Below are positions 1 through 64,000 of a stretch of 64,000 bases of DNA, piece by piece. The DNA comes from Brevundimonas sp. NIBR11 (lineage in GTDB: Bacteria; Pseudomonadota; Alphaproteobacteria; Caulobacterales; Caulobacteraceae): NCBI RefSeq assembly GCF_027912535.1, contig NZ_CP115465.1:3018001-3082000 (forward strand), written 5' to 3'. How positions within the stretch are numbered: position 1 is the stretch's first letter; the number at the start of each line of letters is the position of its first letter. The notes below the pieces were generated by a model. The model worked only from the letters and a program-made list of their open reading frames with translations, was not told the DNA's origin and did not search any database. The translations under genes and the position numbers were made by a program.

Positions 1-655
1 CCTTGGCGCCCAGCGACGCCATTTCCAGCATCTCCTCGTAGGAGACCTTCTCCAGCCGCCGGGCCTTGGCCACGATGCGTGGATCGGTCGTGTAGACCCC
101 GTCCACGTCGGTATAGATGTCGCAGGCGCAGCCCAGAGCGGCGGCCACCGCGACCGCAGACGTGTCCGACCCGCCCCGACCCAGGGTCGTGATGCGGTTG
201 GTCGGGGACACCCCCTGGAAGCCGGGAATGATGGCGATCTCGCCGGCGTCGAGCGCGGCGCCCAGCACATCGCCCGGAACATCGACGATGCGGGCGCGAG
301 CGTGGTCCTCGTCCGTCAGGATCGGCACCTGCCAGCCCATCCAGCTGCGGGCGTTGAACCCCATGTTGCGCAGCGTCAGGGCCAGAAGACCCGAGGTCAC
401 CTGTTCGCCCGAGGCCACGACGACGTCGTACTCATCGTCCGACAGCGGCAGGCCGGGGGCGGCCGCGCCGGCGCCGTCGGTCCAGGCGACCAGTTCGTTG
501 GTCTTGCCGGCCATGGCCGAGACGACGACAGCCACCGAATGGCCGGCCTTGACCTCTGCGGCGACGATGCGGGCGGCGCGGCGGATACGCTCCAGGTCGC
601 CCATGGAGGTGCCGCCGAACTTCATCACCAGTCGCGTGTTGGTCGGCCGCGTCAT
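1..655 (-). CDS. lysC: aspartate kinase, N-terminal part (gene runs off the left edge)
   Basis: Aspartokinase phosphorylates L-aspartate with ATP, the first step towards lysine, diaminopimelate, threonine and methionine. About 218 codons are in the window. The protein opens with [19 protein letters not shown], whose KFGGTS is the nucleotide-binding signature of the family. It continues with [26 protein letters not shown] and [13 protein letters not shown], all typical of the amino-acid-kinase fold. The regulatory ACT domains lie outside the window. I took the ATG at 655; another in-frame ATG lies at 667 and would add four residues. The gene is divergent from ubiG with only about 57 bp between them, so the two promoters must be close together or overlap. 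The identification is firm; only the exact start is open. Confidence 0.95.
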
Positions 656-712
656 CGTGGCGAACATCCCCGTCTTGCCAGAGGGCCGCAAAAGAGGTTC
701 ACCCTTGCGCCC

Positions 713-1516
713 ATGGCCGCTTCTACCGACCCGTCGCCGATGCGCAAACCCCAAACGCAGCAAGGTTTTTCCGATGTGGCCGAAGGCGCCTCGATCGACC
801 CCGCCGATGTGGCCCGCTTCTCGGCCCAGGCGGCGGAGTGGTGGGACGCCAAGGGACCCTTCGCGCCCCTGCACAAGTTCAATCCGGCGCGGCTGACCTT
901 CATCCGCCGGAGCCTGGCTGAACACTTCGGCCGCCACACGAAAGCGCGGGCCGCGTTCGAGGGGTTGAGCCTGATCGACATCGGCTGCGGCGGAGGCCTG
1001 ATCGCCGAGCCGATGCGGCGGATGGGGTTTCAGGTCACCGCCGTCGACGCCTCGTCGGAGAATATCGGCACCGCCCGCGCCCATGCGGCCGAGCAGGGAC
1101 TGGACATCGCCTATCGAGCCGCGACGGTCGAACAGGTTGAGGCGGAAGCTGCGGGGCCTTTCGATGTTGTCCTGGTGCTGGAGATCATCGAGCATGTGGC
1201 CGATCCGGAGGCCTTCCTGCGCGCCTGTTCGCGGCTGGTGGCTCCGGGTGGGATCATGATCGTCGCCACCCTGAACCGCACCCTGAAGTCGCTGGCCCTA
1301 GGCAAGTTCGCGGCCGAATACGTGCTGCGCTGGGTGCCGGCCGGGACTCACGACTGGCGTCAGTTCCTGAAGCCCCAGGAGATCCGCGACATGCTGGAGG
1401 GCGAACCCTTCACGATCACCGGTCCGTTCGGCCTGAAGTACAATCCGCTGTCCGGCCGCTGGAGCGAGGGCGCCGAGGCGGAGATCAACTACATGATGCT
1501 GGCCGCGCGGGACTGA
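713..1516 (+). CDS. ubiG: ubiquinone biosynthesis O-methyltransferase UbiG
   Basis: SAM-dependent methyltransferase that carries out both O-methylations in ubiquinone synthesis. The protein is 267 aa. The N-terminal [19 protein letters not shown] is the UbiG hallmark (F-W-D-x-x-G-x-x-x-x-L-H). SAM motif I is LIDIGCGGG at about residues 87-95, and the acidic residue of motif II lies in VTAVDAS. The C-terminal [12 protein letters not shown] is also typical. The open frame extends much further upstream, but homology begins around the ATG at 713, and the upstream part is antisense to lysC, so the longer reading is not believable. Divergent from lysC. Confidence 0.95.
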
Positions 1517-1616
1517 CCGCCAAGCTTACGGCGATTTCATCTAGCTGTCGGACTTGTAACGGGATTATGGCCGGCCAAGCTGGCATCCAGGCTCCATCGC
1601 AATGGAGACCTCCCCG

Positions 1617-1832
1617 ATGAAACGCCTTCTGATCCTCGCCGCCGCCGCGTCCGCCGCCGTCCTGACCTCGGGCTGCATCATGGTCAACGGCGCCGACGTC
1701 TCGGACGACACGGCCTGGCACGGCAACAACGCCCAGCCGTTCGACGGCGCGCGCGACGACTGCCACCGCACGACCGACAGCGACCACGCTTTCCGCGCCT
1801 GCATGGCCGACAAGGGTTGGACCCGCAGCTAG
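1617..1832 (+). CDS. small predicted lipoprotein, function unknown
   Basis: A 71-aa protein with a positively charged start (MKRLL), a short Ala-rich hydrophobic stretch and a lipobox LTSGC, so it should be lipidated at that Cys and anchored in a membrane. The mature part is polar and contains two further cysteines (DDCHRT and RACMADKG) that could form a disulfide in the periplasm. I chose the ATG at 1617 because GGAG sits at a good distance upstream; an in-frame ATG at 1602 would put charged residues before the signal sequence. Its stop shares bases with the stop of the convergent acetyltransferase gene. I recognise no family. Confidence 0.75.
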   Translation: MKRLLILAAAASAAVLTSGCIMVNGADVSDDTAWHGNNAQPFDGARDDCHRTTDSDHAFRACMADKGWTRS

Positions 1833-2335
1833 ACCGGTCGCGTCATGTAGCGGGCGTCGGAGCCGTAGCTGGTCAGTTTGGCCGCCATCTCCGGCGTCTC
1901 TCGCACCTCGAAGCCGTGTCCGCGCCAGAAGTCGACGGCGTCGTTGACGGCGACCAGCGCGATCGTCGCCCAGTCGCCGGTCTTCGCCAGATCGACCACC
2001 GCCTGCACGGCCGGCTTCGACCAGCCCTGACCTCGCACAGCCGGGGTCAGGGCGAGGTCGTGCAGATACATCACGCCCGCGCCCGCCGGGATCGTCTCGA
2101 TCAGGGTGTTCAGCGTCGGTGCTGCCTCGGCCCGCCAGGGATAGGCGACGATATAGCCCTCCAGCCCTGCCCCGCTCTCCAGCACGAAACAGCCCTGAGG
2201 GTTCAGCGCCAGCCGGTTGGCGAACATCGGCCGCCCCTCGAAATGGTTCGGAAAGCCGATGACCGCGATTTCGGCCACCCGATCGAGATCCGCCTCGGTC
2301 ATCGGCCGCCAGCCAGCATTCAGGGGTTCGGGCAT
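1829..2335 (-). CDS. GNAT family N-acetyltransferase
   Basis: A 168-aa protein of the Gcn5-related acetyltransferase fold. The stretch GVMYLHDLALTPAVRGQGW carries beta-strand 4 and the acetyl-CoA pyrophosphate loop (R/Q-x-x-G-x-G/A, here RGQGW). The C-terminal AVNDAVDFWRGHGFEVRE matches the usual N-x-x-A-x-x-F/W-Y-x-x-x-G-F pattern. The substrate cannot be told. The ATG at 2335 overlaps the end of the DUF6265 gene by 16 nt, so both are likely in one minus-strand operon with the AraC regulator. A longer upstream reading exists but merely overlaps that gene in another frame. Confidence 0.85.
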   Translation of the reverse strand: MPEPLNAGWRPMTEADLDRVAEIAVIGFPNHFEGRPMFANRLALNPQGCFVLESGAGLEGYIVAYPWRAEAAPTLNTLIETIPAGAGVMYLHDLALTPAVRGQGWSKPAVQAVVDLAKTGDWATIALVAVNDAVDFWRGHGFEVRETPEMAAKLTSYGSDARYMTRPV

Positions 2336-2778
2336 CTCGTATTCAACTCGGCCTTGTCGAAGCGCCAGTCCATCGACTGTTCGCGGTCGCCCATATGGCC
2401 CTCGATCCGGGCCGTCAGGACGTCTCCGGTCCGCTGATAGATGACCCGCTGGGGAAAGTCGTTGTCCAGGTTCTGGAACACCGCGCGACCTTCCGTCGCC
2501 TCGATCAGGCCAAAGGCTGTCGGCGGCGCCCCGCCGGGCTGGGCGACATAAGACACTACGCCGTCCACCGGCGCGATCCGGGCGAACTCGAACGAGGCTC
2601 GCCCCCGCGAAACCGTCGTCGCGGCTCCAACTAGGATTCCTCCGCGCGGGTCGGTCCAGGTCTCCGACGCCTCGCCCCCATTGGAGCAATCCAGCCAGTA
2701 GCCGGCCATCCATGACAGGTCGGGGGTGGCAGGCGCGGCTTGCAACAGGCCGGCGGCGATCAGGGCGGCAAGGGTCAT
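2320..2778 (-). CDS. exported DUF6265-like protein
   Basis: A 152-aa protein with a short N-terminal signal sequence (MTLAALIAAGLLQAAPA). The mature part starts DLSWMAGYWLDC and contains GEASETWTDPRGG and FEFARI, which resemble DUF6265, a lipocalin-like beta-barrel family of unknown function. That assignment is from memory of the family pattern. The start is supported by GGAGG about 8 nt upstream of the ATG. It lies between an AraC-type regulator and a GNAT gene, all on the minus strand with little or no spacing, so they probably share a transcript. Confidence 0.75.
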   Translation of the reverse strand: MTLAALIAAGLLQAAPATPDLSWMAGYWLDCSNGGEASETWTDPRGGILVGAATTVSRGRASFEFARIAPVDGVVSYVAQPGGAPPTAFGLIEATEGRAVFQNLDNDFPQRVIYQRTGDVLTARIEGHMGDREQSMDWRFDKAELNTRCPNP

Positions 2779-2820
2779 GGTCTCATCCTCCAGGCCGCTC
2801 CGGGCGGCGGCGGATCGAAG

Positions 2821-3639
2821 CTAGGCCGAGTGCGGCGGACCCGGCTTGTAGGTTTGCGACGCGATGGCGCGGGCCAGTTCGACCTGTTCACGAGCCCATT
2901 CGGTCGCGGTGCAGCCGAGGAAGCGGCGGAAGTCCCGCGCCATCTGCGGCTGATCGAAATAGCCGGCGCCCAACCCTGCCTCCAGCCAGCCGGAGGCCTC
3001 CTCACCCGGCTGGACGTGGTCGAACACCCGGCGGAAGCGGATGACCGAGCGCAGCATCCGGGGTGAAATCCCGACGCGGTCGAGGAAGCGGCGCTGCAAG
3101 GCGCGCTGCTCGGCGGGAGAGCGGTCGGGCGTGGGCTGGTCGTCCATCATGGACCCGACCTCGGCGCGCACCGCCGGGTCGATCGTCCAGCCCTGTTCGA
3201 GACGCAGGGCGTCCAGCCGGTCCGTCATGGCTCTCGCCTGAGCCTTGGGGTCGCCGGGGGGCGGGGCGACGCCCTTCAGCCGGGCGACCATGTCGAGACG
3301 CGCATCGGTGGCCGTGCTGACAGCCGCGCCCAGCCAGTCGCGGGCTCCGTCGGGATGGAAGCGGACCGCGACCAGTTCGACCGGGCCGACCGGACGAATG
3401 GCTATGGGCCGGGTCATCTGGCCGGCGAACAGGGCGGGCGGCTGGAGGCGCCAGCCGCCGTCCGGCCCCTGCTCCTCATAGGGCGAGCCGATGTCGAGGA
3501 TCAGTTCGGCGCAGCCGTCCGGGGCGATGCGTTGGACCGTGTCGGAGGGGGCGGGGTTGGCGTAGGTCCAGATCACCTTGACCCACGCGGCCAGGGATGG
3601 AGGCGGCGGAAACTCGTCGTAGCGCTCCCCCTCGCCCAA
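2821..3639 (-). CDS. AraC family transcriptional regulator
   Basis: A 272-aa regulator. The N-terminal half (to about residue 160, with PDGCAELILDIGSP and PVELVAVRFHPDGARDWLG) resembles the DUF6597 sensor domain that often precedes AraC DNA-binding domains. The C-terminal part has two helix-turn-helix units, including RFLDRVGISPRMLRSVIRF and the typical second helix GYFDQPQMARDFRRFLG. The best start is a TTG at 3639; no ATG or GTG fits the homology. It lies 3 bp downstream of the DUF1178 gene. The ligand and targets are unknown; the next genes (DUF6265, GNAT) are natural candidates. Confidence 0.85.
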   Translation of the reverse strand: MGEGERYDEFPPPPSLAAWVKVIWTYANPAPSDTVQRIAPDGCAELILDIGSPYEEQGPDGGWRLQPPALFAGQMTRPIAIRPVGPVELVAVRFHPDGARDWLGAAVSTATDARLDMVARLKGVAPPPGDPKAQARAMTDRLDALRLEQGWTIDPAVRAEVGSMMDDQPTPDRSPAEQRALQRRFLDRVGISPRMLRSVIRFRRVFDHVQPGEEASGWLEAGLGAGYFDQPQMARDFRRFLGCTATEWAREQVELARAIASQTYKPGPPHSA

Positions 3640-3642
3640 GCG

Positions 3643-4074
3643 TCAGTTTGCCTTCGACGGATCGACCGGGGCCGGCGGCAGGGGCGAACAGGGAACGCCG
3701 TCTTCCTTCAGCTTCTTCACCTCGGCGGGTGTCGCCTCACCGTAGATCTCGCGGTGTTCGGACCGGCCCTCGTGGATGTCGCGGGCCTCGCGGGCGAAGG
3801 CGTCGCCGACATAGTCGAAATTCTGCTCGACGTGGCTGCGGACCTCGCGGGCGGCCTCCATCATCATCGCCTGCATCTTGCCAAGGTCGGGCGCGGGAGC
3901 GGACTTCTTCGTGCCCGCCACGGCCGGGGCCATGATCTGTTTCGACACGGCGCGCGAAGCACAGAAGGGGCATTCGACGAGGCCGCGCGCCGCTTGATCG
4001 TCGTAGTCCGAAGACGAGCCGAACCAGGCCTCGAACGGGTGGTTGTGGTCGCAGGCGAGGGCGTAGCGGATCAC
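3643..4074 (-). CDS. DUF1178 family protein
   Basis: A 143-aa cytoplasmic protein starting MIRYALACDHNHPFEAWF, followed by LVECPFCASRAVSKQIMAP. This is the DUF1178 pattern of alphaproteobacteria: an N-terminal C-x-x-x-H and a C-P-F-C motif that could bind zinc. The second half is helical and charged and ends in a Pro-rich tail. The function is unknown. The start is a GTG (4072-4074) that overlaps the stop of the nitrilase gene as GTGA, so translation is probably coupled. The order Grx - nitrilase-like hydrolase - DUF1178 recurs in alphaproteobacteria. Confidence 0.85.
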   Translation of the reverse strand: MIRYALACDHNHPFEAWFGSSSDYDDQAARGLVECPFCASRAVSKQIMAPAVAGTKKSAPAPDLGKMQAMMMEAAREVRSHVEQNFDYVGDAFAREARDIHEGRSEHREIYGEATPAEVKKLKEDGVPCSPLPPAPVDPSKAN

Positions 4075-4922
4075 AGCGGGCCTGCGAAATCACGGTCGTG
4101 ACGGAGGGCCGGGACCGAAGATCGGGCCTTCTCAACGGCGGCGAAGTCGAGCCGGGCGTGCAGCACGCCGGGCTCGTCGTGATCCAGCTTTGCGATCACC
4201 TCGCCCCAGGGACCCACGACGGTCGAACGACCCCAGGTCTTCCGCCCATCCTCGTGCGTCCCGCCTTGTGCGGGGGCCAAGACAAAGGCGCCGGTCTCGA
4301 TGGCGCGGGCGCGCAGCAGGGTCTCCCAGTGGGCCTCGCCCGTTGGGACGGTGAAGGCGGCGGGGACCGAAACCATCGACGCCCCAGCCTTGGCCAGCCG
4401 GCGGAACAGGTGAGGGAAGCGGATGTCGTAGCAGACCGCCAGACCTAGACGACCCCAGGGCGTATCGGCCACGACCGCGCCGTCGCCGGGCCGAATGGTC
4501 GAGCTTTCGCGATAGGTCTCGCCATTCGGCAGGTCGACGTCGAAGACGTGCAGCTTGTCATACCGGGCCACGATGCCGCCGTTGGCGTCGATCAGCAGGG
4601 AACGGTTGGCTGCCCGGTCGTCGCCCTCCTGCTCCGACTTGACGATGGCCGATCCGATCAGGATCCAGACGCCCAACTCCGCCGCCAGATGGCGCACGGC
4701 CACGACCACCGCGTCCTGTCGCTCGCTGACGATGGCGAGGCCACGTCGGTCCTTGCGTTGTTCCAGAAGGTTCGAACCCTCGGGCGTCAGGATGAATTTC
4801 GCCCCCTCGGCCGCGGCCTGACGGATCAGGGGCTCAATGCGGGCCAGCGCCTCGGCCTGCGTCGTCGGGGTGCGGGTCTGGATCAGGGCGACGGGCAAAC
4901 CTGGAGTGGCGCCTTCGGACAT
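4071..4922 (-). CDS. carbon-nitrogen hydrolase (nitrilase superfamily, Nit1/Nit2-like)
   Basis: A 283-aa enzyme of the nitrilase superfamily. The catalytic triad is visible: Glu48 in LTPEGSN, Lys123 in YDKLHVFDVD and Cys164 in LAVCYDIRFP. The DKLHLFDVD-like stretch is characteristic of the Nit branch. Known members act as deaminated-glutathione amidases or omega-amidases, repairing side products of transaminases, and that is a reasonable guess here. Its start overlaps the glutaredoxin stop as TGATG and its own stop overlaps the DUF1178 start, so the three genes are coupled. Pairing with glutaredoxin fits a glutathione-related role, but that is inference. Confidence 0.9.
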   Translation of the reverse strand: MSEGATPGLPVALIQTRTPTTQAEALARIEPLIRQAAAEGAKFILTPEGSNLLEQRKDRRGLAIVSERQDAVVVAVRHLAAELGVWILIGSAIVKSEQEGDDRAANRSLLIDANGGIVARYDKLHVFDVDLPNGETYRESSTIRPGDGAVVADTPWGRLGLAVCYDIRFPHLFRRLAKAGASMVSVPAAFTVPTGEAHWETLLRARAIETGAFVLAPAQGGTHEDGRKTWGRSTVVGPWGEVIAKLDHDEPGVLHARLDFAAVEKARSSVPALRHDRDFAGPL

Positions 4923-5179
4923 CAGGCCGCCAGGAGCTCGTCGAGCTCGCCGCGCCGGTCGAGGGCGTGCATGTCGTCGGAGCCGCCGATGTGTTTTCCG
5001 TCGATGAAGATCTGGGGGAAGGTGGCCTTGCCGCCCGATTTCTCGATCATCTCGGCCTTCTTCTCTGGGTCGTTGGAGGCGACGATCTCGGTGAAGTCGA
5101 CGCCCTTGCGCGCGAGCAGGCCCATGGCCGCCATGCAATAGGGGCAACCGGGTTTGGTGTAGAGGACAACGTCGGCCAA
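4922..5179 (-). CDS. grxC: glutaredoxin 3
   Basis: An 85-aa dithiol glutaredoxin. The active site is CPYC (residues 12-15, in YTKPGCPYCMAAMG). The cis-proline region is ATFPQIFIDGKHIGGSDD, the usual T-V/F-P-Q and GG glutathione-binding elements. I chose the TTG at 5179 as start: GGAGA lies six bases before it and homology begins there; the frame is open a few codons further (TTG at 5200) without a ribosome site. It reduces disulfides with glutathione in the cytoplasm. First gene of a coupled run grxC - nitrilase - DUF1178. Confidence 0.93.
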   Translation of the reverse strand: MADVVLYTKPGCPYCMAAMGLLARKGVDFTEIVASNDPEKKAEMIEKSGGKATFPQIFIDGKHIGGSDDMHALDRRGELDELLAA

Positions 5180-5243
5180 GGCAGAATCTCCGCAATTCAA
5201 AATCGACCGTGCACGGCGCAGGCCTGACGATCGAACCGTTGGC

Positions 5244-6050
5244 CTATCTAGGCAGTTCCCGCGCGGTGCGCACCCTCGCGATGACGGCCAGATCCACGGC
5301 GCGGGCTCCGGCGTCGATCAGAGCCTTGGCGCAGGCCTCGGCCGTGGCCCCGGTGGTCAGGACGTCGTCGATCAGCAGGATGCGGCGGCCGCGCACCGAT
5401 CGCGCCCCAAACTCGGAGACGGCGAAGGCCGATTTCACATTGAGTTTCCTGCCCCTCAGGCTGCGGCCGCCTTGCGTTTCCGTGGCGCGGGCGCGGACCA
5501 GGGCGTCGGGCAGGTAGTCGCGCTTCGCGGTCCGGGCCAGCGGCCTGGCGATCTCAGCGGCCTGGTTGAACCGCCGGGCGAGAAGGCGAGACGGGTGAAG
5601 GGGCACCGGGACCACGGCGTCGCAGTCCTCGACCAGCGGCGCGGCGGCGCGGCTGAGCCAGCGAGCAAAGAGCGACGCGAACTGCTGCTGGTCGCCATGT
5701 TTGAACTTCAGGATCAGGCCCCGCGAGGCGATGTCGTAGACGCAGGCGGCGCGGCACCGAGCGAAGGCATACGGCTGGGCCAGACAGGCCGCGCACCGGT
5801 CCGAGGCGAAATCGCCGCCGTCGTATTCGAACGCCGCGCCGCAGCCGTCGCAGACGGGGTCCTCCAGAAAGATCACCCGGCTCCAGGCGTTCGCCGTCAG
5901 GCCCGCGGCGGCCGTGGCCTCGCGGCTGTCGTGGGCGAGCGGCGGCAGGATCAGGTCGGCCAGACCTCGCCCAAGCGACGTCAAGCCGCGACGGATCCGC
6001 GACCGTCCGTCTTCCCAACGCTCGCTCCAGCCCCCATCCTGAAAACCCAT
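5244..6050 (-). CDS. comF: ComF family protein (double zinc ribbon and phosphoribosyltransferase fold)
   Basis: A 268-aa ComF/GntX-type protein. The zinc-binding cysteines appear as VCDGCGAAF and DRCAACLAQP. The PRTase part contains DAVVPVPLHPSRLLARRFNQA and the PRPP loop ILLIDDVLTTGATA. ComF is needed for DNA uptake in naturally competent bacteria; its role elsewhere is unclear. The ATG at 6050 overlaps the start of the divergent gene at 6049 by two bases, and 27 residues precede the usual beginning (LADLILPP), so the true start may be a downstream TTG. It lies upstream of grxC in the same direction. Confidence 0.9.
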   Translation of the reverse strand: MGFQDGGWSERWEDGRSRIRRGLTSLGRGLADLILPPLAHDSREATAAAGLTANAWSRVIFLEDPVCDGCGAAFEYDGGDFASDRCAACLAQPYAFARCRAACVYDIASRGLILKFKHGDQQQFASLFARWLSRAAAPLVEDCDAVVPVPLHPSRLLARRFNQAAEIARPLARTAKRDYLPDALVRARATETQGGRSLRGRKLNVKSAFAVSEFGARSVRGRRILLIDDVLTTGATAEACAKALIDAGARAVDLAVIARVRTARELPR

Positions 6051-6933
6051 GACCGAAACCGGCCCTCCCCTGATCTTCGACGCCGCACGACGGGCGGCCC
6101 GGCTGGCGCGGTCGGAGCGACGATTTAGCGACGCCGACTTCCTGCACGCCCGCGCCGCCGAGAACGCCGTGCTCAGCCTGGAGGCGACCTTGCGGGAGTT
6201 TCCGGCCGCCGTCGACCTGTCCGCGCATCCGGGACCTTTCGCCGAAGCGCTCGCAGCCAGCGACGCGGCCGGGCGGGTCGGCGCTCCGCGCGCGGTCAGG
6301 GATCGGTCGGAACGGGCCGCGCCGGGCGCGCGAACGCTGGAAATCGAGGCAGGATCGGTGGATCTGATCGTGTCGCTGATGACGCTGCACTGGGCCAACG
6401 ATCTGCCCGGCGCGCTGAGCCAGATTCGGCGGGCGCTGAAGCCGGATGGGCTTTTCCTGGGCACGCTTCTCGGAGCGGGAACGCTGAAGGAGCTGCGCGG
6501 CGTGCTGACGGAGGCCGAGCTGGCCGAGCGCGGCGGGGCGCAGGCGCGGGTATCGCCCTTCGCCGACGGGTTCGATGGGGCAGGTCTCTTGCAGCGGGCG
6601 GGGTTTGCTTTGCCGGTGGCGGACGTGGACCGGCTGACCGTGCGCTATCCGGACCTGTTCGCCCTGATCCGCGACCTCAGGGCCATGGGGGAGACCAATG
6701 TGCTGGCGGGGACGATCCGCCCGCTGACGCGGCCGATCATCGCGCGAGCCGCGGTCCTCTACTCGGAGCGATATGGCGAGGCGGACGGCCGCATTCCGGC
6801 GACGTTCGAAATCGTCAACCTGGCCGGCTGGGCTCCGCACGAGAGCCAGCCCAAACCCCTGCCGCGCGGCTCGGCCAAGACCCGGCTCGCCGACGCTCTT
6901 GGCGTCGTCGAGCACGGGCGCACTCGAACCTAG
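6049..6933 (+). CDS. NDUFAF5-like methyltransferase-fold protein (complex I assembly family), degenerate SAM motif
   Basis: A 294-aa protein starting with PPLIFDAARRAARLARSERR, the N-terminal signature of the NDUFAF5/BioC-like family that in mitochondria hydroxylates an arginine of a complex I subunit. Further matches are SLMTLHWANDLPGALSQIRR and ALKPDGLFLGTLLGAGTLKELR. The glycine-rich motif I is poor: residues 55-64 read VDLSAHPGPF instead of a D-x-G-x-G-x-G pattern, so SAM binding is doubtful. The start is fixed, because a stop codon lies three codons upstream. The stop overlaps the stop of the convergent OmpA-like gene. Confidence 0.8.
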   Translation: MTETGPPLIFDAARRAARLARSERRFSDADFLHARAAENAVLSLEATLREFPAAVDLSAHPGPFAEALAASDAAGRVGAPRAVRDRSERAAPGARTLEIEAGSVDLIVSLMTLHWANDLPGALSQIRRALKPDGLFLGTLLGAGTLKELRGVLTEAELAERGGAQARVSPFADGFDGAGLLQRAGFALPVADVDRLTVRYPDLFALIRDLRAMGETNVLAGTIRPLTRPIIARAAVLYSERYGEADGRIPATFEIVNLAGWAPHESQPKPLPRGSAKTRLADALGVVEHGRTRT

Positions 6934-7382
6934 AGCGGGGCGGCGTCGACGAGGACTTCGGTGCGACGACGCAGGGGTTCGGCCACGCCCGACGGGGTCG
7001 TCGCGCCTTGGTCGCCCGCAGCGGCCAGTTCGAAGGCCGGCGTGGGCCAGCCTGCGGCCACGAGCGCCTCGGCCACGGCGATGGCGCGCTGTTCGGACAG
7101 AGCCTGATTCGCGTCGGCGGTGCCGGTCGCGGAGGAGAGGCCCAGCACGCGAACCGTCCTGATCTGACAGCCCTGCAACTGGCTGGCGGTCAGGCCGATC
7201 GCGGTTCGCGCCGCATCCGTCAGCTGCGCCTGGTCCTCCGCGAAATAAATGTCGAACCGCTTTGCCGCACAGGTCGAGGGTTCCGCCACCAGCGCCTCCC
7301 GGCTCGGCGTCCCCATGGTGGAACAGCCTGCCAGCGTCACGGACGCCAGACCCGCCGCCCAAATCATCGATCGCATCGTCAT
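6930..7382 (-). CDS. OmpA-family lipoprotein
   Basis: A 150-aa lipoprotein with signal sequence MTMRSMIWAAGLASVTLAGC (lipobox LAGC). The mature part fits the OmpA C-terminal peptidoglycan-binding fold: FDIYFAEDQAQLTDAARTAI, then VLGLSSATGTADANQALSEQRAIAVAEALV and the final PLRRRTEVLVD. It probably sits in the outer membrane and contacts peptidoglycan. The start at 7382 has GGAGG seven bases upstream. The extra in-frame codons upstream are not typical of a signal peptide. Convergent with the NDUFAF5-like gene, sharing a CTAG. Confidence 0.85.
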   Translation of the reverse strand: MTMRSMIWAAGLASVTLAGCSTMGTPSREALVAEPSTCAAKRFDIYFAEDQAQLTDAARTAIGLTASQLQGCQIRTVRVLGLSSATGTADANQALSEQRAIAVAEALVAAGWPTPAFELAAAGDQGATTPSGVAEPLRRRTEVLVDAAPL

Positions 7383-7434
7383 TCGCCGCCTCCTGAATTC
7401 TTCGAAGTCGTCATGGCCGGACCCGGCAGACCAA

Positions 7435-7462
7435 GGGCGGCCCGTTATCAAACGAGCCGCCC
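7435..7462. repeat. intergenic hairpin, 10-bp stem
   Basis: GGGCGGCCCG and CGAGCCGCCC are complementary over 10 bp (one G-T pair on one strand) around an 8-nt loop. It lies between two minus-strand lipoprotein genes. There is no U-run directly after it on either strand, so it may only assist the adjacent small T-rich terminator. Confidence 0.5.
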
Positions 7463-7465
7463 CCG

Positions 7466-7481
7466 AAAAAACCTTTCGGTT
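7466..7481 (-). terminator. weak intrinsic terminator after the glycine-zipper lipoprotein gene
   Basis: Read on the minus strand: AACC, loop GAAA, GGTT followed directly by more T (six T in all). The stem is only four to five base pairs but the tetraloop is of the GNRA class and the T-run is good. It lies 8 bp after the stop of the glycine-zipper gene. Confidence 0.5.
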
Positions 7482-7488
7482 CAGCGTC

Positions 7489-7839
7489 TTAGTAGCGACG
7501 TTGGCCGTTTTCCCAGTAGCACTCGGTCTGGCGGTTGTCGTAGCAGTAGTAGTAGTTTCCGCGGTTATCGCGGTAGCGTTGCTGGTTGTTGCGGTCGGCT
7601 TGCGAGCCGCGGACGGCGCCGACGGCGCCGCCGGCGAGGCCGCCGATCAGAGCGCCGGTGGCGGCGTTGCCCGAGCCGACGTTGTTGCCGATGATGGCGC
7701 CGGCGACAGCGCCGAGGCCGGCGCCGATGGCGCCTTGGCGGACAGTTTCGTTAGAGCCGTTGTTGTAGCCGTAGGGATCGCTGGCGCAGGCCGTGGCCAT
7801 GAGGCCGGCGGCCCCGATCGCGATAATCGCCTTCTTCAT
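7489..7839 (-). CDS. glycine-zipper lipoprotein
   Basis: A 116-aa predicted lipoprotein: signal MKKAIIAIGAAGLMATAC, with the lipobox ending in ATAC. The centre (about residues 34-80) is a glycine zipper with repeated G-x-x-x-G (GAIGAGLGAVAGAIIGNN, GALIGGLAGGAVGAVRG), a feature of small outer-membrane lipoproteins of the 17-kDa antigen/YMGG type. The C-terminus is Tyr/Asn/Arg-rich with two cysteines (YYCYDNRQTECYW), possibly a disulfide. I took the ATG at 7839 over one at 7854, since AAGGA precedes it at the right distance. Its role is unknown; the family is often linked to envelope stability. Confidence 0.82.
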   Translation of the reverse strand: MKKAIIAIGAAGLMATACASDPYGYNNGSNETVRQGAIGAGLGAVAGAIIGNNVGSGNAATGALIGGLAGGAVGAVRGSQADRNNQQRYRDNRGNYYYCYDNRQTECYWENGQRRY

Positions 7840-7998
7840 AGGATGGTCCTTCATTCCTGATGTTCGCCCCGGGAGCGAGAACGCTGGATTACGGCACAGG
7901 TTCCGCGCCTATGCTGTGGGCTAACGATGACATATGACTGCAGGGCGGACGCGCGAGGGGCGTGGCTCGCATCACGCCAGTCGCTGGGGAGTTTCGAT

Positions 7999-8355
7999 AT
8001 GCGTTTTCCTGAACCGGTCCGGAATGCTGACGACCACGCCAGCCCCGTCTGGGCCCGCACCAAGCGCCGGTCGGGCGGCGGAGGCGGCGGCTTCGTCGGC
8101 TTCATCGTCACCCTGCTGGCCCTGTTCGGCGTTCTGACGGCGGTCCTCGGGATCAAGGAGCAGTCGCTCGCCGAGGGCGGGGCGATCATGGACGGCTGGA
8201 TCACCGCCGGCGTCAATCAGGGCAGGACGCTGATCGGCCAGGCTCCGGAAGCCGCCGAGGTCGCCGCCGACAAGGCCGGGAACGCTGCCGAGAAGACGGG
8301 CGACGCCCTCGAAGCCGGCGCCGCGACCACAGCGGACGCTCTAAAGGCGCAATAG
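7999..8355 (+). CDS. small single-pass membrane protein, function unknown
   Basis: A 118-aa protein. A short basic N-terminus with a run of six glycines precedes one transmembrane segment (FVGFIVTLLALFGVLTAVLGI, about residues 33-53). The rest is Ala-rich and helical with heptad-like charges (EAAEVAADKAGNAAEKTGDAL). The start at 7999 has GGGGAG upstream; the frame is open to 7927 without a likely start. It is followed closely by the lipid kinase gene. I do not recognise a family. Confidence 0.65.
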   Translation: MRFPEPVRNADDHASPVWARTKRRSGGGGGGFVGFIVTLLALFGVLTAVLGIKEQSLAEGGAIMDGWITAGVNQGRTLIGQAPEAAEVAADKAGNAAEKTGDALEAGAATTADALKAQ

Positions 8356-8400
8356 CGAAGCTTGTCCGGAACGCCCCGGTAAGCGGAGCGTTCGGGCGGC

Positions 8401-9372
8401 ATGACTGAAACCATCCAGCCCCACGTCGACCCCTCGACGTCCGAGACCGTGGCCTCCGAGGTTCAGGGTGAGGGCGCGCGCGCCCTGACCAGCCACGTCG
8501 AGATCAAGCGGGTGGTCGTTCTGGTCAACCCCCTGTCGGGATCCGTCGGACCGCGTGCGGCCGCCGAGGTCGAGCGCATCATGGCCGACTATCCCTGCGA
8601 GGCGGAGGTGGTCGAGCTGGTCGGCGACACGATGAACGCCCAGATCGACGCCGCCCTGGCGTCCGAGCCCGACGTGCTGTTCGTCCTGGCAGGGGACGGC
8701 ACGGCGAGGGCGGCGGCGTCCAAGGCCGGGCCCAAGGGTCCTCTGGTCGCGCCGCTGCCGGGCGGCACGATGAACATGCTGCCCAAGGCTCTCTACGGCA
8801 CGACCGACTGGAAGGCCGCCCTGCGCGACGCCCTCGAGAACGGCGCCCCACATTGCGTCTCGGGCGGCAAGGTGGAGGGCGAGGCCTTCTACTGCGCCGG
8901 CATATTCGGCTCGCCCGCACTGTGGGCCCCGGCGCGCGAGGCGGTGCGCGAGGGCAAGCTGAACCTGGCCTGGACCTACGGCCGCCGAGCGCTCCGCCGC
9001 GCCTTCTCGGGCAAGATCCGCGTCGAACTGGATCTGGGCAAGGCGCGCCGCAGCGAGGCCCTGGCCCTGATCAGCCCGATGATCTCGCGCGCCCTGGACG
9101 AACCGGTCGGGCTGGAGGCGGCGGCCATGAATCCCGCCGACGCGGCCGAGGCTTTCCGCTTGGCGGCCAATGCGGTGTTCAGCGACTGGCGTCAGGACCC
9201 TTCGGTGGTGACCCAAGCCGCGCGGCTGATCCGCATCCGGGGCCGGTCGCGCATTCCGGCCGTGCTGGACGGGGAGCCGACCCTCCTGCCCAACGACGTC
9301 ACCGTGGTCTTCATCGCCAAGGCTTTCCAGGCCCTGGTCCCCGAGCCGCCCGCGGCCGAGGACAGCGTTTGA
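8401..9372 (+). CDS. diacylglycerol/lipid kinase (DAGK catalytic domain)
   Basis: A 323-aa member of the DAGK/LCB5/YegS family. The ATP-binding elements are VVLVNPLSGSVG at about residue 40 and the loop LAGDGTARAAA at about 99 (usually GGDGT-x-N-E), then PLPGGTMNMLPKAL, the usual G-T-x-N-x-x-A region, and the C-terminal VLDGEPTLLPNDVTVVF. It would phosphorylate a lipid such as diacylglycerol at the inner face of the membrane. The first glycine of GGDGT is Ala and the following N-E are A-A, which is unusual. Its stop overlaps the next start as TGATG. Confidence 0.88.
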   Translation: MTETIQPHVDPSTSETVASEVQGEGARALTSHVEIKRVVVLVNPLSGSVGPRAAAEVERIMADYPCEAEVVELVGDTMNAQIDAALASEPDVLFVLAGDGTARAAASKAGPKGPLVAPLPGGTMNMLPKALYGTTDWKAALRDALENGAPHCVSGGKVEGEAFYCAGIFGSPALWAPAREAVREGKLNLAWTYGRRALRRAFSGKIRVELDLGKARRSEALALISPMISRALDEPVGLEAAAMNPADAAEAFRLAANAVFSDWRQDPSVVTQAARLIRIRGRSRIPAVLDGEPTLLPNDVTVVFIAKAFQALVPEPPAAEDSV

Positions 9373-10223
9373 TGGGGCGCGTCCTCCAGTTCTCGGACAT
9401 CCATTTCGGGGTCGAGCATCGGCGTGCGTGCGCCGCCGCCCTCGAGTGGGCGCACGAGAGCCCCTCCGACCTCATCCTGATCACCGGAGACATCACCCAG
9501 AAGGGCTATCCGGACGAGTTCGCCGCCGCCGGCGCCTGGATCAAGGCCATGCCGACACCACGCTTCGTCATCGTCGGCAATCACGACGTGCCCTACTGGG
9601 ACGTGGCGGCGCGGCTGTTTCATCCCTGGCGGGCCTTCGAGGCGGCGACAGGCCATCCGGCCCACGACGGGGAGTTCATCTCCGATACGGTCATGGTGCG
9701 GGGCGTGGTCACCGCGCGCGGATGGCAGGCCCGGCCCAACTGGTCCAAGGGCGTCATCGACCTGGATCAGACTCGCCGAGCGGCCGAGGCCTTGAGGCAG
9801 GCGCCGGTGGGCGCGCTGAGAATCCTCGCCTGCCATCACCCGCTGATCGAGATGATCGGCACGCCGATGACCGGCGACGTGAAGCGCGGCGACGCTGCGG
9901 CCCAAATCTTCGCCGAGGCCGGGGTCGACCTGATCACCACGGGCCATGTCCATGTGCCCTTCGCCCTGCCGATCGACCTGTCGGACCGCTGCTCCTACGC
10001 CATCGGCTGCGGGACCCTGTCGCACCGGGAGCGGGGCACGCCGCCCAGTTTCAACGAGATCGTCTGGGACAAGCACCAGATCACCATCAACGCCATCGCC
10101 TGGACCGGCTCGCAGTTCGAATGCAGCCAGTCCTGGAAGATGCCGCGTCGTCAGGACACCCGACACCCCGAGACCGCGCCCGACCCAGCGGCGCCCGGTG
10201 AGAAAGAGGCGGCGGCGGTCTGA
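9372..10223 (+). CDS. calcineurin-like metallophosphoesterase
   Basis: A 283-aa phosphoesterase with the full metal-binding set: FSDIHFG (residues 7-13), LITGDIT, IVGNHD, CHHPLIEM and TTGHVHVP. The arrangement is that of the class III phosphodiesterase group (CpdA/Icc-like). The substrate is not known; coupling to a lipid kinase (TGATG overlap) suggests a phospholipid or nucleotide-linked phosphodiester, but that is a guess. The stop in turn overlaps the start of the exported protein gene, so three genes are read as a unit. Confidence 0.9.
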   Translation: MGRVLQFSDIHFGVEHRRACAAALEWAHESPSDLILITGDITQKGYPDEFAAAGAWIKAMPTPRFVIVGNHDVPYWDVAARLFHPWRAFEAATGHPAHDGEFISDTVMVRGVVTARGWQARPNWSKGVIDLDQTRRAAEALRQAPVGALRILACHHPLIEMIGTPMTGDVKRGDAAAQIFAEAGVDLITTGHVHVPFALPIDLSDRCSYAIGCGTLSHRERGTPPSFNEIVWDKHQITINAIAWTGSQFECSQSWKMPRRQDTRHPETAPDPAAPGEKEAAAV

Positions 10224-10675
10224 TGCGGGCGACGGTGATCTGTCTGGCGACGGTCATCGGCCTGGTCGGAGCGAGCGCGCCGGCGAGGGGTCAGACCGCT
10301 CCTCCGACCGAAGCTCGCGAACCTCATCTGCAGGGGCTGACCGCCGAAGAGGCTGCGGTCCTGATCGGCAAGTTGCAGGACGCGCAGGAGAAGCTCCGGC
10401 GCGGCGAAGCGATGTATTTCGAACTAATGTCCGGCGCTCCGGCCTCCTACCCCCAGACGACGATGTCGCCGCGCGAGGCGTTCCTCGCCGCCGACTTCAG
10501 CCATCCGTTTCAGATCACTCGACCGCGGATCGACAATCCCCTCTGGAAACCGCACCAGCTCATTCTCGCGCCCGACGGGCCGGGCAACCTCCTTGCCGAT
10601 GTCGAGGTGGTGCTGGGCTTCTATGGCGACCTCGATCGGGTGAAGATCTACTATCGGCCGCCCCACCCGTTCTGA
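10223..10675 (+). CDS. exported protein of unknown function
   Basis: A 150-aa protein with a signal peptide (MRATVICLATVIGLVGASAPARG, cleavage near ARG-QT). The mature part has a helix (TAEEAAVLIGKLQDAQEKLRRG) and then a compact sequence rich in Pro, Phe and Tyr ending PPHPF. No family recognised. The ATG shares bases with the stop of the phosphoesterase gene (TGATG), so it is the third gene of the lipid kinase operon and probably acts in the periplasm. Confidence 0.72.
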   Translation: MRATVICLATVIGLVGASAPARGQTAPPTEAREPHLQGLTAEEAAVLIGKLQDAQEKLRRGEAMYFELMSGAPASYPQTTMSPREAFLAADFSHPFQITRPRIDNPLWKPHQLILAPDGPGNLLADVEVVLGFYGDLDRVKIYYRPPHPF

Positions 10676-10772
10676 CCGCCGGCCAGCGCCCGCAACGCGA
10701 CCGTGACGGCGGAAACGGCTTTGGATCGGAATGGGAGGTCACGTCGCGTCGGTCGGCAGGGAGACCTCTGAC

Positions 10773-10798
10773 AAAAAACCGCGACCCGAGGGCCGCGG
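10773..10798 (-). terminator. intrinsic terminator of the DUF883-DUF1328 run
   Basis: On the minus strand CCGCGGCC and GGTCGCGG pair over 8 bp (one G-T pair) around the loop CTCG, followed by TTTTTT. It lies 30 bp after the DUF1328 stop. A textbook intrinsic terminator. Confidence 0.85.
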
Positions 10799-10827
10799 CT
10801 GTTGTCTTCGTCAGCCGGACTGGCCGG

Positions 10828-11004
10828 CTATATTCGCGTTCCACGACCCCGCAGTCCGCCCGCGACCAACGAGATGACGAACAGGATGATGGCGATGACC
10901 GCCACGAACTTGGCGATTTCGAACGAGAAGTTGGCGATCCCGCCGAAGCCGAGAACCGCGGCGACCAGGGCGACAACCAGGAAGATGATGGCCCAGCGAA
11001 GCAT
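10828..11004 (-). CDS. DUF1328 (YtjA-type) small membrane protein
   Basis: A 58-aa inner-membrane protein: MLRWAIIFLVVALVAAVLGFGGIA then a second helix (FVAVIAIILFVISLVAGG). The opening MLRWAIIFL and the F-G-G-I-A turn are diagnostic of DUF1328. GGAGGAG stands before the ATG at 11004. Family members are often induced by envelope or general stress, but the function is unknown. Last gene of a minus-strand run with the two membrane protein genes upstream, and followed by a strong terminator. Confidence 0.88.
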   Translation of the reverse strand: MLRWAIIFLVVALVAAVLGFGGIANFSFEIAKFVAVIAIILFVISLVAGGLRGRGTRI

Positions 11005-11095
11005 GTCGCTCCTCCGTGCTAGGGGTTGATGACAGGCGCCGCCCAGCTTCGACGCCGCCTGTCCGATCAACGCCTTGCGGGTGTCGCCGTTCCGC

Positions 11096-11503
11096 TTATC
11101 GGCGATATCCCCGGCGGTGCGGCTTCTCGGTGAAGGCTGCCGCGACCATGGTGGCCAGCGCCGGGTTGCGCAGGAAGATCCAGCCGCCGGCGAGCGCCGC
11201 CACCGTGCCGAGGATCGGACGCGACCGGAACAGGGCGAAGGCGCGCTGCCCCAAGCCCAGGTCTTCGTCGGCGTAGTCGTCCTCGTCGTCGTGATGTCCG
11301 CCCGAGGCGTTCAGGAAGACAACGGCCACGATCACGGCCGCCAGGGCGAAGACGCCGGCCGTGATGGCGGCGGCGCCCAAAGGCGGCAGGACGAGCGCCA
11401 GAGAAAAGTATAGGGTCGCGCCGAGGGCGACGACGACGACGAAGGATGAGGCGGCGACCACGAAGGCCGCCGTCAGCTTCTTGACCAGCCCCTTGCCGAT
11501 CAT
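11096..11503 (-). CDS. membrane protein, YqjE/holin-III-like
   Basis: A 135-aa protein with two adjacent hydrophobic helices (about residues 12-36 and 43-65), a polar loop with a histidine/acidic cluster (GGHHDDEDDYADED) and a third weaker hydrophobic stretch near the C-terminus. Its position directly after the DUF883/YqjD-like gene, with a TGATG overlap, is the same order as yqjD-yqjE in enterobacteria, where YqjE has two transmembrane helices. The assignment rests mainly on context. The HHDDEDD loop could bind metal. Confidence 0.65.
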   Translation of the reverse strand: MIGKGLVKKLTAAFVVAASSFVVVVALGATLYFSLALVLPPLGAAAITAGVFALAAVIVAVVFLNASGGHHDDEDDYADEDLGLGQRAFALFRSRPILGTVAALAGGWIFLRNPALATMVAAAFTEKPHRRGYRR

Positions 11504-11880
11504 CAGCGGCGACGGCCCGCGAGCAGCAGGCCGAGGACCACGCCGACGCCGAGCGCGATGGCGGTCGACTGGACAGGGCGCTCCTGAACGCGTTCCGTGA
11601 TGTAGCGCTGGGCTTCATCGAAACGCTCCGAGGCGTCGTCGTAATATTCGCGACCACGCACGCGGGCCTGGTCGTAGTAGCCGCGGGCCTGTTCGCGCAG
11701 TTCGTCGGCTCGCTCGCGGACGCGGGCGTCGGCCTCGGCGGCCTTTTCGCGCAGCCGGGCCTCGGTCTCGGTCGCCTTGGCCTTCAGGCGCGCGGTTTCC
11801 TCGCGCGCACCGACCTTGAGGTCCTCCTTGAGGGTCTTGAGGTCGTTCTTGATGTCTTCACGAGCCTTCGAGGTCGCCAT
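11503..11880 (-). CDS. DUF883 (ElaB/YqjD-like) membrane-anchored coiled-coil protein
   Basis: A 125-aa protein: a long charged helix (about residues 1-95, with ETARLKAKATETEARLREKA and VRERADELREQ) followed by the typical C-terminal membrane anchor PVQSTAIALGVGVVLGLLLA and RRR. This is the ElaB/YqjD layout; such proteins sit at the inner membrane and some bind ribosomes in stationary phase. A Tyr/Arg-rich middle (GYYDQARVRGREYYDDASER) is a local peculiarity. First gene of the stress-type run with the YqjE-like and DUF1328 genes. Confidence 0.85.
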   Translation of the reverse strand: MATSKAREDIKNDLKTLKEDLKVGAREETARLKAKATETEARLREKAAEADARVRERADELREQARGYYDQARVRGREYYDDASERFDEAQRYITERVQERPVQSTAIALGVGVVLGLLLAGRRR

Positions 11881-11978
11881 GATGCCGCGCTCCGTTTTTT
11901 TTCAGCTTGGCCGTTGATACAGGCCTCGTGCGGTCAACGCCAGATTACGGCGCCGGTTCCTTCGCTGATGCAGCAAGG

Positions 11979-12063
11979 TAGGGCTTAGGTCGTTAGGGCT
12001 TAGGGCTTAGACGTTGGAGCGCATGGATCGCTTCTAAGCCCTACTCACTAAGCCCTAAGCCCT
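11979..12063. repeat. inverted and direct copies of a TAGGGCTTAG unit
   Basis: Left arm: TAGGGCTTAG at 11979-11988 and TTAGGGCTTAGGGCTTAG at 11993-12010. Right arm, inverted: CTAAGCCCTA at 12034-12043 and CTAAGCCCTAAGCCCT at 12048-12063. The two arms can fold on each other in two registers. The element ends about 13 bp before the start of the fumarylpyruvate hydrolase-like gene, so it lies in its promoter or leader. The base composition is clearly more AT-rich than the surroundings. Confidence 0.85.
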
Positions 12064-12076
12064 CTAAACCTCACCC

Positions 12077-12730
12077 ATGACTTCCTACCTCTTCGCCCCC
12101 GCCCCGACCCCGTCCCTGCCGATCGTCGGCGATGCGCGCCGGTTTCCCGTCCGGCGCATCCTGTGCGTGGGCCAGAATTATGCGGCCCATGCGCGCGAGA
12201 TGGGCAACGACCCGGCGCGGCAGGAGCCCTTTTTCTTCTCCAAGCCCGCCGATGCGGTGGTCGTGGACGGGGCGAACCCGGCCTATCCGTCTGCGACCGA
12301 AAACCTGCATTTCGAAGTCGAGCTGGTCGCCGCGATCGGAGAGGGCGGGGCGGTGGCGGGCTGGGCCGTCGGCGTCGATCTGACGCGGCGTGATTTGCAG
12401 GCCAAGGCCAAGGAGAAGGGCCGGCCGTGGGATGCGGCCAAGGGATTCGATCAGTCCGCCCCCTGCGGCGCCCTGACCCTGGGCGCCTTGCCGGACCCGG
12501 CGGCGGCCATCGCCCTGACCGTCAACGGCGAGACGAAACAGTCGTCCACGCTGGCGGAGATGATCTGGAACCCGGTCGAGATCGTGGAGAAGGCCGGGAC
12601 CCTGTGGGCGCTGCAGCCCGGCGACCTGATCTTCACCGGCACGCCGGAAGGCGTCGGGCCGCTGATGAGGGGTGACGCGGTGGAGGCACGCATCGAGGGC
12701 CTGGAGACGCTGAGGTTCACCGTCAAATGA
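12077..12730 (+). CDS. fumarylacetoacetate hydrolase family protein (fumarylpyruvate hydrolase-like)
   Basis: A 217-aa enzyme of the short FAH type. Motifs: RILCVGQNYAAHAREMG, FFFSKPADAVV, the metal-binding ENLHFEVELVAAIG, KGFDQSAP and FTGTPEGVGPL. The length fits acylpyruvases/fumarylpyruvate hydrolases rather than the 420-aa fumarylacetoacetases of tyrosine breakdown. With the downstream MaiA-like isomerase it would split fumarylpyruvate made from maleylpyruvate (gentisate-type ring cleavage) or a related acylpyruvate. No ring-cleaving dioxygenase is in the window. Stop and next start overlap as ATGA. Confidence 0.88.
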   Translation: MTSYLFAPAPTPSLPIVGDARRFPVRRILCVGQNYAAHAREMGNDPARQEPFFFSKPADAVVVDGANPAYPSATENLHFEVELVAAIGEGGAVAGWAVGVDLTRRDLQAKAKEKGRPWDAAKGFDQSAPCGALTLGALPDPAAAIALTVNGETKQSSTLAEMIWNPVEIVEKAGTLWALQPGDLIFTGTPEGVGPLMRGDAVEARIEGLETLRFTVK

Positions 12731-13359
12731 TCCTGCACGGCTATTTCCGCTCCAGCGCCGCCTATCGCACCCGCATCGCCCTGAACCTGAAGGGCGTCGA
12801 CTACGACCAGCATGACATCGACCTGCGCACCGGGGCGCAGCGGTCGGAGGCCTTCCTCAAGCTGAACCCGCAGGGCTTGGTGCCGGCGCTGGAGGTCGAT
12901 GGGACGGTCATCACCCAATCGACGGCCATCCTCGAATGGCTGGATGAGACCTACCCCGAGCCGGCCCTGATGCCGGCCGACGCCATCGGTCGGGCGCAGG
13001 TTCGGGGGATGATCGGGCTGATCGCTTCGGACATCCATCCGCTGAACAATCTGCGTGTGCTGAACGCCCTGCGCGGGACCTTCGGCGCGGATCAGGATCA
13101 GATCGACGCCTGGGCCGGGGGCTGGATGACGCCGGGGTTCGAGGCCCTGACGGCGCTGACGGCGAAGCAGGGCAAGGGCTGGCTGCATGGCGCTGCGCCG
13201 ACCCTGGCGGACTGTTACCTGATCCCGCAGCTCTATTCGGCGCGGCGGTTCAATGTGGACCTCAGGCCCTTCCCGGAACTGACGGCGATCGAGGACAAGG
13301 CCCTGGCCCATCCCGCCTTCGCCAACGCCCATCCGGACCGGCAGCCGGGCGCCGACTGA
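12727..13359 (+). CDS. maiA: maleylacetoacetate/maleylpyruvate isomerase (zeta-class GST)
   Basis: A 210-aa glutathione transferase of the zeta class. The signature S-S-x-x-Y-R-x-R-I-A-L is present as SSAAYRTRIALNLKG at residues 9-23; the second Ser/Cys of the usual SSCS is Ala. The glutathione site continues as NPQGLVPALEVDG and TQSTAILEWLDE; HPLNNLRVLN is typical of the family. It isomerises maleyl to fumaryl compounds using glutathione as cofactor and is coupled by ATGA to the hydrolase gene that would use the product. Confidence 0.9.
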   Translation: MILHGYFRSSAAYRTRIALNLKGVDYDQHDIDLRTGAQRSEAFLKLNPQGLVPALEVDGTVITQSTAILEWLDETYPEPALMPADAIGRAQVRGMIGLIASDIHPLNNLRVLNALRGTFGADQDQIDAWAGGWMTPGFEALTALTAKQGKGWLHGAAPTLADCYLIPQLYSARRFNVDLRPFPELTAIEDKALAHPAFANAHPDRQPGAD

Positions 13360-13438
13360 CCGAGCCGCGTTCCGTCGGTAAGGAACCAGCAGGGTTTCCC
13401 TCAGCATCGCTTAAGCATTGCCGGTGCAGAGTGCCGGG

Positions 13439-14329
13439 GTGAACCCAGGCGTTTCCCCTTCTCCGGCCGCGAAGCTGGCCCTCGCGGTCGTGACCGAGCC
13501 TGAGCGCGCGCTTCCCGCGCCGGTCGGCGCCCGCGAAGAGGCGATGCGCACCCTGTTGCAGACGGCCGGAGACGCCGGCGTCGGCCTGATCGCCACTCGC
13601 CCGACCGGCGACGGCGAACGCATCCTGGGTCAATCCTGGCCCTTCCCCTCGCCCTTCAGCGTTTCGGTGCGGACCGTGGCCCTCGCCGAAGGTCTGGACC
13701 GGGTCGAGGCCCGCGCCCGGCGGTCTCTGGAGCGGATGGGTCTGCCGCGCGGCGATGTCCTCCTGTGCTCGGGCGCGAGCGACCTCGCCGGGGCCGAGGG
13801 TCGCGCGCTGTGGGACCGGATGTCGGCGCTGAAGGACAAGGGCCTCTACAAGCGCATCGGCTTCATGGCCACGATGGAGGACGGGCCCGTGCTGCTGGCG
13901 CGCCGGTTCCAGCCGGACGTCGTTCAGATGCCCTGCAACATCCTGGACCAGCGGCCGGTGACGGAAGGCGTGCTGTCGGAACTGGCCGGGATGGGCGTCG
14001 ACGTCCACGTCTCGTCGGTGTTCGCGCGGGGTCTGTTGTTCACCAATCAGGAGAACCTGCCGGCCTATCTGGCCGAGCACGGGGTCGCCCTGTCGCGCAC
14101 GCGCCGCCGTCTGGCCGAGGCGCGGATCGATCCGATGCAGGCGGCGCTGGCCTTCTGCCTCGGCCTGCCGCCGGCGGCTGCGGTCGTGGCCAGCGTCGCT
14201 TCGGCCGCCGAACTGCGCGCTGTCCTGGCCGCCGCCCACGCGCCGCGTCCCAATCTGGACTGGGACGCCTTGGCCTTCCAGGAGCCGGCCGTGCTGAGCG
14301 CGGGCTACCGCCAGCAGGTCGCGGCCTAG
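13439..14329 (+). CDS. aldo/keto reductase-fold protein lacking the catalytic tetrad
   Basis: A protein of about 296 aa with the overall AKR pattern: an early G-L-I-x-T strand, SVRTVALAEG followed by the helix RVEARARRSLERMG, then DVLLCSGASDL, the strands YKRIGFMAT and PDVVQMPCNILDQRP, VHVSSVFARGLLF and the C-terminal PAAAVVASVASAAEL. At the positions of the Asp, Tyr, Lys and His of the AKR tetrad I read other residues (for example IATRPTGDG instead of D-T-A-x-x-Y-G, and LLCSGASD instead of L-x-H-x-P-D), so it is probably not a normal reductase. Start uncertain: GTG at 13439 or TTG at 13418, neither with a good ribosome site. It lies between maiA and mutS. Confidence 0.72.
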   Translation: MNPGVSPSPAAKLALAVVTEPERALPAPVGAREEAMRTLLQTAGDAGVGLIATRPTGDGERILGQSWPFPSPFSVSVRTVALAEGLDRVEARARRSLERMGLPRGDVLLCSGASDLAGAEGRALWDRMSALKDKGLYKRIGFMATMEDGPVLLARRFQPDVVQMPCNILDQRPVTEGVLSELAGMGVDVHVSSVFARGLLFTNQENLPAYLAEHGVALSRTRRRLAEARIDPMQAALAFCLGLPPAAAVVASVASAAELRAVLAAAHAPRPNLDWDALAFQEPAVLSAGYRQQVAA

Positions 14330-14379
14330 ACATCTTCGCTTGAGCCTGAGCGGGCGATCCGTCACCTTGCGGCGCTCCC

Positions 14380-17064
14380 ATGAACGCCCCCCTCTCCCAT
14401 CCGCCGAAGACCGACGTCCCTGACGGCGTCACGCCGTTCATGGCGCAATATCTGGCGGCCAAGGCGTCGCAGCCGGATGCGATCCTGTTCTTCCGCATGG
14501 GCGATTTCTACGAGCTGTTCTTCAAGGACGCCGAGGTGGTCGCGGGCGCCATCGGCCTGACCCTGACCAAGCGGGGCAAGCATCTGGGCGAGGACATCGC
14601 CATGTGCGGCATGCCCCACCATGCGGCCGAGGGCTATATCGCCCGACTGATCCGCCAGGGGTTCAAGGTCGCCATCTGCGAGCAGATGGAGGATCCAGCC
14701 GAGGCCAAGAAGCGCGGATCGAAAGCCATCGTCCGGCGCGACATCGTGCGCGTGGTGACGCCGGGCACCCTGACCGAGGATTCGCTGCTGGATGCGCGGG
14801 GCGCGAACCGGCTGGCGGCGGTGACGATCCGCAAGGGCCGTGCGGCCGTGGCGGTGGTCGAGCTGTCGGCGGGGGCGGTGGATTGCGTCGCCTGCGAGAT
14901 CGGCGATCTGGCCGCGACGCTGGCGGCGTTCCGGCCGAGCGAGGTTCTGGTCACCGACAAACTGTTCTCCGACCCGGAGCTGAAGGGCGCACTGGACGGG
15001 TCGGGAGGCGTGGTTCAGGCGCTCGCCTCGGCCATCGCGGAGCCGGCGGCGGCGGGGACGCGGGTCGCAAGGCTCTACGGCGTCGCCTCTCTGGACGGGT
15101 TCGGCGCGTTCGAGGAGGCGGAAGTCTCCGCGCTGGGCCTCATCGCCGCCTATCTGGAGACGACCCAGGCCGGCAAGATCCCGGCTCTGTCGCCGCCGAG
15201 GCGGTCGGGCGACGCGGGCTTCCTCGCCATCGACCCGGCGACGCGGTTGTCGCTCGAAATCGACCGGACGCAGAGGGGGGAGCGGGAGGGCTCTCTGCTC
15301 GCCTGCATCGACCGGACGGTGACCTCGGGCGGGGCGCGGGCCCTGGCCGAACGGATCGCCCGGCCGCTGAGGAATCCGGTCGAAATCAATCATGGACTGG
15401 ATGCGGTCGAGTGGCTGCTGGAGCGGCGCTCGCTGCGCCGGGATATACGCGATGGGCTAAAGGCGTCGGCCGATGTGGCGCGGGCCGTGTCGCGGCTGGC
15501 TCTGGGACGCGGCGGACCGCGCGATCTGGCGGGCATCCGCTCAGGTCTGACGATCGCGGAAGGGATCGCCGGACTGTTCACGGTTTCGCCCGACCCGCTG
15601 ACAGGACCGCCCGCTCGGATCGTGGGATGTCTCGACCGTCTGACCCTGTCGCCCGAGGTGGCGCGGCTGATGCTGGATCTGGCCGAGGGGCTGATCGTGG
15701 AGCCGCCGCATCTGGCGCGCGACGGCGGCTTCGTGCGGCCGGGCTTCCGGCCGGAGCTGGATGCGTCCCGGGCCCTGCGCGACGACAGCCGCCGGGTCGT
15801 GGCCGATCTGGAAGCGCGTGCCGTGGCGGAGAGCGGCGTGCCATTCAAGATCAGGCACAACGCGGTTCTGGGCTATTTCCTCGAGACCACGGCTAAGCAC
15901 GCCGAACCCCTGTTCCGGGCGGGACCGGAGAGCCCGTTCATCCACCGCCAGACCCTGGCGGCCCAGGTGCGGTTCACCACCGTCGAACTGTCGGAGCTGG
16001 ACGCCAAGATCAGCCAGGCCGGGCATCGGGCGCTCGCCATGGAGGGCGAGACCTTCGAGGGCTGGCGGCAGACCGTGCAGGCGCTCGCCATGCCGTTGCA
16101 GGCCGTGGCCGACGCGCTGGCTGAACTGGACGCCACGGCGGCCCTCGCCGAGTGGGCGGAAGAAGTCGGGGCGGTGCGGCCGCTGGTGGACGATTCGAAA
16201 GTCTTCGCCGTCGAGGCCGGTCGCCACCCCGTCGTCGAGGCGGCGGTGAAACGGGCGGGCGACCCCTTCACGCCAAATAACTGTCGACTGGACGGCGACG
16301 GGATCGGCTGCGCGCGCCTCAGCATCGTCACCGGGCCGAACATGGCCGGCAAGTCGACCTTCCTGCGCCAGAACGCCCTGCTGGTGGTCCTGGCGCAAGG
16401 CGGATGTTTCGTGCCGGCGAAGTCGATGCGGCTGGGCGTCGTCGATCGGCTGTTCAGTCGCGTCGGCGCCGGGGACGATCTGGCGCGCGGACGGTCCACC
16501 TTCATGATGGAGATGGTCGAGACCGCCGCCATCCTGACCCAGGCGACGGATCGCAGCTTCGTCGTGCTGGACGAGATCGGGCGCGGCACGGCGACCTACG
16601 ACGGTCTGGCCATCGCCTGGGCCTGCGCCGAGGCCCTGCACGATGTGAACAAGGCCCGGACCCTGTTCGCGACCCACTATCACGAGCTGGCGCGGCTGGA
16701 GGAGCGGCTGGACCACGTGTGCAACCTCTCCATGAAGGCGAAGGAGTGGAACGGGGAGCTCGTCTTCCTGCACGAGGCGGCGCCCGGGGCGGCCGACCGC
16801 TCCTATGGCGTGCAGGTGGCGAAACTGGCGGGCGTGCCTCCGGCCGTGGTGGCGCGCGCCCGGTCTGTGCTCGACCGGCTGGAGACCGAGAAGGCGGCGC
16901 AGGGGCGGCTGGACGACCTGCCGCTGTTCGCCTTGGCGGAGCCTGCGCCCCTGCTGATGAAGTCGGCCATCGACGAGGCGGTGGCGGCGCTGGATCCAGA
17001 CACACTCAGCCCCCGTGAGGCGCTGGAGGCGCTGTACCGGTTGAAGGGACTGGCGAAGTCGTGA
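14380..17064 (+). CDS. mutS: DNA mismatch repair protein MutS
   Basis: An 894-aa MutS. The mismatch-contacting Phe and Glu lie in FFRMGDFYELFFKDA (F43-Y-E45). The connector, lever and clamp regions follow, and the ATPase has Walker A GPNMAGKSTFLRQ (about residue 652), the Q-loop/ABC region GDDLARGRSTFMMEMVE, Walker B FVVLDEIGRGTATYDGLAIAW and TLFATHYHEL. It binds mismatches and small loops after replication and recruits MutL, which is not in the window. Its stop overlaps the GTG of glnD (GTGA). Confidence 0.97.
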   Translation: MNAPLSHPPKTDVPDGVTPFMAQYLAAKASQPDAILFFRMGDFYELFFKDAEVVAGAIGLTLTKRGKHLGEDIAMCGMPHHAAEGYIARLIRQGFKVAICEQMEDPAEAKKRGSKAIVRRDIVRVVTPGTLTEDSLLDARGANRLAAVTIRKGRAAVAVVELSAGAVDCVACEIGDLAATLAAFRPSEVLVTDKLFSDPELKGALDGSGGVVQALASAIAEPAAAGTRVARLYGVASLDGFGAFEEAEVSALGLIAAYLETTQAGKIPALSPPRRSGDAGFLAIDPATRLSLEIDRTQRGEREGSLLACIDRTVTSGGARALAERIARPLRNPVEINHGLDAVEWLLERRSLRRDIRDGLKASADVARAVSRLALGRGGPRDLAGIRSGLTIAEGIAGLFTVSPDPLTGPPARIVGCLDRLTLSPEVARLMLDLAEGLIVEPPHLARDGGFVRPGFRPELDASRALRDDSRRVVADLEARAVAESGVPFKIRHNAVLGYFLETTAKHAEPLFRAGPESPFIHRQTLAAQVRFTTVELSELDAKISQAGHRALAMEGETFEGWRQTVQALAMPLQAVADALAELDATAALAEWAEEVGAVRPLVDDSKVFAVEAGRHPVVEAAVKRAGDPFTPNNCRLDGDGIGCARLSIVTGPNMAGKSTFLRQNALLVVLAQGGCFVPAKSMRLGVVDRLFSRVGAGDDLARGRSTFMMEMVETAAILTQATDRSFVVLDEIGRGTATYDGLAIAWACAEALHDVNKARTLFATHYHELARLEERLDHVCNLSMKAKEWNGELVFLHEAAPGAADRSYGVQVAKLAGVPPAVVARARSVLDRLETEKAAQGRLDDLPLFALAEPAPLLMKSAIDEAVAALDPDTLSPREALEALYRLKGLAKS

Positions 17065-19736
17065 CCTCGCCGCTCGACGTCCGTCTCGACGCCCTCGTCG
17101 GCGCCTCGGGCGTGCGTCCCGCCGTCGCCGCGATTTTGAAGGACCACTACGACGCCGCCCGCGAAAAGATCGCGACGAAGCTGGCCAATGGTTTGCCGGG
17201 CGTCGAGGTCGCCCGCCTCTACGCCGCCGCCGCCGACGAACTGCTGATCGCTCTGTGGCGGTTCACCACCGAGACCCTCTATCCGTCGCACAATCCGACC
17301 GAGGCCGAGAAGCTGAGCCTGATCGCCGTCGGCGGCTATGGGCGGGGGGTGCTGGCGCCGTTCTCGGACCTCGACCTCGTCTTCCTGCGTCCGTGGAAGA
17401 CGACCGCCCGCACCGAGACGGTGGCTGAGTTCATGCTCTACGTCCTGTGGGATCTGGGGCTGAAGGTCGGGTCGTCGGCCCGGTCGGTGGAGGAGGCGCT
17501 GTCTCTCGCCCGCACCGACATGACCATCCGCACGGCGCTTCTGGAGGCGCGCTCCCTGGCGGGGGACGCCCATCTGACCGAGGATTTCCTCTGGCGCTTC
17601 CGAGGCATGGTGACCAACGCCGACCCTCGCCCCTTCATCGCCGCCAAGATGGAGGAGCGCGACAATCGGCACTCCAAATCCGGCGCCGTCCGCTATCGCG
17701 TCGAGCCCAACATCAAGGACGGCAAGGGGGGGCTTCGCGACCTCAACACCCTTTTCTGGATCGCCCGGTCCCTGGCGCCGGAAAGCCCGCTCGGCGCCAA
17801 GGTGCTGGACGACCTGCTGACGCCCCGCGAACGCCGCACCTTCGAGGAGGCCTTCGACTTCCTGTGGCGGGTGCGGGCCCATCTGCATCTGGCGGCCGGG
17901 CGGGCCGAGGAGAAGCTGACCTTCGACCTCCAGCCCGAGGTGGCGCGGCGGATGGGGTGGCGAGGCCGAGGCGACGAGCCGGCGGTCGAGCGCTTCATGC
18001 GCCGCTACTTCCTCGTCGCCCGCGACGTCGGCGCCCTGACCCGGGCCATGAGCGCGACCCTGGAGGCCCGCCAGCAGAAGAAGACGCTGAGCCTGTCGCG
18101 TCTGATCCCCGGCCGGAAGAAGACCCTCGGCGTGCCGGGCTTCATCCTCGACGGCGGCCGTCTGTCGGTCACGGGGACGGAGGTCTTCGCCGAGGACCCG
18201 GTCAAGCTCCTCACCCTGTTCGTGACGGCGGATCAGCACGATCTGGACGTCCATCCCCACGCCTTCTCCGCCGTGACCCGGTCGCTGGCCCTGGTGACGC
18301 CGAAGCTGAGGCGCGATCCGCGCGCGACGGCGGCCTTGCTGCACGTCCTGGCCCACGGACAAAGGCCCTATCGCGTCCTGACCATCATGAACGAGGCGGG
18401 ATTGCTGGGCCGGTTCCTGCCGGAGTGGGGCCGGATCGTCGGCCAGACCCAGTTCAACATGTACCACGCCTATACGGTCGACGAGCATACGCTGCAGGCC
18501 ATCGGCATCATCAACGACATCCAGCGCGGCAAGCTGAAGGACGACCATCCGCTGGCCACGGAGGTGGTCCACCTCATCGCCGATTTCGAGGCGCTGATGC
18601 TGGCCATGTTCCTGCACGACGTCGGCAAGGGCGGGGAGCGGGGGCAGCTGGAGGATGGAGCCATCTCCGCCCGGCGGGCCTGCGAACGGCTGGGCGTCGA
18701 TCCCCGGCGGATCGAGATCGTCGTCTGGCTGGTGCGGAACCACCTCGCCCTGTCGGACTATGCCCAGAAGCGGGACGTGTCGGATCCGGCGACGGTGCGC
18801 GCCTTCGCCGAGCAGGTGGGCGATCCCGAGCGGTTGCGCATGCTGCTCGTCCTGACCGTGGCCGATATTCGCGCCGTGGGGCCGGGGGTGTGGAACAGCT
18901 GGAAAGGCCAGTTGATGCGCAGCCTCTACGCCGCCGTGGAGGCCCTTTTCCGGGGGGAGGACCTTCAGACCGCGGATCCCCTGGCCGAACACGCCGATCT
19001 GGTCGCGCGCGCCCATGCCGGAGGCGCGGCGGTCGAGGCGCGGACCTGCGCCGCCGGGCAGATCGAGGAGACGACGGAGATCGCGCTGGCGACACGCGAC
19101 CGGCCCGGTCTGTTCGCCGACCTCGCCGCCGTGCTGGCCGCCGCGGGGGCCGACGTGACGGGGGCGCGGGTGGCCACCGCCGCCGACGGCACGGTGCTGG
19201 ACGTGTTTCAGGTCCAGGACGGCGCCGACCAGCCCTATGGCCAGGCCGAGCCGCGCCGACTGAAATCCCTGATCGTGGCCCTTGAGGCGGCGGCCAAGGG
19301 GGAGGCGCCGGTCGCCCCGCCGGCCATGCCCCGGCCGTCGCCTCGCCGGGCCGTGTTCGATGTCCGGCCGGTGGTGATGATCGACAATGCGGCCTCGGCC
19401 GACGCCACCGTCATCGAGGTCTCGGGCGCCGACCGGCCGGGCCTGCTGGCCGAACTGTCGCGCACCCTGTCCGACCACGACCTGTCGATCCGCTCGGCGC
19501 ACGTCGCCGGCTTCGGAGAACGGGCGGTGGACAGCTTCTACGTCACCGACCGCAAGGGCCGGAAACTGAAGTCCGACGGCCTGCTGGACGAGGTTCACGC
19601 CGCGCTGGAGACCGTTCTCGACCGCGCCCCGGCCGCGCCGGAAGGCCGTCGCATCACCGCCGCCCGCGCCAGCGCGCGCGACGTCTCCGAACTGCGCCCC
19701 AGGAAGCCCGTTTCCCCCGCCTCGGAAGCGGGCTAA
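17061..19736 (+). CDS. glnD: bifunctional PII uridylyltransferase/uridylyl-removing enzyme GlnD
   Basis: An 891-aa GlnD, the glutamine sensor that adds or removes UMP on the PII protein. Domains in order: nucleotidyltransferase (SLIAVGGYGRGVLAPFSDLDL, about residue 90-110), the linker PNIKDGKGGLRDLNTLFWIA, the HD hydrolase domain (MYHAYTVDEHTLQAI and ALMLAMFLHDVGKGG) and two C-terminal ACT domains (TRDRPGLFADLAAVLAAAGAD and GADRPGLLAELSRTLSDHDL). The start is a GTG overlapping the mutS stop. It is slightly shorter at the N-terminus than some relatives. Confidence 0.97.
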   Translation: MTSPLDVRLDALVGASGVRPAVAAILKDHYDAAREKIATKLANGLPGVEVARLYAAAADELLIALWRFTTETLYPSHNPTEAEKLSLIAVGGYGRGVLAPFSDLDLVFLRPWKTTARTETVAEFMLYVLWDLGLKVGSSARSVEEALSLARTDMTIRTALLEARSLAGDAHLTEDFLWRFRGMVTNADPRPFIAAKMEERDNRHSKSGAVRYRVEPNIKDGKGGLRDLNTLFWIARSLAPESPLGAKVLDDLLTPRERRTFEEAFDFLWRVRAHLHLAAGRAEEKLTFDLQPEVARRMGWRGRGDEPAVERFMRRYFLVARDVGALTRAMSATLEARQQKKTLSLSRLIPGRKKTLGVPGFILDGGRLSVTGTEVFAEDPVKLLTLFVTADQHDLDVHPHAFSAVTRSLALVTPKLRRDPRATAALLHVLAHGQRPYRVLTIMNEAGLLGRFLPEWGRIVGQTQFNMYHAYTVDEHTLQAIGIINDIQRGKLKDDHPLATEVVHLIADFEALMLAMFLHDVGKGGERGQLEDGAISARRACERLGVDPRRIEIVVWLVRNHLALSDYAQKRDVSDPATVRAFAEQVGDPERLRMLLVLTVADIRAVGPGVWNSWKGQLMRSLYAAVEALFRGEDLQTADPLAEHADLVARAHAGGAAVEARTCAAGQIEETTEIALATRDRPGLFADLAAVLAAAGADVTGARVATAADGTVLDVFQVQDGADQPYGQAEPRRLKSLIVALEAAAKGEAPVAPPAMPRPSPRRAVFDVRPVVMIDNAASADATVIEVSGADRPGLLAELSRTLSDHDLSIRSAHVAGFGERAVDSFYVTDRKGRKLKSDGLLDEVHAALETVLDRAPAAPEGRRITAARASARDVSELRPRKPVSPASEAG

Positions 19737-19769
19737 GCGACATTTCGCCGCGCGTGTTGAGGGTCGTCC

Positions 19770-21485
19770 GTGTCCAAGCCTGATCTGCCCGAACCGATCG
19801 AGCCCGCCGCCCCCATCGCCGGCGCGACCGCGACCGTCGAGCCCCTGGTCCAGCCGCCCGCCTCCGCCACGACGGCCCAACCTCGTGGAGAAAAGAAGGG
19901 CGGCGGCATGCTGCGGTCCTCGGCCATCTTCAGCGGCCTGACGCTGGTCAGCCGGGTCGTCGGCTTCATGCGCGACCTGGCCATCAGCTACGCCATGGGC
20001 GCCTCGGCGAGCCCTGCGGCGGACGCCTACAACACCGCGCTCAGCTTCCCGAACCTGTTCCGCCGCATCTTCGCCGAGGGCGCCTTCGCCGCCGCCTTCG
20101 TGCCCGCCTACGCCAAGACGCTGGAGACCGAAGGCCCCGAGGCCGCCGACAAGGTCGCAACCGATGCGTTGGCCGCCGTCGCCCTGGTCACCGTGGCCCT
20201 GACCCTCGTGGCCCAGCTGGCGATGCCGTGGATCATGACGGTGATCAACATCGGCTTCCTGGACGATCCGGCCCGGTTCAAGCTGGCCGTGGTCCTGACC
20301 CAGATCACCATGCCCTACCTGCCCTGTATGGCCATCGCCGCCCTGCTGTCGGGGGCGCTGAACGCGCGGGGCCGGTTCATCGTCTCGGGCGCCTATCCGA
20401 TCCTGCTGAACCTCATCATGCTGGCCTGCGTCCTGCCGGCGGCGGGGGATCAGGTCCAGGCCGCCTACGCCGCCTCCTGGGGCGTGCTGGTCGCCGGCAT
20501 CGCCCAGGCGGGCCTTTGCTGGTGGGCGGTGCGCAAGGCGGGCGCCAATATCGGGCTCGGCCTGCCCAAGCTGACCCCGGCGGTGAAGGCGATCATCATC
20601 ACCGCCGTGCCCGCCGCCATCGGCAACTCGGCGACGCAGATCAACGTCTTCATCTCGGGCAATCTGGCCAGCTTCCAGGCCGGCGGGCGGACCTGGCTGG
20701 CGACGGCGGATCGGCTGTACCAACTGCCGCTCGGCCTCGTCGGGGTGGCGATCGGCATCGCCCTGTTGCCCCGTCTGTCCGCAGCGGTGGCGTCGCAGAA
20801 CCACGAACAGCAGCAGTCCTCGATGGACGAGGCCCTAGCCCTGTCCATGGCCCTGACCCTTCCGGCGGCGGCGGCCCTGATGGCCATGCCCTATTTCCTG
20901 ATCGACGCCCTGTTCACGCGCGGCGCCTTCCTGCAGTTCGACGCCCAGCAGACGGCGGCGGCCCTGTTCCACTTCGGCTGGGGCGTGCCGGCCTTCGTCC
21001 TGATCCGCATCCTGGCCCCGGCCTATTTCGCGCGCCGGGACACCAAGTCCCCCATGATCTTCGCCCTGATCAACGTCGCGGTCGGGTCGGCGGGGATGCT
21101 GGCGCTGTACAACCTCGGCCTCGGCGTTCCGGGGATCGCGGCGGGGACCAGCATCGGCGCCTGGGCCAATGCGCTCCTGCTCGGCGGCTTCCTGTTCAAG
21201 CGCGGCCACTATCGCCCCAGTCTGGCGGCGACGTCGCGCCTGACCCGGATCGCGCTCGCCAGCGCCGGTCTGGCCGCCGTCGTGGCGGCCGCCTCCTGGG
21301 CCCGGCCGTGGCTGCAGGGCGGGGTCGAGACGGCGCTGGCCGCGCTGGGATCGACCCACGGCGCCAAGGAGATCACCGTCACGGTCGTCGCCGCGGCCGG
21401 GGGCCTGACCTATGTCGCCCTGGCCTTCGCCACCCGCGCCATCACCCTGGCCGAGGTCAAGGGTCTGGTCCGGCGTTCGCGCTGA
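19770..21485 (+). CDS. murJ: lipid II flippase MurJ
   Basis: A 571-aa polytopic membrane protein of the MATE-like MviN/MurJ family with about 14 helices. Characteristic are SRVVGFMRDLAISYAMGAS, AYNTALSFPNLFRRIFAEGAFAAAFVPAY, GNSATQINVFISG and PTRPSG-like YQLPLGLVGVAIGIALLPRLS. It moves lipid II to the periplasmic side for peptidoglycan synthesis. The start is a GTG at 19770, which leaves a polar, Pro/Ala-rich N-terminal extension of about 47 residues before the first helix; the ATG before LRSSAIFSG is an alternative. It follows glnD by 33 bp. Confidence 0.95.
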   Translation: MSKPDLPEPIEPAAPIAGATATVEPLVQPPASATTAQPRGEKKGGGMLRSSAIFSGLTLVSRVVGFMRDLAISYAMGASASPAADAYNTALSFPNLFRRIFAEGAFAAAFVPAYAKTLETEGPEAADKVATDALAAVALVTVALTLVAQLAMPWIMTVINIGFLDDPARFKLAVVLTQITMPYLPCMAIAALLSGALNARGRFIVSGAYPILLNLIMLACVLPAAGDQVQAAYAASWGVLVAGIAQAGLCWWAVRKAGANIGLGLPKLTPAVKAIIITAVPAAIGNSATQINVFISGNLASFQAGGRTWLATADRLYQLPLGLVGVAIGIALLPRLSAAVASQNHEQQQSSMDEALALSMALTLPAAAALMAMPYFLIDALFTRGAFLQFDAQQTAAALFHFGWGVPAFVLIRILAPAYFARRDTKSPMIFALINVAVGSAGMLALYNLGLGVPGIAAGTSIGAWANALLLGGFLFKRGHYRPSLAATSRLTRIALASAGLAAVVAAASWARPWLQGGVETALAALGSTHGAKEITVTVVAAAGGLTYVALAFATRAITLAEVKGLVRRSR

Positions 21486-21532
21486 TGCCGGACCGCTTGC
21501 CCTTCGCCCGCCGCTAGGGCATTTCCCGCGCC

Positions 21533-22573
21533 ATGTCCGACGCCTCCCCGACCGTTCCCGCTTACGCCGGACCCCGCCGCATCCTCAGCGGCATCCAGGC
21601 CTCCGGCGCCTTGCACCTGGGCAACTATCTGGGCGCGCTGAAGCGGTTCACCGCGCTTCAGGATCAGGCTCCGACCTTCGTCTTCGTCGCCGACATGCAC
21701 GCCATCACCGTCTGGCAGGACCCGGCCCTGCTGACCGCCCAGACGCGCGAGATCGCCGCCGCCTATCTGGCCTCGGGTCTGGATCCGAAGAAGACCGTCA
21801 TCTTCCCGCAGTCGGCCGTGCGCGCCCACGCCGACCTGGCCTGGGTGTTCAACTGCGTCGCCCGACTGGGCTGGCTCGACCGGATGACCCAGTTCAAGGA
21901 GAAGTCCGGCAAGCACAAGGAACGGGCCTCGGTCGGTCTCTACACCTACCCCGTGCTCCAGGCCGCCGACATCCTGCTCTACAAGGCGACCGAGGTGCCG
22001 GTGGGCGAGGACCAGAAACAGCACCTGGAACTGACCCGCGACATCGCCGGCAAGTTCAACAACGACTTCGGCGTCCCCGGCTACTTCCCCCTGCCCGAAC
22101 CGGTGATCCAGGGGCCAGGCACGCGCGTCATGTCGCTCCGGGACGGCTCGGCCAAGATGTCGAAGTCCGATCCGTCGGATCAGTCGCGCATCAACCTGAC
22201 CGACGACGCCGACACGATCGCGGCCAAGATCCGGAAGTCCAAGACCGACATGGGCGTGATGCCGCAGGTCGGAGAGAGCCTGGACGACCGGCCCGAGATT
22301 CGGAATCTGATCGCCATCTACGCCGCCCTGTCGGAGCAGACGAAGGATCAGGTCACGGCACAGTTCGCCGGTCAGGGCTTTGGCGCCTTCAAGCCCGCGC
22401 TGGCCGATCTGGCGGTGGAGGCCCTGGCCCCCGTGACCGCCGAGATGCGCCGCCTGATGGCCGATCCATCCGAGATCGACCGCGTGCTCAAGGATGGCGC
22501 CGAACGCGCGGCCGAGGTCGCCGACCCTGTGGTGGCCGAGGTCAAGAAGATCGTCGGCTTCTGGCAGGCCTGA
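21533..22573 (+). CDS. trpS: tryptophan-tRNA ligase
   Basis: A 346-aa class I aminoacyl-tRNA synthetase. The HIGH-type motif is [14 protein letters not shown] (HLGN at 28-31) and the KMSKS motif is at about residues 208-212. TrpRS-specific stretches include [30 protein letters not shown] and [16 protein letters not shown]. It charges tRNA-Trp. The gene follows murJ by about 47 bp; in several alphaproteobacteria murJ and trpS are neighbours. Confidence 0.97.
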
Positions 22574-22642
22574 TCCGCGGTTTTCGGCTCCGGCATCGTG
22601 CTCCGGGCTGACGCGAAAGCCAGCGCAGGCTAAAGCCTCGCC

Positions 22643-23332
22643 ATGAGCCATCCGCTGGACCGCGCCGTCTGGAACGCCCTGACCACCCGGCTGTCGGGCT
22701 TCGTGACAGGCGACAGCGACGCCCGCGCCGTGCGGATCGATCCGGAGGTCGGGGTCTTCGTGTCGGGGGCCGACAGCTCGCCGGAGACGCTCGCCGCCAT
22801 GGCCGATCTGGCCCGGCGTCATCCGGGCGCGGGCATGGTCGAACACGCCGACGGGCCGCTGGGCGAGGCCGAACTGCCGGGCGTGGCGATCGTCAACCGC
22901 GTGCCTCTGGTCCAGATGGCCTGCACGGCCCTGACGCCGGGCGGATCGGATCTGGCCTACGAGACCCTGACCGAGGCCGATGCGCCCGAGATGCTGGCCC
23001 TGGCGATCCTGACCAAGCCCGGGCCGTTCCGGTCGCGGACGCGGGAGCTGGGGCCGTTCATCGGCGTCAGGCGTGACGGCCGGTTGGTCGCCATGGCCGG
23101 TCGGCGGATGCGGGTCGACGGCTTCACCGAGTTGAGCGGCGTCTGCACCCACCCGGACCATCGCGGCAAGGGCTATGCGGCGGGCCTGTCCCGCGCAGTG
23201 GTCGGCGAGATCCACGCGAGCGGCGAGGGGGCGTTCCTGCACGCCTTCGCCGAGCACGACGCGACGATCGCCTTCTACCGTTCGCTGGGCTTCGAGGTCC
23301 GGGCGCCGATGACCTACACGATCTTCCGATAG
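22643..23332 (+). CDS. GNAT family N-acetyltransferase, FR47-like
   Basis: A 229-aa protein whose C-terminal half is a GNAT domain: GRRMRVDGFTELSGVCTHPDHRGKGYAAGLSRAVV contains the acetyl-CoA loop R-G-K-G-Y-A, and the end HDATIAFYRSLGFEVR matches N/D-x-x-A-I-x-F-Y-x-x-L-G-F. The N-terminal half is a separate region seen in FR47-like GNAT proteins. The substrate is not known. The next gene (OsmC) starts 10 bp later and its ribosome site overlaps this stop codon, so they are co-transcribed. Confidence 0.85.
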   Translation: MSHPLDRAVWNALTTRLSGFVTGDSDARAVRIDPEVGVFVSGADSSPETLAAMADLARRHPGAGMVEHADGPLGEAELPGVAIVNRVPLVQMACTALTPGGSDLAYETLTEADAPEMLALAILTKPGPFRSRTRELGPFIGVRRDGRLVAMAGRRMRVDGFTELSGVCTHPDHRGKGYAAGLSRAVVGEIHASGEGAFLHAFAEHDATIAFYRSLGFEVRAPMTYTIFR

Positions 23333-23342
23333 GAGCGCGCCG

Positions 23343-23807
23343 ATGAGCGAGCATGTCGCCACCATCGCCTGGACCCGGGGCGACCAGCCGTTCGCCGACA
23401 AACACTATTCCCGCGCCCACGACTGGACCTTCGACGGCGGGGCGGTGGTGCGGGGATCCTCGGCGCCGTCCAGCGTGCGCGTCCCCTTCTCCGATCCGGC
23501 GGCGGTCGATCCCGAGGAGGCGATGGTGGCCTCCCTGTCGAGCTGCCACATGCTGTGGTTCCTCGACTTCGCGGCGCGGGCGGGGCTGGTGGTGGATCGC
23601 TACGAGGATCAGGCGTCGGGCACGCTGGGCCGGAACGAGGCCGGGCGCAGCTACATGAGCGCGGTGACCCTGCGGCCCACCACGACATTCAGCGGCCGCC
23701 AGCCGGATCAGGCCGAACTCGATCACCTGCACCACGAGGCGCACCAGAGCTGCGACATGGCCAACTCCGTGCGGGCGACGATCACGGTTCTGGCGACCCT
23801 GGATTAG
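23343..23807 (+). CDS. OsmC/Ohr family protein
   Basis: A 154-aa OsmC-fold protein. The first redox Cys lies in MVASLSSCHMLWFLDFAARAG, matching the family A-S-x-x-x-C-H helix, and the second Cys in HHEAHQSCDMANSV. The family reduces organic or fatty-acid hydroperoxides through these two cysteines with lipoylated proteins as partners in the Ohr branch. This member is the OsmC-like subtype; the precise substrate is open. Start ATG at 23343 with AGGAG upstream. The stop overlaps that of the convergent hydrolase gene (TTAG). Confidence 0.88.
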   Translation: MSEHVATIAWTRGDQPFADKHYSRAHDWTFDGGAVVRGSSAPSSVRVPFSDPAAVDPEEAMVASLSSCHMLWFLDFAARAGLVVDRYEDQASGTLGRNEAGRSYMSAVTLRPTTTFSGRQPDQAELDHLHHEAHQSCDMANSVRATITVLATLD

Positions 23808-24550
23808 GTTCGCGCCTTCAGGAAACCGACGAAGCGCTGGATCGCCTCGACCGTCGCCTCAGGGTCGTAGCGGATTTTGGGATGGGTCAGGCCGGGCTCG
23901 TCGAAGGCATGTGTGGCGTCGACGACCCATTCCTCGATGTCGGACCCGGCGGCGCGGGCGTGGTCGAGCGCAAGCTCGTAGTCCTTGCGTTTGGCCAGAT
24001 GATCCCGCGTCGGGATGATCACCAGGGCGTCCAGGGCGCGGCGCCAGCGGAACCAGCGGCTGCGGGCCGGGAAGGCGACATAGGGATAGGGCATGAAGGC
24101 CCCGACGACGCCCGACAGGTCGGCGTTCTGCGGGTCCGCGATAAAGGCCGCGCCGCGCTTTTCGAGCTTCTCCGTCATCAGGTCCATGATGGCCCAGGCG
24201 CCGTGGCTCCAGCCGGCGAGGACGATGCGGCTCGGCTCGGCGTCGGGCAGGTCTTTCGCGAAGGTCGCGGCCGCCATGACGTCCCCGGCCCGCGTGCCGC
24301 CGCGCAGCAGGAGGCCGGTGCAGACGAAGGTGCGGACGAAGGCGTCGGACCAGCCGCGCGCGATGAAGCTCTCGACCGTCACCGCCATCCAGCCGGCCTC
24401 GGCCGCCGCCTCGGCATAGCGGTGCAGATGCTCGCGCACCCCGCCGCAGCCGGGGAAGATCAGGACGACCGGGAAGGGGCCGGGGCCCTCGGGGCGGCGG
24501 ATGATGAGCGAGGCTTTGAGCTTCGCCCATCGCTCCGCCAGCGTCTCCAT
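23804..24550 (-). CDS. dienelactone hydrolase family protein (copy 1)
   Basis: A 248-aa alpha/beta-hydrolase of the DLH group. The oxyanion region is VVLIFPGCGGVREHLHRYA, the nucleophile elbow AGWSHGAWA (Ser instead of the Cys of true dienelactone hydrolases), the acid probably Asp in IPTRDHL and the base His in VVDATHAFDEPG. It is clearly a paralogue of the gene just upstream: METLAERWAKL versus MDTLSDRWAKL at the start, and shared GCGG, RGWS, CTGL-x-LRG and SHG-x-W motifs. The substrate is unknown. Its start overlaps the upstream stop as TGATG. Confidence 0.85.
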   Translation of the reverse strand: METLAERWAKLKASLIIRRPEGPGPFPVVLIFPGCGGVREHLHRYAEAAAEAGWMAVTVESFIARGWSDAFVRTFVCTGLLLRGGTRAGDVMAAATFAKDLPDAEPSRIVLAGWSHGAWAIMDLMTEKLEKRGAAFIADPQNADLSGVVGAFMPYPYVAFPARSRWFRWRRALDALVIIPTRDHLAKRKDYELALDHARAAGSDIEEWVVDATHAFDEPGLTHPKIRYDPEATVEAIQRFVGFLKART

Positions 24551-25323
24551 CAGGCGGCGGCGTGAACCGGACGCGGCGCGACCGCCACGTCTTCCAGCAG
24601 GGCCTTGAACCGGCGGATCGCCTCGCCGGTCAGTTCGGCGTCGTACTTCATCGGCAGGGCGGTCATCGGCTCGTCGAAGCTGTGGGTGCCGGGCGCAACC
24701 CAGGTCTCGACCTCGGCGCCGCAGTTGCGGACCATGTCATGGACGCGCTCGGCATTGCGGACCGTGGTCAGGTGATCCTTCTGCGAGATCACCGCCAGCG
24801 TCTTCGGACAATGCCGCCACGGCCGCATCCGGTTCAGAGCCGCGATCCCGACGTAGGGGTAGGCCAGATAGGTCGCCTTGACGCCCGACAGGTCGGCGCT
24901 TTCCGCGTCCTTCACGCCCAGCGCCGTCGGCGGATTGGGGTCGCAGCTCATGGCCTCCATGATGCCCCAGCCGCCGTGGCTCCAGCCGGCCAGGGCGATG
25001 CGGGTCTGGTCCACGTCGGGCCGGGCCGAGACGCCCTGGATCGCGGCCACGACATCGCCGCCCCGTTCCCAGCCGCGCAGCATCAGGCCGGTGCAGACGG
25101 TAGCCATGGCGAACTGCCGCGACCAGCCGCGTGGGGCGTAGCTGTCGACGATCGCGGCGCGCCAGCCGGCCTGCTTGGCCGCCTGGGCGTACATCGGCAG
25201 GTGGCCGCGCAGGCCGCCGCAGCCGTGGAACAGGAGGGCCGTCGGCCGAGGCCGGTCGTCGTCGGGACCGACCATGGTGGTGAAGGGTTCGAGCTTCGCC
25301 CAACGGTCGGAGAGGGTGTCCAT
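24550..25323 (-). CDS. dienelactone hydrolase family protein (copy 2)
   Basis: A 257-aa paralogue of the downstream hydrolase gene. Motifs: ALLFHGCGGLRGHLPMYA (oxyanion), RIALAGWSHGGWGIME (nucleophile Ser), VISQKDHL (acid) and APGTHSFDEP (base His). Both copies keep the full triad and the conserved phrases RGWS and CTGL, so both are probably active with different specificity. It lies 23 bp before the purH stop on the same strand, so it may be transcribed with purH or from its own promoter. Confidence 0.85.
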   Translation of the reverse strand: MDTLSDRWAKLEPFTTMVGPDDDRPRPTALLFHGCGGLRGHLPMYAQAAKQAGWRAAIVDSYAPRGWSRQFAMATVCTGLMLRGWERGGDVVAAIQGVSARPDVDQTRIALAGWSHGGWGIMEAMSCDPNPPTALGVKDAESADLSGVKATYLAYPYVGIAALNRMRPWRHCPKTLAVISQKDHLTTVRNAERVHDMVRNCGAEVETWVAPGTHSFDEPMTALPMKYDAELTGEAIRRFKALLEDVAVAPRPVHAAA

Positions 25324-25346
25324 GGGTGCAGCCTATCCCGATCGAT

Positions 25347-26951
25347 CTAGTGCCGGAAGACGCGAACCCCGGTGAAGGCCATGGCGATGCCCTTCTCGTC
25401 CGCGGCGGCGATGACTTCGGCGTCGCGCATGGAGCCGCCCGGCTGGATCACCGAGGTGGCGCCCGCCGCGACGGCTTCCAGAAGACCGTCGGCGAAGGGG
25501 AAGAAGGCTTCCGAGGCGCAGGCCGACCCTTCGGCGAGGGAGTGGGCCAGGCCCTTGGCCTCGCCGGCCTCGCGGGCGCGGATGGCCGCGATACGGGCCG
25601 AGTCGCGGCGGTTCATCTGGCCGGCGCCGATGCCGGCCGTCTGGCCGTCCTTGGCGTAGACGATGGCGTTGGACTTGACGTGTTTGGCGACCGTGAAGGC
25701 GAACAGCATGTCCTGGATCTCGGTCGGCGTCGGCTGGCGGCGCGTGACGATCTTGAGGTCCGCAGGCGCGATCAGCGAGCGGTCGCGCGACTGGACCAGG
25801 AAGCCGCCGGCGACCGAACGGAAGACCTCGCCCGCGCCGTGCGGGTCGGGCAGGCCTTCGGTGATCAAAAGACGCAGGTTCTTCTTCGAGGCGAAGACCG
25901 CCTTGGCTTCATCGTCGGCGCCGGGGGCGATGACGACCTCGGTGAAGATCTCGGTGATACGCTGGGCGTCTGCGCCGTTCAGCGGGCGGTTGACGGCGAT
26001 GACGCCTCCGAAGGCCGAGACGGCGTCGCACTCCAGGGCGCGGGCGTAGGCTTCGGACAGGTCCTTGCCGACGGCGACGCCGCAGGGATTGGCGTGTTTG
26101 ACGATGACGCAGGCCGGGGCCTCGAACTCGGCGACCAGCTCATAGGCGGCATCGGCGTCGGCGATGTTGTTGTAGCCCAACTCCTTGCCCTGGATCTGCT
26201 GGGCGTAGGCGACGCCGGGGCGCGCCTCTCCGGTGCGGTAGAAGGCGCCCGTCTGGTGCGGGTTCTCGCCGTAGCGCAGGGTCTGCGCGAGGCTTCCGGC
26301 AATCGATTTGCGAGCCGGGGCGGCGTCTTCGAGTTGGCTGGCGAACCAGCCCGAGACGGCGGCGTCATAGGCCGCCGTGCGGGCGAAGGCGCGGGCGGCC
26401 AGTTGCTTGCGCAGGGCCAGAGAGGTCGAACCGGAGGCCTTCAGGGCCTCGACGATCAGGCCGATGGATTCGCCGTCGACGGCGACGGCGACGTAGCCGT
26501 GGTTCTTGGAGCCCGAACGGATCATGGCCGGGCCGCCGATGTCGATGTTCTCGATCACGGCGTCGAAACCACCGCCCGAGGCCACGGTGGACTCGAACGG
26601 ATAGAGGTCGATCCAGACGATATCGATGGCGCCGATGCCGTGTTCGTCCATGGCCGCCTTGTGCGGGGCGGCGTCGCGAACGCTCAGGAGGCCGCCGTGG
26701 ACCACGGGGTGAAGCGTCTTGACCCGGCCGTCCATCATCTCGGGGAAGCCGGTCAGGTCGGCGACGTCCTTCACCGGCAGTCCGAATCCGGCGATGGCGG
26801 CGCGCGTGCCGCCGGTCGAGACCAGCTCGACGCCCGCCTCATGCATCGCGCGCGCCGCCGTCTCCAAACCCGTCTTGTCCGACAGGGAGATCAGGGCGCG
26901 GACGGGCTTCACCGCGTCGGGCGCGGGCGGGAAATCGGGAGCGGCGGGCAT
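25347..26951 (-). CDS. purH: bifunctional AICAR transformylase/IMP cyclohydrolase
   Basis: A 534-aa PurH that performs the last two steps of IMP synthesis. The N-terminal cyclohydrolase has [45 protein letters not shown] and NLYPF-like [11 protein letters not shown]. The C-terminal transformylase has [28 protein letters not shown], the [11 protein letters not shown] active-site stretch and [12 protein letters not shown] took the ATG at 26951 (MPAAPDF), preceded by AAGGA; the frame is open upstream without homology. Confidence 0.96.
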
Positions 26952-27040
26952 GGCGAGTCCTTGGGGCGATCCTGGGGGAGGTGAGGATGCGCGCGCGTCT
27001 AGCACCCGGGGGCGCCGGGGTCACCTTCGGTCGCGGGAAA

Positions 27041-27277
27041 TCAGACCCGGATGTCGAGAAGCTGGCCGAGGCGGGGCAGGCGCTGGGTTTCGGGCTCGGA
27101 CGCCGACGTCGCTTGGGCAGTCTGGCTCGTCGGCGCCTGTGGCTGCGGCGCGGTCGCCTGTACGCCGTTCAGCGCCGCGCGGAAGAAGGCGGCCTGCGCG
27201 GCCTTCGCTTGGGCCGACGGACCGACAGGGTTGGCGGCGGGCAGGGAGGACGGGACGTCGGGCCGGATCGTGCTCAT
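27041..27277 (-). CDS. small Ala/Gln-rich protein of unknown function
   Basis: A 78-aa protein, low complexity in the middle (Ala, Gln, Pro, Ser, Thr), ending RLPRLGQLLDIRV. The end resembles the short L-P-R-x-G-x-L-L-D-I-x-V tail I associate with small flagellum- or motility-linked proteins of Caulobacterales, but that is a weak memory and not evidence of function. It lies in the gap between purH and the ccmG end on the same strand. There is no signal sequence. Confidence 0.5.
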   Translation of the reverse strand: MSTIRPDVPSSLPAANPVGPSAQAKAAQAAFFRAALNGVQATAPQPQAPTSQTAQATSASEPETQRLPRLGQLLDIRV

Positions 27278-27373
27278 GCCGACAGGGTTAACGATTCCTG
27301 TCGAAAAAGGGTTAACGGGCTTCTTTGGTGGCTACCGCTCGACGCGCGGCGTCTCGCTGCTCGAGCCCGGCGG

Positions 27374-27973
27374 CTACTGCGCGGCGTCCCGGCGCGCCTT
27401 GGCTTCGTCCAGCGTGGTCGCCGTCGGCAACGGCCGCAGCGGGGCGTCGAGGGCGGTTGTCAGGCGCTCGACGTCGGCGTCGGTAAGCAGAGGTCCCGAC
27501 GATTTGGCGACGATCCGGCCCATGGCGTCGACGGCGAAGCTCTCGGGCACGCCCGAGACGCCGAGATCGAGACCGGCCCGACCTTCGCGATCCACCAGAA
27601 CCATGGCGAAGGGATCGCCCAGTTCGTCGAGGAAGGCCTGGGTCGCCTCGGGCTCGTCCTTGTAGGCGACGCCGACGACGGCGATGCCCTGCGCTTTCAG
27701 CGCCAGCAGCCTCGGATGCTCGATTCGGCACGGCGCGCACCAACTGGCGAAGACGTTGACGATCATCGGCCTGCCGACCCCCGCGGTGCGGATGTCGACG
27801 TTCTGGGGACCGGCGACACCGTTCTGGAGGATGGGCAGGACGGTCTCGGGCACAGACTGGCCGACGAGAGCGTCCGGCTTGAACTCGGGATCGCGCTTCA
27901 GCGACCAGCCGATGAAGAGGGCGGCGAGGGCCGCGAGCACCACCAGCGGGATGACGGCCAACCAGCGCTTCAC
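27374..27973 (-). CDS. ccmG: periplasmic thioredoxin-like protein CcmG/DsbE
   Basis: A 199-aa membrane-anchored thioredoxin. An N-terminal helix (VIPLVVLAALAALFIGWSL) anchors it, and the active site is ASWCAPC (C79 and C82) followed by the CcmG-type acidic stretch RIEHPRLL, and GVSGVPESFAVDAMG with the cis-proline. It keeps apocytochrome c thiols reduced for haem attachment. The start is a GTG (27971-27973) overlapping the CcmD stop (GTGA); the frame continues a few codons upstream inside ccmD. Third gene of the ccmC-ccmD-ccmG run. Confidence 0.93.
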   Translation of the reverse strand: MKRWLAVIPLVVLAALAALFIGWSLKRDPEFKPDALVGQSVPETVLPILQNGVAGPQNVDIRTAGVGRPMIVNVFASWCAPCRIEHPRLLALKAQGIAVVGVAYKDEPEATQAFLDELGDPFAMVLVDREGRAGLDLGVSGVPESFAVDAMGRIVAKSSGPLLTDADVERLTTALDAPLRPLPTATTLDEAKARRDAAQ

Positions 27974-28122
27974 GACGCGTCGTCCTCGAGACGCTTCAGC
28001 TCCGCCTTCCATTTGCGCGAGGCGGAGAGCGCGCGGGCGACCACGGCGCCGAGCACCAGCACGCTGACGCCCCAGGCGGGCCAGACGAAGGCGGCGTAGG
28101 GGCTCATGTCGAGATCGAGCAT
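27970..28122 (-). CDS. ccmD: haem exporter protein CcmD
   Basis: A 50-aa single-pass membrane protein not easily found because of its size. Sequence begins MLDLDMSPYAAFVWPAWGV, with one hydrophobic segment (about residues 10-28: AFVWPAWGVSVLVLGAVVA) and a charged C-terminal tail, the normal CcmD layout. GGAGG stands six bases before the ATG at 28122. Its stop overlaps the GTG of ccmG, and the ccmC stop is 2 bp upstream. CcmD holds CcmC and CcmE together during haem loading for c-type cytochromes. Confidence 0.88.
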   Translation of the reverse strand: MLDLDMSPYAAFVWPAWGVSVLVLGAVVARALSASRKWKAELKRLEDDAS

Positions 28123-28123
28123 T

Positions 28124-28843
28124 CTACGCCTCCAGCGCCTGACGGGCGCGCAGGGTCTGGACGCGACGGCGCGTGATCTCCGTTCGGATCGACGTCAGCC
28201 AGACGGCCAGGAACAGGGCGCCATAGGCGGCCATCATGGTCAGCAACGGGGCGAGGAAGACCGGGTCGAGGCTGGAGCCCCCGGCGCGCAGCAGGGAGGC
28301 CGGCTGATGCAGGGTGTTCCACCAATCTACCGAGAACTTCACGATCGGCAGGTTGATCAGACCGACCAGACCCAGGACGGCGGCGGCGCGGGCGGCCTTT
28401 GTCTCATCGTCGATCGACGCGCGCAGGGCCATATAGCCGAGATAGAAGAGGAACAAAACCAGCACCGAGGTCAGCCGGGCGTCCCAGACCCACCAGGTCC
28501 CCCACATCGGCTGGCCCCACAGAGAGCCGGTGATCAGGGCCAGGGCCGTGAAGGCGGCGCCGGGCAGGGCGGCGGCGCGGGCGGCGGCGTCGGCCAGCGG
28601 GTGGCGGAAGACGAGGGCGAAGAAGCTGGAGACGCCCAATGCGGCATAGGCCGAGAGGCCCAGGGTCGAGGCGGGCACATGGACGAACATGATCCTGACC
28701 GTGTCGCCCTGCTGATAGTCGCCGGGCGCGGCGAAGCTCAGCCAGATCCCGACGGCCAGCAGCACGACCGCCACGGCCCACAGCACCGGCGTCAGCGGCC
28801 GGGTGAAACTCATGAAACGGGCGGGATTGGCGAGGCCGAACAT
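28124..28843 (-). CDS. ccmC: haem lyase/transfer protein CcmC
   Basis: A 239-aa membrane protein with six helices. The haem-binding tryptophan-rich motif WGQPMWGTWWVWDARLTS is at residues 109-126, and the two histidines that flank it in CcmC are at about 55 (MFVHVPAS) and 179 (WNTLHQPASL). It loads haem on CcmE for cytochrome c maturation. The upstream side holds cspA and its terminator, so the ccmA/ccmB transporter genes are not next to it here. Confidence 0.95.
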   Translation of the reverse strand: MFGLANPARFMSFTRPLTPVLWAVAVVLLAVGIWLSFAAPGDYQQGDTVRIMFVHVPASTLGLSAYAALGVSSFFALVFRHPLADAAARAAALPGAAFTALALITGSLWGQPMWGTWWVWDARLTSVLVLFLFYLGYMALRASIDDETKAARAAAVLGLVGLINLPIVKFSVDWWNTLHQPASLLRAGGSSLDPVFLAPLLTMMAAYGALFLAVWLTSIRTEITRRRVQTLRARQALEA

Positions 28844-28883
28844 CGTCCGCGCGATTACGCGTGGAGCGGGGCCGGTTCAAACG

Positions 28884-28914
28884 AAAACGGGGCCGAGGCT
28901 TGCGCCCCGACCCC
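28884..28914 (-). terminator. intrinsic terminator of cspA
   Basis: On the minus strand GGGGTCGGGGC and GCCTCGGCCCC form an 11-bp stem with two G-T pairs and a GCAA tetraloop, followed by GTTTTC. It lies 27 bp after the cspA stop and separates cspA from ccmC. Confidence 0.9.
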
Positions 28915-28941
28915 GCGATCGTTCGAAAAATCCCTGAAGGA

Positions 28942-29154
28942 CTATTCGGCGGCCTTCAGCTGACCAGCGGATTCCTTGCCCGAGCGACGGTCGCGCTCGA
29001 CTTCGTAGGAAACCTTCTGGCCTTCGTTCAGGCCGTTCATGCCTGCGCCTTCAACGGCCGAGACGTGGACGAAGACGTCCTTGCCGCCGTCCGAAGGCTC
29101 GATGAAGCCGTAGCCTTTAGTGGAGTTGTACCATTTGACAGTGCCGGTAGCCAT
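28942..29154 (-). CDS. cspA: cold shock family protein
   Basis: A 70-aa CSD protein: [20 protein letters not shown] with RNP1 (KGYGFIEP, 13-20) and RNP2 (VFVHV, 27-31). It binds single-stranded RNA/DNA. GGAGGT precedes the ATG at the right distance. The gene has its own promoter with a predicted leader of about 125 nt and a strong terminator, so it is a monocistronic unit, as usual for csp genes. Confidence 0.96.
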
Positions 29155-29283
29155 TTCATGACCTCCATAAGCAGTTCGCATCAGACAAGAGCGCCTGAAG
29201 CCTGTCGGGTCTGAATGGGATCGGCCAGAAACTCGGTGCGGACGCAAAGAGAGAGGGCGTTACGCAGAGAGATCGACGGGCTC

Positions 29284-29312
29284 CATATACGCCGCTTATC
29301 GCCTGGGCACAA
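29284..29312 (-). promoter_or_regulatory. predicted sigma-70-type promoter of cspA
   Basis: Minus strand: -35 TTGTGC (29307-29312), spacer 17 bp, -10 TATATG (29284-29289). The transcript would begin near 29278 and leave a leader of about 125 nt before the cspA ATG, similar to the long regulatory leaders of cold shock genes. Confidence 0.6.
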
Positions 29313-29335
29313 CCTTGCTCCGGATTTCGCGCGCC

Positions 29336-29605
29336 TCAGGCGGGGACCGGACCGTCCTCGTCCTCGTCTTCCAGGTCGACGGCAGCCGATTTCACGACCT
29401 CTTCCACGCCTTCCGGGGCGACGTAGTGTTCGACACAGAGTTTGCGCAGGGCCGACGTCAGGGAGCCGCCGTACAGGCGATCCTGGACCCGCTCGTGACC
29501 CTCCTGCTGCAGCTTCGACTTGATGTCGCCGACGGTGCGGCACTGTCCGCTGCGGGCAAGCTCGTAGGCGCGTTCTAGGGTCGTGGGACGGAAGTTGTTA
29601 CTCAT
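29336..29605 (-). CDS. conserved small protein, function unknown
   Basis: An 89-aa cytoplasmic protein: MSNNFRPTTLERAYELARSG, then a basic helical part (TVGDIKSKLQQEGHERVQDRL and GGSLTSALRKLC) and an acidic tail (DLEDEDEDGPVPA). The layout, with E-R-A-x-E-L-A-R-S-G followed by V-x-x-I and L-x-x-E-G, suggests a small helix-turn-helix-like fold, but I recognise no named family. It lies 43 bp from yihY on the same strand and upstream of the cspA promoter, which overlaps its end. Confidence 0.75.
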   Translation of the reverse strand: MSNNFRPTTLERAYELARSGQCRTVGDIKSKLQQEGHERVQDRLYGGSLTSALRKLCVEHYVAPEGVEEVVKSAAVDLEDEDEDGPVPA

Positions 29606-29648
29606 GGACAGAGAGATAGGCGCTCCGACCCGATTTTGCGACTCCGGC

Positions 29649-30890
29649 TCAGCTTTGCGCCCGGTTGCGGCGTCGCGACAGCCGGTCCGCCAGAGCTTCG
29701 GCGTGTTTGAGGGTGAAGGTCAGGGCGGCGGGGTTGCCGCGCCGCGGACCGACACTGTCGGCCATGACCGCCCCGCGTTCGCCGATAGCCTCTGGGCTTC
29801 CGGTGGTGGTGTCGACGGCGGTCTGGTGCTCGATCTCGGCGTTCACCTCCGCGCCCATGAGGATGATCTGCACCGAAATCCACGTCCACAGCAGGAAGCC
29901 CATGGCGGTCGCCAGCGGGCCGTAGGAGTCCAGCCGCACGAAGGTGGTCAGGTACCAGCTGAAGATGAACGACACGAAGACGCTGAGCGAGGCGGCGAAG
30001 AGGGCGCCCGGCGTCAGCCACCGCCAGCGGGCGCGCTGGCGGCAGGGGCCGAAGCGATAGATGATCGTCAGGGCGCCGACATAGCCCAGGAACAGCAGGG
30101 GCCAGCGCAGGGGCGCCAGTCGCTCCCAGTCGTCCGCCAGCCCGAAGACGCCCAACACGACGGGCACGCCGACGACGAGCACGGCGCTCATCAGCACCGC
30201 CGCCAACCCCGTCAGGGTGAAGGCGAAGCAGAGTAGATTGTAGTTGACGATATTGCGCTTCTCGACCTCGTGATAGGCGACGTTCAGCCCGTAGAAGAGG
30301 GTCTTGATCCCGTTGTTGGCCGTCCATAGCGACAGGGCGAGGGTCCAGAACAGGGTAAAGGTCAACTGGCCCGTCGAGCCGGCCGCCAGTCGGGTCAGCT
30401 CCACATTGATGAACTGAGCTACGTTCGACGGCAGGACCGAATAGAGAAAGGCGATGCGCCCGGCCGCATCGGTCGGATCCGCGAACAGGCCGTAAATGGT
30501 GATGAAGGCCGCCAGGGCGGGAAACAGAGACAGCAGGATGAAGAAGGTCACGCCACCCGACACGAAGCCGACCCGGTCTCCGAAATAGGCTCCGCCGACC
30601 CGCCAGAAGATGTCGATCCAGCCCTTGTGCGGGATCTGGTGCGGGCGCTGGGCCATCCGCCCCCGGCCGGGCTCCTTGGCCTCATAGTCCTCGGGCGTCG
30701 GCGGCTTCGGCGGGGTCGGCTGCGGGCGTTCGGGTCTGAGTTCGACCCCGTATTTATGACCCTGGGTGTAGAGCAGATGCGCCGCGCCCGCCCCCGCACC
30801 CAGGCCGCCGACGACCGCGACGACGAAGGCCCAAGGACGGGACAGCAGGTTTCGACGGCGGGTCGGGCGGATCGGCAGGGGCGACTTCAT
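29649..30890 (-). CDS. YihY/virulence factor BrkB family membrane protein
   Basis: A 413-aa protein. A single N-terminal helix (PWAFVVAVVGGLGAGAGAAHLLY) and a Pro-rich linker (PERPQPTPPKPPTPEDYEA) precede the BrkB domain with six helices: DRVGFVSGGVTFFILLSLFPALAAFITIYGLF, WTANNGIKTLFYGLNVAYHEVEKR and TPGALFAASLSVFVSFIFSWYL are typical. The ATG at 30890 is the first sensible start; the open frame extends further without homology. The function of the family is not settled (proposed transporter). Divergent from prmC. Confidence 0.88.
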   Translation of the reverse strand: MKSPLPIRPTRRRNLLSRPWAFVVAVVGGLGAGAGAAHLLYTQGHKYGVELRPERPQPTPPKPPTPEDYEAKEPGRGRMAQRPHQIPHKGWIDIFWRVGGAYFGDRVGFVSGGVTFFILLSLFPALAAFITIYGLFADPTDAAGRIAFLYSVLPSNVAQFINVELTRLAAGSTGQLTFTLFWTLALSLWTANNGIKTLFYGLNVAYHEVEKRNIVNYNLLCFAFTLTGLAAVLMSAVLVVGVPVVLGVFGLADDWERLAPLRWPLLFLGYVGALTIIYRFGPCRQRARWRWLTPGALFAASLSVFVSFIFSWYLTTFVRLDSYGPLATAMGFLLWTWISVQIILMGAEVNAEIEHQTAVDTTTGSPEAIGERGAVMADSVGPRRGNPAALTFTLKHAEALADRLSRRRNRAQS

Positions 30891-31051
30891 CGGCGGGTGA
30901 ACGGCTCGGCTGCGGCCGATGTTCCGGCCAAGCTGACCTTGCCTGAAAGTCGTGCTTGAGGCACTCAGCGCCGCCACGAGCGGGAACGCAGGCGACGCGC
31001 AGGCTTTCCGCCCTCCATGACGCCCTCCGCCGAGACGACCCCGACCGAACA

Positions 31052-31936
31052 ATGACCCAACCCACGACACTCGTCGCCGCCTGGAAGGCCGCGCAAGGCG
31101 AGCTCAAGGCCGCCCGCATCGACAGCCCGGCCATCGACGCCCGCCTCCTGCTGGAGGCTGCGACGGGCGCAAGCCGTCTGGAAATCCTGACCGACCCGCA
31201 CCGGCCTCTGACGCCGGAGCAGTCCGCGACGCTGGCCGGCTATCTGGAGCGCCGGCTGAAACGCGAACCGGTGTCGCGCATCCTCGGCCGCAAGGGCTTC
31301 TGGAAGATCATGCTGAACGTCACGCCCGACGTGCTCAGCCCCCGCCCGGACACCGAGACCATCCTCGACATCGCCATGCTGGCCTTCGAACCCGCCCAGG
31401 CCTTCAGCGTCATCGATCTGGGCACCGGGTCGGGCGCCATACTTCTGGCCGTGCTCGGCGACCGGCCGGGCGCGCACGGGGTCGGCACGGACATTTCGTC
31501 CGAGGCTCTGGCCGTGGCCAAGGAGAACGCGGCCAACCTGGGTCTGGACAATCGCGCGACCTTCCTGCGCACCGAGTGGGCGGCCGGGTTCGGCGACGCG
31601 AGCTTCGATCTGGTGGTGTCCAACCCGCCCTATATTCCGTCCGACGACATCGCCGGCCTCGATCCAGAGGTGCGCGAGCATGATCCGCTGCTGGCGCTGG
31701 ACGGTGGGCCGGATGGGCTGCAGGCCTATCGCGACCTGGCCCCCGAGATCGCTCGCATCCTCAAGCCTGGCGGAATATTCGCCGTCGAGATCGGCTGGAA
31801 TCAGGGCGATGCCGTGAAGGCCCTGTTCGAGGCGGCCGGACTGACGGACGTCAAGGTGGTCAAGGATCTGGGCGACCGCCACCGGGTGGTCACCAACGGC
31901 CCGGACCCGCGCACGACGCCGATCCGCCAGTCGTGA
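31052..31936 (+). CDS. prmC: peptide chain release factor N5-glutamine methyltransferase
   Basis: A 294-aa PrmC (HemK). It has the N-terminal helical domain (about 1-85, with REPVSRILGRKGFW), SAM motif I DLGTGSG (122-128) and the catalytic NPPY (191-194, VVSNPPYIPSDDI). It methylates the Gln of the GGQ loop in release factors. In many bacteria prfA stands directly upstream; here the upstream gene is the divergent yihY, so the usual pair is separated. The ATG at 31052 fits homology; the frame is open earlier. Confidence 0.95.
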   Translation: MTQPTTLVAAWKAAQGELKAARIDSPAIDARLLLEAATGASRLEILTDPHRPLTPEQSATLAGYLERRLKREPVSRILGRKGFWKIMLNVTPDVLSPRPDTETILDIAMLAFEPAQAFSVIDLGTGSGAILLAVLGDRPGAHGVGTDISSEALAVAKENAANLGLDNRATFLRTEWAAGFGDASFDLVVSNPPYIPSDDIAGLDPEVREHDPLLALDGGPDGLQAYRDLAPEIARILKPGGIFAVEIGWNQGDAVKALFEAAGLTDVKVVKDLGDRHRVVTNGPDPRTTPIRQS

Positions 31937-31960
31937 TCGAGGACCGGCCCAACAAACCCC

Positions 31961-31988
31961 TTGGAAAGGCGGCTGACGCACGCTAAGT
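31961..31988 (+). promoter_or_regulatory. candidate promoter upstream of the DUF4167 gene
   Basis: TTGGAA (31961-31966) and GCTAAGT (31982-31988) resemble the -35 and the GCTANAWC-type -10 of the Caulobacter housekeeping sigma factor. A start here would give a leader of roughly 225 nt before the gene at 32221. The gap 31937-32220 holds nothing else that I recognise, apart from a small hairpin (GCGGGG/CCCCGC) in its right part. Confidence 0.4.
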
Positions 31989-32220
31989 CTTCCTCTGTCT
32001 CCCACCCAAACCGCACGCCTCGGACCGATCCACGGCCCAGTTCGCGCGCTCGGGGCATGTGACGGTCGGGCCAGTTGTCCGGCGGACCACGGGGCGGCGA
32101 CAGATTTCCGATCACATCGACAGCGGGGATTGGCCCCGCGCGACACGGAACGACGAAACGAACGACTCCGGCGCCGATAGGCGATCCGGCCGTTCTCTCG
32201 AAAGCACACGGTAGCGTCCG

Positions 32221-33270
32221 ATGAGAGATTTCAAGGGCATGAAGCGTCAGCGCGGTCGCAACCGGAAGCCCGGTGGCGGCAGCGGCAATGCGAATGCGGC
32301 CAACCCGAACCGGTCGTGGGATTCGCAAGGCCCCGAGAACATCAAGGTCCGCGGCAACGCCCAGACCGTCTACGAGCGATACCAGCAGCTGGCCCGCGAC
32401 GCCGCCTCGTCGGGCGACCGGGTTCTGGCCGAGAACTATCTCCAGCACGCCGAACACTATTTCCGCGTCCTGCGCGCCCTGCAGCCGGCCCGTCCGGTCA
32501 GCGAGATCGCCGCGCGCGAACTGTCCAACCAGGGCTACGACATCGATTTCGAGGACGAGACCGGGGCCCAGGCCGCCGCCTTCCTCGCCGCCCAACAGGC
32601 CGCCGACCGCGCCGCCCAGCAGCAGAACGAGGCCCGCGACAATGAAGGCCAGCGTGAGTGGACGCCGCGTCCCCCGCGCGAGAACAACGACGGCCAGCGC
32701 GAGGGCAATCAGAACCGCGATCGTGACCGCGATTGGACCCCGCGCCCCCCTCGCGAGAACCGCGACAATCAGAACCAGGATGGGCAGCCGCGCGCCGACG
32801 GCGAGGGTCAGGAAGGCGGTCGTCGCGAGACCCGCCGCGAACGCTGGGAGCGTCGCCGCGACGAACGCAACCGCCGCTTCGAGGCCGAGGGCGGCACGCC
32901 CGACACGCGCACCTGGGAAGAGGCTGAGGGTCGCAAAGAGGGCCGCGCCGAGAGCGGCCGGGACGACAACATGAGAGTGGGGGGCGACTTCATCGCCTCC
33001 ACCGCCCCGGTGAGCTACGCCCCGCCCGCCGAGGCGCCCGCCCCGGTCGAGGCCGCCGCGGAACCCGCCGAGCGTCCCGCCCGTCGCACCCGCGCGCCCC
33101 GCGCCGAGGGTCCGGTCGATACGGCCCAGGCCCTGCCCGGTTTCCTGACCCGGTCGGCGGCGCCCGCCGCTCCGGCCCCCGCACCGGCGCCGGAAGCGAC
33201 GGAAGAAGCCGCCGCGCCCAAACGCCGCGCTTCTCGCAAGAAGGCCGAAGCGCCCGCCGACGGCGAGTAG
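32221..33270 (+). CDS. DUF4167 domain protein (putative RNA-associated)
   Basis: A 349-aa protein. The N-terminal 100 residues are the DUF4167 domain: a basic start (MKRQRGRNRKPGGG), then VRGNAQTVYERYQQLARDAASSGDRVLAENYLQHAEHYFRVL, the family core. A long low-complexity region follows, rich in Arg, Asn, Gln and Asp with a repeated WTPRPPREN unit, then a Pro/Ala tail ending in a basic patch (KRRASRKK). The neighbouring prmC fits the usual alphaproteobacterial context. The Arg/Asn-rich disorder suggests RNA binding or phase separation; that is inference. Confidence 0.9.
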   Translation: MRDFKGMKRQRGRNRKPGGGSGNANAANPNRSWDSQGPENIKVRGNAQTVYERYQQLARDAASSGDRVLAENYLQHAEHYFRVLRALQPARPVSEIAARELSNQGYDIDFEDETGAQAAAFLAAQQAADRAAQQQNEARDNEGQREWTPRPPRENNDGQREGNQNRDRDRDWTPRPPRENRDNQNQDGQPRADGEGQEGGRRETRRERWERRRDERNRRFEAEGGTPDTRTWEEAEGRKEGRAESGRDDNMRVGGDFIASTAPVSYAPPAEAPAPVEAAAEPAERPARRTRAPRAEGPVDTAQALPGFLTRSAAPAAPAPAPAPEATEEAAAPKRRASRKKAEAPADGE

Positions 33271-33278
33271 ACCACTGG

Positions 33279-33298
33279 CCGGACGGCGCGTCCGGTTT
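33279..33298 (+). terminator. probable terminator after the DUF4167 gene
   Basis: CCGGACG, loop GCG, CGTCCGG, then TTTA. The stem is perfect over 7 bp and sits 8 bp after the stop codon; the T-run is short. Confidence 0.5.
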
Positions 33299-33321
33299 AC
33301 CATTATACAACCCATGAGTGT

Positions 33322-33345
33322 GCAATCTCCGACAACGGAGGTTGC
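33322..33345 (+). promoter_or_regulatory. hairpin covering the ribosome binding site of the hybrid kinase gene
   Basis: GCAATCTCCG (33322-33331), loop ACAA, CGGAGGTTGC (33336-33345) form a 10-bp stem with one G-T pair. The 3' arm contains the GGAGG (33337-33341) for the ATG at 33349. Folding would hide the ribosome site. Confidence 0.65.
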
Positions 33346-33348
33346 GCC

Positions 33349-34686
33349 ATGGAATTCGTACTGCTCATCGTCGCCCTAGCCCTGGCGGGCTGTCTCGCAG
33401 GCGTGAGGCTGGGCCTGCAGGCTCGACAACAGTCCACACGTCTGGCCGAATTGAACGATTCTCTGGAAAGTCGCATCTCCGAGCGCACGCAGGAGTTGCG
33501 TCTGGCGCTCGAAGCCTCCGACGAACAGGCCAAGGCCGTCGCCGCCGCCAGCCAAGCCAAGTCCGACTTTCTGGCGGGCATGTCGCACGAGCTGCGCACG
33601 CCTCTGAACGCCGTCATCGGCTTCGCCGAGCTCATGCGGATGAATGAGCAGGCCGAGCCGCTGACGCGCCGTCAGTCCCAGGCCGTCGAACAGATCCTGG
33701 GCTCCGGCCAGCAACTGCTTAGCCTGATCGAGGAGGTCCTGGACCTCGCCCGCATCGAGGCCGGAAAGTTGTCGATGTCGGTCGAGCGTGTCGATCCCCA
33801 GCTGGTCGTGCGCCAGGTCTGCGACAACCTCCGTCCCACCGCCGAGGCCGCCGGGGTGACCCTGCGCGCGCCGGCCCCGACCGCCGGCCTGGGCGTCGTC
33901 GCCGACCGGACCCGGCTGCGCCAGGTGCTGAGCAACCTGTTGTCCAACGCCATCAAATACAATCGCGAGGGCGGCGACGTCCTTCTGGAGGTGCGCCAGA
34001 CCGCCGAGGGCGTCGCTCTGTCGGTGCACGACACCGGCGTCGGCATTCCCGAGGACCGCATGGCCGAGCTGTTCCAACCTTTCAACCGTCTGGGTCGCGA
34101 GACCTCCGACGTCGCCGGAACCGGCATCGGTCTGGCCGTATCGCGTCGTCTGGCCGAGGCCATGAACGGCCGGCTGGAGTGCGCCAGCGTCGCGGGGGAG
34201 GGCTCGACCTTCACCCTGCACCTGCCTCTGGCCCGTCAGGTCTCGACCCCGATCACGGCCTCATCGATCCCGACCGGGACGCTGCCCGCCGCGACCATGC
34301 TCTATGTCGAGGACAACCCGTCCAACATCGCCCTGATGCGCCACGTCATCGCCGCGCTCGGCCCGATCCAGCTGCATGTGGCCGAGAACGGGCACGAGGG
34401 TCTGTCGCTGGCGCGGGATCTGAGGCCCGACGTGATCCTCTTGGACATCAACCTGCCGGGACTGTCGGGGTTCGAGCTGAAGGCGCGTCTGGACGCCGAT
34501 CCCCTGACGCGCGGCATTCCGGTCCTGGCCCTCAGCGCCAGCGCCATGCCGCAGGACGTCAAGCGCGGCAGGGACGCTGGGTTCCGCGACTACCTCACCA
34601 AGCCGCTGGACATTCCGGCGCTGGCGGCGGCGCTGAATCGGGCTCTGGGGTCAGCCGAGGACCTGCGGTCGAAGGTGGCGGCCTAG
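33349..34686 (+). CDS. hybrid sensor histidine kinase/response regulator
   Basis: A 445-aa protein. An N-terminal hydrophobic helix (about 2-23) is followed by a coiled coil, then HisKA with the phosphoacceptor His80 in FLAGMSHELRTPLNAVIGFAELM. The HATPase_c domain has the N-box LSNLLSNAIKYN, G1 VHDTGVGIPED and G2 GTGIGLAVSRRL. A C-terminal receiver has ATMLYVEDNPSN and the phosphorylatable Asp366 in VILLDINLPGLSG, then LALSASAMPQD and YLTKPLD. No periplasmic or PAS sensor domain is visible, so the signal may come through the membrane helix or a partner. Convergent with rsmB, sharing stop bases. Confidence 0.93.
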   Translation: MEFVLLIVALALAGCLAGVRLGLQARQQSTRLAELNDSLESRISERTQELRLALEASDEQAKAVAAASQAKSDFLAGMSHELRTPLNAVIGFAELMRMNEQAEPLTRRQSQAVEQILGSGQQLLSLIEEVLDLARIEAGKLSMSVERVDPQLVVRQVCDNLRPTAEAAGVTLRAPAPTAGLGVVADRTRLRQVLSNLLSNAIKYNREGGDVLLEVRQTAEGVALSVHDTGVGIPEDRMAELFQPFNRLGRETSDVAGTGIGLAVSRRLAEAMNGRLECASVAGEGSTFTLHLPLARQVSTPITASSIPTGTLPAATMLYVEDNPSNIALMRHVIAALGPIQLHVAENGHEGLSLARDLRPDVILLDINLPGLSGFELKARLDADPLTRGIPVLALSASAMPQDVKRGRDAGFRDYLTKPLDIPALAAALNRALGSAEDLRSKVAA

Positions 34687-36026
34687 CCGACCCGCTCCAG
34701 CCGTGCGGCGAAGAAGCCGTCCACACCGCCGGTCTCGGCCCACATCGAGGGCAGGATGCGCAGCCAGCCTTCGGGCGTCAGGGCTTCGTCGGGCGCGCCG
34801 ACTGTGGCCGGATCGGCAGGTGCAGTCTTGAACGACGGATTGCGTCGCAGGAAGGCGATGACCTGGGTCTCGCCCTCTTCCCGTTCCAGCGAGCAGACGC
34901 AGTAGACCAGGCGGCCGCCTGGACCGACACGCCCGGCGGCCGCGTCGAGCAACCGGTGCTGGACGTCCGCCAGCTTGGCCACGTCGGCGGGTTTGGTGGC
35001 GCGAAGGACTTCCGGGTTGCGACGCAGGGTGCCGGTGGCCGTGCACGGCGCGTCCAGCAGGACGGCGTCGAAGGTGCGGCCGTCCTCCCAGTCCTCGCCT
35101 GGAGTGACGACGATCTCGGCCGAGAGGGCCGTGCGCTCAAGATTCTGGCGCAGGCGACGCAGGCGCGGCTCGGACCGGTCCAGCGCGACCACGGTCGCGC
35201 CGGTGGCGGCCAACTGCAGGGTCTTGCCGCCGGGCGCGGCGCACATGTCCAGCGCGGTCTCGCCGGCCTTGAGCGCCAGCAAACGGGCCGGCACGGCGGC
35301 GGCCGCGTCCTGCACCCACCAGCCGCCGGTCTCATAGCCGGACCAGGTCGCGACATCGCCGCGCAGGCCCGAACGGACCGTGCCGCCGGGCAGGACGGCT
35401 CCCTCGACGGCCTCGGCCAGGGCGGCGGCGTCCGTATCGGGCTTGAGGCTGAGGTCGGTCGGCGGTTCGTCGCGGGCGGCCAAGGCGATGGCGGCCAGCG
35501 TCGCCTCGCCATAGGTCTGTTTCCAACGCGCGGCGATCCAGTCGGGCAGGTTCGATTCCGCCGTCGTCAGTCCGGGCCCTTCGCGCTCGATCCCGCGCAG
35601 CACCGCGTTGACCAGCGCCTTGTAGGGCCGCGTCTTCGCATCGCGTTCCGCCAGCTTCACAGCGGTCGAGACGGCGGCGAAAGCGGGGGTCTCCAGCACC
35701 AGGGTCTGGGCCAGCGATACGCGCAGGATGGTCCGCACGGCTTCCGGCGGCGACTTCTGCAGGCGGCGGTTCAGGATGGCGTCGATCTCGCCCAGACGTC
35801 GCAGGGCCGCCATGGCCACGGCGCGGGCGAAGGCGCGATCCGGGCCGGGCAGGGACTTCAGCTCGGCCGAGGCCATGGCCTCGTCCAGACCGTTGCGACG
35901 CTCCAGGGCGGCGTTAAGCAGGACCCCGGCCGCGATGCGCGCCTCGACCCCGATATCGGCGGCCGCATCGGGCTCGCCTGTCCGCACGATCGGCTCGCGG
36001 CGCGGCCCGCGCGCCTTGTCGGCCAT
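34683..36026 (-). CDS. rsmB: 16S rRNA (cytosine-C5)-methyltransferase, RsmB family
   Basis: A 447-aa RNA m5C methyltransferase. The N-terminal NusB-like domain (about 20-160) has FARAVAMAALRRLGEIDAIL and KALVNAVLRGIERE. The Rossmann domain has the SAM loop DMCAAPGGKTLQLA, motif IV LLDAPCTATGTLRRNPEVL and motif VI RLVYCVCSLEREEGE with the nucleophilic Cys. It probably methylates C967 of 16S rRNA. The ATG at 36026 is the first that leaves a sensible N-terminus. It lies 48 bp after kup. Confidence 0.92.
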   Translation of the reverse strand: MADKARGPRREPIVRTGEPDAAADIGVEARIAAGVLLNAALERRNGLDEAMASAELKSLPGPDRAFARAVAMAALRRLGEIDAILNRRLQKSPPEAVRTILRVSLAQTLVLETPAFAAVSTAVKLAERDAKTRPYKALVNAVLRGIEREGPGLTTAESNLPDWIAARWKQTYGEATLAAIALAARDEPPTDLSLKPDTDAAALAEAVEGAVLPGGTVRSGLRGDVATWSGYETGGWWVQDAAAAVPARLLALKAGETALDMCAAPGGKTLQLAATGATVVALDRSEPRLRRLRQNLERTALSAEIVVTPGEDWEDGRTFDAVLLDAPCTATGTLRRNPEVLRATKPADVAKLADVQHRLLDAAAGRVGPGGRLVYCVCSLEREEGETQVIAFLRRNPSFKTAPADPATVGAPDEALTPEGWLRILPSMWAETGGVDGFFAARLERVG

Positions 36027-36073
36027 GCGACGGCCACGCGCGCCCGAGTTCTTGCCCTCGGGCGTCCCCCCGC

Positions 36074-38044
36074 TCAAACCGAGACCTGCGTGCCGAGTTC
36101 GACCACGCGCCCGGGCGGGATGTGGAAGAAGTCGGTCGGGTTGGCCGCATTGCGCATGAGGAAGATGTACAGCTTGTCCTGCCACAGGGGCATCCCCTGC
36201 GACGCGGACGGCACCACCGAGCGGCGGCCGAGGAAGAAGCTGGTCGACATGATGTCGAACTTCACCCCCTGCTTGCGGCACTGGCTGAGGGCGCGGGGCA
36301 CCACAGGGCTTTCCATGAAGCCGTAGCTGAGGGTGATCTTCTTGAAGTCGTCATTGATCGGCTCGATCAGGACGCGCTCGCTCTCGTGCACGCGCGGCCG
36401 GTCGGTGGTGCGGACGGTCAGGATGACGTTCTTCTCATGCAGCACCTTGTTGTGCTTGAGATTGTGCATCAGGGCGACCGGAGCGACGTCCGGGTCGCTG
36501 GTCAGGAAGATGGCCGTGCCGGGCGAGCGGTGCGGCGGACGGGCGCGCAGCATCTCGATCAGGTCGGTCAGAGGCAGGCTGTCCTTCTTGGACTTGGCCG
36601 AGAGGATTTGCGACCCGCGCGTCCAGGTCCACATGACCAAAACCAGGACCGCGCCCAACACCAGCGGCAGCCAGGCCCCGTCGGGGATCTTCAACAGGTT
36701 GGAGGTCAGGAAGACGCTGTCGATGAAGCCGAACGGGACCAGGCAGGCCAGCGTCGCCCACAGCGGCCATTTCCACTTCTTGGTGATGACCGAATAGGCC
36801 ATCAGGGTGTTGATCAGCATGACCCCTGTGACGGCCACGCCATAGGCGGCGGTCAGGTTGTGCGAGCTCTGGAACACGAACAGCAGGGTCAGGACCCCGA
36901 CCATCAGGAAGGTGTTCACCGCCGGCACGAAGATCTGTCCGGCCTGCGTCTCGGAGGTGAAGCGGATGTCGATGCGGGGCAGGAGGCCCAGCTGGACGGC
37001 CTGCTGCGTCACCGAGAAGGCGCCGGTGATGACCGCCTGCGAGGCGATAACGGTCGCGATGGTCGCCAGGGCCAGCATGGGCCAGTAGGCGAACTCCGGC
37101 ACCATGGACCAGAACGGGTTCTCGGCGGCGGCGGGATTGTCGAGGATCAGGGCGCCCTGACCCAGATAGTTCAGCGTCAGACAGGGCAGGACGAAGCAAA
37201 GCCAGCCGGCGCGGATCGGCGCCTTACCGAAATGGCCCATGTCGGCGTACAGGGCCTCGGCTCCTGTCACAGCCAGGAAGACGCTGCCCAGGATGATGAA
37301 GCCAAGGAAGCCGTCGTTCAGAAGAAGCATGACGCCGTAGTGGGGCGACAGGGCCCGCAGGACCGAGATGTCGTCGAAGATGTGATAGAGGCCGAGCGCG
37401 CCCAGCGACAGGAACCACAGGGCCGTCAGGGGGCCGAACCATTTGGCCAGCCCGGCCGTGCCGCGCGACTGGACCAGGAACAGGCCGATCAGGATCGCGG
37501 CCGCGATCGGCACGATGAAGGCGTCCAGACGCGTGCCGACGCCAGGCGCGTCCTTCACACCCTCGATCGCTGAAAGCACCGAGATGGCGGGCGTGATGAT
37601 GCCGTCGCCATAGAACAGCGCCGCGCCGCAGACGCCGAGAATGAAGATCCACGCCGACCGGCGGCCGATCGCATGGGTCGCCAGCGCCATCAGGGCCAAG
37701 GTCCCGCCCTCGCCCTTGTTGTCCGCGCGCATGAGGAAGATGACGTATTTGAACGTCACCACGACCATCAGGGCCCAGAAGGCCAGCGAAACCACGCCGA
37801 TGATGGCCAACTCGCCGCCGATACCCTGCTGGGCATGGGCGATCGCCTCTCGCAGGGCGTAGAGGGGGCTGGTGCCGATGTCGCCGAACACGACGCCGAC
37901 GGCGCCGAGGGTCAGCGCCCAGAAGCCAGCCTTCCCGACGCCATGGGCGGCGTGGGAGCCGTGTCCCGAACCAGCGGGGGCGGCGGTGGTCTGAGCAGGC
38001 GAGGCGGGGGGAGCGCCGTCGCCGGGGGATGCGTCCCCAGCCAT
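36074..38044 (-). CDS. kup: KUP-type low-affinity potassium transporter
   Basis: A 656-aa KUP/HAK/KT transporter with about 12 helices. Signature: TLGAVGVVFGDIGTSPLYALRE near residue 45-65, then LFYGDGIITPAISVLSAIEG and LIEPINDDFKKITLSYGFME in the cytosolic tail. It imports K+ with protons. GGAGG is six bases before the ATG at 38044. A His/Ala/Gly-rich N-terminus of about 40 residues precedes the first helix. Divergent from the Rrf2-type regulator with a 190-bp gap. Confidence 0.95.
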   Translation of the reverse strand: MAGDASPGDGAPPASPAQTTAAPAGSGHGSHAAHGVGKAGFWALTLGAVGVVFGDIGTSPLYALREAIAHAQQGIGGELAIIGVVSLAFWALMVVVTFKYVIFLMRADNKGEGGTLALMALATHAIGRRSAWIFILGVCGAALFYGDGIITPAISVLSAIEGVKDAPGVGTRLDAFIVPIAAAILIGLFLVQSRGTAGLAKWFGPLTALWFLSLGALGLYHIFDDISVLRALSPHYGVMLLLNDGFLGFIILGSVFLAVTGAEALYADMGHFGKAPIRAGWLCFVLPCLTLNYLGQGALILDNPAAAENPFWSMVPEFAYWPMLALATIATVIASQAVITGAFSVTQQAVQLGLLPRIDIRFTSETQAGQIFVPAVNTFLMVGVLTLLFVFQSSHNLTAAYGVAVTGVMLINTLMAYSVITKKWKWPLWATLACLVPFGFIDSVFLTSNLLKIPDGAWLPLVLGAVLVLVMWTWTRGSQILSAKSKKDSLPLTDLIEMLRARPPHRSPGTAIFLTSDPDVAPVALMHNLKHNKVLHEKNVILTVRTTDRPRVHESERVLIEPINDDFKKITLSYGFMESPVVPRALSQCRKQGVKFDIMSTSFFLGRRSVVPSASQGMPLWQDKLYIFLMRNAANPTDFFHIPPGRVVELGTQVSV

Positions 38045-38127
38045 GAATATCCTCCGGGCGCCGCGGTCGGCGGGCCCATCAAAGCGGAGGGCGTTTAGGC
38101 TCATTCCGCGGCCGGTTCAATCGCATG

Positions 38128-38138
38128 GAAACGGTTTC
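38128..38138. promoter_or_regulatory. palindrome GAAACGGTTTC in the kup/Rrf2 gap
   Basis: An 11-bp perfect palindrome with a central base, between divergent kup and the Rrf2-type gene. It could be an operator, but it is short, so this is only a candidate. Confidence 0.3.
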
Positions 38139-38234
38139 AGTTGCACCGTGTTCGGCAAGCCGGTCCCTGCGGCGAGACGAGGATTTGTGAATCCCGTCGT
38201 GCGTGCCTACCTTGGGAGCTGGAACCGGACGAAG

Positions 38235-38729
38235 ATGTCAGACAGTCAACGCTTTCCCGTCGCTGCTCACGCCCTGGCCTATCTGGCCCACAAGGATGCG
38301 TATGACGCCGCGCGCGCCTGCCCCAGCGCCATCCTGGCGGCGTCGGTGCCGACCAATCCGGTGGTCATCCGCCGGGTGACGGCCCTGTTGTCCAAGGCCG
38401 GGCTGATCGCCACCCGCCCAGGCGCGTCCGGCGGCTCATGGCTGCTGCGGCGGCCCGAGGAGATCCGGCTGGACGAGGTGCTCAGCGCCGTCAACGGCTG
38501 CGCCCACCTGGGCTCGCCGCCTCAGGGAGCCAAGGGCTGCCCCATCGGGGAGCATATCCCGCGCCAGGTGGCCAAGGTTCTGACCCTGGCCGATCAGGCC
38601 GCCTCGGAATCCCTGTCCAAGATCACCATCGCCGACCTGCTGGCCGAGACATCCGCCGCCCTGGACGGTCTGGAGCCGCACCCGGCCTGCACCGAGGCCA
38701 TCCGCGCCGCCGGCGCCGTCGCCGCTTAA
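38235..38729 (+). CDS. Rrf2 family transcriptional regulator
   Basis: A 164-aa winged-helix regulator of the Rrf2 family: FPVAAHALAYLAHKDAYDAA, the recognition part VIRRVTALLSKAGLIATRPGASGGSWLLRRPEEI and the C-terminal part with cysteines (NGCAHLG, KGCPIGEH, HPACTEA). The Cys spacing (C-x12-C) is not that of IscR or NsrR, so an iron-sulfur cluster or thiol switch is possible but unproven. The start at 38235 fits homology. The SDR gene begins 1 bp after its stop, so this is probably the regulator of that SDR. Confidence 0.85.
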   Translation: MSDSQRFPVAAHALAYLAHKDAYDAARACPSAILAASVPTNPVVIRRVTALLSKAGLIATRPGASGGSWLLRRPEEIRLDEVLSAVNGCAHLGSPPQGAKGCPIGEHIPRQVAKVLTLADQAASESLSKITIADLLAETSAALDGLEPHPACTEAIRAAGAVAA

Positions 38730-38730
38730 G

Positions 38731-39528
38731 GTGACGCGCACGATCCTGATCACCGGCGCCTCTGCCGGCATCGGGGCGGCCCTGGCGCGGGTCTATGCGG
38801 AAAAGGGCTGGGACCTGATCCTCACGGCGCGGCGCGAAGGCCCCCTGACGGCGCTCGCCGAGGAGATCTGGAAGACCCACGGCCAGACCGCGACCGTCAT
38901 CACCGCCGACTTGGCCGACCCGAACGCCCCTGTCGAACTGGTCGAGGCCATCGCGGAGCGAGGCCTGACCGTCGACGGCCTGATCAACAACGCGGGCTTC
39001 TCGCGCACCACGGGATTCCTCGCGACCGACCCCGCCCAGCATGCGGCGATGGTGCAGGTCATGCTGTCGGCGCCCGTCGCCCTGTCGCGCTTGTTCCTGC
39101 CCGGCATGGTCGAGCGCGGCTTCGGGAGGGTCATCAACGTCGCCTCCCTGGCCGGCCAGATGCCCGCGACCGGTGGGGACACCCTGTACGGCCCGATCAA
39201 ATCCTTCCTGATCAAGGCGTCCCAAGGCCTGTGGCTGGAGACGCGGGGGACCGGCGTCCACGTCACCGCCCTCTGCCCCGGCTACACACTGACCGAGTTC
39301 CACGACGTGAACGGCTCGCGAGAGCAGGTGTCATCCGCCTATCCGTCTTGGATGTGGCAGACGGCCGAGCATGTGGCCCGCGTGGCCTATGACGCCTGCG
39401 AGGCGGACCGGCCGAGGGTCACGCCGGGCGCCATGAACAACGTGCTGGCGATGCTCGGCAAGCTGCTGCCCGAGGGCCTGGCGTTGAACATGGTCGCCGG
39501 CCATGCGCGGCGGCTGAAGCGGATCTGA
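38731..39528 (+). CDS. short-chain dehydrogenase/reductase
   Basis: A 265-aa SDR. The NAD(P) site is ILITGASAGIGAALARVYA (TGASAGIG at 8-15), then ADLADPNAP, LINNAGFS and the catalytic Ser and Tyr-x-x-x-Lys (INVASLAGQM and LYGPIKSFLI). CPGYTLTEFHD follows. The Arg after the first strand (TARRE) suggests NADP(H). The start is a GTG at 38731. It stands directly behind the Rrf2-type regulator. The substrate is not evident. Confidence 0.88.
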   Translation: MTRTILITGASAGIGAALARVYAEKGWDLILTARREGPLTALAEEIWKTHGQTATVITADLADPNAPVELVEAIAERGLTVDGLINNAGFSRTTGFLATDPAQHAAMVQVMLSAPVALSRLFLPGMVERGFGRVINVASLAGQMPATGGDTLYGPIKSFLIKASQGLWLETRGTGVHVTALCPGYTLTEFHDVNGSREQVSSAYPSWMWQTAEHVARVAYDACEADRPRVTPGAMNNVLAMLGKLLPEGLALNMVAGHARRLKRI

Positions 39529-39573
39529 TCGCCCCGGCTTGAGCCGACGGGCAAATCAACGGAACACCGGGAC

Positions 39574-40242
39574 ATGGCGCAGCACGGCCCAACCCTCGGC
39601 ATCATCGGCACGGGCGGTTTCGCGCGCGAGGTCCTGCCCGTCGCCCGCGCCTTCGTCCGTCATCACCCCCAGCTGAAGATCGAGCCCGGCCGGATCGTCT
39701 TCGTCGACCGCGACGGCGGCGACCCTGTCAGCGGCGTCCCGATCCTGTCCGAGGCCGAGTTCGTCGCTCTGGAAGGCGATCGATACTTCACCATCGCCAT
39801 CGGCGACGGCGTGGTGCGCCAGACCATCGCCGATCGGCTGGAGGAGGCGGGCTGCAAGCCCCTGTCGATTTGCGCCGAGAACGTCATCCTGCCCGACGAT
39901 CTCGACTGCGGGCCGGGCGCGGTGTTCCAGCCCTTCAGCATGGTCACGGCCGACGCCCGCATCGGCCGCCAGTTCCAGTGCAACATCTACGCCTATGTCG
40001 CCCATGACTGTGTGATCGGCGACCATGTCACCCTGGCCCCCCGCGCCAGCCTGAACGGCAATGTGGTGGTCGAGGATCATGTCTATGTCGGCACGGGCGC
40101 GGTGATCCGTCAGGGAACGCCCGGCAAGCCCCTCGTGCTCGGGCGCGGCTGTGTCATCGGGATGGGAGCGGTGGTGACGAAGGATGTGGCGCCGGGCGTC
40201 ACCGTGATCGGCAACCCCGCCCGTCCCCTGGAGGCGAAATGA
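39574..40242 (+). CDS. NeuD/PglD-type sugar O- or N-acyltransferase
   Basis: A 222-aa acyltransferase with the two-part layout of NeuD/PglD: an N-terminal Rossmann-like domain (TLGIIGTGGFAREVLPVA) and a C-terminal left-handed beta-helix of hexapeptide repeats (VTADARIGRQFQCN, IGDHVTLAPRASLNGN, IGMGAVVTKDVAPG) ending in IGNPARPL. The catalytic His is likely in AYVAHDCVIGDH. It probably acetylates a precursor or a nonulosonic acid. The stop overlaps the neuB start as ATGA. Confidence 0.88.
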   Translation: MAQHGPTLGIIGTGGFAREVLPVARAFVRHHPQLKIEPGRIVFVDRDGGDPVSGVPILSEAEFVALEGDRYFTIAIGDGVVRQTIADRLEEAGCKPLSICAENVILPDDLDCGPGAVFQPFSMVTADARIGRQFQCNIYAYVAHDCVIGDHVTLAPRASLNGNVVVEDHVYVGTGAVIRQGTPGKPLVLGRGCVIGMGAVVTKDVAPGVTVIGNPARPLEAK

Positions 40243-41255
40243 CGGTCTTCTTCATCGCCGAGGCCGGTGTGAACCACAATGGCGACCTCGACCTGGCCCT
40301 CCGCCTCGTCGATGTGGCCAAGGCGGCCGGGGCCGACGCGGTCAAATTCCAGACCTTCACCACCGACAAGGTCATCGCCGTCGACGCGCCCCTGGCCGAA
40401 TACCAGAAGGCCAACGCCGGGGCGCCCTCGGCCGTGGAGATGCTGAAGGGATTCGAGCTTCCTCAGGCCGATTTCGCCCGCATCGCCGACCACTGCCGCG
40501 CGGTGGGGATCGAGTTCATGTCCTCCCCCTTCGACCTCGACAGCGCCCGTTTCCTGGCCGGGATCGGGATGACGAAGTTCAAACTGGCCTCCGGCGAGAT
40601 CACCCACGAAGCCTTCGTGCGCGGCGTGGCCCGACTGGCGGCCGATCACGAGGGCACGGTCATCCTGTCCACCGGCATGAGCACGCTGGACGAGGTCGCA
40701 GAGGCCGTTCACTGGATCGAGGCCGAGGGCGATCCCGGCCTGACGATCCTCCATTGCGTCTCCAACTATCCGGCTCCGGCGAAGGACGCGAACCTCAAGG
40801 CCATGGACACCTTGGCCGAGGCCTTCGGCCGGCCGGTGGGCTGGTCGGATCACACCCTGGGGGACGCCGTCTCCCTCGCCGCCGTGGCGCGTGGGGCGTC
40901 GGCGATCGAGAAGCACTTCACCCTCGACAACGCCCTGGCCGGCCCCGACCACGCCATGTCGATGGACCCGGAGGGCCTCGCTCGCCTGATCGCCGGCATC
41001 CGCGCGGTGGAGGCCTCGCTCGGCGACGGCGTCAAACGCCCGGTCGAGGCCGAACGCGAGATCATGACCGTGGCGCGCCGCAGCCTGTTCGCCGCGCGGG
41101 ATATCGCGGCGGGAGCGGTGGTCTCGCCCGACGACCTCATCGCGCTCAGGCCGGGCGACGGGATCTCGGCGGCGAAACAGGGCGACGTCGTGGGGCGTGC
41201 GGCGGTGCGGGCCATCCGGGCCGGGACGAAGCTGACCGACGCCGACCTCGCCTGA
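40239..41255 (+). CDS. neuB: NeuB family nonulosonic acid synthase
   Basis: A 338-aa sialic-acid-synthase-type enzyme: FFIAEAGVNHNGDLDLALRL at the start, AVKFQTFTTDKV, MSSPFDL, FKLASGEITHEAFV, ILSTGMSTLDEVAEA, LHCVSNYPAP and EKHFTLDNALAGPDHAMSMDP, then a C-terminal SAF/antifreeze domain (RRSLFAARDIAAGAVVSPDDL). It condenses phosphoenolpyruvate with a 6-carbon sugar to give a nonulosonic acid such as legionaminic or pseudaminic acid; which one cannot be decided here. In Caulobacterales NeuB is needed to make the sugar for flagellin glycosylation. Confidence 0.92.
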   Translation: MTVFFIAEAGVNHNGDLDLALRLVDVAKAAGADAVKFQTFTTDKVIAVDAPLAEYQKANAGAPSAVEMLKGFELPQADFARIADHCRAVGIEFMSSPFDLDSARFLAGIGMTKFKLASGEITHEAFVRGVARLAADHEGTVILSTGMSTLDEVAEAVHWIEAEGDPGLTILHCVSNYPAPAKDANLKAMDTLAEAFGRPVGWSDHTLGDAVSLAAVARGASAIEKHFTLDNALAGPDHAMSMDPEGLARLIAGIRAVEASLGDGVKRPVEAEREIMTVARRSLFAARDIAAGAVVSPDDLIALRPGDGISAAKQGDVVGRAAVRAIRAGTKLTDADLA

Positions 41256-41265
41256 CGCCCTCTCC

Positions 41266-41964
41266 TCAGTGCCCGCCCGCCGGATAGGGCGTGGTCACCG
41301 ACCCGGCGAACATGCCGGGCAGAGCCTCGCCCAGACCCATGATGATGAACTGGATCGCCAGGGCGCACAGGATCAGACCCAGCACCCGCACGATGATGGC
41401 CAGGCCGACATCGCCGAGGATCCGTCCCAGCGGCCCCGTCAGGGTGAAGCAGAAGAAGGACACCAGCGACGCCGCCGCGATGGCGGCCAGCGACGCGACC
41501 GTCCCCGCCGGGCCGAGCTTCTCGGCCTCGCCGGCCTGGATGATGATGGCCGAGATGGCGCCCGGCCCGATCATCAGGGGGATGGCGAACGGCACGACCA
41601 GCCGCTGGAATCTCCGTCGCGCATAGCCGCGCACGTCGTTCAGGTCCGAGGCCGCGTCCTTGTCGGTGAAGCTGGACAGGAAGTCGCCTCGCGCCATGTC
41701 CAGACCCAACAGCAACAGAAGCACCCCGCCCGCGATCCGGAACGCCGCCAGCGAGATGCCGAAGAACTGTAGCAAGCCTAGACCCGTGAAGAAGAAGAAG
41801 GCCAGGAAGACTGCGGCGAACAGGCAGATCAGGGCCGAGACCGACACCCGCTGGCGCAGGGTCGCCCCGGCCGTCGCCGCCGCGAAGATCGGGATGTTGC
41901 CCAGGGGGTCCAGCAGGGCGAACAAGGTCACGAACAGGTTGACCCCCAGATCGAGCGCGTCCAT
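41266..41964 (-). CDS. MarC family membrane protein
   Basis: A 232-aa protein with six helices. FVTLFALLDPLGNIPIFAA is the N-terminal MarC signature, and FAIPLMIGPGAISAIII the second half equivalent, so the two-fold internal repeat (D-P-x-G and G-P-G) is visible. MarC proteins have no settled function; they are not multidrug pumps as once thought. Convergent with neuB (10 bp between stops). Confidence 0.93.
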   Translation of the reverse strand: MDALDLGVNLFVTLFALLDPLGNIPIFAAATAGATLRQRVSVSALICLFAAVFLAFFFFTGLGLLQFFGISLAAFRIAGGVLLLLLGLDMARGDFLSSFTDKDAASDLNDVRGYARRRFQRLVVPFAIPLMIGPGAISAIIIQAGEAEKLGPAGTVASLAAIAAASLVSFFCFTLTGPLGRILGDVGLAIIVRVLGLILCALAIQFIIMGLGEALPGMFAGSVTTPYPAGGH

Positions 41965-41978
41965 TGCCTGTCCCTTAA

Positions 41979-42024
41979 GGTCTGATCCGGAAAAGTGTGA
42001 GCGGTTTTCCGGTCGGATCAGACC
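41979..42024. repeat. palindromic dispersed-type repeat, unit A
   Basis: GGTCTGATCCG (41979-41989) and CGGATCAGACC (42014-42024) are perfect inverted copies; the inner GGAAAA and TTTTCC also pair. This A-T flanked GATCCGGAAAAG-type palindrome resembles an intergenic repeat I know from several alphaproteobacterial genomes. Confidence 0.8.
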
Positions 42025-42035
42025 CAGAAACCACT

Positions 42036-42097
42036 GGACCTTGATTCACGACTTCAGCGAAATCGCGAAGCGATTTCTCCTCAGTCGATCAAGGTCC
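42036..42097. repeat. palindromic dispersed-type repeat, unit B
   Basis: Outer arms GGACCTTGAT (42036-42045) and ATCAAGGTCC (42088-42097), inner arms GAAATCGC (42059-42066) and GCGATTTC (42070-42077) with a 3-nt loop. Both are perfect. It stands 11 bp after unit A, in the gap between marC and pyrF. Confidence 0.8.
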
Positions 42098-42165
42098 GGC
42101 ATCGTCACACGCCGGTCGCCGACGCACCCCTGCGTCCGGTCTAGCCGGTCACGCGGAGCCCGTCG

Positions 42166-42885
42166 ATGACCTCGCCCCTCCTGTCGGACCCGCGCCTGAT
42201 CGTCGGGCTGGATCTGCCCTCCATCGAGGACGCCCGCGCCCTGGTCGAGCGGATCGGCAATGGCGTCGAGAGCTATAAGGTCGGGCTGACGCTCTTGGCC
42301 CGCCCCGGCGGCGTCGCCTTCGCCCACGCGCTTCGCGCCATGGGAAAGACGGTGTTCCAGGACTGGAAGCTGCACGACATCGGCGCCCAGGTCGAAGGCG
42401 CGGCCCGGTCGGTGGCCGAGGGCGGCTGCGACCTCCTGACCGTCCACGCAGAGCCTCAGGTCATGAGGGCGGCGGTGAAGGGACGCGGCGGGCACGCCAC
42501 GAAGATCCTCGCCGTCACCGTCATGACCAGTCTGTCGGACGAGGACCTGAAAGAGATCGGTTATTCGGCCAGGGCCGCCGAGCTGGTCGAGGCGCGGGTG
42601 CGTCAGGCGCTGGACTGCGGGGTCGACGGCGTCGTCTCGAGCCCTCTGGAGGCCGCGCGCGTGCGTGAGATCGCGATCGAGGCCGGTCGCCCGGACTTCC
42701 TGATCGTCACCCCCGGCGTGCGCCCCGCCGGCGGCGACCTCGGCGACCAGCAGCGGGTGGCGACCCCTGCCGCCGCTCTTCAGGCCGGGGCGACCCATCT
42801 GGTCGTGGCCCGCCCGGTGATCGCCGCCGACGACCCCGTGATGGCGGCCGCTCGGATCGCCGCCGAGATGGATGGGGTGCGCTAG
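42166..42885 (+). CDS. pyrF: orotidine 5'-phosphate decarboxylase
   Basis: A 239-aa OMP decarboxylase, the last step of UMP synthesis. The catalytic D-x-K-x-x-D is in TVFQDWKLHDIGAQV (D66, K68, D71). LIVGLDLPS at the start, MTSL, IVTPGVRPAGGDLGDQQRV and HLVVARPVI (phosphate-binding region) complete the family pattern. Trp in place of the usual Leu/Met in the motif is a small variation. Confidence 0.95.
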   Translation: MTSPLLSDPRLIVGLDLPSIEDARALVERIGNGVESYKVGLTLLARPGGVAFAHALRAMGKTVFQDWKLHDIGAQVEGAARSVAEGGCDLLTVHAEPQVMRAAVKGRGGHATKILAVTVMTSLSDEDLKEIGYSARAAELVEARVRQALDCGVDGVVSSPLEAARVREIAIEAGRPDFLIVTPGVRPAGGDLGDQQRVATPAAALQAGATHLVVARPVIAADDPVMAAARIAAEMDGVR

Positions 42886-42888
42886 GGT

Positions 42889-43911
42889 TTAGCCCCGCTC
42901 GCCCGGTTCCTGACGATAGGGATAACCCTCGCCGGTGTCGCCCGGAGGCAGGTCGCCGTAGTAGCCTTGCGGCGTCTGGATATAGACCGGGGCGGGTTGA
43001 TAGACCTGCGGCTCGACCGGGGCGTAGGTCGGCTGCGTGTACTGGACCGGCGGCGGGGCGTAGGCGCCCTGGTCATAGGAGGTGGAACCGTAGGCCTGAC
43101 CATAGGCTCCGCCTTGATAGGCGCTCTGGTCATAGGCGACCGCACCCTGGGTCTGGCCATAGCCGCCGCCCTGGTATCCGCCACCCGCGTATTCGCCGCT
43201 GGAATAGCCGCCTTGATAGCCGCCGCCGACGCTGCTGCTCTCGCTGTAGCTCTCGTAGCTGCTGTAGGACCCGCCGCCTTGGGCGCCGGAGTAGCTCTGA
43301 TGGTAGCCGTAGCCGCCCTGGCAGTTGCACGACGGGCTCGGGGGAGGCGGTGGAGGCGGAGGCGCGGGCGGATAGACGGCTCCGCTGCAGCCGTAGCAGG
43401 GCGCCGGGCGCAGACCGCAGCAACGGTCGGTCGTCACATAGCGACGGCCGAAGCCCTGGGCGACATAGCCGAACGGGCGGCTTGGGCCGTAGCCGCGGCC
43501 GGTGATGTTGACCGCATAGCCGTAGCCGCCGCCGTAACCGCCCATGTCCACCGGTCCGCCGCCGCCCATGGAAACCACGCCGCCGTATCCGCCGCCGCCC
43601 TGGATGGCGCCGACGTCATAGGCCCGGGCGTTGATATAAGCGCCGGCCCGCGCACCGGCATAGGCGCTGGCGTTCGCATTGGCGTTGACGTTCACGTTGA
43701 TGTTGCCGCCATAGCCGCCGCCATGACCGTGGCCGCCGCCGTGTCCCCCGCCGCCGCCGCATCCGCCGCCGCAGCCGCCACCTCCGCCATGGCCGCCCCC
43801 GCCATAACCACCACCGCCGCCATGCTGGCCGCCGCCGCCGCGTTCGCTGGCGAGCGTGGGAGAGGCGCCGAGCAGAAGCAGGGCTGTCAGGATCGAGATA
43901 AGCGTTTTCAC
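42889..43911 (-). CDS. secreted glycine/tyrosine-rich low-complexity protein
   Basis: A 340-aa protein with a signal peptide (MKTLISILTALLLLGASPTLAS; GTG start at 43911). The mature part begins with a Gly/His region (GGGGHGGGGGCGGGCGGGGG), then an Ala/Asn-rich segment (NINVNVNANANASAYAGARA), a Cys-containing part (DRCCGLRPAPCYGCSG and PSCNCQGG), a run of proline, and a C-terminal half of Gly-Tyr-Gln-Ser repeats (GGYQGGYSSGEYAGGGYQGG) ending in a Pro/Tyr tail. It looks like a structural cell-surface or matrix protein; no family is recognised. It could be read together with the Tyr-rich gene upstream. Confidence 0.72.
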   Translation of the reverse strand: MKTLISILTALLLLGASPTLASERGGGGQHGGGGGYGGGGHGGGGGCGGGCGGGGGHGGGHGHGGGYGGNINVNVNANANASAYAGARAGAYINARAYDVGAIQGGGGYGGVVSMGGGGPVDMGGYGGGYGYAVNITGRGYGPSRPFGYVAQGFGRRYVTTDRCCGLRPAPCYGCSGAVYPPAPPPPPPPPSPSCNCQGGYGYHQSYSGAQGGGSYSSYESYSESSSVGGGYQGGYSSGEYAGGGYQGGGYGQTQGAVAYDQSAYQGGAYGQAYGSTSYDQGAYAPPPVQYTQPTYAPVEPQVYQPAPVYIQTPQGYYGDLPPGDTGEGYPYRQEPGERG

Positions 43912-44039
43912 TGGTCGGACTCCGCGACGTTCGGGCCACCATGAGGCCCCCGAGAGCGGAAGGGTTCCGGATGCTCTCCCTGGGGGAGCAAATCGTTCAA
44001 GACGTGGTTAAATCTCGCTTTTTGGGCGTCTAGTCCGAT

Positions 44040-44465
44040 TCAGCGGTCGTACAGATAGGCTCCGACGCCGCAGTAGCAGTCGCGATCCCGGTATCGAACG
44101 TGGTGGCCGCCGCGCGGCGCCCGGTCGTCGTTGTAGCCGTAGACGTCGTGATAGCCGCGTCCCGGCGGACTCGACCAGCGCGTCCACTGGGTGGAGCGAT
44201 CGCTGTAGCCATATCGCCCGCCGCGATCGTGGCCATGGCCGTACTGGACCTGCGGACGATAGGCGCGCGGATCGCCGTAGCCATAGCTCTGGCCATACCC
44301 GTAGCTGAATGAACCGGAACCGCCGTACCCGTACTGCACCGGCCCGCCGTAGGGCTGGCCGTAGTTCGACGCGGCAGGGCCGTAGTAGGGCTGCCCATAG
44401 GTCTGGGCGGCTGCGACGCCGGGCAGGGCGATGGCGGCGAGGACGATCAGGGCGAGACGACGCAT
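44040..44465 (-). CDS. secreted tyrosine/glycine-rich protein
   Basis: A 141-aa exported protein: signal MRRLALIVLAAIALPGVAAA, cleaved near AAA-QT, then Tyr/Gly/Gln/Pro-rich repeats (YGQPYYGPAASNYGQPYGGP and YGYGQSYGYGDPRAYRPQ) and an Arg/His-rich end with DCYCG. It shares composition with the downstream Gly/Tyr-rich protein. Possible cell-envelope or matrix material with tyrosine or disulfide cross-links; that is conjecture. Confidence 0.72.
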   Translation of the reverse strand: MRRLALIVLAAIALPGVAAAQTYGQPYYGPAASNYGQPYGGPVQYGYGGSGSFSYGYGQSYGYGDPRAYRPQVQYGHGHDRGGRYGYSDRSTQWTRWSSPPGRGYHDVYGYNDDRAPRGGHHVRYRDRDCYCGVGAYLYDR

Positions 44466-44522
44466 GGAACCCTCCGGGTGAGCGAAAAGGTTAACACCGT
44501 TCGCCGGGATTCGTTCGTCGCC

Positions 44523-44726
44523 TCAGAAATCGACCGCCAGACCCTTCTTCTCCCAGTCGCCATAACGTGTCGGCTCCGGTCCGGTCGGTCCGCCGTGCTC
44601 GGTCTGCATCGCCAGGGCCTCGGCCTGCGCGCGGCGTTCGGCGGCCTCGGCCAGGGCGCGTTTGGCGGCCTCGCTCAGGACGCGCGGCGGCTCGGGTTCG
44701 GTCGGGGTCTCAGGCGTCTCGTTCAT
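44523..44726 (-). CDS. succinate dehydrogenase assembly factor 4 homologue (DUF1674)
   Basis: A 67-aa protein. The first half is an acidic Pro/Glu stretch and an Ala/Arg helix ([21 protein letters not shown]); the end [19 protein letters not shown] is the diagnostic DUF1674/SDHAF4 motif ([19 protein letters not shown]). SDHAF4 protects the flavinated SdhA before complex II assembly. No sdh genes are in the window. Start chosen at MNETPE (44726). Confidence 0.9.
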
Positions 44727-44859
44727 GGGCGGACACATAATCCTGCCGTCCCCGCCGCGCCAGCACCGACACCGCCACAGTCTCGCCCTTGCATCGCGGG
44801 GCCTGAGGCCGTTTAAGCGCGGCCAAATCGTCCTCCCGCCGTTCTGCGAAAGACCCGCC

Positions 44860-46095
44860 ATGACCAAAGCGTCCGACAAGCCCGTCAAGAAGGTCGTCCT
44901 GGCCTATTCCGGCGGTCTGGACACCTCGATCATCCTGAAGTGGCTTCAGACGCAATATAACGCCGAGGTCGTCACCTTCACCGCCGACCTGGGGCAGGGC
45001 GAGGAACTGGCGCCGGCGCGCGAGAAGGCCCTGAAGATGGGCATCAAGCCGGAGAACATCTTCATCGACGATCTGCGCGAGGAGTTCGTGCGCGATTTCG
45101 TCTTCCCCATGTTCCGCGCCAACGCCCAGTACGAGGGCGACTATCTGCTGGGCACCTCCATCGCCCGCCCGCTGATCGCCAAGCGTCAGATCGAGATCGC
45201 GCGTCAGGTCGGGGCCGACGCCGTCTGTCACGGCGCGACCGGCAAGGGCAACGACCAGGTCCGCTTCGAGCTGGGCTACTACGCCCTCGAGCCCGACATC
45301 CGCGTCATCGCCCCTTGGCGCGAGTGGGAATACCGCTCGCGCGAGGCCCTGCTGGACTTCGCCGAGAAGAACCAGATCCCGATCGCCAAGGACAAGCGCG
45401 GCGAGGCGCCCTTCAGCGTCGACGCCAACCTTCTGCACTCCTCGTCCGAGGGCAAGGTGCTGGAAGACCCGGCCGTCGAGGCCCCCGAGTTCGTTCACCA
45501 GCGCACGATCAGCCCTGAGGACGCGCCAGACAGAGCGACCGTCATCACCATCGGCTTTGAGAAGGGCGACGCGGTCTCCATCGACGGCGTGGCGATGAGT
45601 CCGGCCACAATCCTGACCAAGCTCAACGAACTGGGCCACGACAACGGCATCGGCCGTCTGGACCTGGTCGAGAACCGCTACGTCGGCATGAAGTCGCGCG
45701 GCGTCTACGAGACCCCCGGCGGCACCATTCTGATCGCCGCCCACCGCGGCATCGAAAGCATCACTCTGGACGGGGGCGCCATGCACCTGAAGGACCAGCT
45801 GATGCCGAAATACGCCGAGCTGATCTACAACGGCTTCTGGTTCTCGCCCGAGCGCGAGATGCTGCAGGCCGCCATCGACCTGTCGCAGCAGAAGGTATCG
45901 GGAACCGTCCGGGTCAAGCTGTACAAGGGCAATGTCTCGGTCATCGGCCGCGAGAGCCCCAACAGCCTCTATGACCAGGATCTGGTGACGTTCGAAGAGG
46001 GCGTGCAGGCCTACGATCACAACGACGCCGGCGGCTTCATCAAGCTCAATGCACTGCGTCTGCGGGTTCTGGCCAAGCGCGACCGCCGGACCTGA
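44860..46095 (+). CDS. argG: argininosuccinate synthase
   Basis: A 411-aa ArgG. The ATP PP-loop is [15 protein letters not shown] (SGGLDTS at 17-23). Citrulline/aspartate-binding stretches include [56 protein letters not shown] and [10 protein letters not shown]. It joins citrulline and aspartate in arginine synthesis. The ATG at 44860 fits the family; the open frame starts earlier. It is divergent from the SDHAF4 gene with 133 bp between. Confidence 0.97.
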
Positions 46096-46204
46096 ACCCA
46101 AGCAGCGCCTGACGAAAGGCGCCACGCCTCGCGGTTCGACGAACACGGTCTTGCGCCCAAGAGGGTTCGGGGACATCGTCCGCGAGCCTTTGAGGGAGGG
46201 TCCC

Positions 46205-46507
46205 ATGCGCAAATTCGTGTTCGCGGCGATCACCGCCGCCGTTCTTTCGGCAGCCACCGCCTCTCCGGCGCAGGAAGCTCTGCGTGGCGTGATCCCGCCG
46301 GCTCAGCAGTGGGTGGACCGGCCCAGCCTGGCGCCAGCGGTGACCGATCCGGCGACGCGCGCCCGGATGAATCAGGAGATCGTCCAGGCCATCACCGCGG
46401 CTGACGGCGACCAGGACGAGGCGCGCCAGGCCATCGCCGCCATCGTCGCCCGCTATCAGGCCGCCGCCGAGGCCCAGGCCGCCCGGATGCGTCCAGGCCC
46501 CAAATAA
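46205..46507 (+). CDS. small exported protein, first of three in a row
   Basis: A 100-aa protein with signal peptide MRKFVFAAITAAVLSAATASPA, then a mature part with VTDPATRARMNQEIVQAITAAD and a C-terminal helix AIAAIVARYQAAAEAQAARM. GAGGGAGGG is located just upstream of the ATG at 46205. It is followed by two longer exported helical proteins. Function unknown. Confidence 0.72.
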   Translation: MRKFVFAAITAAVLSAATASPAQEALRGVIPPAQQWVDRPSLAPAVTDPATRARMNQEIVQAITAADGDQDEARQAIAAIVARYQAAAEAQAARMRPGPK

Positions 46508-46573
46508 GGGTTTGGGCTTGAGCCCGGCGCGGTTTTGAGGAACGGATCGCGGATCGCTTTCCAGAGAGTCTCC

Positions 46574-47029
46574 ATGATCCGCGCCCTGCTTGTCGCCGCC
46601 GTCCTTTCGACCGCCGCTCCCGCCGCCCTGGCCCAAACCACGGCCCCCGCGCCGTCGACCGAGGCTCCCGCCGCCGACGCCCCCGGCGAGGCCGAGTTCG
46701 AAGCCAGGGCCGAGGCCTTCGGCGAGCGCATGCAGCAGATGGGTGAGGAGATGCAGGCTGCGATCACGGCCGCCGCCGGAGATTCCGCGAAACAGGACGC
46801 CGACCTCGACGCCCTCGAGGCGCGATACCAGCCGGACGTCGACGCCTTCGTCGCCGCCTTGGAAGGTTATGTGGCCCAACAGGCGGCGCTCGTGCCGGAA
46901 GCCCAGCGCGCCGAGATGAACGCGGGCATCGCCGCCGCTCTGCCACAGATCCGGGCCTATCCCCGCCAGATCCGGGCCCAGGTAGAACAGGCTGCTGCGG
47001 CCCCGGCGCCGACCCCGCCGGCGTCCTGA
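46574..47029 (+). CDS. exported helical protein, second of three
   Basis: A 151-aa protein with signal MIRALLVAAVLSTAAPAALA, an Ala/Pro-rich linker, and a helical domain with FEARAEAFGERMQQMGEEMQ, DADLDALEARYQPDVDAFVAAL and AQRAEMNAGIAAALPQIR; the C-terminus is Pro/Ala-rich. The phrase F-E-A-R-x-E-A-F-G-E-R recurs in the next protein, so they are paralogues. Periplasmic, function unknown. Confidence 0.75.
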   Translation: MIRALLVAAVLSTAAPAALAQTTAPAPSTEAPAADAPGEAEFEARAEAFGERMQQMGEEMQAAITAAAGDSAKQDADLDALEARYQPDVDAFVAALEGYVAQQAALVPEAQRAEMNAGIAAALPQIRAYPRQIRAQVEQAAAAPAPTPPAS

Positions 47030-47108
47030 GCTTCGCCTTACCGCGATTTCACTTGAGCTGGAGGGCTGTCGGATCGACCTTGGGGACGAACCCAAGGAGC
47101 TCCTCCCG

Positions 47109-47645
47109 ATGATCCGCGCCCTCTCGCTCGCCGCCGCCCTCGCCGTCCTGCCGCTGTCGACCGCCCTCGCCGGCGAGCAGCAGACCCCGTCTGAAGCCGC
47201 CATCGAAACGGCTTCGGCGGCCTTCGAGGCGCGGATGGAAGCCTTCGGCGAACGCGCCGAGGCCATCTCCGACGACGAAAGCCTGACCGAGGAACAGCGC
47301 GAGACGCGCATCTCCGCCCTGTGGAGCGAGTATCAGCCCGAGGTCGCCGTCTTCACCGCCGAGATCACCCGCCACGCTGGCCAGATCGCGGCCGAGGCCC
47401 TGGCCAATATCGACATCGAGGCCCTGGTCTCCGACGCGATGAACGATCCCGAAGTACAGGAGGCCCTGCGTGCGGCCCCCGTGATGGCCGACGGCATCGT
47501 CAGCAACGGCGCCTGGAACTCGAACGACCCGGAGCAGCTGGTCACCTACCAGCTGATGGCCCAGTACGCGCTGGATCAGGCCGCCGATGCCGTAACGGCT
47601 GAAGACGCAGACGCGGTCGATACCGACGACGCCGGCGAGGACTGA
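47109..47645 (+). CDS. exported helical protein, third of three
   Basis: A 178-aa protein with signal MIRALSLAAALAVLPLSTALA. The mature part has FEARMEAFGERAEAISDDES (compare the previous gene), RISALWSEYQPEVAVFTAEI, a helical domain AEALANIDIEALVSDAMNDPEV, and an acidic tail (AEDADAVDTDDAGED). The ATG has AGGAG upstream. A strong terminator follows about 80 bp after the stop, so the three genes may form one unit. Confidence 0.75.
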   Translation: MIRALSLAAALAVLPLSTALAGEQQTPSEAAIETASAAFEARMEAFGERAEAISDDESLTEEQRETRISALWSEYQPEVAVFTAEITRHAGQIAAEALANIDIEALVSDAMNDPEVQEALRAAPVMADGIVSNGAWNSNDPEQLVTYQLMAQYALDQAADAVTAEDADAVDTDDAGED

Positions 47646-47722
47646 CCCCGATATCTCGCTCCCCGTCGGGGGCTTGGCCGATCGTACAGGATCGGCCTGC
47701 GACCTCGCGCAGCGAGGGGTAG

Positions 47723-47748
47723 GGCGGCTCGGTGACGAGCCGCCTTTT
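47723..47748 (+). terminator. intrinsic terminator after the exported protein trio
   Basis: GGCGGCTCG, tetraloop GTGA, CGAGCCGCC (a perfect 9-bp stem), then TTTT. It is the end of the plus-strand unit that contains the three exported proteins and possibly argG. Confidence 0.9.
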
Positions 47749-47782
47749 CCTTTGAGCGGTGTCCGGTCGCTCGCTCCGACCA

Positions 47783-47802
47783 CCCTCCCCCTTGGGGGAG
47801 GG
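47783..47802. repeat. perfect palindrome CCCTCCCCC-TT-GGGGGAGGG
   Basis: Nine-bp arms with a 2-nt centre in the short gap between two convergent units. No U-run, so probably not a terminator by itself; such CT/AG palindromes occur as scattered repeats in Caulobacterales genomes (memory). Confidence 0.7.
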
Positions 47803-47817
47803 AGATCGCTTTCGTTC

Positions 47818-50649
47818 TTACCGCAGCGCCGCGTTGTCGAGGTTCAGGTCCGTGATCGGGATGACCTCGACGTTGGGGTGCTTGGCCCGCAGGGCGTCGA
47901 TGAACTGGGCCGCGTCGCCGACAATGACCACGCTGGCCCGGTCGACCGGCAGGTGTTCGGCGAAGGCCTCCTGCACGTCCTCGCCGTCGATGGCCTCGAC
48001 CTTGCCGACATAGGCGGCCAGTTCGCTCATCGGCAGCTCGTACAGAGCCAGACCGGCCACCAGGCCGCCCAGACCGTCGACCGTCTCCAGCGACCCGCCG
48101 AAGGCGCCGGTCAGGATGGCCTGACGCGTCGTCAGCTCCGACGCCGTCGGCCGGGTCGTCGACAGACGGGTGATCTCGGCCAGGATCAGGTCGGAGACCT
48201 CCACCGCCGCATCGTTGCGGGTCTGGGCCGAAGCCGTGAACAGGCCGTCCTCGCGACGCACGCCCAGCGACGAGCGAGTGCCGTAGGAGAGGCCGCGCTT
48301 GATGCGGATTTCCTGATTGAGGCGCGAGGTGAAGCTGCCGCCCAGAAGGGTATTGCCCAGCGTCAGCGGGAAGTAGTCGGCGTCGGTGCGCGAGACGCCC
48401 CGCAGCGCCACTGTCACGGCCGCCTGACCCGCGCCCGGCTGGTCGATGACGACGACCCGCGTCGGCAGAGGCTCTCCGGCGGGCTCGACTCGCGCCGCAG
48501 GCTTGGCGGTCGCGTCGCGCCAGTCGCCGAAGGCCGATTGGGCCAGCGCCCGGGCGTCGGCCTCCGAGATGGCGCCGGAGAAGACGAGGGTCGCCTCCGA
48601 CGGACGATAATAGGTCCGATGGAAGCCGTTCACATCCTCCCGCGTCAGGGCGGGCAGGGACGTCAGGGTGCCCGCGCCCGGCACGCCGTAGGGAGCGGCG
48701 CCATAGACGACGCGGGCCGCCGCCTGAGCCGCCACGGGGCCGGGCGTCGACAGACTGATGCGCAGCCCATCCAGCGTCTGGTCGCGCTGGCGGTCCAATT
48801 CCTCCTGGGCGAAGGCCGGATTGCGAACCAGATCGGCCATCAGGGCGAGCGCCTGCGGGAAGACGTTGGCCGGGGCGTTGGCGTAGACGTTGGAGAAGTC
48901 CGATCCCGAACCCGCGCCGATGTCGGCGCCCAGCTGTTCGATCTCGGTGGCGATCTGGGGCGCGGTGCGCGTCGTGGTGCCCTGGGTCAGGAGAGCGGCG
49001 GTCATGGAGGCCAGACCGGCCTTGCCCGGCGCCTCGTTGGCCACGCCGGCGTCGAAGTTGAGGCGGGCGGAGACCAGCGGCAGGCCGTCCTTCTCCACGA
49101 CCAGAACCCGCATCCCATTGTCGAGGCGGAAGTCGGCGACCGGCGGGGTGGTCGGGGCGACCGGCTCGGTGGTGGCCGGCAGGGCGGCCCGCTCGGCCTC
49201 GGGCAGCAGGGTGAAGACCTGCCCCACGGGGGCGAGATCGGCGAGGGTCACCGGCGCGGTGATCTCGGTCTGTTGCGGGGTCACCGGGTGGGCGTCGTCA
49301 GCGTTCAGATAGCGCAGGGTCACCATCCGCTCGTCGGTCAGATAACGGCGGGCGACGCGCTGGATGTCGGCGGCGGTGACGGCCTGGATCTCGGCGATCT
49401 CGCGGTCCGCGACCGAGGCGTCGTTGGTGTTGATCAGGGTCCAGCCCAGGACGCTGGCGCGATCCTCGACCGTCTCGCGACCCCGCAGGGCGTCGGCGAC
49501 CAGTTCGTTCTTGGCCTCGGTCAGTTCGGCGGCTGTGACCGGCTCGTCCCGGAAGCGGGCGACCTCGGCCTTCAGGGCGGCGATGCCGGTGTCGGCGGTC
49601 TCGCCCCCGGCCATGATGGCCGTCGCCGACAGATAGCCGGCCTGCTGCGAGAAGTCGGGTGAGGACGTCGCCTGGGCCGCGATCTGCTGGGTGTAGACGA
49701 GCGAGCGATACAGGCGCGAGCTCTCGCCGGTCGACAGAATGCCGTCCAGCACGGTCAGGGCCGCGCGGTCGGGGTTGCCGTAGGGGACGGTCGGCCAGGC
49801 CAGGACCACGGCCGGAAGCGGCACGTTCGGCGCATGGACCGTCATCTCGCGCGGGCCGGTCGGCTCAGGCTCGGAGGCGTCATTGGCCGGCAGCGGACGG
49901 TCGGGATTGCCGATCGGGGCCATGTACCGGTCAATCCAGCCGTCCAGCTCCGCCTGATCGAAATTGCCCGCTACGATCATCACGGCATTGTCGGGCCGGT
50001 AGTAGGTGGCGTGGAAGCGGCGCACGTCCTCGATGGTCGCGGCGTCCAGGTTCTCGATCGAGCCGATGGTCGAGCGGCGATAGGGGCTCTGCTGGAAGAT
50101 CAGCATGGGCAGGAACAGCCGCATCCGGCCATAGGGGTTGGCCAGCACGCCCTGACGGTACTCTTCCTTGACGACGTCGCGCTCGCTCTCGAACACGTCC
50201 TCGTTGACGACCAGCGACGACAGGCGGCTGGCCTCGGCGAAGATCAGCCGCTCCAGGTGATTGGCCGGGATGGTCTCGTGATAGGCGGTGACGTCGTCGC
50301 TGGTGAAGGCGTTGTTGTTGCCGCCCACGTCCTCGGTCAGGCGGTCGAAGGTCTCGTCCGGAAAGTCCTTGGTCGCCTTGAACATCAGGTGTTCGAACAG
50401 GTGGGCGAAGCCCGAGCGATCCTGCGGATCGTCCTTGGAGCCGACGCGGTACCAGACCTGAACCGTGACGTTCGATGTCGTCGTGTCGCGCGCGGTGTAG
50501 ACGTCCATCCCGTTTGGCAGGGTCCGCTTGACGAAGCCGAGTGGCGGCACCTCGATCCCGGCGGGCGTGGAGGGCTGGGCCTGGGCGAGGGCGGGGGCGC
50601 CGGAAAGAAGGGCCAGGGCGGCGACGGCGGACAGCAGACGAGACTTCAT
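47818..50649 (-). CDS. M16 family zinc peptidase (pitrilysin-type, two fused halves), exported
   Basis: A 943-aa protein with signal MKSRLLSAVAALALLSGAPALAQA. The N-terminal half has the inverted zinc motif HLFEH (H83, E86, H87) and the distal glutamate region VVKEEYRQG; the Arg/Tyr-containing C-terminal M16 domains follow. The second half begins about residue 515 (FRLDNGMRVLVVEKDGLPLVSARLNFDAG) and has no HxxEH, as usual in fused M16 pairs where one half is inactive. It probably degrades peptides in the periplasm. A minus-strand gene on its own. Confidence 0.93.
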   Translation of the reverse strand: MKSRLLSAVAALALLSGAPALAQAQPSTPAGIEVPPLGFVKRTLPNGMDVYTARDTTTSNVTVQVWYRVGSKDDPQDRSGFAHLFEHLMFKATKDFPDETFDRLTEDVGGNNNAFTSDDVTAYHETIPANHLERLIFAEASRLSSLVVNEDVFESERDVVKEEYRQGVLANPYGRMRLFLPMLIFQQSPYRRSTIGSIENLDAATIEDVRRFHATYYRPDNAVMIVAGNFDQAELDGWIDRYMAPIGNPDRPLPANDASEPEPTGPREMTVHAPNVPLPAVVLAWPTVPYGNPDRAALTVLDGILSTGESSRLYRSLVYTQQIAAQATSSPDFSQQAGYLSATAIMAGGETADTGIAALKAEVARFRDEPVTAAELTEAKNELVADALRGRETVEDRASVLGWTLINTNDASVADREIAEIQAVTAADIQRVARRYLTDERMVTLRYLNADDAHPVTPQQTEITAPVTLADLAPVGQVFTLLPEAERAALPATTEPVAPTTPPVADFRLDNGMRVLVVEKDGLPLVSARLNFDAGVANEAPGKAGLASMTAALLTQGTTTRTAPQIATEIEQLGADIGAGSGSDFSNVYANAPANVFPQALALMADLVRNPAFAQEELDRQRDQTLDGLRISLSTPGPVAAQAAARVVYGAAPYGVPGAGTLTSLPALTREDVNGFHRTYYRPSEATLVFSGAISEADARALAQSAFGDWRDATAKPAARVEPAGEPLPTRVVVIDQPGAGQAAVTVALRGVSRTDADYFPLTLGNTLLGGSFTSRLNQEIRIKRGLSYGTRSSLGVRREDGLFTASAQTRNDAAVEVSDLILAEITRLSTTRPTASELTTRQAILTGAFGGSLETVDGLGGLVAGLALYELPMSELAAYVGKVEAIDGEDVQEAFAEHLPVDRASVVIVGDAAQFIDALRAKHPNVEVIPITDLNLDNAALR

Positions 50650-50741
50650 GGACGAAACTCCGGGGGAATGCGGCGGGACCGTATCAGGCTGGAAGACCGG
50701 CGCACGTTACGGCGGTGTAATGTCGGAGTCTTGGACGGACT

Positions 50742-51626
50742 CTACTTGCCGAACACCTCGACCCCGATCTCGCCGTCCGGCGTCAACCAGGCCCGCTTCA
50801 TGCCCTGGCTGTTGAACGGATCGGCGCGGTTGCCCTGCGCATCCAGCGCGATCAGGCCGCCGTCGCCGCCCATGTCGCCGATGCCGGCGATCACCGCCGC
50901 GCCCGCCTCGGCGATCGAGGCCCCGCTCTCGACGCGCCAGTGCATCTGGGCCGCCGCCGCCGTGCGAATGAAATACTCGCCCTGTCCCGTGCAGGAGACC
51001 GCCACCCGGTCCGTGGCCCAGACGCCCGCCGCCGGTATCGGCGTATCACCCACCCGCCCCGGCAGTTTCCCGAACACCCCGCCGGTCGAGGTCGCGGCCG
51101 CCAGCCGTCCCTCGACGTCCAGCACGCAGCACCCGACCGTGCCGTGGCTCAGCGCCGGCCCCTGTCCCGGCGGATGGTTGTCCTCGCCCTGACCCGCGCG
51201 GGTGAACCAGGCCTCGGGATGGGTGATCGGCTCGAGCCCATACTCACCCGCGAACCGCGCCGCGCCCGACCCGGCCAGCAGAACATGCGGACTGTGCTCC
51301 ATCACCGCCCGCGCCGCCCTGATCGGATTGCGATAGCCCTGAAACGCCGCGACGGCGCCGGCCCGGCGATCGGACCCATCCATCAGACTGGCGTCCAGCT
51401 CATACTCCCCTGCCAGGTTAGGCGAGGCGCCGCGCCCGGCGACATAGAGGCCGGAATCCTCCAGCAGAACCGTCGTCTCCACCGCCACGTCCAGCGCCGA
51501 CGTCCCGTCCAGAAGCCGGGCCTGCATGGCCTCGACCACCTCGCGCATATGGGCGATCTCGGCGGTGTAGTCGCGGCTCCGGCGTGCGCCGGCGCCGCCG
51601 TGCAGAATGAGGGCGGGGGCGGGCAT
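50742..51626 (-). CDS. isoaspartyl peptidase/L-asparaginase (type 2, Ntn hydrolase)
   Basis: A 294-aa IaaA/plant-type asparaginase, made as a precursor that cleaves itself. The nucleophile is Thr163 in SHGTVGCCVLD. LILHGGAGARR at the N-terminus, AGRGASPNLAGEYELDASLMDG and STGGVFGKLPGRVGDTPIPAAG are typical. It hydrolyses isoaspartyl dipeptides and asparagine. A separate minus-strand gene; the divergent quinone oxidoreductase gene begins 160 bp away. Confidence 0.93.
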   Translation of the reverse strand: MPAPALILHGGAGARRSRDYTAEIAHMREVVEAMQARLLDGTSALDVAVETTVLLEDSGLYVAGRGASPNLAGEYELDASLMDGSDRRAGAVAAFQGYRNPIRAARAVMEHSPHVLLAGSGAARFAGEYGLEPITHPEAWFTRAGQGEDNHPPGQGPALSHGTVGCCVLDVEGRLAAATSTGGVFGKLPGRVGDTPIPAAGVWATDRVAVSCTGQGEYFIRTAAAAQMHWRVESGASIAEAGAAVIAGIGDMGGDGGLIALDAQGNRADPFNSQGMKRAWLTPDGEIGVEVFGK

Positions 51627-51728
51627 GGCGTCTCCTGAAACCGTTCGGCCTCTTTCTTTCGGGCCGCCGCCTGATTAGCGTTCTCGCGAAGGACGCGCCA
51701 CGGGGGTGATGTCTAACTCAACCTGACA

Positions 51729-51766
51729 GGCGGGCTCACGTAGCGCGAACGCGCGTGAGGCCCGCC
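51729..51766. promoter_or_regulatory. long hairpin just upstream of the quinone oxidoreductase gene
   Basis: GGCGGGCTCACG (51729-51740) pairs with CGTGAGGCCCGCC (51754-51766) with one bulged base, and the interior (CGCG-AA-CGCG) continues the stem. It ends 20 bp before the ATG at 51787. It could act in the leader or be a scattered repeat. Confidence 0.65.
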
Positions 51767-51786
51767 GAGCGAAGCGAGACCCAAAA

Positions 51787-52788
51787 ATGCGCGCAGTCCT
51801 GTCCAAGACCGTCGGCGGCCCCGACAGCCTCGTCGTCGAGGAGGTCCTCGATCCCACGCCTAAGGCCGGCGAGGTCGTCATCGAGGTCAAGGCGGTCGGC
51901 GTGAACTTCCCCGACACCCTCATCATCGAGGACAAATACCAGTTCAAACCCCAGCGACCCTTCTCGCCGGGCGGCGAACTGTCCGGCGTGGTCGAGGCCG
52001 TGGGCGAGGGGGTTAAAGGCGTCTTCAAGGGCGACCGCGTCATCGCCATGCCCGGCTGGGGCGCCATGGTGGAGCGGATCGCCGTCCCGGCCGCCAGCGT
52101 CATCAAGATGCCCGACGGCATGTCGTTCGAGGAGGGCGCCGCCCTCGTCATGACCTATGGCACCTCATACTACGCCCTGAAGGACCGGGCCCAGCTGCAG
52201 CCCGGCGAGGCGCTTCTGGTGCTGGGCGCGGCGGGCGGTGTCGGCGCCGCGGCCGTCGAACTGGGCAAGGCCCTGGGCGCCCACGTCATCGCCGCCGCCT
52301 CGACCAACGAAAAGGTCCAGTTCGCGCTGGAACTCGGCGCCGACAACGGCCTGATCTATCCGTCGGGGCCGATGGACAAGGCGGCGCAGAAGGAGCTGTC
52401 GGGCGAGCTCAAGCTGGCCTCGGGCCGGGATGGTCCGGACGTGGTCTATGACGGGGTCGGCGGCGACTACGCCGAGCCCGCGCTCCGTTCGATGGACTGG
52501 AACGGCCGCTATCTGGTGGTCGGCTTCCCGGCCGGCATCCCGTCCTTCCCGCTGAACCTGACCCTTCTGAAGTCGGTGTCGGTGGTCGGGGTCTTCTGGG
52601 GCGCCGCCGCCGCGCGCGATCCGAAGGGTCACATGGCCAACATGGCCGACCTGATGACCATGTACGCCGAGGGCAAGATCAAGCCGCGCGTCTCCCAGAC
52701 CTTCCCGCTGGAGCGCGCCCACGAGGCCATCCAGGCCCTGTCTAACCGCAGCGTGATGGGCAAGGTCGTGGTGACCGTCGAGTCGTGA
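51787..52788 (+). CDS. NADPH:quinone oxidoreductase family protein
   Basis: A 333-aa zinc-free MDR protein. N-terminal GroES-like domain (VGVNFPDTLIIEDKYQFKPQRPFSPGGELSGVV), then the nucleotide-binding fold VLGAAGGVGAAAVELGKALGAHVIAAAS and GRYLVVGFPAGIPSFPLN, and the end FPLERAHEAIQALSNRSVMGKVVV. It belongs to the quinone reductase/enoyl reductase branch; substrate unknown. Its stop overlaps the next gene start (GTGA). Confidence 0.9.
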   Translation: MRAVLSKTVGGPDSLVVEEVLDPTPKAGEVVIEVKAVGVNFPDTLIIEDKYQFKPQRPFSPGGELSGVVEAVGEGVKGVFKGDRVIAMPGWGAMVERIAVPAASVIKMPDGMSFEEGAALVMTYGTSYYALKDRAQLQPGEALLVLGAAGGVGAAAVELGKALGAHVIAAASTNEKVQFALELGADNGLIYPSGPMDKAAQKELSGELKLASGRDGPDVVYDGVGGDYAEPALRSMDWNGRYLVVGFPAGIPSFPLNLTLLKSVSVVGVFWGAAAARDPKGHMANMADLMTMYAEGKIKPRVSQTFPLERAHEAIQALSNRSVMGKVVVTVES

Positions 52789-53540
52789 TCCGCCTCTCGC
52801 CCGATCTGGATGTCCAGGCTCTGGCCACAGCCTTCGCGGCGAACCGCCGGCGCCTCCACATCCCGGGCATCCTGGACGCCGACAGCGCCGAGGCCGTCGG
52901 CGGGGTGCTGGAGGCCGAGACCCAGTGGAAGGCGACGGTCGCCGCCGGCGGGACCTTCCTGGAACTGCCGCTGAACGGTCGGGTCGCCGCCGATCCCGCC
53001 AAACAGGCCTGGCTAGACGAGGCGGCGGTCGACGGGACCAATCCGCTGATCCAGTACATCTTCGACACCCGCCGCCTGACCGCCGATCGGGAACTGGGGC
53101 TCGCACGCGGCGACGCGGCCGATGGGACGCTCGACTTCCTCAACTCCAAGGCCTTCATCGGTTTCGCCCGGGCCGTGACCGGCGACGACCGCATCGACTT
53201 CGCCGACGCCCAGGCTTCCCGCTACCGGCCCGGTCATGTGCTGATGGCCCACACCGACGCCTCGGCGGGCAAGAACCGTGTCTATGGCTATGTGCTGAAC
53301 TTCAGTCGCGGCTGGCGCGCCGACTGGGGCGGGCATCTGGTCTTCTACGGGCCGGACGGTCACGTCGAGGGCGGCTGGGTCCCGGCCTTCAACGCCCTGA
53401 ACCTGTTCGCCGTGCCGACGCCCCACGCCGTGACCCAGGTTGCGACCTTCGCCCCTCAGGACCGGCTGTCGATCGTCGGCTGGCTCAGGTCGAACAGCCC
53501 GGTCGGCCCGCAGGCGAAGAGCGAGACCAGCGCCTACTGA
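52785..53540 (+). CDS. 2-oxoglutarate/Fe(II)-dependent oxygenase
   Basis: A 251-aa oxygenase of the prolyl-4-hydroxylase/Ofd1-like type. The iron ligands are H156 and D158 (LMAHTDAS) and H214 (VPTPHAVTQV), and Arg227 (APQDRLSIVGW) is placed to bind 2-oxoglutarate. DWGGHLVFYGPDG is the usual strand between them. The GTG start overlaps the stop of the quinone oxidoreductase gene, so the two are coupled. The substrate is unknown. It overlaps the convergent DUF1232 gene by 7 bp. Confidence 0.88.
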   Translation: MIRLSPDLDVQALATAFAANRRRLHIPGILDADSAEAVGGVLEAETQWKATVAAGGTFLELPLNGRVAADPAKQAWLDEAAVDGTNPLIQYIFDTRRLTADRELGLARGDAADGTLDFLNSKAFIGFARAVTGDDRIDFADAQASRYRPGHVLMAHTDASAGKNRVYGYVLNFSRGWRADWGGHLVFYGPDGHVEGGWVPAFNALNLFAVPTPHAVTQVATFAPQDRLSIVGWLRSNSPVGPQAKSETSAY

Positions 53541-53941
53541 TCGCGCAGCCGCTCCAGCGCCTTCTCGGCCAGGTCCCGGTGCCGCTTCCTGATATTGGCC
53601 CCGAGCGTCGCGATCACGGCCGTGATCACAGCGGCGTCGTCGGTGAAGCCGATGCCGGCCAGCACGTCGGGGATCGCATCCACGGGCATGACAAAATAGG
53701 CCAGCGCGCCCAGCATGATCCCCTTGGCCGCCATCGGGGTCTCGGGATCCCGTCCGGCGTAATAGATGGAAACCAGTTGGTTGGCGAAGGGGATGCGCGC
53801 CGCGACGCGCCCCAGCTTGGGCCAGAAGCCGGTCTTCACCCGCATCTCGTTGACCCTCTGTACCGAGGGGACGAGCGCCTTCGAAGGATCGATGGCGTCC
53901 TCGGGGGTGATCGTGTCGGCGCGTTTGGCTTTGGCGGTCAT
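53534..53941 (-). CDS. YkvA family (DUF1232) protein
   Basis: A 135-aa protein. The DUF1232 core is KGIMLGALAYFVMPVDAIPDVLAGIGFTDDAAVITAVIATLG: a helix, the P-x-D-x-I-P-D motif and a second helix. An N-terminal polar stretch and a basic Arg-rich C-terminus surround it. DUF1232 proteins are small membrane-associated proteins without settled function. Confidence 0.9.
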   Translation of the reverse strand: MTAKAKRADTITPEDAIDPSKALVPSVQRVNEMRVKTGFWPKLGRVAARIPFANQLVSIYYAGRDPETPMAAKGIMLGALAYFVMPVDAIPDVLAGIGFTDDAAVITAVIATLGANIRKRHRDLAEKALERLRDQ

Positions 53942-53998
53942 GGCCGCTAAATCCTCAAAGGAAACTCAGGTTCAAACGATTACATAGGAACGACAGGG

Positions 53999-54781
53999 AT
54001 GAAACTCGACAGCAGCATCGCCGCAGTGGTCACCGGCGGCGCCTCGGGCCTCGGAGAGGGCACGGCCCGCGCCATCGCCGCCACGGGCGCCAAGGTCGCC
54101 CTGTTCGACCTCAACGCCGAGAAGGGCGAGGCCATCGCGAACGAGATCGGCGGGGTCTTCTGCTCGGTCGACGTCACCGACGACGCCTCGGTCGCCGCCG
54201 CCTTCGAGAAGGCCCGCGCCGCCCACGGCCAGGAGCGTCTGACCGTCAACTGCGCCGGCATCGCCACCGGCATGAAGACGGTCTCGCGCAAGAAGGACAC
54301 CGGCGAGATCAAGGCCCACGACATGGCCCAGTTCGAGCGCACCGTCCGCGTCAACCTGTTCGGCACCTTCCGCGTCCTGTCGCAGTCGGCGGCCGGCATG
54401 ATCACCCTGGACCCGATGGAGGACGGCGAGCGCGGCCTGATCGTCAACACCGCCTCGGTCGCGGCCCAGGACGGGCAGGTGGGTCAGGCGGCCTATTCGG
54501 CGTCCAAGGGCGGCGTCTACGCCATGACCCTGCCGGTCGCCCGCGACCTGGCTCAGGAGGGGGTTCGCATCAACACCATCCTGCCCGGCATCATGTGGAC
54601 CCCGATGATGGCCGGCATGGACCAGAAGATCCAGGACGCCCTCGCCGCCCAGATTCCCTTCCCCAGCCGCCTGGGCAAACCCTCCGACTACGCCTCGCTC
54701 GTGCTGGAGCTGGCCCGCAACGTCTACATCAACGGCGAATGCATCCGCCTCGACGGTGCGATCCGCATGGCGCCGCGCTGA
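53999..54781 (+). CDS. short-chain dehydrogenase, 3-hydroxyacyl-CoA (HSD17B10)-like
   Basis: A 260-aa SDR. TGGASGLGEGTARAIAATGAKVALFDLN gives a glycine-rich motif and an acidic Asp after the second strand, which favours NAD(H). Then VNCAGIATG, IVNTASVAAQDGQVGQAAYSASKGGVYAMTLPVARDLA with the Tyr-x-x-x-Lys, and INTILPGIMWTPMM. This resembles 3-hydroxy-2-methylbutyryl-CoA dehydrogenase (type II HADH) of isoleucine and fatty acid breakdown, not certain. Divergent from the DUF1232 gene. Confidence 0.9.
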   Translation: MKLDSSIAAVVTGGASGLGEGTARAIAATGAKVALFDLNAEKGEAIANEIGGVFCSVDVTDDASVAAAFEKARAAHGQERLTVNCAGIATGMKTVSRKKDTGEIKAHDMAQFERTVRVNLFGTFRVLSQSAAGMITLDPMEDGERGLIVNTASVAAQDGQVGQAAYSASKGGVYAMTLPVARDLAQEGVRINTILPGIMWTPMMAGMDQKIQDALAAQIPFPSRLGKPSDYASLVLELARNVYINGECIRLDGAIRMAPR

Positions 54782-54833
54782 TCGCCGAAGGGGCGATCGG
54801 CGCTTTCCTGAAGAGGCTGCCGCTCGGCTCGCG

Positions 54834-54854
54834 GAGCCTCGCTGCTCGAGGCTC
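54834..54854. other. hairpin after the SDR gene
   Basis: GAGCCTCG, loop CTGCT, CGAGGCTC is a perfect 8-bp stem 53 bp after the SDR stop. No U-run follows, so it is not a clear intrinsic terminator; it could be a Rho-dependent stop or only a chance palindrome. Confidence 0.45.
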
Positions 54855-54876
54855 GATGGAATTCGCACAAAGGGGC

Positions 54877-54906
54877 TTGCGAGAAGTCGAGAGGGTCCGC
54901 TATACG
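54877..54906 (+). promoter_or_regulatory. predicted promoter of the tRNA-Gly gene
   Basis: TTGCGA (54877-54882), spacer 18 bp, TATACG (54901-54906), preceded by GC; the GCTATAC form fits the Caulobacter housekeeping -10. Transcription would start near 54913, about 40 bp before the tRNA. Confidence 0.55.
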
Positions 54907-54952
54907 GCCGCCTCTCGACGAGACGGACGCCCACGCGGCCCCGTTACGGAGT

Positions 54953-55027
54953 GCGGGCGTAGCTCAGTGGTAGAGCACAACCTTGCCAAGGTTGGGGTCG
55001 GGCGTTCGAATCGCCTCGCCCGCTCCA
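54953..55027 (+). tRNA. tRNA-Gly (anticodon GCC)
   Basis: The sequence folds as a complete tRNA: acceptor GCGGGCG paired with CGCCCGC, D arm GCTC..GAGC, anticodon stem-loop with GCC between TT and AA (CTTGCCAAG), a T arm with GTTCGAATC, and an encoded CCA end at 55025-55027. GCC reads GGC and GGT glycine codons. Confidence 0.97.
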
Positions 55028-55039
55028 GTCGAGATCAAG

Positions 55040-55067
55040 AGGCCCGGTCGCGAGATCGGGCCTTTTT
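55040..55067 (+). terminator. intrinsic terminator of the tRNA-Gly gene
   Basis: AGGCCCGGTC, tetraloop GCGA, GATCGGGCCT, then TTTT. The stem has 10 pairs including one G-T. It begins 13 bp after the tRNA end and is a strong stop. Confidence 0.92.
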
Positions 55068-55085
55068 GCTGTCCGAGGCGTCGCC

Positions 55086-55475
55086 ATGAAGATCCTGACC
55101 CTAGACGGCGCCGCCATCCACGACATCCCGTCCCTGTATGACGAGATCAACCGCGTCCTCATGGCGGGCGAGGACTGGACCTTGGGGCCCAGCCTCGATG
55201 CGCTGGACGATCTCCTCTACGGCGGCTTCGGGGCCATCGACGGCGACGAGCCGGTGACCCTGGTCTGGGAGGACTTCGACCGGATGCAGGACGTTCTGGG
55301 GCTCGCGACCACGCGCGCCTTCCTGAACCAAAAGCTGGACCGGCCGGAGGTATTCAACGCCAACCTGATCTGCCGCCAACTCGAGGCTTTAGAGCGCGGC
55401 ATAGGCCAGACCTATCTGGAGATCGTGCTCGAGATCATCACCAGCCACGCCAACATCGAACTCGTTCGGCGTTAG
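55086..55475 (+). CDS. barstar-like family protein
   Basis: A 129-aa protein of the barstar (ribonuclease inhibitor) family: LDGAAIHDIPSLYDEINRVL and the GPSLDALDDLLYGGFG segment, corresponding to the barstar N-x-D-A-L-x-D-x-L-x-G, with the family Asp residues, then VTLVWEDFDRMQ. No barnase-type RNase gene lies nearby, so it may be an orphan inhibitor or an immunity-type protein with another role. The ATG is only 19 bp after the tRNA terminator. Confidence 0.85.
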   Translation: MKILTLDGAAIHDIPSLYDEINRVLMAGEDWTLGPSLDALDDLLYGGFGAIDGDEPVTLVWEDFDRMQDVLGLATTRAFLNQKLDRPEVFNANLICRQLEALERGIGQTYLEIVLEIITSHANIELVRR

Positions 55476-55567
55476 GTCGCGATCCGCCTGCTCCGCGGCG
55501 CGATCGGCGCAATGTCGCCGTTATCCAAGCAGATTCTTCCTCGCCCGACAGGGGCAGGACCGATCCG

Positions 55568-56365
55568 ATGACCCAAGCCGCAAGCCCGGCCGCCGACCGC
55601 CTCGAAGTCCTGTCCAAGGTCCCGGCGGTGACCCTCGGCTTCTGGCTCATCAAGATCCTGGCGACGACCCTCGGTGAAACCGGCGGCGACACCGTCAGCA
55701 TGACGATGAAGCTCGGCTATCTGACCGGAACCGCCATCTTCGCCGCCGTCCTGATCGCCCTTGTGGTGCTGCAGGTTCGTGCGAACCGGTTTCATCCGTT
55801 TCTGTACTGGACGACCATCATCGCCTCGACGACCGCCGGTACGACCCTGGCCGACTACGCTACCCGGTCGCTGGGGATCGGCTACACGGGCGGGTCCGCT
55901 CTCCTGCTGACGGCGGTGCTCGCGTCGCTGGCGGCGTGGAAACTGACCTTGGGCTCCGTGTCGTCCGATCGTATTGCTGAGCCTCGGGTCGAGCTCTTCT
56001 ACTGGCTCACCATCACCCTGTCGCAGACGCTGGGAACGGCGCTGGGCGACTGGACCGCCGACACGGGCGGGCTCGGCTATCTGGGAGCCGCCGTGGTCTT
56101 CGGGGGCCTTTTGGCGCTTGTGGCGGGCTTGACGGTGTGGACGCGCGCCAACCGTATCCTCCTCTTCTGGGCGGCCTTCATCCTGACCCGTCCTCTCGGG
56201 GCGGTTGTGGGCGACTTCCTGGACAAGCCGCTCGACCACGGCGGCCTGGCGCTCAATCGCCCTCTGGCCTCCGCCGTTCTAGCCGTCGCGATCCTCGCCC
56301 TGATCGTCCTGCTTCCCCAGAAGCCGGGCGGGCATCCGGGCCATCGCCAGTCGATCGCGGCCTAA
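55568..56365 (+). CDS. four-repeat membrane protein, COG4705-like
   Basis: A 265-aa polytopic membrane protein. It is built of four copies of a two-helix unit: a helix ending in a Gly/Thr-rich turn, an Asp, and a second helix after LGY/IGY. The corresponding turns are LGETGGD (Asp41), AGTTLAD (Asp96), LGTALGD (Asp161) and LGAVVGD (Asp216). The spacing is 55, 65 and 55 residues, so the protein is a duplicated pair (halves 120 residues apart). A short polar N-terminus precedes it and the end is His/Gly-rich. It matches what I remember of the uncharacterised COG4705 family. No function is known; the buried Asp-Gly-Thr sites could be ion-binding. Confidence 0.82.
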   Translation: MTQAASPAADRLEVLSKVPAVTLGFWLIKILATTLGETGGDTVSMTMKLGYLTGTAIFAAVLIALVVLQVRANRFHPFLYWTTIIASTTAGTTLADYATRSLGIGYTGGSALLLTAVLASLAAWKLTLGSVSSDRIAEPRVELFYWLTITLSQTLGTALGDWTADTGGLGYLGAAVVFGGLLALVAGLTVWTRANRILLFWAAFILTRPLGAVVGDFLDKPLDHGGLALNRPLASAVLAVAILALIVLLPQKPGGHPGHRQSIAA

Positions 56366-56665
56366 CCGCCAGGCGGCGCCAGCGACGCGGGACGAGGCCA
56401 CTCCAGCCCGTCGAGCCAAGGAATGCGAATTTATTCCTGATCTGCTCTTGCGCGTCCTGACCCGCCGTCCCATCTCCCTCGGATAGGTCTTTGACACTCT
56501 CAAAACGCGCCGATCTTCGGTCACCTCCCGCTGCGCCGTACAAAACGCCCTGTGCGAACCGACTGATTTTGCTGGGCCAAGCGCAGTTTCGTCCGTTTCG
56601 TCACGTTTCGTCACCCTAGCTCGCGTCATGACGAAACGGACGAAACCTGCCGGCGCTAGGCCTCC
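56366..56665. other. 300-bp convergent gap, more AT-rich than its surroundings
   Basis: Between the COG4705-like gene and the minus-strand acidic protein. It contains a perfect -35-like TTGACA at 56491-56496 and an 18-bp inverted repeat at 56586-56646. Short open readings in it on both strands look random. A small RNA or regulatory element is possible, but I cannot confirm it. Confidence 0.6.
56586..56646. repeat. perfect 18-bp inverted repeat with a GTTTCGTC-type direct repeat
   Basis: GTTTCGTCCGTTTCGTCA (56586-56603) is exactly complementary to TGACGAAACGGACGAAAC (56629-56646); spacer 25 nt. The unit GTTTCGTC occurs three times in the left part. Not GC-rich and without a T-run, so it is not a terminator. 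Confidence 0.85.
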
Positions 56666-57067
56666 TCAGTCCTCATCCGCCGCGTTCGGATCGATGGCCT
56701 CGTCCACCAGCCGACGCCAGTGGGGGTCGGTGTCGTCGACCAGGTCGACGTCGTCCAGCAGGGCCACGACGGCGTCGCCGTCGGGCAGGATCAGGCCCAG
56801 CACCTCCATCGGTTCGCCGAAGGCGCCGGGATGAACCTCGGCCTGGACCGCGACCGCCCCCTGTTCGCCCTCGTCGTCCCACCAGATGACCGGCTGGGGC
56901 AGGTCCATGTCGATGACCTGCGGATCCTCGCTATCGCCGAGGGCGAAGACCGCCCGTCGCGCCTGGACGTCTTCGAGCGTCGCGACCCGGCCGGTGAAGG
57001 GCTTCAGTCGGGACCAGTCGTCGGCGTCGAAGCCGCCCCCGTCCTCAGGATCGATGTCGTCGTTCAT
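56666..57067 (-). CDS. acidic protein of unknown function
   Basis: A 133-aa, very acidic cytoplasmic protein starting MNDDIDPEDGGGFDADDWSR, with TGRVATLEDVQARRAVFALGD, PQPVIWWDDEGEQGAVAVQAEV and LGLILPDGDAVVALLDDVDL, ending in an acidic tail. It has no signal peptide or helix for membrane insertion. No family recognised. It stands 34 bp upstream of the phytase stop in the other order, both on the minus strand, but has its own reading frame and start. Confidence 0.75.
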   Translation of the reverse strand: MNDDIDPEDGGGFDADDWSRLKPFTGRVATLEDVQARRAVFALGDSEDPQVIDMDLPQPVIWWDDEGEQGAVAVQAEVHPGAFGEPMEVLGLILPDGDAVVALLDDVDLVDDTDPHWRRLVDEAIDPNAADED

Positions 57068-57101
57068 GGCGCCAGCTTACGCCGTCGGGGCGCCGGATCA
57101 A

Positions 57102-58205
57102 TCAAAGGCCGAGCGCCGCCTTGATCACGCGCCAGTCGATGAACTTGAAGTTCTGCGTCCCCACGTCGTTGACGTCGTCCTGGACCACCACGACCCCTTC
57201 GGGGAAGGCGTCCGAGACCCGACCGCCCATCGCCGCCAGGCCGTCGGTGCCGGTCACGCCGTCAACCACGCCGTCCTCGACGACGAACCGGCCCTTGTAC
57301 TCGGGCACGCCGCTGTCGATGCGCCAGACCGGGAAGGCGCTGTCGCCCTGGCTCGACCCGATCAGATAGCGGGCCGCTCCGTCGGCGAGGATGGTCAACC
57401 CTTCCGCGTCGGCGACCAGCACGTCCTCCTCGATCGGCTGGATCAGGGTCCGCGCCTCGCCCGAGACCGGGTTCAGCCCATAGCGCCAGACGCCGACATT
57501 CTCCTCGGCCAGGTAGAGGGCGTCGGTCCCGGCGTCGGCGGCGCAGCCCTCGGAGATCGAGCCGATCTCGAAGCGGCGAACCTCGCGCGAGACCGGTTGG
57601 CCGGCGGCGTCGGCGCTCAGCACGAACTGGCGCACCTCGCCCTCATGCCCGACGAGGATGGCGTGAACCTCCTCGCCCCGGCGGCCGAAGCAGAAGCCGT
57701 AGGGCTCGACCACGTCGGTGCGGATGGCCCCCCAGGGGCGGACCCCGTTCTGGCCGGTCACGGCCGGGTCGAACAGGTAAAGGGAGACCCCCTCCTTGCC
57801 CGGCGTCCGGTCGCTGGCGCCCAGCACCACCTGCGATCTGCCCGAGACCATCAGGTCGGCGGCGTCGACATTGTTCAGCAGCCCTTCGGGCATGAATTGC
57901 AGCACCGCCCCGTCGAAGCCGTAGATATAGAGGCCCGCCTTCTTGTCGGTGCCGGCGACGAAGCCGGGGGTGGACGTTCCCATGACCACGACCGGGCGCT
58001 CGCCGATCCAGACGGCGGGATCGTCGGCCGCGTCCTCGCCGCCGCCAGTGCCGACCGACGGCGTCTCTAGCGTCGCCTGGACCCGGACGCCCGCGCCGAT
58101 CACACCCTCGCCCTCACCCTGGTAGTCGACCTCATGGGTGGCGCAGGCCGAGAGCAGCAGGGCGGCCAGCGAGACGGCGGCGAGGGTGGAGATCGGGCGG
58201 GTCAT
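57102..58205 (-). CDS. beta-propeller phytase, lipoprotein
   Basis: A 367-aa 3-phytase (BPP type). Signal MTRPISTLAAVSLAALLLSAC with lipobox LSAC, so it is lipid-anchored. Motifs of the six-bladed BPP fold: EDAADDPAVWIGER, GTDKKAGLYIYGFDG, VVEPYGFCFGR, EGCAADAGTDALYLAEENVGVWRY, GSSQGDSAFPVWRI and TGTDGLAAMGG, then FPEGVVVVQDDVND and NFKFIDWR. Calcium-binding Asp/Glu residues lie in these. It releases phosphate from phytate at the cell surface. It is divergent from a TonB-dependent receptor 246 bp away. Confidence 0.95.
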   Translation of the reverse strand: MTRPISTLAAVSLAALLLSACATHEVDYQGEGEGVIGAGVRVQATLETPSVGTGGGEDAADDPAVWIGERPVVVMGTSTPGFVAGTDKKAGLYIYGFDGAVLQFMPEGLLNNVDAADLMVSGRSQVVLGASDRTPGKEGVSLYLFDPAVTGQNGVRPWGAIRTDVVEPYGFCFGRRGEEVHAILVGHEGEVRQFVLSADAAGQPVSREVRRFEIGSISEGCAADAGTDALYLAEENVGVWRYGLNPVSGEARTLIQPIEEDVLVADAEGLTILADGAARYLIGSSQGDSAFPVWRIDSGVPEYKGRFVVEDGVVDGVTGTDGLAAMGGRVSDAFPEGVVVVQDDVNDVGTQNFKFIDWRVIKAALGL

Positions 58206-58451
58206 GGCGGGCCTCTCGAAGCGGGTCGGGCGCGCAGACCATACAGCGACACATCGGGTCAACGGCGCGTCCACGACGGTCCTGCGTCGATACGGTGACG
58301 GTCGGTCCGGGATCGGATCAAGCGTCACAATCGCGCTGCCAAACCGAGAAATCGGCGTCGTGGAACCGTCGCTGGCGCGTTGTCGCACCCCGGTATGGCG
58401 ACGCTCCATCGGGTGAGGCGAAACGTCGCCGGTCCGGATGGGGATCATGCA

Positions 58452-61292
58452 ATGAAACTGGCTCTTCTTCTCGGCGTCGCCCTGACGCCGCTTGTCTTCG
58501 CCGGCGCCGCCGCCGCCGAACTCCCGGCCATCTCCGCCGAAGCGCCCGAGGCGGGCGAAACCCTCTACGGCCGGGTCTACGGCGCCAACGGCGCGGGCCT
58601 GCCGGGCGCCGAGGTCGTCGTCGTCCAGACCGGCCGCCGCGCCGTCGCCGACGCCCAGGGCGCCTTCACCCTGACCGGCCTCGCCCCCGGCGCCGCTACT
58701 CTGGAGGTGCGCTACCTCGGCCTGCCCACGGCGACGCAAGCCGTAACCCTTGAAGCCGGCGTGGCCACCTCGGTGGAAATCCTCGTCGGCGCCGGCGGCG
58801 AAGGCGGCGACGAGATCGAGGACGTCGTCGTCACCGGCGTGATCACCGACGGCATCGCCCGCTCGCTGAACCAGCAGCGCTCCGCCTTCGGCACACTGAA
58901 CGTCCTCTCGGCCGACGCAATCGGCCGCTATCCCGACCCGAACGTCGCCGAGTCGCTGCAGCGGGTGCAAGGCATCGCCATCCAGCGCGACCAGGGCGAG
59001 GGCCGCTACATCAACGTGCGTGGCGCGCCGTCGTCCTTCACCGCCGTCTCGGTCGACGGCGTGGCCATCCCGGCCGTGTCGCCCACCACACGCGCGGTCG
59101 ATCTGGACACCCTGCCGTCCGACATCGTCTCCTCGGTCGAGGTCGCCAAGACCCTGTCGCCGAGCCAGGACGCCGACTCGATCGCCGGCGCGGTGAACAT
59201 CAATACCCGTTCGCCCTTCGACCATCGCCGCCTGGCGATCAGCGCCTACGGCGGCGGCAGCTACAACGACTACGGCGGCTCGGACACCCGCGCCGGCGCG
59301 ACGATCTCGAACGTCTTCGGTGCGGACCAGACCTTCGGCGCCCTCGTGTCGCTCAGCTATTCCGAGACCAACCGTCGGCCGGACAATGTCGAGAACGCCT
59401 GGAACTTCAACTCCACGGTCAACCGCTATGTGATCGACGAGACCCTGTTCAAGGACTACGAGACCCAGCGCACGCGTCAGGCCCTGACCGGCGCCCTGGA
59501 ATGGCGTCCGAACGACGCGACCCGCGCCTGGCTGCGCGGCTCCTACGCCCGGTTCAACGACGACGAATACCGCGACACCCTGCGCTTCACCTATTCGGAC
59601 GGCACGATCGCGGCCGGCGCGACCAATGCGGCGGCCACCTTCAACAACGCTCGCATCTACAAGGCCCTGCGTCACCGCGAGCAGAACAATGAGATCAAGA
59701 CCCTGAACGGCGGCGTCGAACAGACGTTCGAGAATGGCGCGATCCTGGACATGACGATCGCCTGGGCCGGCAGCGAGCAGACCTATCCGCACCGCGACGA
59801 GCTGGTCTATCGCTCGGGCGCCCAGACGCTCAGCTACGACACCACCGACCACTATTCGCCGACCTACGGCGCGTTCGCGTCCAGCTACTACCTGACTCCA
59901 GCCAACTTCGCCTTCCGTGAAAACACCTTCCGCTCGAACACGACGGAGCAGGAAGACACCTCGCTGAAGGCCAACCTCGAGCTGCCCAGCGTGATCGGCG
60001 ACCGCGACGTGATCTGGAAATTCGGCGGCAAGTTCAGCACTCGCGACGTCTTCGCCGACGAGGAACGCTACCGCGACCGCAGCACGACCGCTCCGGTCAA
60101 TCCGGGCGCGCTGGCCGGACTGCTGAGCGACCGTGAATCGCGCAACTACGACTACGACCTCGGCTTCAAGTTCGATCACGGCCTGGTCAGCGATTATCTC
60201 GACCAGATCCGCCTCCTGTCGACCAACGCCGCCGCGCGCCGCATCCCGCAGTCCTGGACCGCCGACTATACGGTCACCGAGGACATCCTGGCCGGCTACG
60301 GTCAGGCCCAGTTTGACATAGGCGCCACCAACGTCCTGATCGGCCTCCGCGTCGAGAAGACCGACTTCAACAGCGGCTCCTTCCTGGCCGTGGCCAGCAC
60401 CGCCGCCGGCAATGTGCAGGGCTATGTGCAGAGCCCGGTCTTCGTCCAGCGCGACCGCACGGACTGGTTCCCGAACCTGACCCTGCGCCATGCCTTCTCG
60501 GATGACCTGATCGGCCGCTTCGCCCTGACGCGCGCCATCTCGCGCCCCGACTACGTCGACGTCGCGCCGCGCATTCTAGAAACGACCGACGGCGGCCGGA
60601 CCACGGTATCGCGCGGCAATCCGAACCTGGAATCGACCCTGTCAAACAACGTCGACGCCGGACTGGAATACTACCTGCGTCCGCTCGGCGTGATCTCCGT
60701 CAACGCCTTCTACAAGGACCTGGAGGACTTCCGGTACACCCTGACCTTCGACGGTCCGTACACGACCTCGACCGGCACGGTGACCGCCAACATCACAGAG
60801 GCTCTGAACGCCCCGGAAGGTCACCTGGCCGGCGTCGAGTTCAACTGGCAGCAGACCTTCGACTTCCTGCCGGGCTGGGCTTCGGGCTTCGGCGTCTTCG
60901 CCAACTACACCCTGACGGACGCCGAGATCAAAACCGACATCTCCTACGCCGGACGCAACGCCTTCGTCCTGCCCGGCCAGTCGGACGAGATCTACAATGC
61001 GGCCCTGTTCTACGAGAACTACGGCTTCTCGGCCCGGGTCTCTTATACGCACCGGGGCGACTTCCTGGAGGCGATCAACGCCACCAACGCCGGCTTGGAC
61101 CTGTACGTCGAGGGTCGCGGCCAGCTGGACTTCACAACCAGTTACGACTTCGGAAACGGGGTGGAAGTGTTCGGCGAGGCCAAGAACCTGACCGACGAGG
61201 CAGGCGTCCGCTACTACGGCTCGCGCGAGCGGACCTACGAGTACGAGAAGTTCGGCTACAACGTCTTCATGGGCGTCCGCTTCAAGCTCTAG
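58452..61292 (+). CDS. TonB-dependent receptor with N-terminal carboxypeptidase-like domain
   Basis: A 946-aa outer-membrane receptor. Signal MKLALLLGVALTPLVFAGAAAA; a CarboxypepD_reg-like domain (about 35-110: LYGRVYGANGAGLPGAEVVVV, VADAQGAFTLTGLAPG); the TonB box/plug region begins with EDVVVTG and continues SLNQQRSAFGTLNVLSADAIGRYPDPNVAESLQRVQG to the plug; the C-terminal 22-strand barrel ends in FMGVRFKL with a terminal aromatic-Arg-Phe-x-Leu. It is of the size used for carbohydrates or large organics by Caulobacterales. The divergent phytase suggests phytate or its products, or an iron/phosphate-linked ligand. Confidence 0.95.
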   Translation: MKLALLLGVALTPLVFAGAAAAELPAISAEAPEAGETLYGRVYGANGAGLPGAEVVVVQTGRRAVADAQGAFTLTGLAPGAATLEVRYLGLPTATQAVTLEAGVATSVEILVGAGGEGGDEIEDVVVTGVITDGIARSLNQQRSAFGTLNVLSADAIGRYPDPNVAESLQRVQGIAIQRDQGEGRYINVRGAPSSFTAVSVDGVAIPAVSPTTRAVDLDTLPSDIVSSVEVAKTLSPSQDADSIAGAVNINTRSPFDHRRLAISAYGGGSYNDYGGSDTRAGATISNVFGADQTFGALVSLSYSETNRRPDNVENAWNFNSTVNRYVIDETLFKDYETQRTRQALTGALEWRPNDATRAWLRGSYARFNDDEYRDTLRFTYSDGTIAAGATNAAATFNNARIYKALRHREQNNEIKTLNGGVEQTFENGAILDMTIAWAGSEQTYPHRDELVYRSGAQTLSYDTTDHYSPTYGAFASSYYLTPANFAFRENTFRSNTTEQEDTSLKANLELPSVIGDRDVIWKFGGKFSTRDVFADEERYRDRSTTAPVNPGALAGLLSDRESRNYDYDLGFKFDHGLVSDYLDQIRLLSTNAAARRIPQSWTADYTVTEDILAGYGQAQFDIGATNVLIGLRVEKTDFNSGSFLAVASTAAGNVQGYVQSPVFVQRDRTDWFPNLTLRHAFSDDLIGRFALTRAISRPDYVDVAPRILETTDGGRTTVSRGNPNLESTLSNNVDAGLEYYLRPLGVISVNAFYKDLEDFRYTLTFDGPYTTSTGTVTANITEALNAPEGHLAGVEFNWQQTFDFLPGWASGFGVFANYTLTDAEIKTDISYAGRNAFVLPGQSDEIYNAALFYENYGFSARVSYTHRGDFLEAINATNAGLDLYVEGRGQLDFTTSYDFGNGVEVFGEAKNLTDEAGVRYYGSRERTYEYEKFGYNVFMGVRFKL

Positions 61293-61318
61293 GCCTTAGA
61301 AGCGTCTCCAAACGGGAA

Positions 61319-61346
61319 GGGCCGGGCGGCGACGTCCGGCCCTTTT
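61319..61346 (+). terminator. intrinsic terminator of the TonB receptor gene
   Basis: GGGCCGGGCG, tetraloop GCGA, CGTCCGGCCC, then TTTT; the 10-bp stem has one G-T pair and the flanking AA-TT can extend it. It starts 27 bp after the stop. Confidence 0.93.
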
Positions 61347-61496
61347 CGTTGTTCACACGGCCTTCAACAGGGATCGCGTCAATGCAACTGGACCCGCGCC
61401 GGGTCTGGCCCTACCGCCTGTCGGTGGATTTCGGCGCCGGGCTTGCAACCCTGTGAACGACAGTTCTCACGCGTGCCAAGACGGGAAAGACCGAAG

Positions 61497-63377
61497 ATGT
61501 TCATGGAAGGCGACATCGACTGGGTGCTGGTGCTGGGCGTCGTCGCCGCAGTGACATCGGTCGTCGCCGTCCTGGCCCTGGTCTTCGCCGCGACCAATCG
61601 GACGCGCCATGTCTCGACCTCGGACGAACTGGACGCCGTGTCCAGGGCGCGAGAGGCGGCCGAGACGCGACTGTATGAGACCCTCAACGCCATTCCCGTC
61701 GCCCTGGTCCAGACGGATCGCGGCGGCAAATTCGTGTTCGCCAACAGGGCGGCCCACCAGCTCATGGGTCGTCGCGACGCCGAGCTGATCGGCCTGCGCT
61801 TCCACTCCGCGACCTGGGGCATCACCTATCCCGACGGCCGGCCGGTGCCGCCGGATCTTCTGCCCAGCGCGCGCGCCCTGCGCGGTCAGACGGTCAAGGG
61901 CTTCCAGCACATCCTCGCCAACCCGGCGACGCGTCGCAAGATGCTGGTCTCGGTCACGGCCATGCCGATCGAGGACGCCCAGGGCCAGATCATCGGCTCG
62001 ACGGCGGCCATCGTCGAGACCGAAGGCCTGACCACGCCCGAAGTGATCGAGCCGGAAGTCCCCGCCGTTCGGCCCGCCGACGACCTGACGCGGCGCGTTT
62101 TCGAGGCCGCATCCAGCGCCCTTGTGGTCGTCTCCGCCCACGGCGTCGTCCGCGAGGCCAACGCCCAGGCCCTGGCCCTGTTCGGCCGCGGGCAGGACGT
62201 CATCGGCGCCGATTTCGCCGACCAGTTTCTGGGCGAGTCCGAGCGTGTCGAAGGCCGCCAGACACTGCGCGCCGCGATCAACGCCGCGCCCGGTGAGGCC
62301 GATTCGATCGTGTCCGGTCAGGGCGGAGCCAACGGCGTGACCTGGCGCATCCTGTCGCTCAGCACCCCGGGTGAGCCCGTCGACGCCCTGCTTCTGGCCG
62401 GCGATCCCGTGGCGCAGACGATGGAGATCGAAGCGGAACCTGTCGTTGCGATCGGGGCGCTCGCGGAGCCTGCTATCGACCCGAAAACCGAGGAAACGGA
62501 GGACGTCGCCCTGGTCGAGCCGATCGTCGACCTCGCGCCCCAACTCGAGGCCGCCGCCGCGCGCGAGGCTCAGCTGCAGGCGGAACTCGACGCCGCCCGC
62601 ACCCAGATCGAAACCGAACGCGCCCAGGCCGAACGGGCGGCGGAGGCCGCACGCGCCGAGGTTCTGTCCCAGGTCGAGACCGGCAATGCGGCCTCGCGTC
62701 GTCTGGAGAGAGTGGGCCGCCTGACCGGCGGCGTGGCCCAAGATTTCAACGCCCTGCTCGCGGTCATGACCAGCGCGCTCGACATGATGCTGAAGACCGC
62801 CGACGATCCCGCGCGGGTCAGACGTCTGGGTCAGGCGGCCCTGGCCGCCGGCCAGCGCGGCGAGGCCCTGACCCGTCGCCTCTCGGCCTTCTCCCAGGGC
62901 GAGGACGCTCATGCCCAGGTGCTGGACGCCGGCGTCATGCTGCGCGCCATGGAAAGCCGTCTGCGAGCCCTGGCGGGACCCGGCGTCGACCTGATGATCG
63001 AGGGACCGTCGGGCGAAGCCCAGGTGCGGGTCGATCCCGTCGGCTTCGAGGGCGCGGTGCAGGCCCTGGTCCGCAATGCGGTCGAGGCCCAGGATGGCGC
63101 CGGATCGGTCGCCGTGCGGCTGGAGGCTCTCGCGGACGGCGGGGCGCGGCTGACGGTGCGCGACACCGGTCCGGGGCTGGACGCGACGACAGCGGCGCGG
63201 GCGATGGAGCCCTTCTTCACCACCCGCGACGGGGCGGCCGGTCTGGGTCTGGCCCAGGTCCATGCCTTCGCCCGCCAGTCGGGCGGCGTCCTGACCCTGA
63301 CCGGCGCGGAAGGCGAGGGCGCGGAGGCGACCCTGACCCTGCCGGCCGCCGGGCAGCGGATTGAAAGCGCGGCCTGA
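61497..63377 (+). CDS. PAS-type histidine-kinase-like protein without phosphoacceptor His
   Basis: A 626-aa membrane protein. One N-terminal helix (about 8-33: WVLVLGVVAAVTSVVAVLALVF), a PAS domain (LYETLNAIPVALVQTDRGGKFVFANRAAHQLMG), a second PAS-like domain (VFEAASSALVVVSAHGVVREANAQALALFG), a coiled coil (about 340-400) and a kinase core. The H-box reads GRLTGGVAQDFNALLAVM, that is Gln415 where the family has His (GGVAHDFNN). The ATPase part looks intact: VRNAVEA, VRDTGPGLD, MEPFFTT, GLGLAQVHAFARQSGG. I used the ATG at 61497; one at 61503 is also possible. Confidence 0.85.
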   Translation: MFMEGDIDWVLVLGVVAAVTSVVAVLALVFAATNRTRHVSTSDELDAVSRAREAAETRLYETLNAIPVALVQTDRGGKFVFANRAAHQLMGRRDAELIGLRFHSATWGITYPDGRPVPPDLLPSARALRGQTVKGFQHILANPATRRKMLVSVTAMPIEDAQGQIIGSTAAIVETEGLTTPEVIEPEVPAVRPADDLTRRVFEAASSALVVVSAHGVVREANAQALALFGRGQDVIGADFADQFLGESERVEGRQTLRAAINAAPGEADSIVSGQGGANGVTWRILSLSTPGEPVDALLLAGDPVAQTMEIEAEPVVAIGALAEPAIDPKTEETEDVALVEPIVDLAPQLEAAAAREAQLQAELDAARTQIETERAQAERAAEAARAEVLSQVETGNAASRRLERVGRLTGGVAQDFNALLAVMTSALDMMLKTADDPARVRRLGQAALAAGQRGEALTRRLSAFSQGEDAHAQVLDAGVMLRAMESRLRALAGPGVDLMIEGPSGEAQVRVDPVGFEGAVQALVRNAVEAQDGAGSVAVRLEALADGGARLTVRDTGPGLDATTAARAMEPFFTTRDGAAGLGLAQVHAFARQSGGVLTLTGAEGEGAEATLTLPAAGQRIESAA

Positions 63378-63439
63378 TCGCTTGGCTTGGCCAAGGGGCA
63401 TGATAGGTTAACGAACGTCGTTTCGTTCGGAGGCTGGAC

Positions 63440-63946
63440 TTGAAGATCCTGCGGTTCGTTCTGGTTCTGGCCGTCATCGGCTATGCGGGCTGGCTGGCCT
63501 GGCCCTTCATTTCCCCCTTCTTCGAGGGCGCCGATCCCTCGGTCGCGACGGAGCGGGCCTCCGCCACGGTCGAGGCCGGCGGCGGCATCCCCCAGGCCGC
63601 GTTATGGATCGGCGCGGTGGTCCTCTATCTGGTCGCGGCCTTCATGCTGGGTTCGGGCAACCCAAGAGCGGCCGTAGCCTACTTCCTCGGCTTCCTCGCC
63701 GACGCCGCCCTGCGTCTTGCCATCGACCGGTCCAGCGGCGGGGGACCGGCCAGCGCCTCGATCCAGGCCGATACCTATGCGGGCGGCGGCGCGATCGCCC
63801 AGCGATCGGCCGAAGCCGTTCCCGCCGGTCTGGCCGTCGACCCGACCTGGCTGATCCTCGGAGTCCTGCTGGTCGTGGGGGTCATCATCGTGGCGGTGTT
63901 GCGACGGAGACGTCGGCAACGACAGGCCGGTCATCTCACCGTCTGA
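63440..63946 (+). CDS. membrane protein of unknown function
   Basis: A 168-aa protein with a TTG start (GGAGG about six bases upstream). It has an N-terminal helix (FVLVLAVIGYAGWLAWPFI), a middle pair of helices (AALWIGAVVLYLVAAFML and VAYFLGFLADAALRLAI), a polar Gly/Ser segment and a C-terminal helix (WLILGVLLVVGVIIVAVL) followed by a basic RRRRRQRQ. I recognise no family. It stands 62 bp behind the His-less kinase gene in the same direction. Confidence 0.7.
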   Translation: MKILRFVLVLAVIGYAGWLAWPFISPFFEGADPSVATERASATVEAGGGIPQAALWIGAVVLYLVAAFMLGSGNPRAAVAYFLGFLADAALRLAIDRSSGGGPASASIQADTYAGGGAIAQRSAEAVPAGLAVDPTWLILGVLLVVGVIIVAVLRRRRRQRQAGHLTV

Positions 63947-63950
63947 ACGC

Positions 63951-63972
63951 CCCTCGCCAGACGAGGCGAGGG
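63951..63972. other. hairpin after the last membrane protein gene
   Basis: CCCTCGCC, loop AGACGA, GGCGAGGG is a perfect 8-bp stem five bases after the stop codon. The following TTCCC is not a good U-run, so it is only a possible terminator. Confidence 0.5.
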
Positions 63973-64000
63973 TTCCCATATCCGCCGCAGCGGTTGACCG

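Follow-up and report, generated by a model that had tools for sequence, protein, structure and literature searches.

The locus analysed here raises the question of how a protein built as a histidine kinase works when the residue to be phosphorylated is missing. Histidine kinases are phosphorylated at the histidine residue of their H-box. In one protein encoded in the window, which is the whole stretch of 64,000 nucleotides of Brevundimonas sp. NIBR11 that was analysed, sequence and translation place Gln at residue 415 within GGVAQDFNALL, where His is expected. The CAA codon described in the first-pass annotation was confirmed by the sequence, and the N-box, G1, F and G2 motifs that it listed were all present. 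It had missed Ala419, a shorter stretch before the G2 box and an Ala residue in the G2 box itself. The coordinates of this gene, hereafter the Gln415 gene, of its domains and of its neighbors are given in Table 1.

Table 1. Features of the Gln415 gene and its surroundings, in window coordinates.
Feature	Position	Strand	Basis or remark
Phytase gene, divergent from the TonB-dependent receptor gene	57102-58172	-	Pfam, E 1.7e-55
TonB-dependent receptor gene, upstream	58452-61292	+	
Hairpin with A and T runs, terminator-like	61311..61350	.	Between the TonB-dependent receptor gene and the Gln415 gene
Pseudo-histidine kinase gene, 626 aa	61497..63377	+	
Probable transmembrane helix, residues 9-33	61521..61595	+	Helix in model, hydrophobic sequence; putative membrane insertion
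PAS1, residues 63-172	61683..62012	+	PAS_4 match; model partly of low confidence
PAS2, residues 195-304	62079..62408	+	Second PAS stretch (Pfam), model elements
DHp helical hairpin, residues 400-467	62694..62897	+	Model helices, dN/dS, kept in Asticcacaulis
Gln415 codon CAA, phosphoacceptor position	62739..62741	+	Sequence context RLTGGVAQDFNALL
Ala419 at position +4, Asn in hybrid kinases	62751..62753	+	
HATPase_c, residues 513-617, with N, G1 and F boxes	63033..63347	+	Pfam, model
F box, shortened stretch and AAGLGL G2 box, residues 572-585	63210..63251	+	
Small membrane protein gene, 168 aa	63440..63946	+	62-base gap to the kinase gene

Pfam searches with the Gln415 protein identified PAS domains and HATPase_c at residues 513–617 (E 7.8e-17). 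The HisKA match was marginal (E 0.05, below the cut-off), and Response_reg, the receiver domain, had no Pfam match. The ATP-binding motifs consisted of N527 in the N-box, D556, G558 and G560 in G1, F573 and F574 in the F-box and G582 and G584 in G2. Three departures from the hybrid kinases were found: Ala (QDFNA) instead of the usual Asn (HDFNN) four residues past the acceptor site, an F-to-G2 interval that is two residues shorter, and a G2 box of AAGLGL rather than GTGLGL, in which the first Gly is replaced by Ala. The motif of bifunctional kinases/phosphatases is E/DxxN/T, with Asn or Thr four residues past the acceptor. A phosphatase role through such a residue is not supported for the Gln415 protein, which has Ala419 there.

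The predicted structure contained a helix at residues 9–33, two PAS-like domains, a long helix at residues 347–434, another helix at residues 438–466 and the ATPase domain. The pLDDT values were 50–76 in the DHp blocks, under 50 in part of PAS1 and 89–95 in the ATPase domain blocks at 481–560, and fell to 58 at 571–580. Given an overall pTM of 0.34, the domain arrangement of the model was not used. By sequence, the nearest solved structure was the DHp-CA structure of CckA (5idj, E 2.1e-31), which was also fold match 10. The NifL-NifA structure 9qq6 ranked third among the fold matches, with a whole-model TM-score of 0.22.

A sequencing error or a fresh mutation could produce a single Gln at this site, and both were rejected, as Gln recurs in independent genomes. 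Among the 120 homologs listed of 917 found at E 1e-30, site 415 was Q in 74, H in 44, K in 1 and R in 1. Scanning species genomes yielded 80 loci of the gene, and a search of 131 genus genomes gave matches in 83 at E 1e-60, of which 29 loci were added; 48 of the 131 genomes had no match at this threshold. After 22 identical copies were dropped, 89 rows remained, of which 7 were fragments without the site and 82 were usable, including the paralog from the same genome and three more hybrids. Site 415 in these 82 rows was H in 46 (four of them hybrid kinases), Q in 31, N in 2 and R, T and A in 1 each. Many of the relatives may therefore be working kinases, to judge from the His present in 46 of the 82 rows. 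In the rows with DNA, Gln was encoded by CAG in 29 and CAA in 2, and His by CAC in 24 and CAT in 21. The clade holding the Gln415 protein was entirely Gln (11 of 11 rows, support 100/99). In a control family, that of the 258-kb hybrid kinase of the same genome, by comparison, all 120 matches listed of 7,929 had His at the acceptor site and Asn at +4. In the 299 genomes of the taxonomic family, the N-terminal half was found in 70 at E 1e-40, covering 5 of 22 genera. Spread by plasmids was rejected, as a plasmid collection yielded no match at E 1e-60. The MGLN01 records (RIFOXYB1_FULL_67_16), a single metagenome-assembled genome, held two distinct copies of the gene, L044 and L069, and may represent a strain mixture.

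The history of site 415 was followed on a tree of 68 rows, from whose alignment the H-box core and the linker were left out. Fourteen of the 82 rows were not included: the paralog from the same genome (which had a branch of 8.1 in a larger, 82-row tree), the hybrids L070, L071 and L076, eight Asticcacaulis rows, L064, and L044, which is truncated at a contig end. The tree carries a warning about L050 and the L045 group, whose long branches meet in it. The His/non-His label required at least 7 changes (7–7 in the 5–95% range of the bootstrap trees), or 8 losses if His stood at the root and was never regained, and 9 changes were counted when all states were considered. A loss-only model (lnL -23.316) and one that also allows regain (lnL -23.310) fitted equally well. 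Losses in Asticcacaulis and L064 would add to this count. Close pairs that differ at the site were also found: L033, which has His, is sister to L069, which has Gln, with support of 99/97, and L029/L030 (Gln) are sister to L028/L034/L073 (His), with 100/100 for the five. On the same tree, G407, R408 and D416 had no change and F417 had one. The eleven ATP-site residues (N527, D556, G558, G560, F573, F574, T576, G582, L583, G584, and L585) had no change either. The H-box is nevertheless not uniformly frozen, as R405 changed 16 times, A422 9 times and N418 6 times. Before G2, the changes numbered 2 at G579, 4 at A580 and 7 at A581. The sequences thus indicate that His was lost several separate times and that the rest of the contact surface was kept.

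The relatives varied substantially in length and domain content. Besides several PAS domains, Pfam identified HisKA, HATPase_c and a receiver in L071 from Caulobacter and L076 from an unplaced Proteobacteria metagenome genome, two hybrids with 1091 and 1114 amino acid residues, respectively, and an H-box reading HDFNN. The short Brevundimonas-type forms have about 600 residues, Ala at +4, a G2 box such as AAGLGL and two residues fewer before it, except that L050 of Peiella keeps Asn at +4. Pfam detected no receiver domain in the Gln415 protein and three short forms tested. As the Ala at +4, the shortened stretch and the Ala of G2 are, with small variations, common to the His-bearing short relatives, they probably predate the loss of His. 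Eight Asticcacaulis proteins reached the site, with Q in 5, N in 2 and A in 1. None has an N-box or a G1 motif, and all eight end at most about 10 residues past the second DHp helix, at a stop codon and not at a contig end. HATPase_c was absent from the three of them tested by Pfam. A split gene with an adjoining ATPase domain was rejected by tblastn of two domains against seven of the eight loci, L081 excepted (best E 0.49). The DHp of L077 from Asticcacaulis is nevertheless 51% identical to that of the Gln415 protein. The model of an Asticcacaulis protein was poor (pLDDT 58.5), and the arguments here do not rest on it. L077 and L082–L084 have long, variable and mostly helical stretches between their PAS domains and the DHp hairpin.

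The hybrid form is presumably ancestral, given how close it is to other hybrid kinases. The apparent route inside Caulobacteraceae would then lead from a hybrid kinase to a short kinase without receiver or +4 Asn, to a kinase that has no His but an intact ATP site, and finally to a form without an ATPase domain. The kinase appears to have been dismantled in steps, with selection keeping PAS1 and the DHp hairpin. The recurrent loss of His, the long hybrid relatives and the ATPase-less Asticcacaulis forms had all escaped the first-pass annotation, which was right about the pseudokinase itself.

Selection was assessed by dN/dS from pairwise counts (Nei-Gojobori type), whose pairs are not independent, for the 11 rows of the Gln clade and 27 rows of the His clade; L027 was omitted (contig end). 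PAS1 (residues 59–175) was the most constrained sensor part, with 0.065 in the Gln clade and 0.093 in the His clade. The respective values were 0.32 and 0.23 for PAS2, 0.10 and 0.063 for DHp, 0.048 and 0.027 for the H-box and 0.25 and 0.16 for the ATPase domain. These values suggest that the gene is maintained and that DHp, PAS2 and the ATPase domain are mildly relaxed in the Gln clade. With the histidine kinase fold kept, the acceptor missing and the gene under purifying selection, the Gln415 protein is a pseudo-histidine kinase. It is also a conserved one: Gln occupies all 11 rows of its clade, the 31 Gln rows show synonymous variation at the codon, and the eleven ATP-site residues are unchanged.

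Given the repeated loss of His from a contact surface that was otherwise kept, the Gln415 protein probably signals through contacts of its DHp, without a phosphate of its own. It would be a membrane-anchored dimer, in which PAS1 senses a cue and the resulting change travels down a coiled coil into the DHp hairpin. The hairpin would be the output, docking a response regulator or pairing, DHp to DHp, with an active hybrid kinase of the HDFN class, and this contact would alter the activity of the docked partner. As residue 415 is Gln, no autophosphorylation is expected at the usual place. In Brevundimonas, the shape of the protein is probably tuned by ATP bound in the conserved pocket. The ATP-dependent conformational change proposed earlier cannot be how the whole family works, because the ATPase domain is gone in Asticcacaulis; for the family as a whole, ATP would be dispensable. 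The sensing partner or allosteric regulator of another kinase that had been proposed remains the best reading, although no partner gene was found beside the Gln415 gene. The slight relaxation of the ATPase domain, PAS2 and DHp in the Gln clade counts against signaling through DHp contacts, as do the many relatives that still have His, and the eleven unchanging ATP-site residues count against a mere scaffold, as they would fit catalytic ATP use better.

That a protein of this kind can work through its DHp is known from DivL of Caulobacter crescentus, which favors the DHp-contact reading. DivL has the H, N, G1, F and G2 motifs with Tyr550 in place of His at the acceptor position, binds DivK~P via the docking face of its DHp and lacks kinase and phosphatase activity (PMC4211667); general remarks on DivL are also found in a review (PMC12471899). 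Similar to DivL, the Gln415 protein is a histidine kinase-like protein of Caulobacterales with a residue other than His at the acceptor position. The two differ in that the H-box reads AQDFNALL in the Gln415 protein and SYELRTPL in the DivL-like gene, and in that DivL has Tyr at the acceptor whereas the Gln415 protein has Gln and relatives that still carry His. Identity with DivL was rejected, because the residue is Gln and not Tyr and the same genome has a separate, Tyr-bearing DivL-like gene. By analogy, the best reading is that the Gln415 protein works like DivL and is not DivL. Few bacterial pseudo-histidine kinases, chiefly DivL, appeared in the portions of the literature surveyed, and the open-access titles and abstracts searched gave no Gln-bearing kinase of Brevundimonas or Asticcacaulis. 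The natural His/Gln pairs of similar sequence (L033/L069 and L028/L034/L073 vs L029/L030) offer a ready test of a histidine kinase that does not phosphorylate itself.

The CckA and HDFN-class hybrids resemble the Gln415 protein in that 5idj is the best structure by sequence and the relatives L071 and L076 are HDFNN hybrids; different from them, the Gln415 protein lacks the His, the +4 Asn and the receiver and has an altered G2 box. The Asticcacaulis form resembles a CA-frameshifted ChrS of Corynebacterium glutamicum, in which the ATPase domain is broken and DHp matters. The phenotype of this mutant needs DHp and not the acceptor His, so that a kinase can function even without its CA domain (PMC9491836). 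It is, however, a laboratory-evolved single mutant of a different kinase, not a conserved family, and no heterodimer of truncated ChrS was seen in the same study, which by analogy would argue against the pairing invoked for the Gln415 protein (PMC9491836).

The partner question was addressed in the genome of the Gln415 gene itself, where PF02518 had 49 matches at 48 places and the 47 besides the Gln415 gene were examined. By motif, we take three of the 47 to be GyrB, ParE and MutL and two to be CheA. The remaining 42 comprised 40 with His where it is expected (37 located by pattern and 3 by eye), one with Tyr (SYELRTPL) and one short HWE-like protein without His. The Tyr-bearing gene (G000:C1:2987307-2988008, match 2987694-2988008) is presumably DivL. 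The DHp of the Gln415 protein was 59% identical (40/68) to that of the 258-kb hybrid kinase, a paralog carrying a receiver domain, and 37–41% identical to those of four other HDFN kinases of the genome. At the thresholds used, 69 of the 131 genus genomes had both the Gln415-type gene and the 258-kb-type hybrid, 14 only the former, 24 only the latter and 24 neither (Fisher p 1e-4, without correction for kinship). Co-occurrence and DHp identity make this hybrid a candidate partner, as a lead; with 14 of 83 genomes lacking it at the threshold used, it is no obligate partner.

The same data bear on a rather unlikely alternative, in which the Gln415 protein and a kinase that has its His make up a heterodimer, with the ATPase domain of the former phosphorylating the His of the latter in trans. 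The own His would then not be needed, the own ATP site would be, and His would have become free to vanish again and again. No change at any of the eleven ATP-site residues on the 68-row tree, against 9 at residue 415, is as this alternative predicts, as are the DHp identity with the hybrid kinase and the co-occurrence, which exceeds chance before kinship is corrected for. However, the ATPase domain is absent from all eight Asticcacaulis relatives, the G2 box is altered and the stretch before it shortened, the candidate partner is missing in the 14 genomes, and the dN/dS of the ATPase domain is higher after the loss of His. It is just as doubtful that a lineage of such donors phosphorylated the paralogous hybrid kinase in trans and that Asticcacaulis later dropped the donor half, leaving a membrane-bound PAS-DHp docking protein.

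Less likely still is a kinase-like body that binds ADP/ATP and controls a transcription factor or some other target that is not a response regulator. NifL regulates by protein contact and shares the PAS-PAS-DHp-ATPase order with the Gln415 protein, and 9qq6 was the third fold match. Its TM-score of 0.22, however, reflects a match driven by shared domains, the Gln415 protein differs in having a probable membrane helix and a DHp of the hybrid-kinase type (59–68% identical to hybrid-kinase DHps), and its identified neighbors encode a TonB-dependent receptor, a small membrane protein and an lpd-like enzyme; no NifA-like gene was recognized among the close neighbors. Decay, with His lost under relaxed selection from a kinase of fading function and no new role, is similarly improbable. 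The many separate losses of His, the occasional K, R or T in place of Gln, the 48 genus genomes without a match and the raised dN/dS of the ATPase domain, PAS2 and DHp in the Gln clade would all be expected of it, but not the low dN/dS of PAS1 (0.065) and the H-box (0.048) in that clade, Gln in every one of its rows, or an unchanged ATP site; the way in which the rows were collected admits open frames and no broken copies. Phosphorylation of another DHp residue would also account for the unchanging ATP site, and yet we regard it as highly improbable: in an alignment of 18 members, the only His residues that are invariant or nearly so are 38, 87, 103 and 138, all before or in PAS1, and another His in DHp was rejected as the acceptor, none being conserved there.

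The small membrane protein gene downstream is probably co-transcribed with the Gln415 gene, given the 62-base gap. It is followed by a gene, mostly beyond the window, for a Pyr_redox_2/Pyr_redox_dim protein, which we take to be lpd (dihydrolipoyl dehydrogenase-like). The membrane protein had been suggested as a partner of the pseudokinase. At least 2.5 kb of downstream sequence was available for 40 His and 22 Gln copies among the 80 loci; the membrane gene followed 28 of the former and 7 of the latter, usually before the lpd-like gene, which was found downstream of 32 and 11, respectively. A Gln-specific partnership was therefore rejected, as the gene also follows His-bearing copies. Among the loci with enough upstream sequence, a match to the TonB-dependent receptor, in many cases a weak one, lay upstream at 18 of 37 with His and 16 of 23 with Gln. 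Asticcacaulis and the Caulobacter hybrid L071 have in common neighbors encoding an AAA ATPase, a proteasome-type protease and a ThiF protein, presumably hslU, hslV and moeB. L045, L056, L072 and L074 are at other loci and were grouped by sequence. Orthology is thus supported by synteny for most Brevundimonas-type rows and by sequence for the rest.

A consensus scan found no promoter and did not list the very strong hairpin at 61311–61350 among its sites. The folding energy for 61293–61360 was -36.5 kcal/mol (z -4.1), and the hairpin may end transcription from both sides. Phytase matches also occurred near many of the relatives' loci. Elsewhere in the genome, the short HWE-like ATPase protein at G000:C1:1276223-1276495, in a frame of 256 residues, lacks His where its class expects it and is a second possible pseudokinase. 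Finally, the HATPase_c match of an HDFNN kinase at G000:C1:985128-985483 is split over two frames, which may indicate a broken gene.
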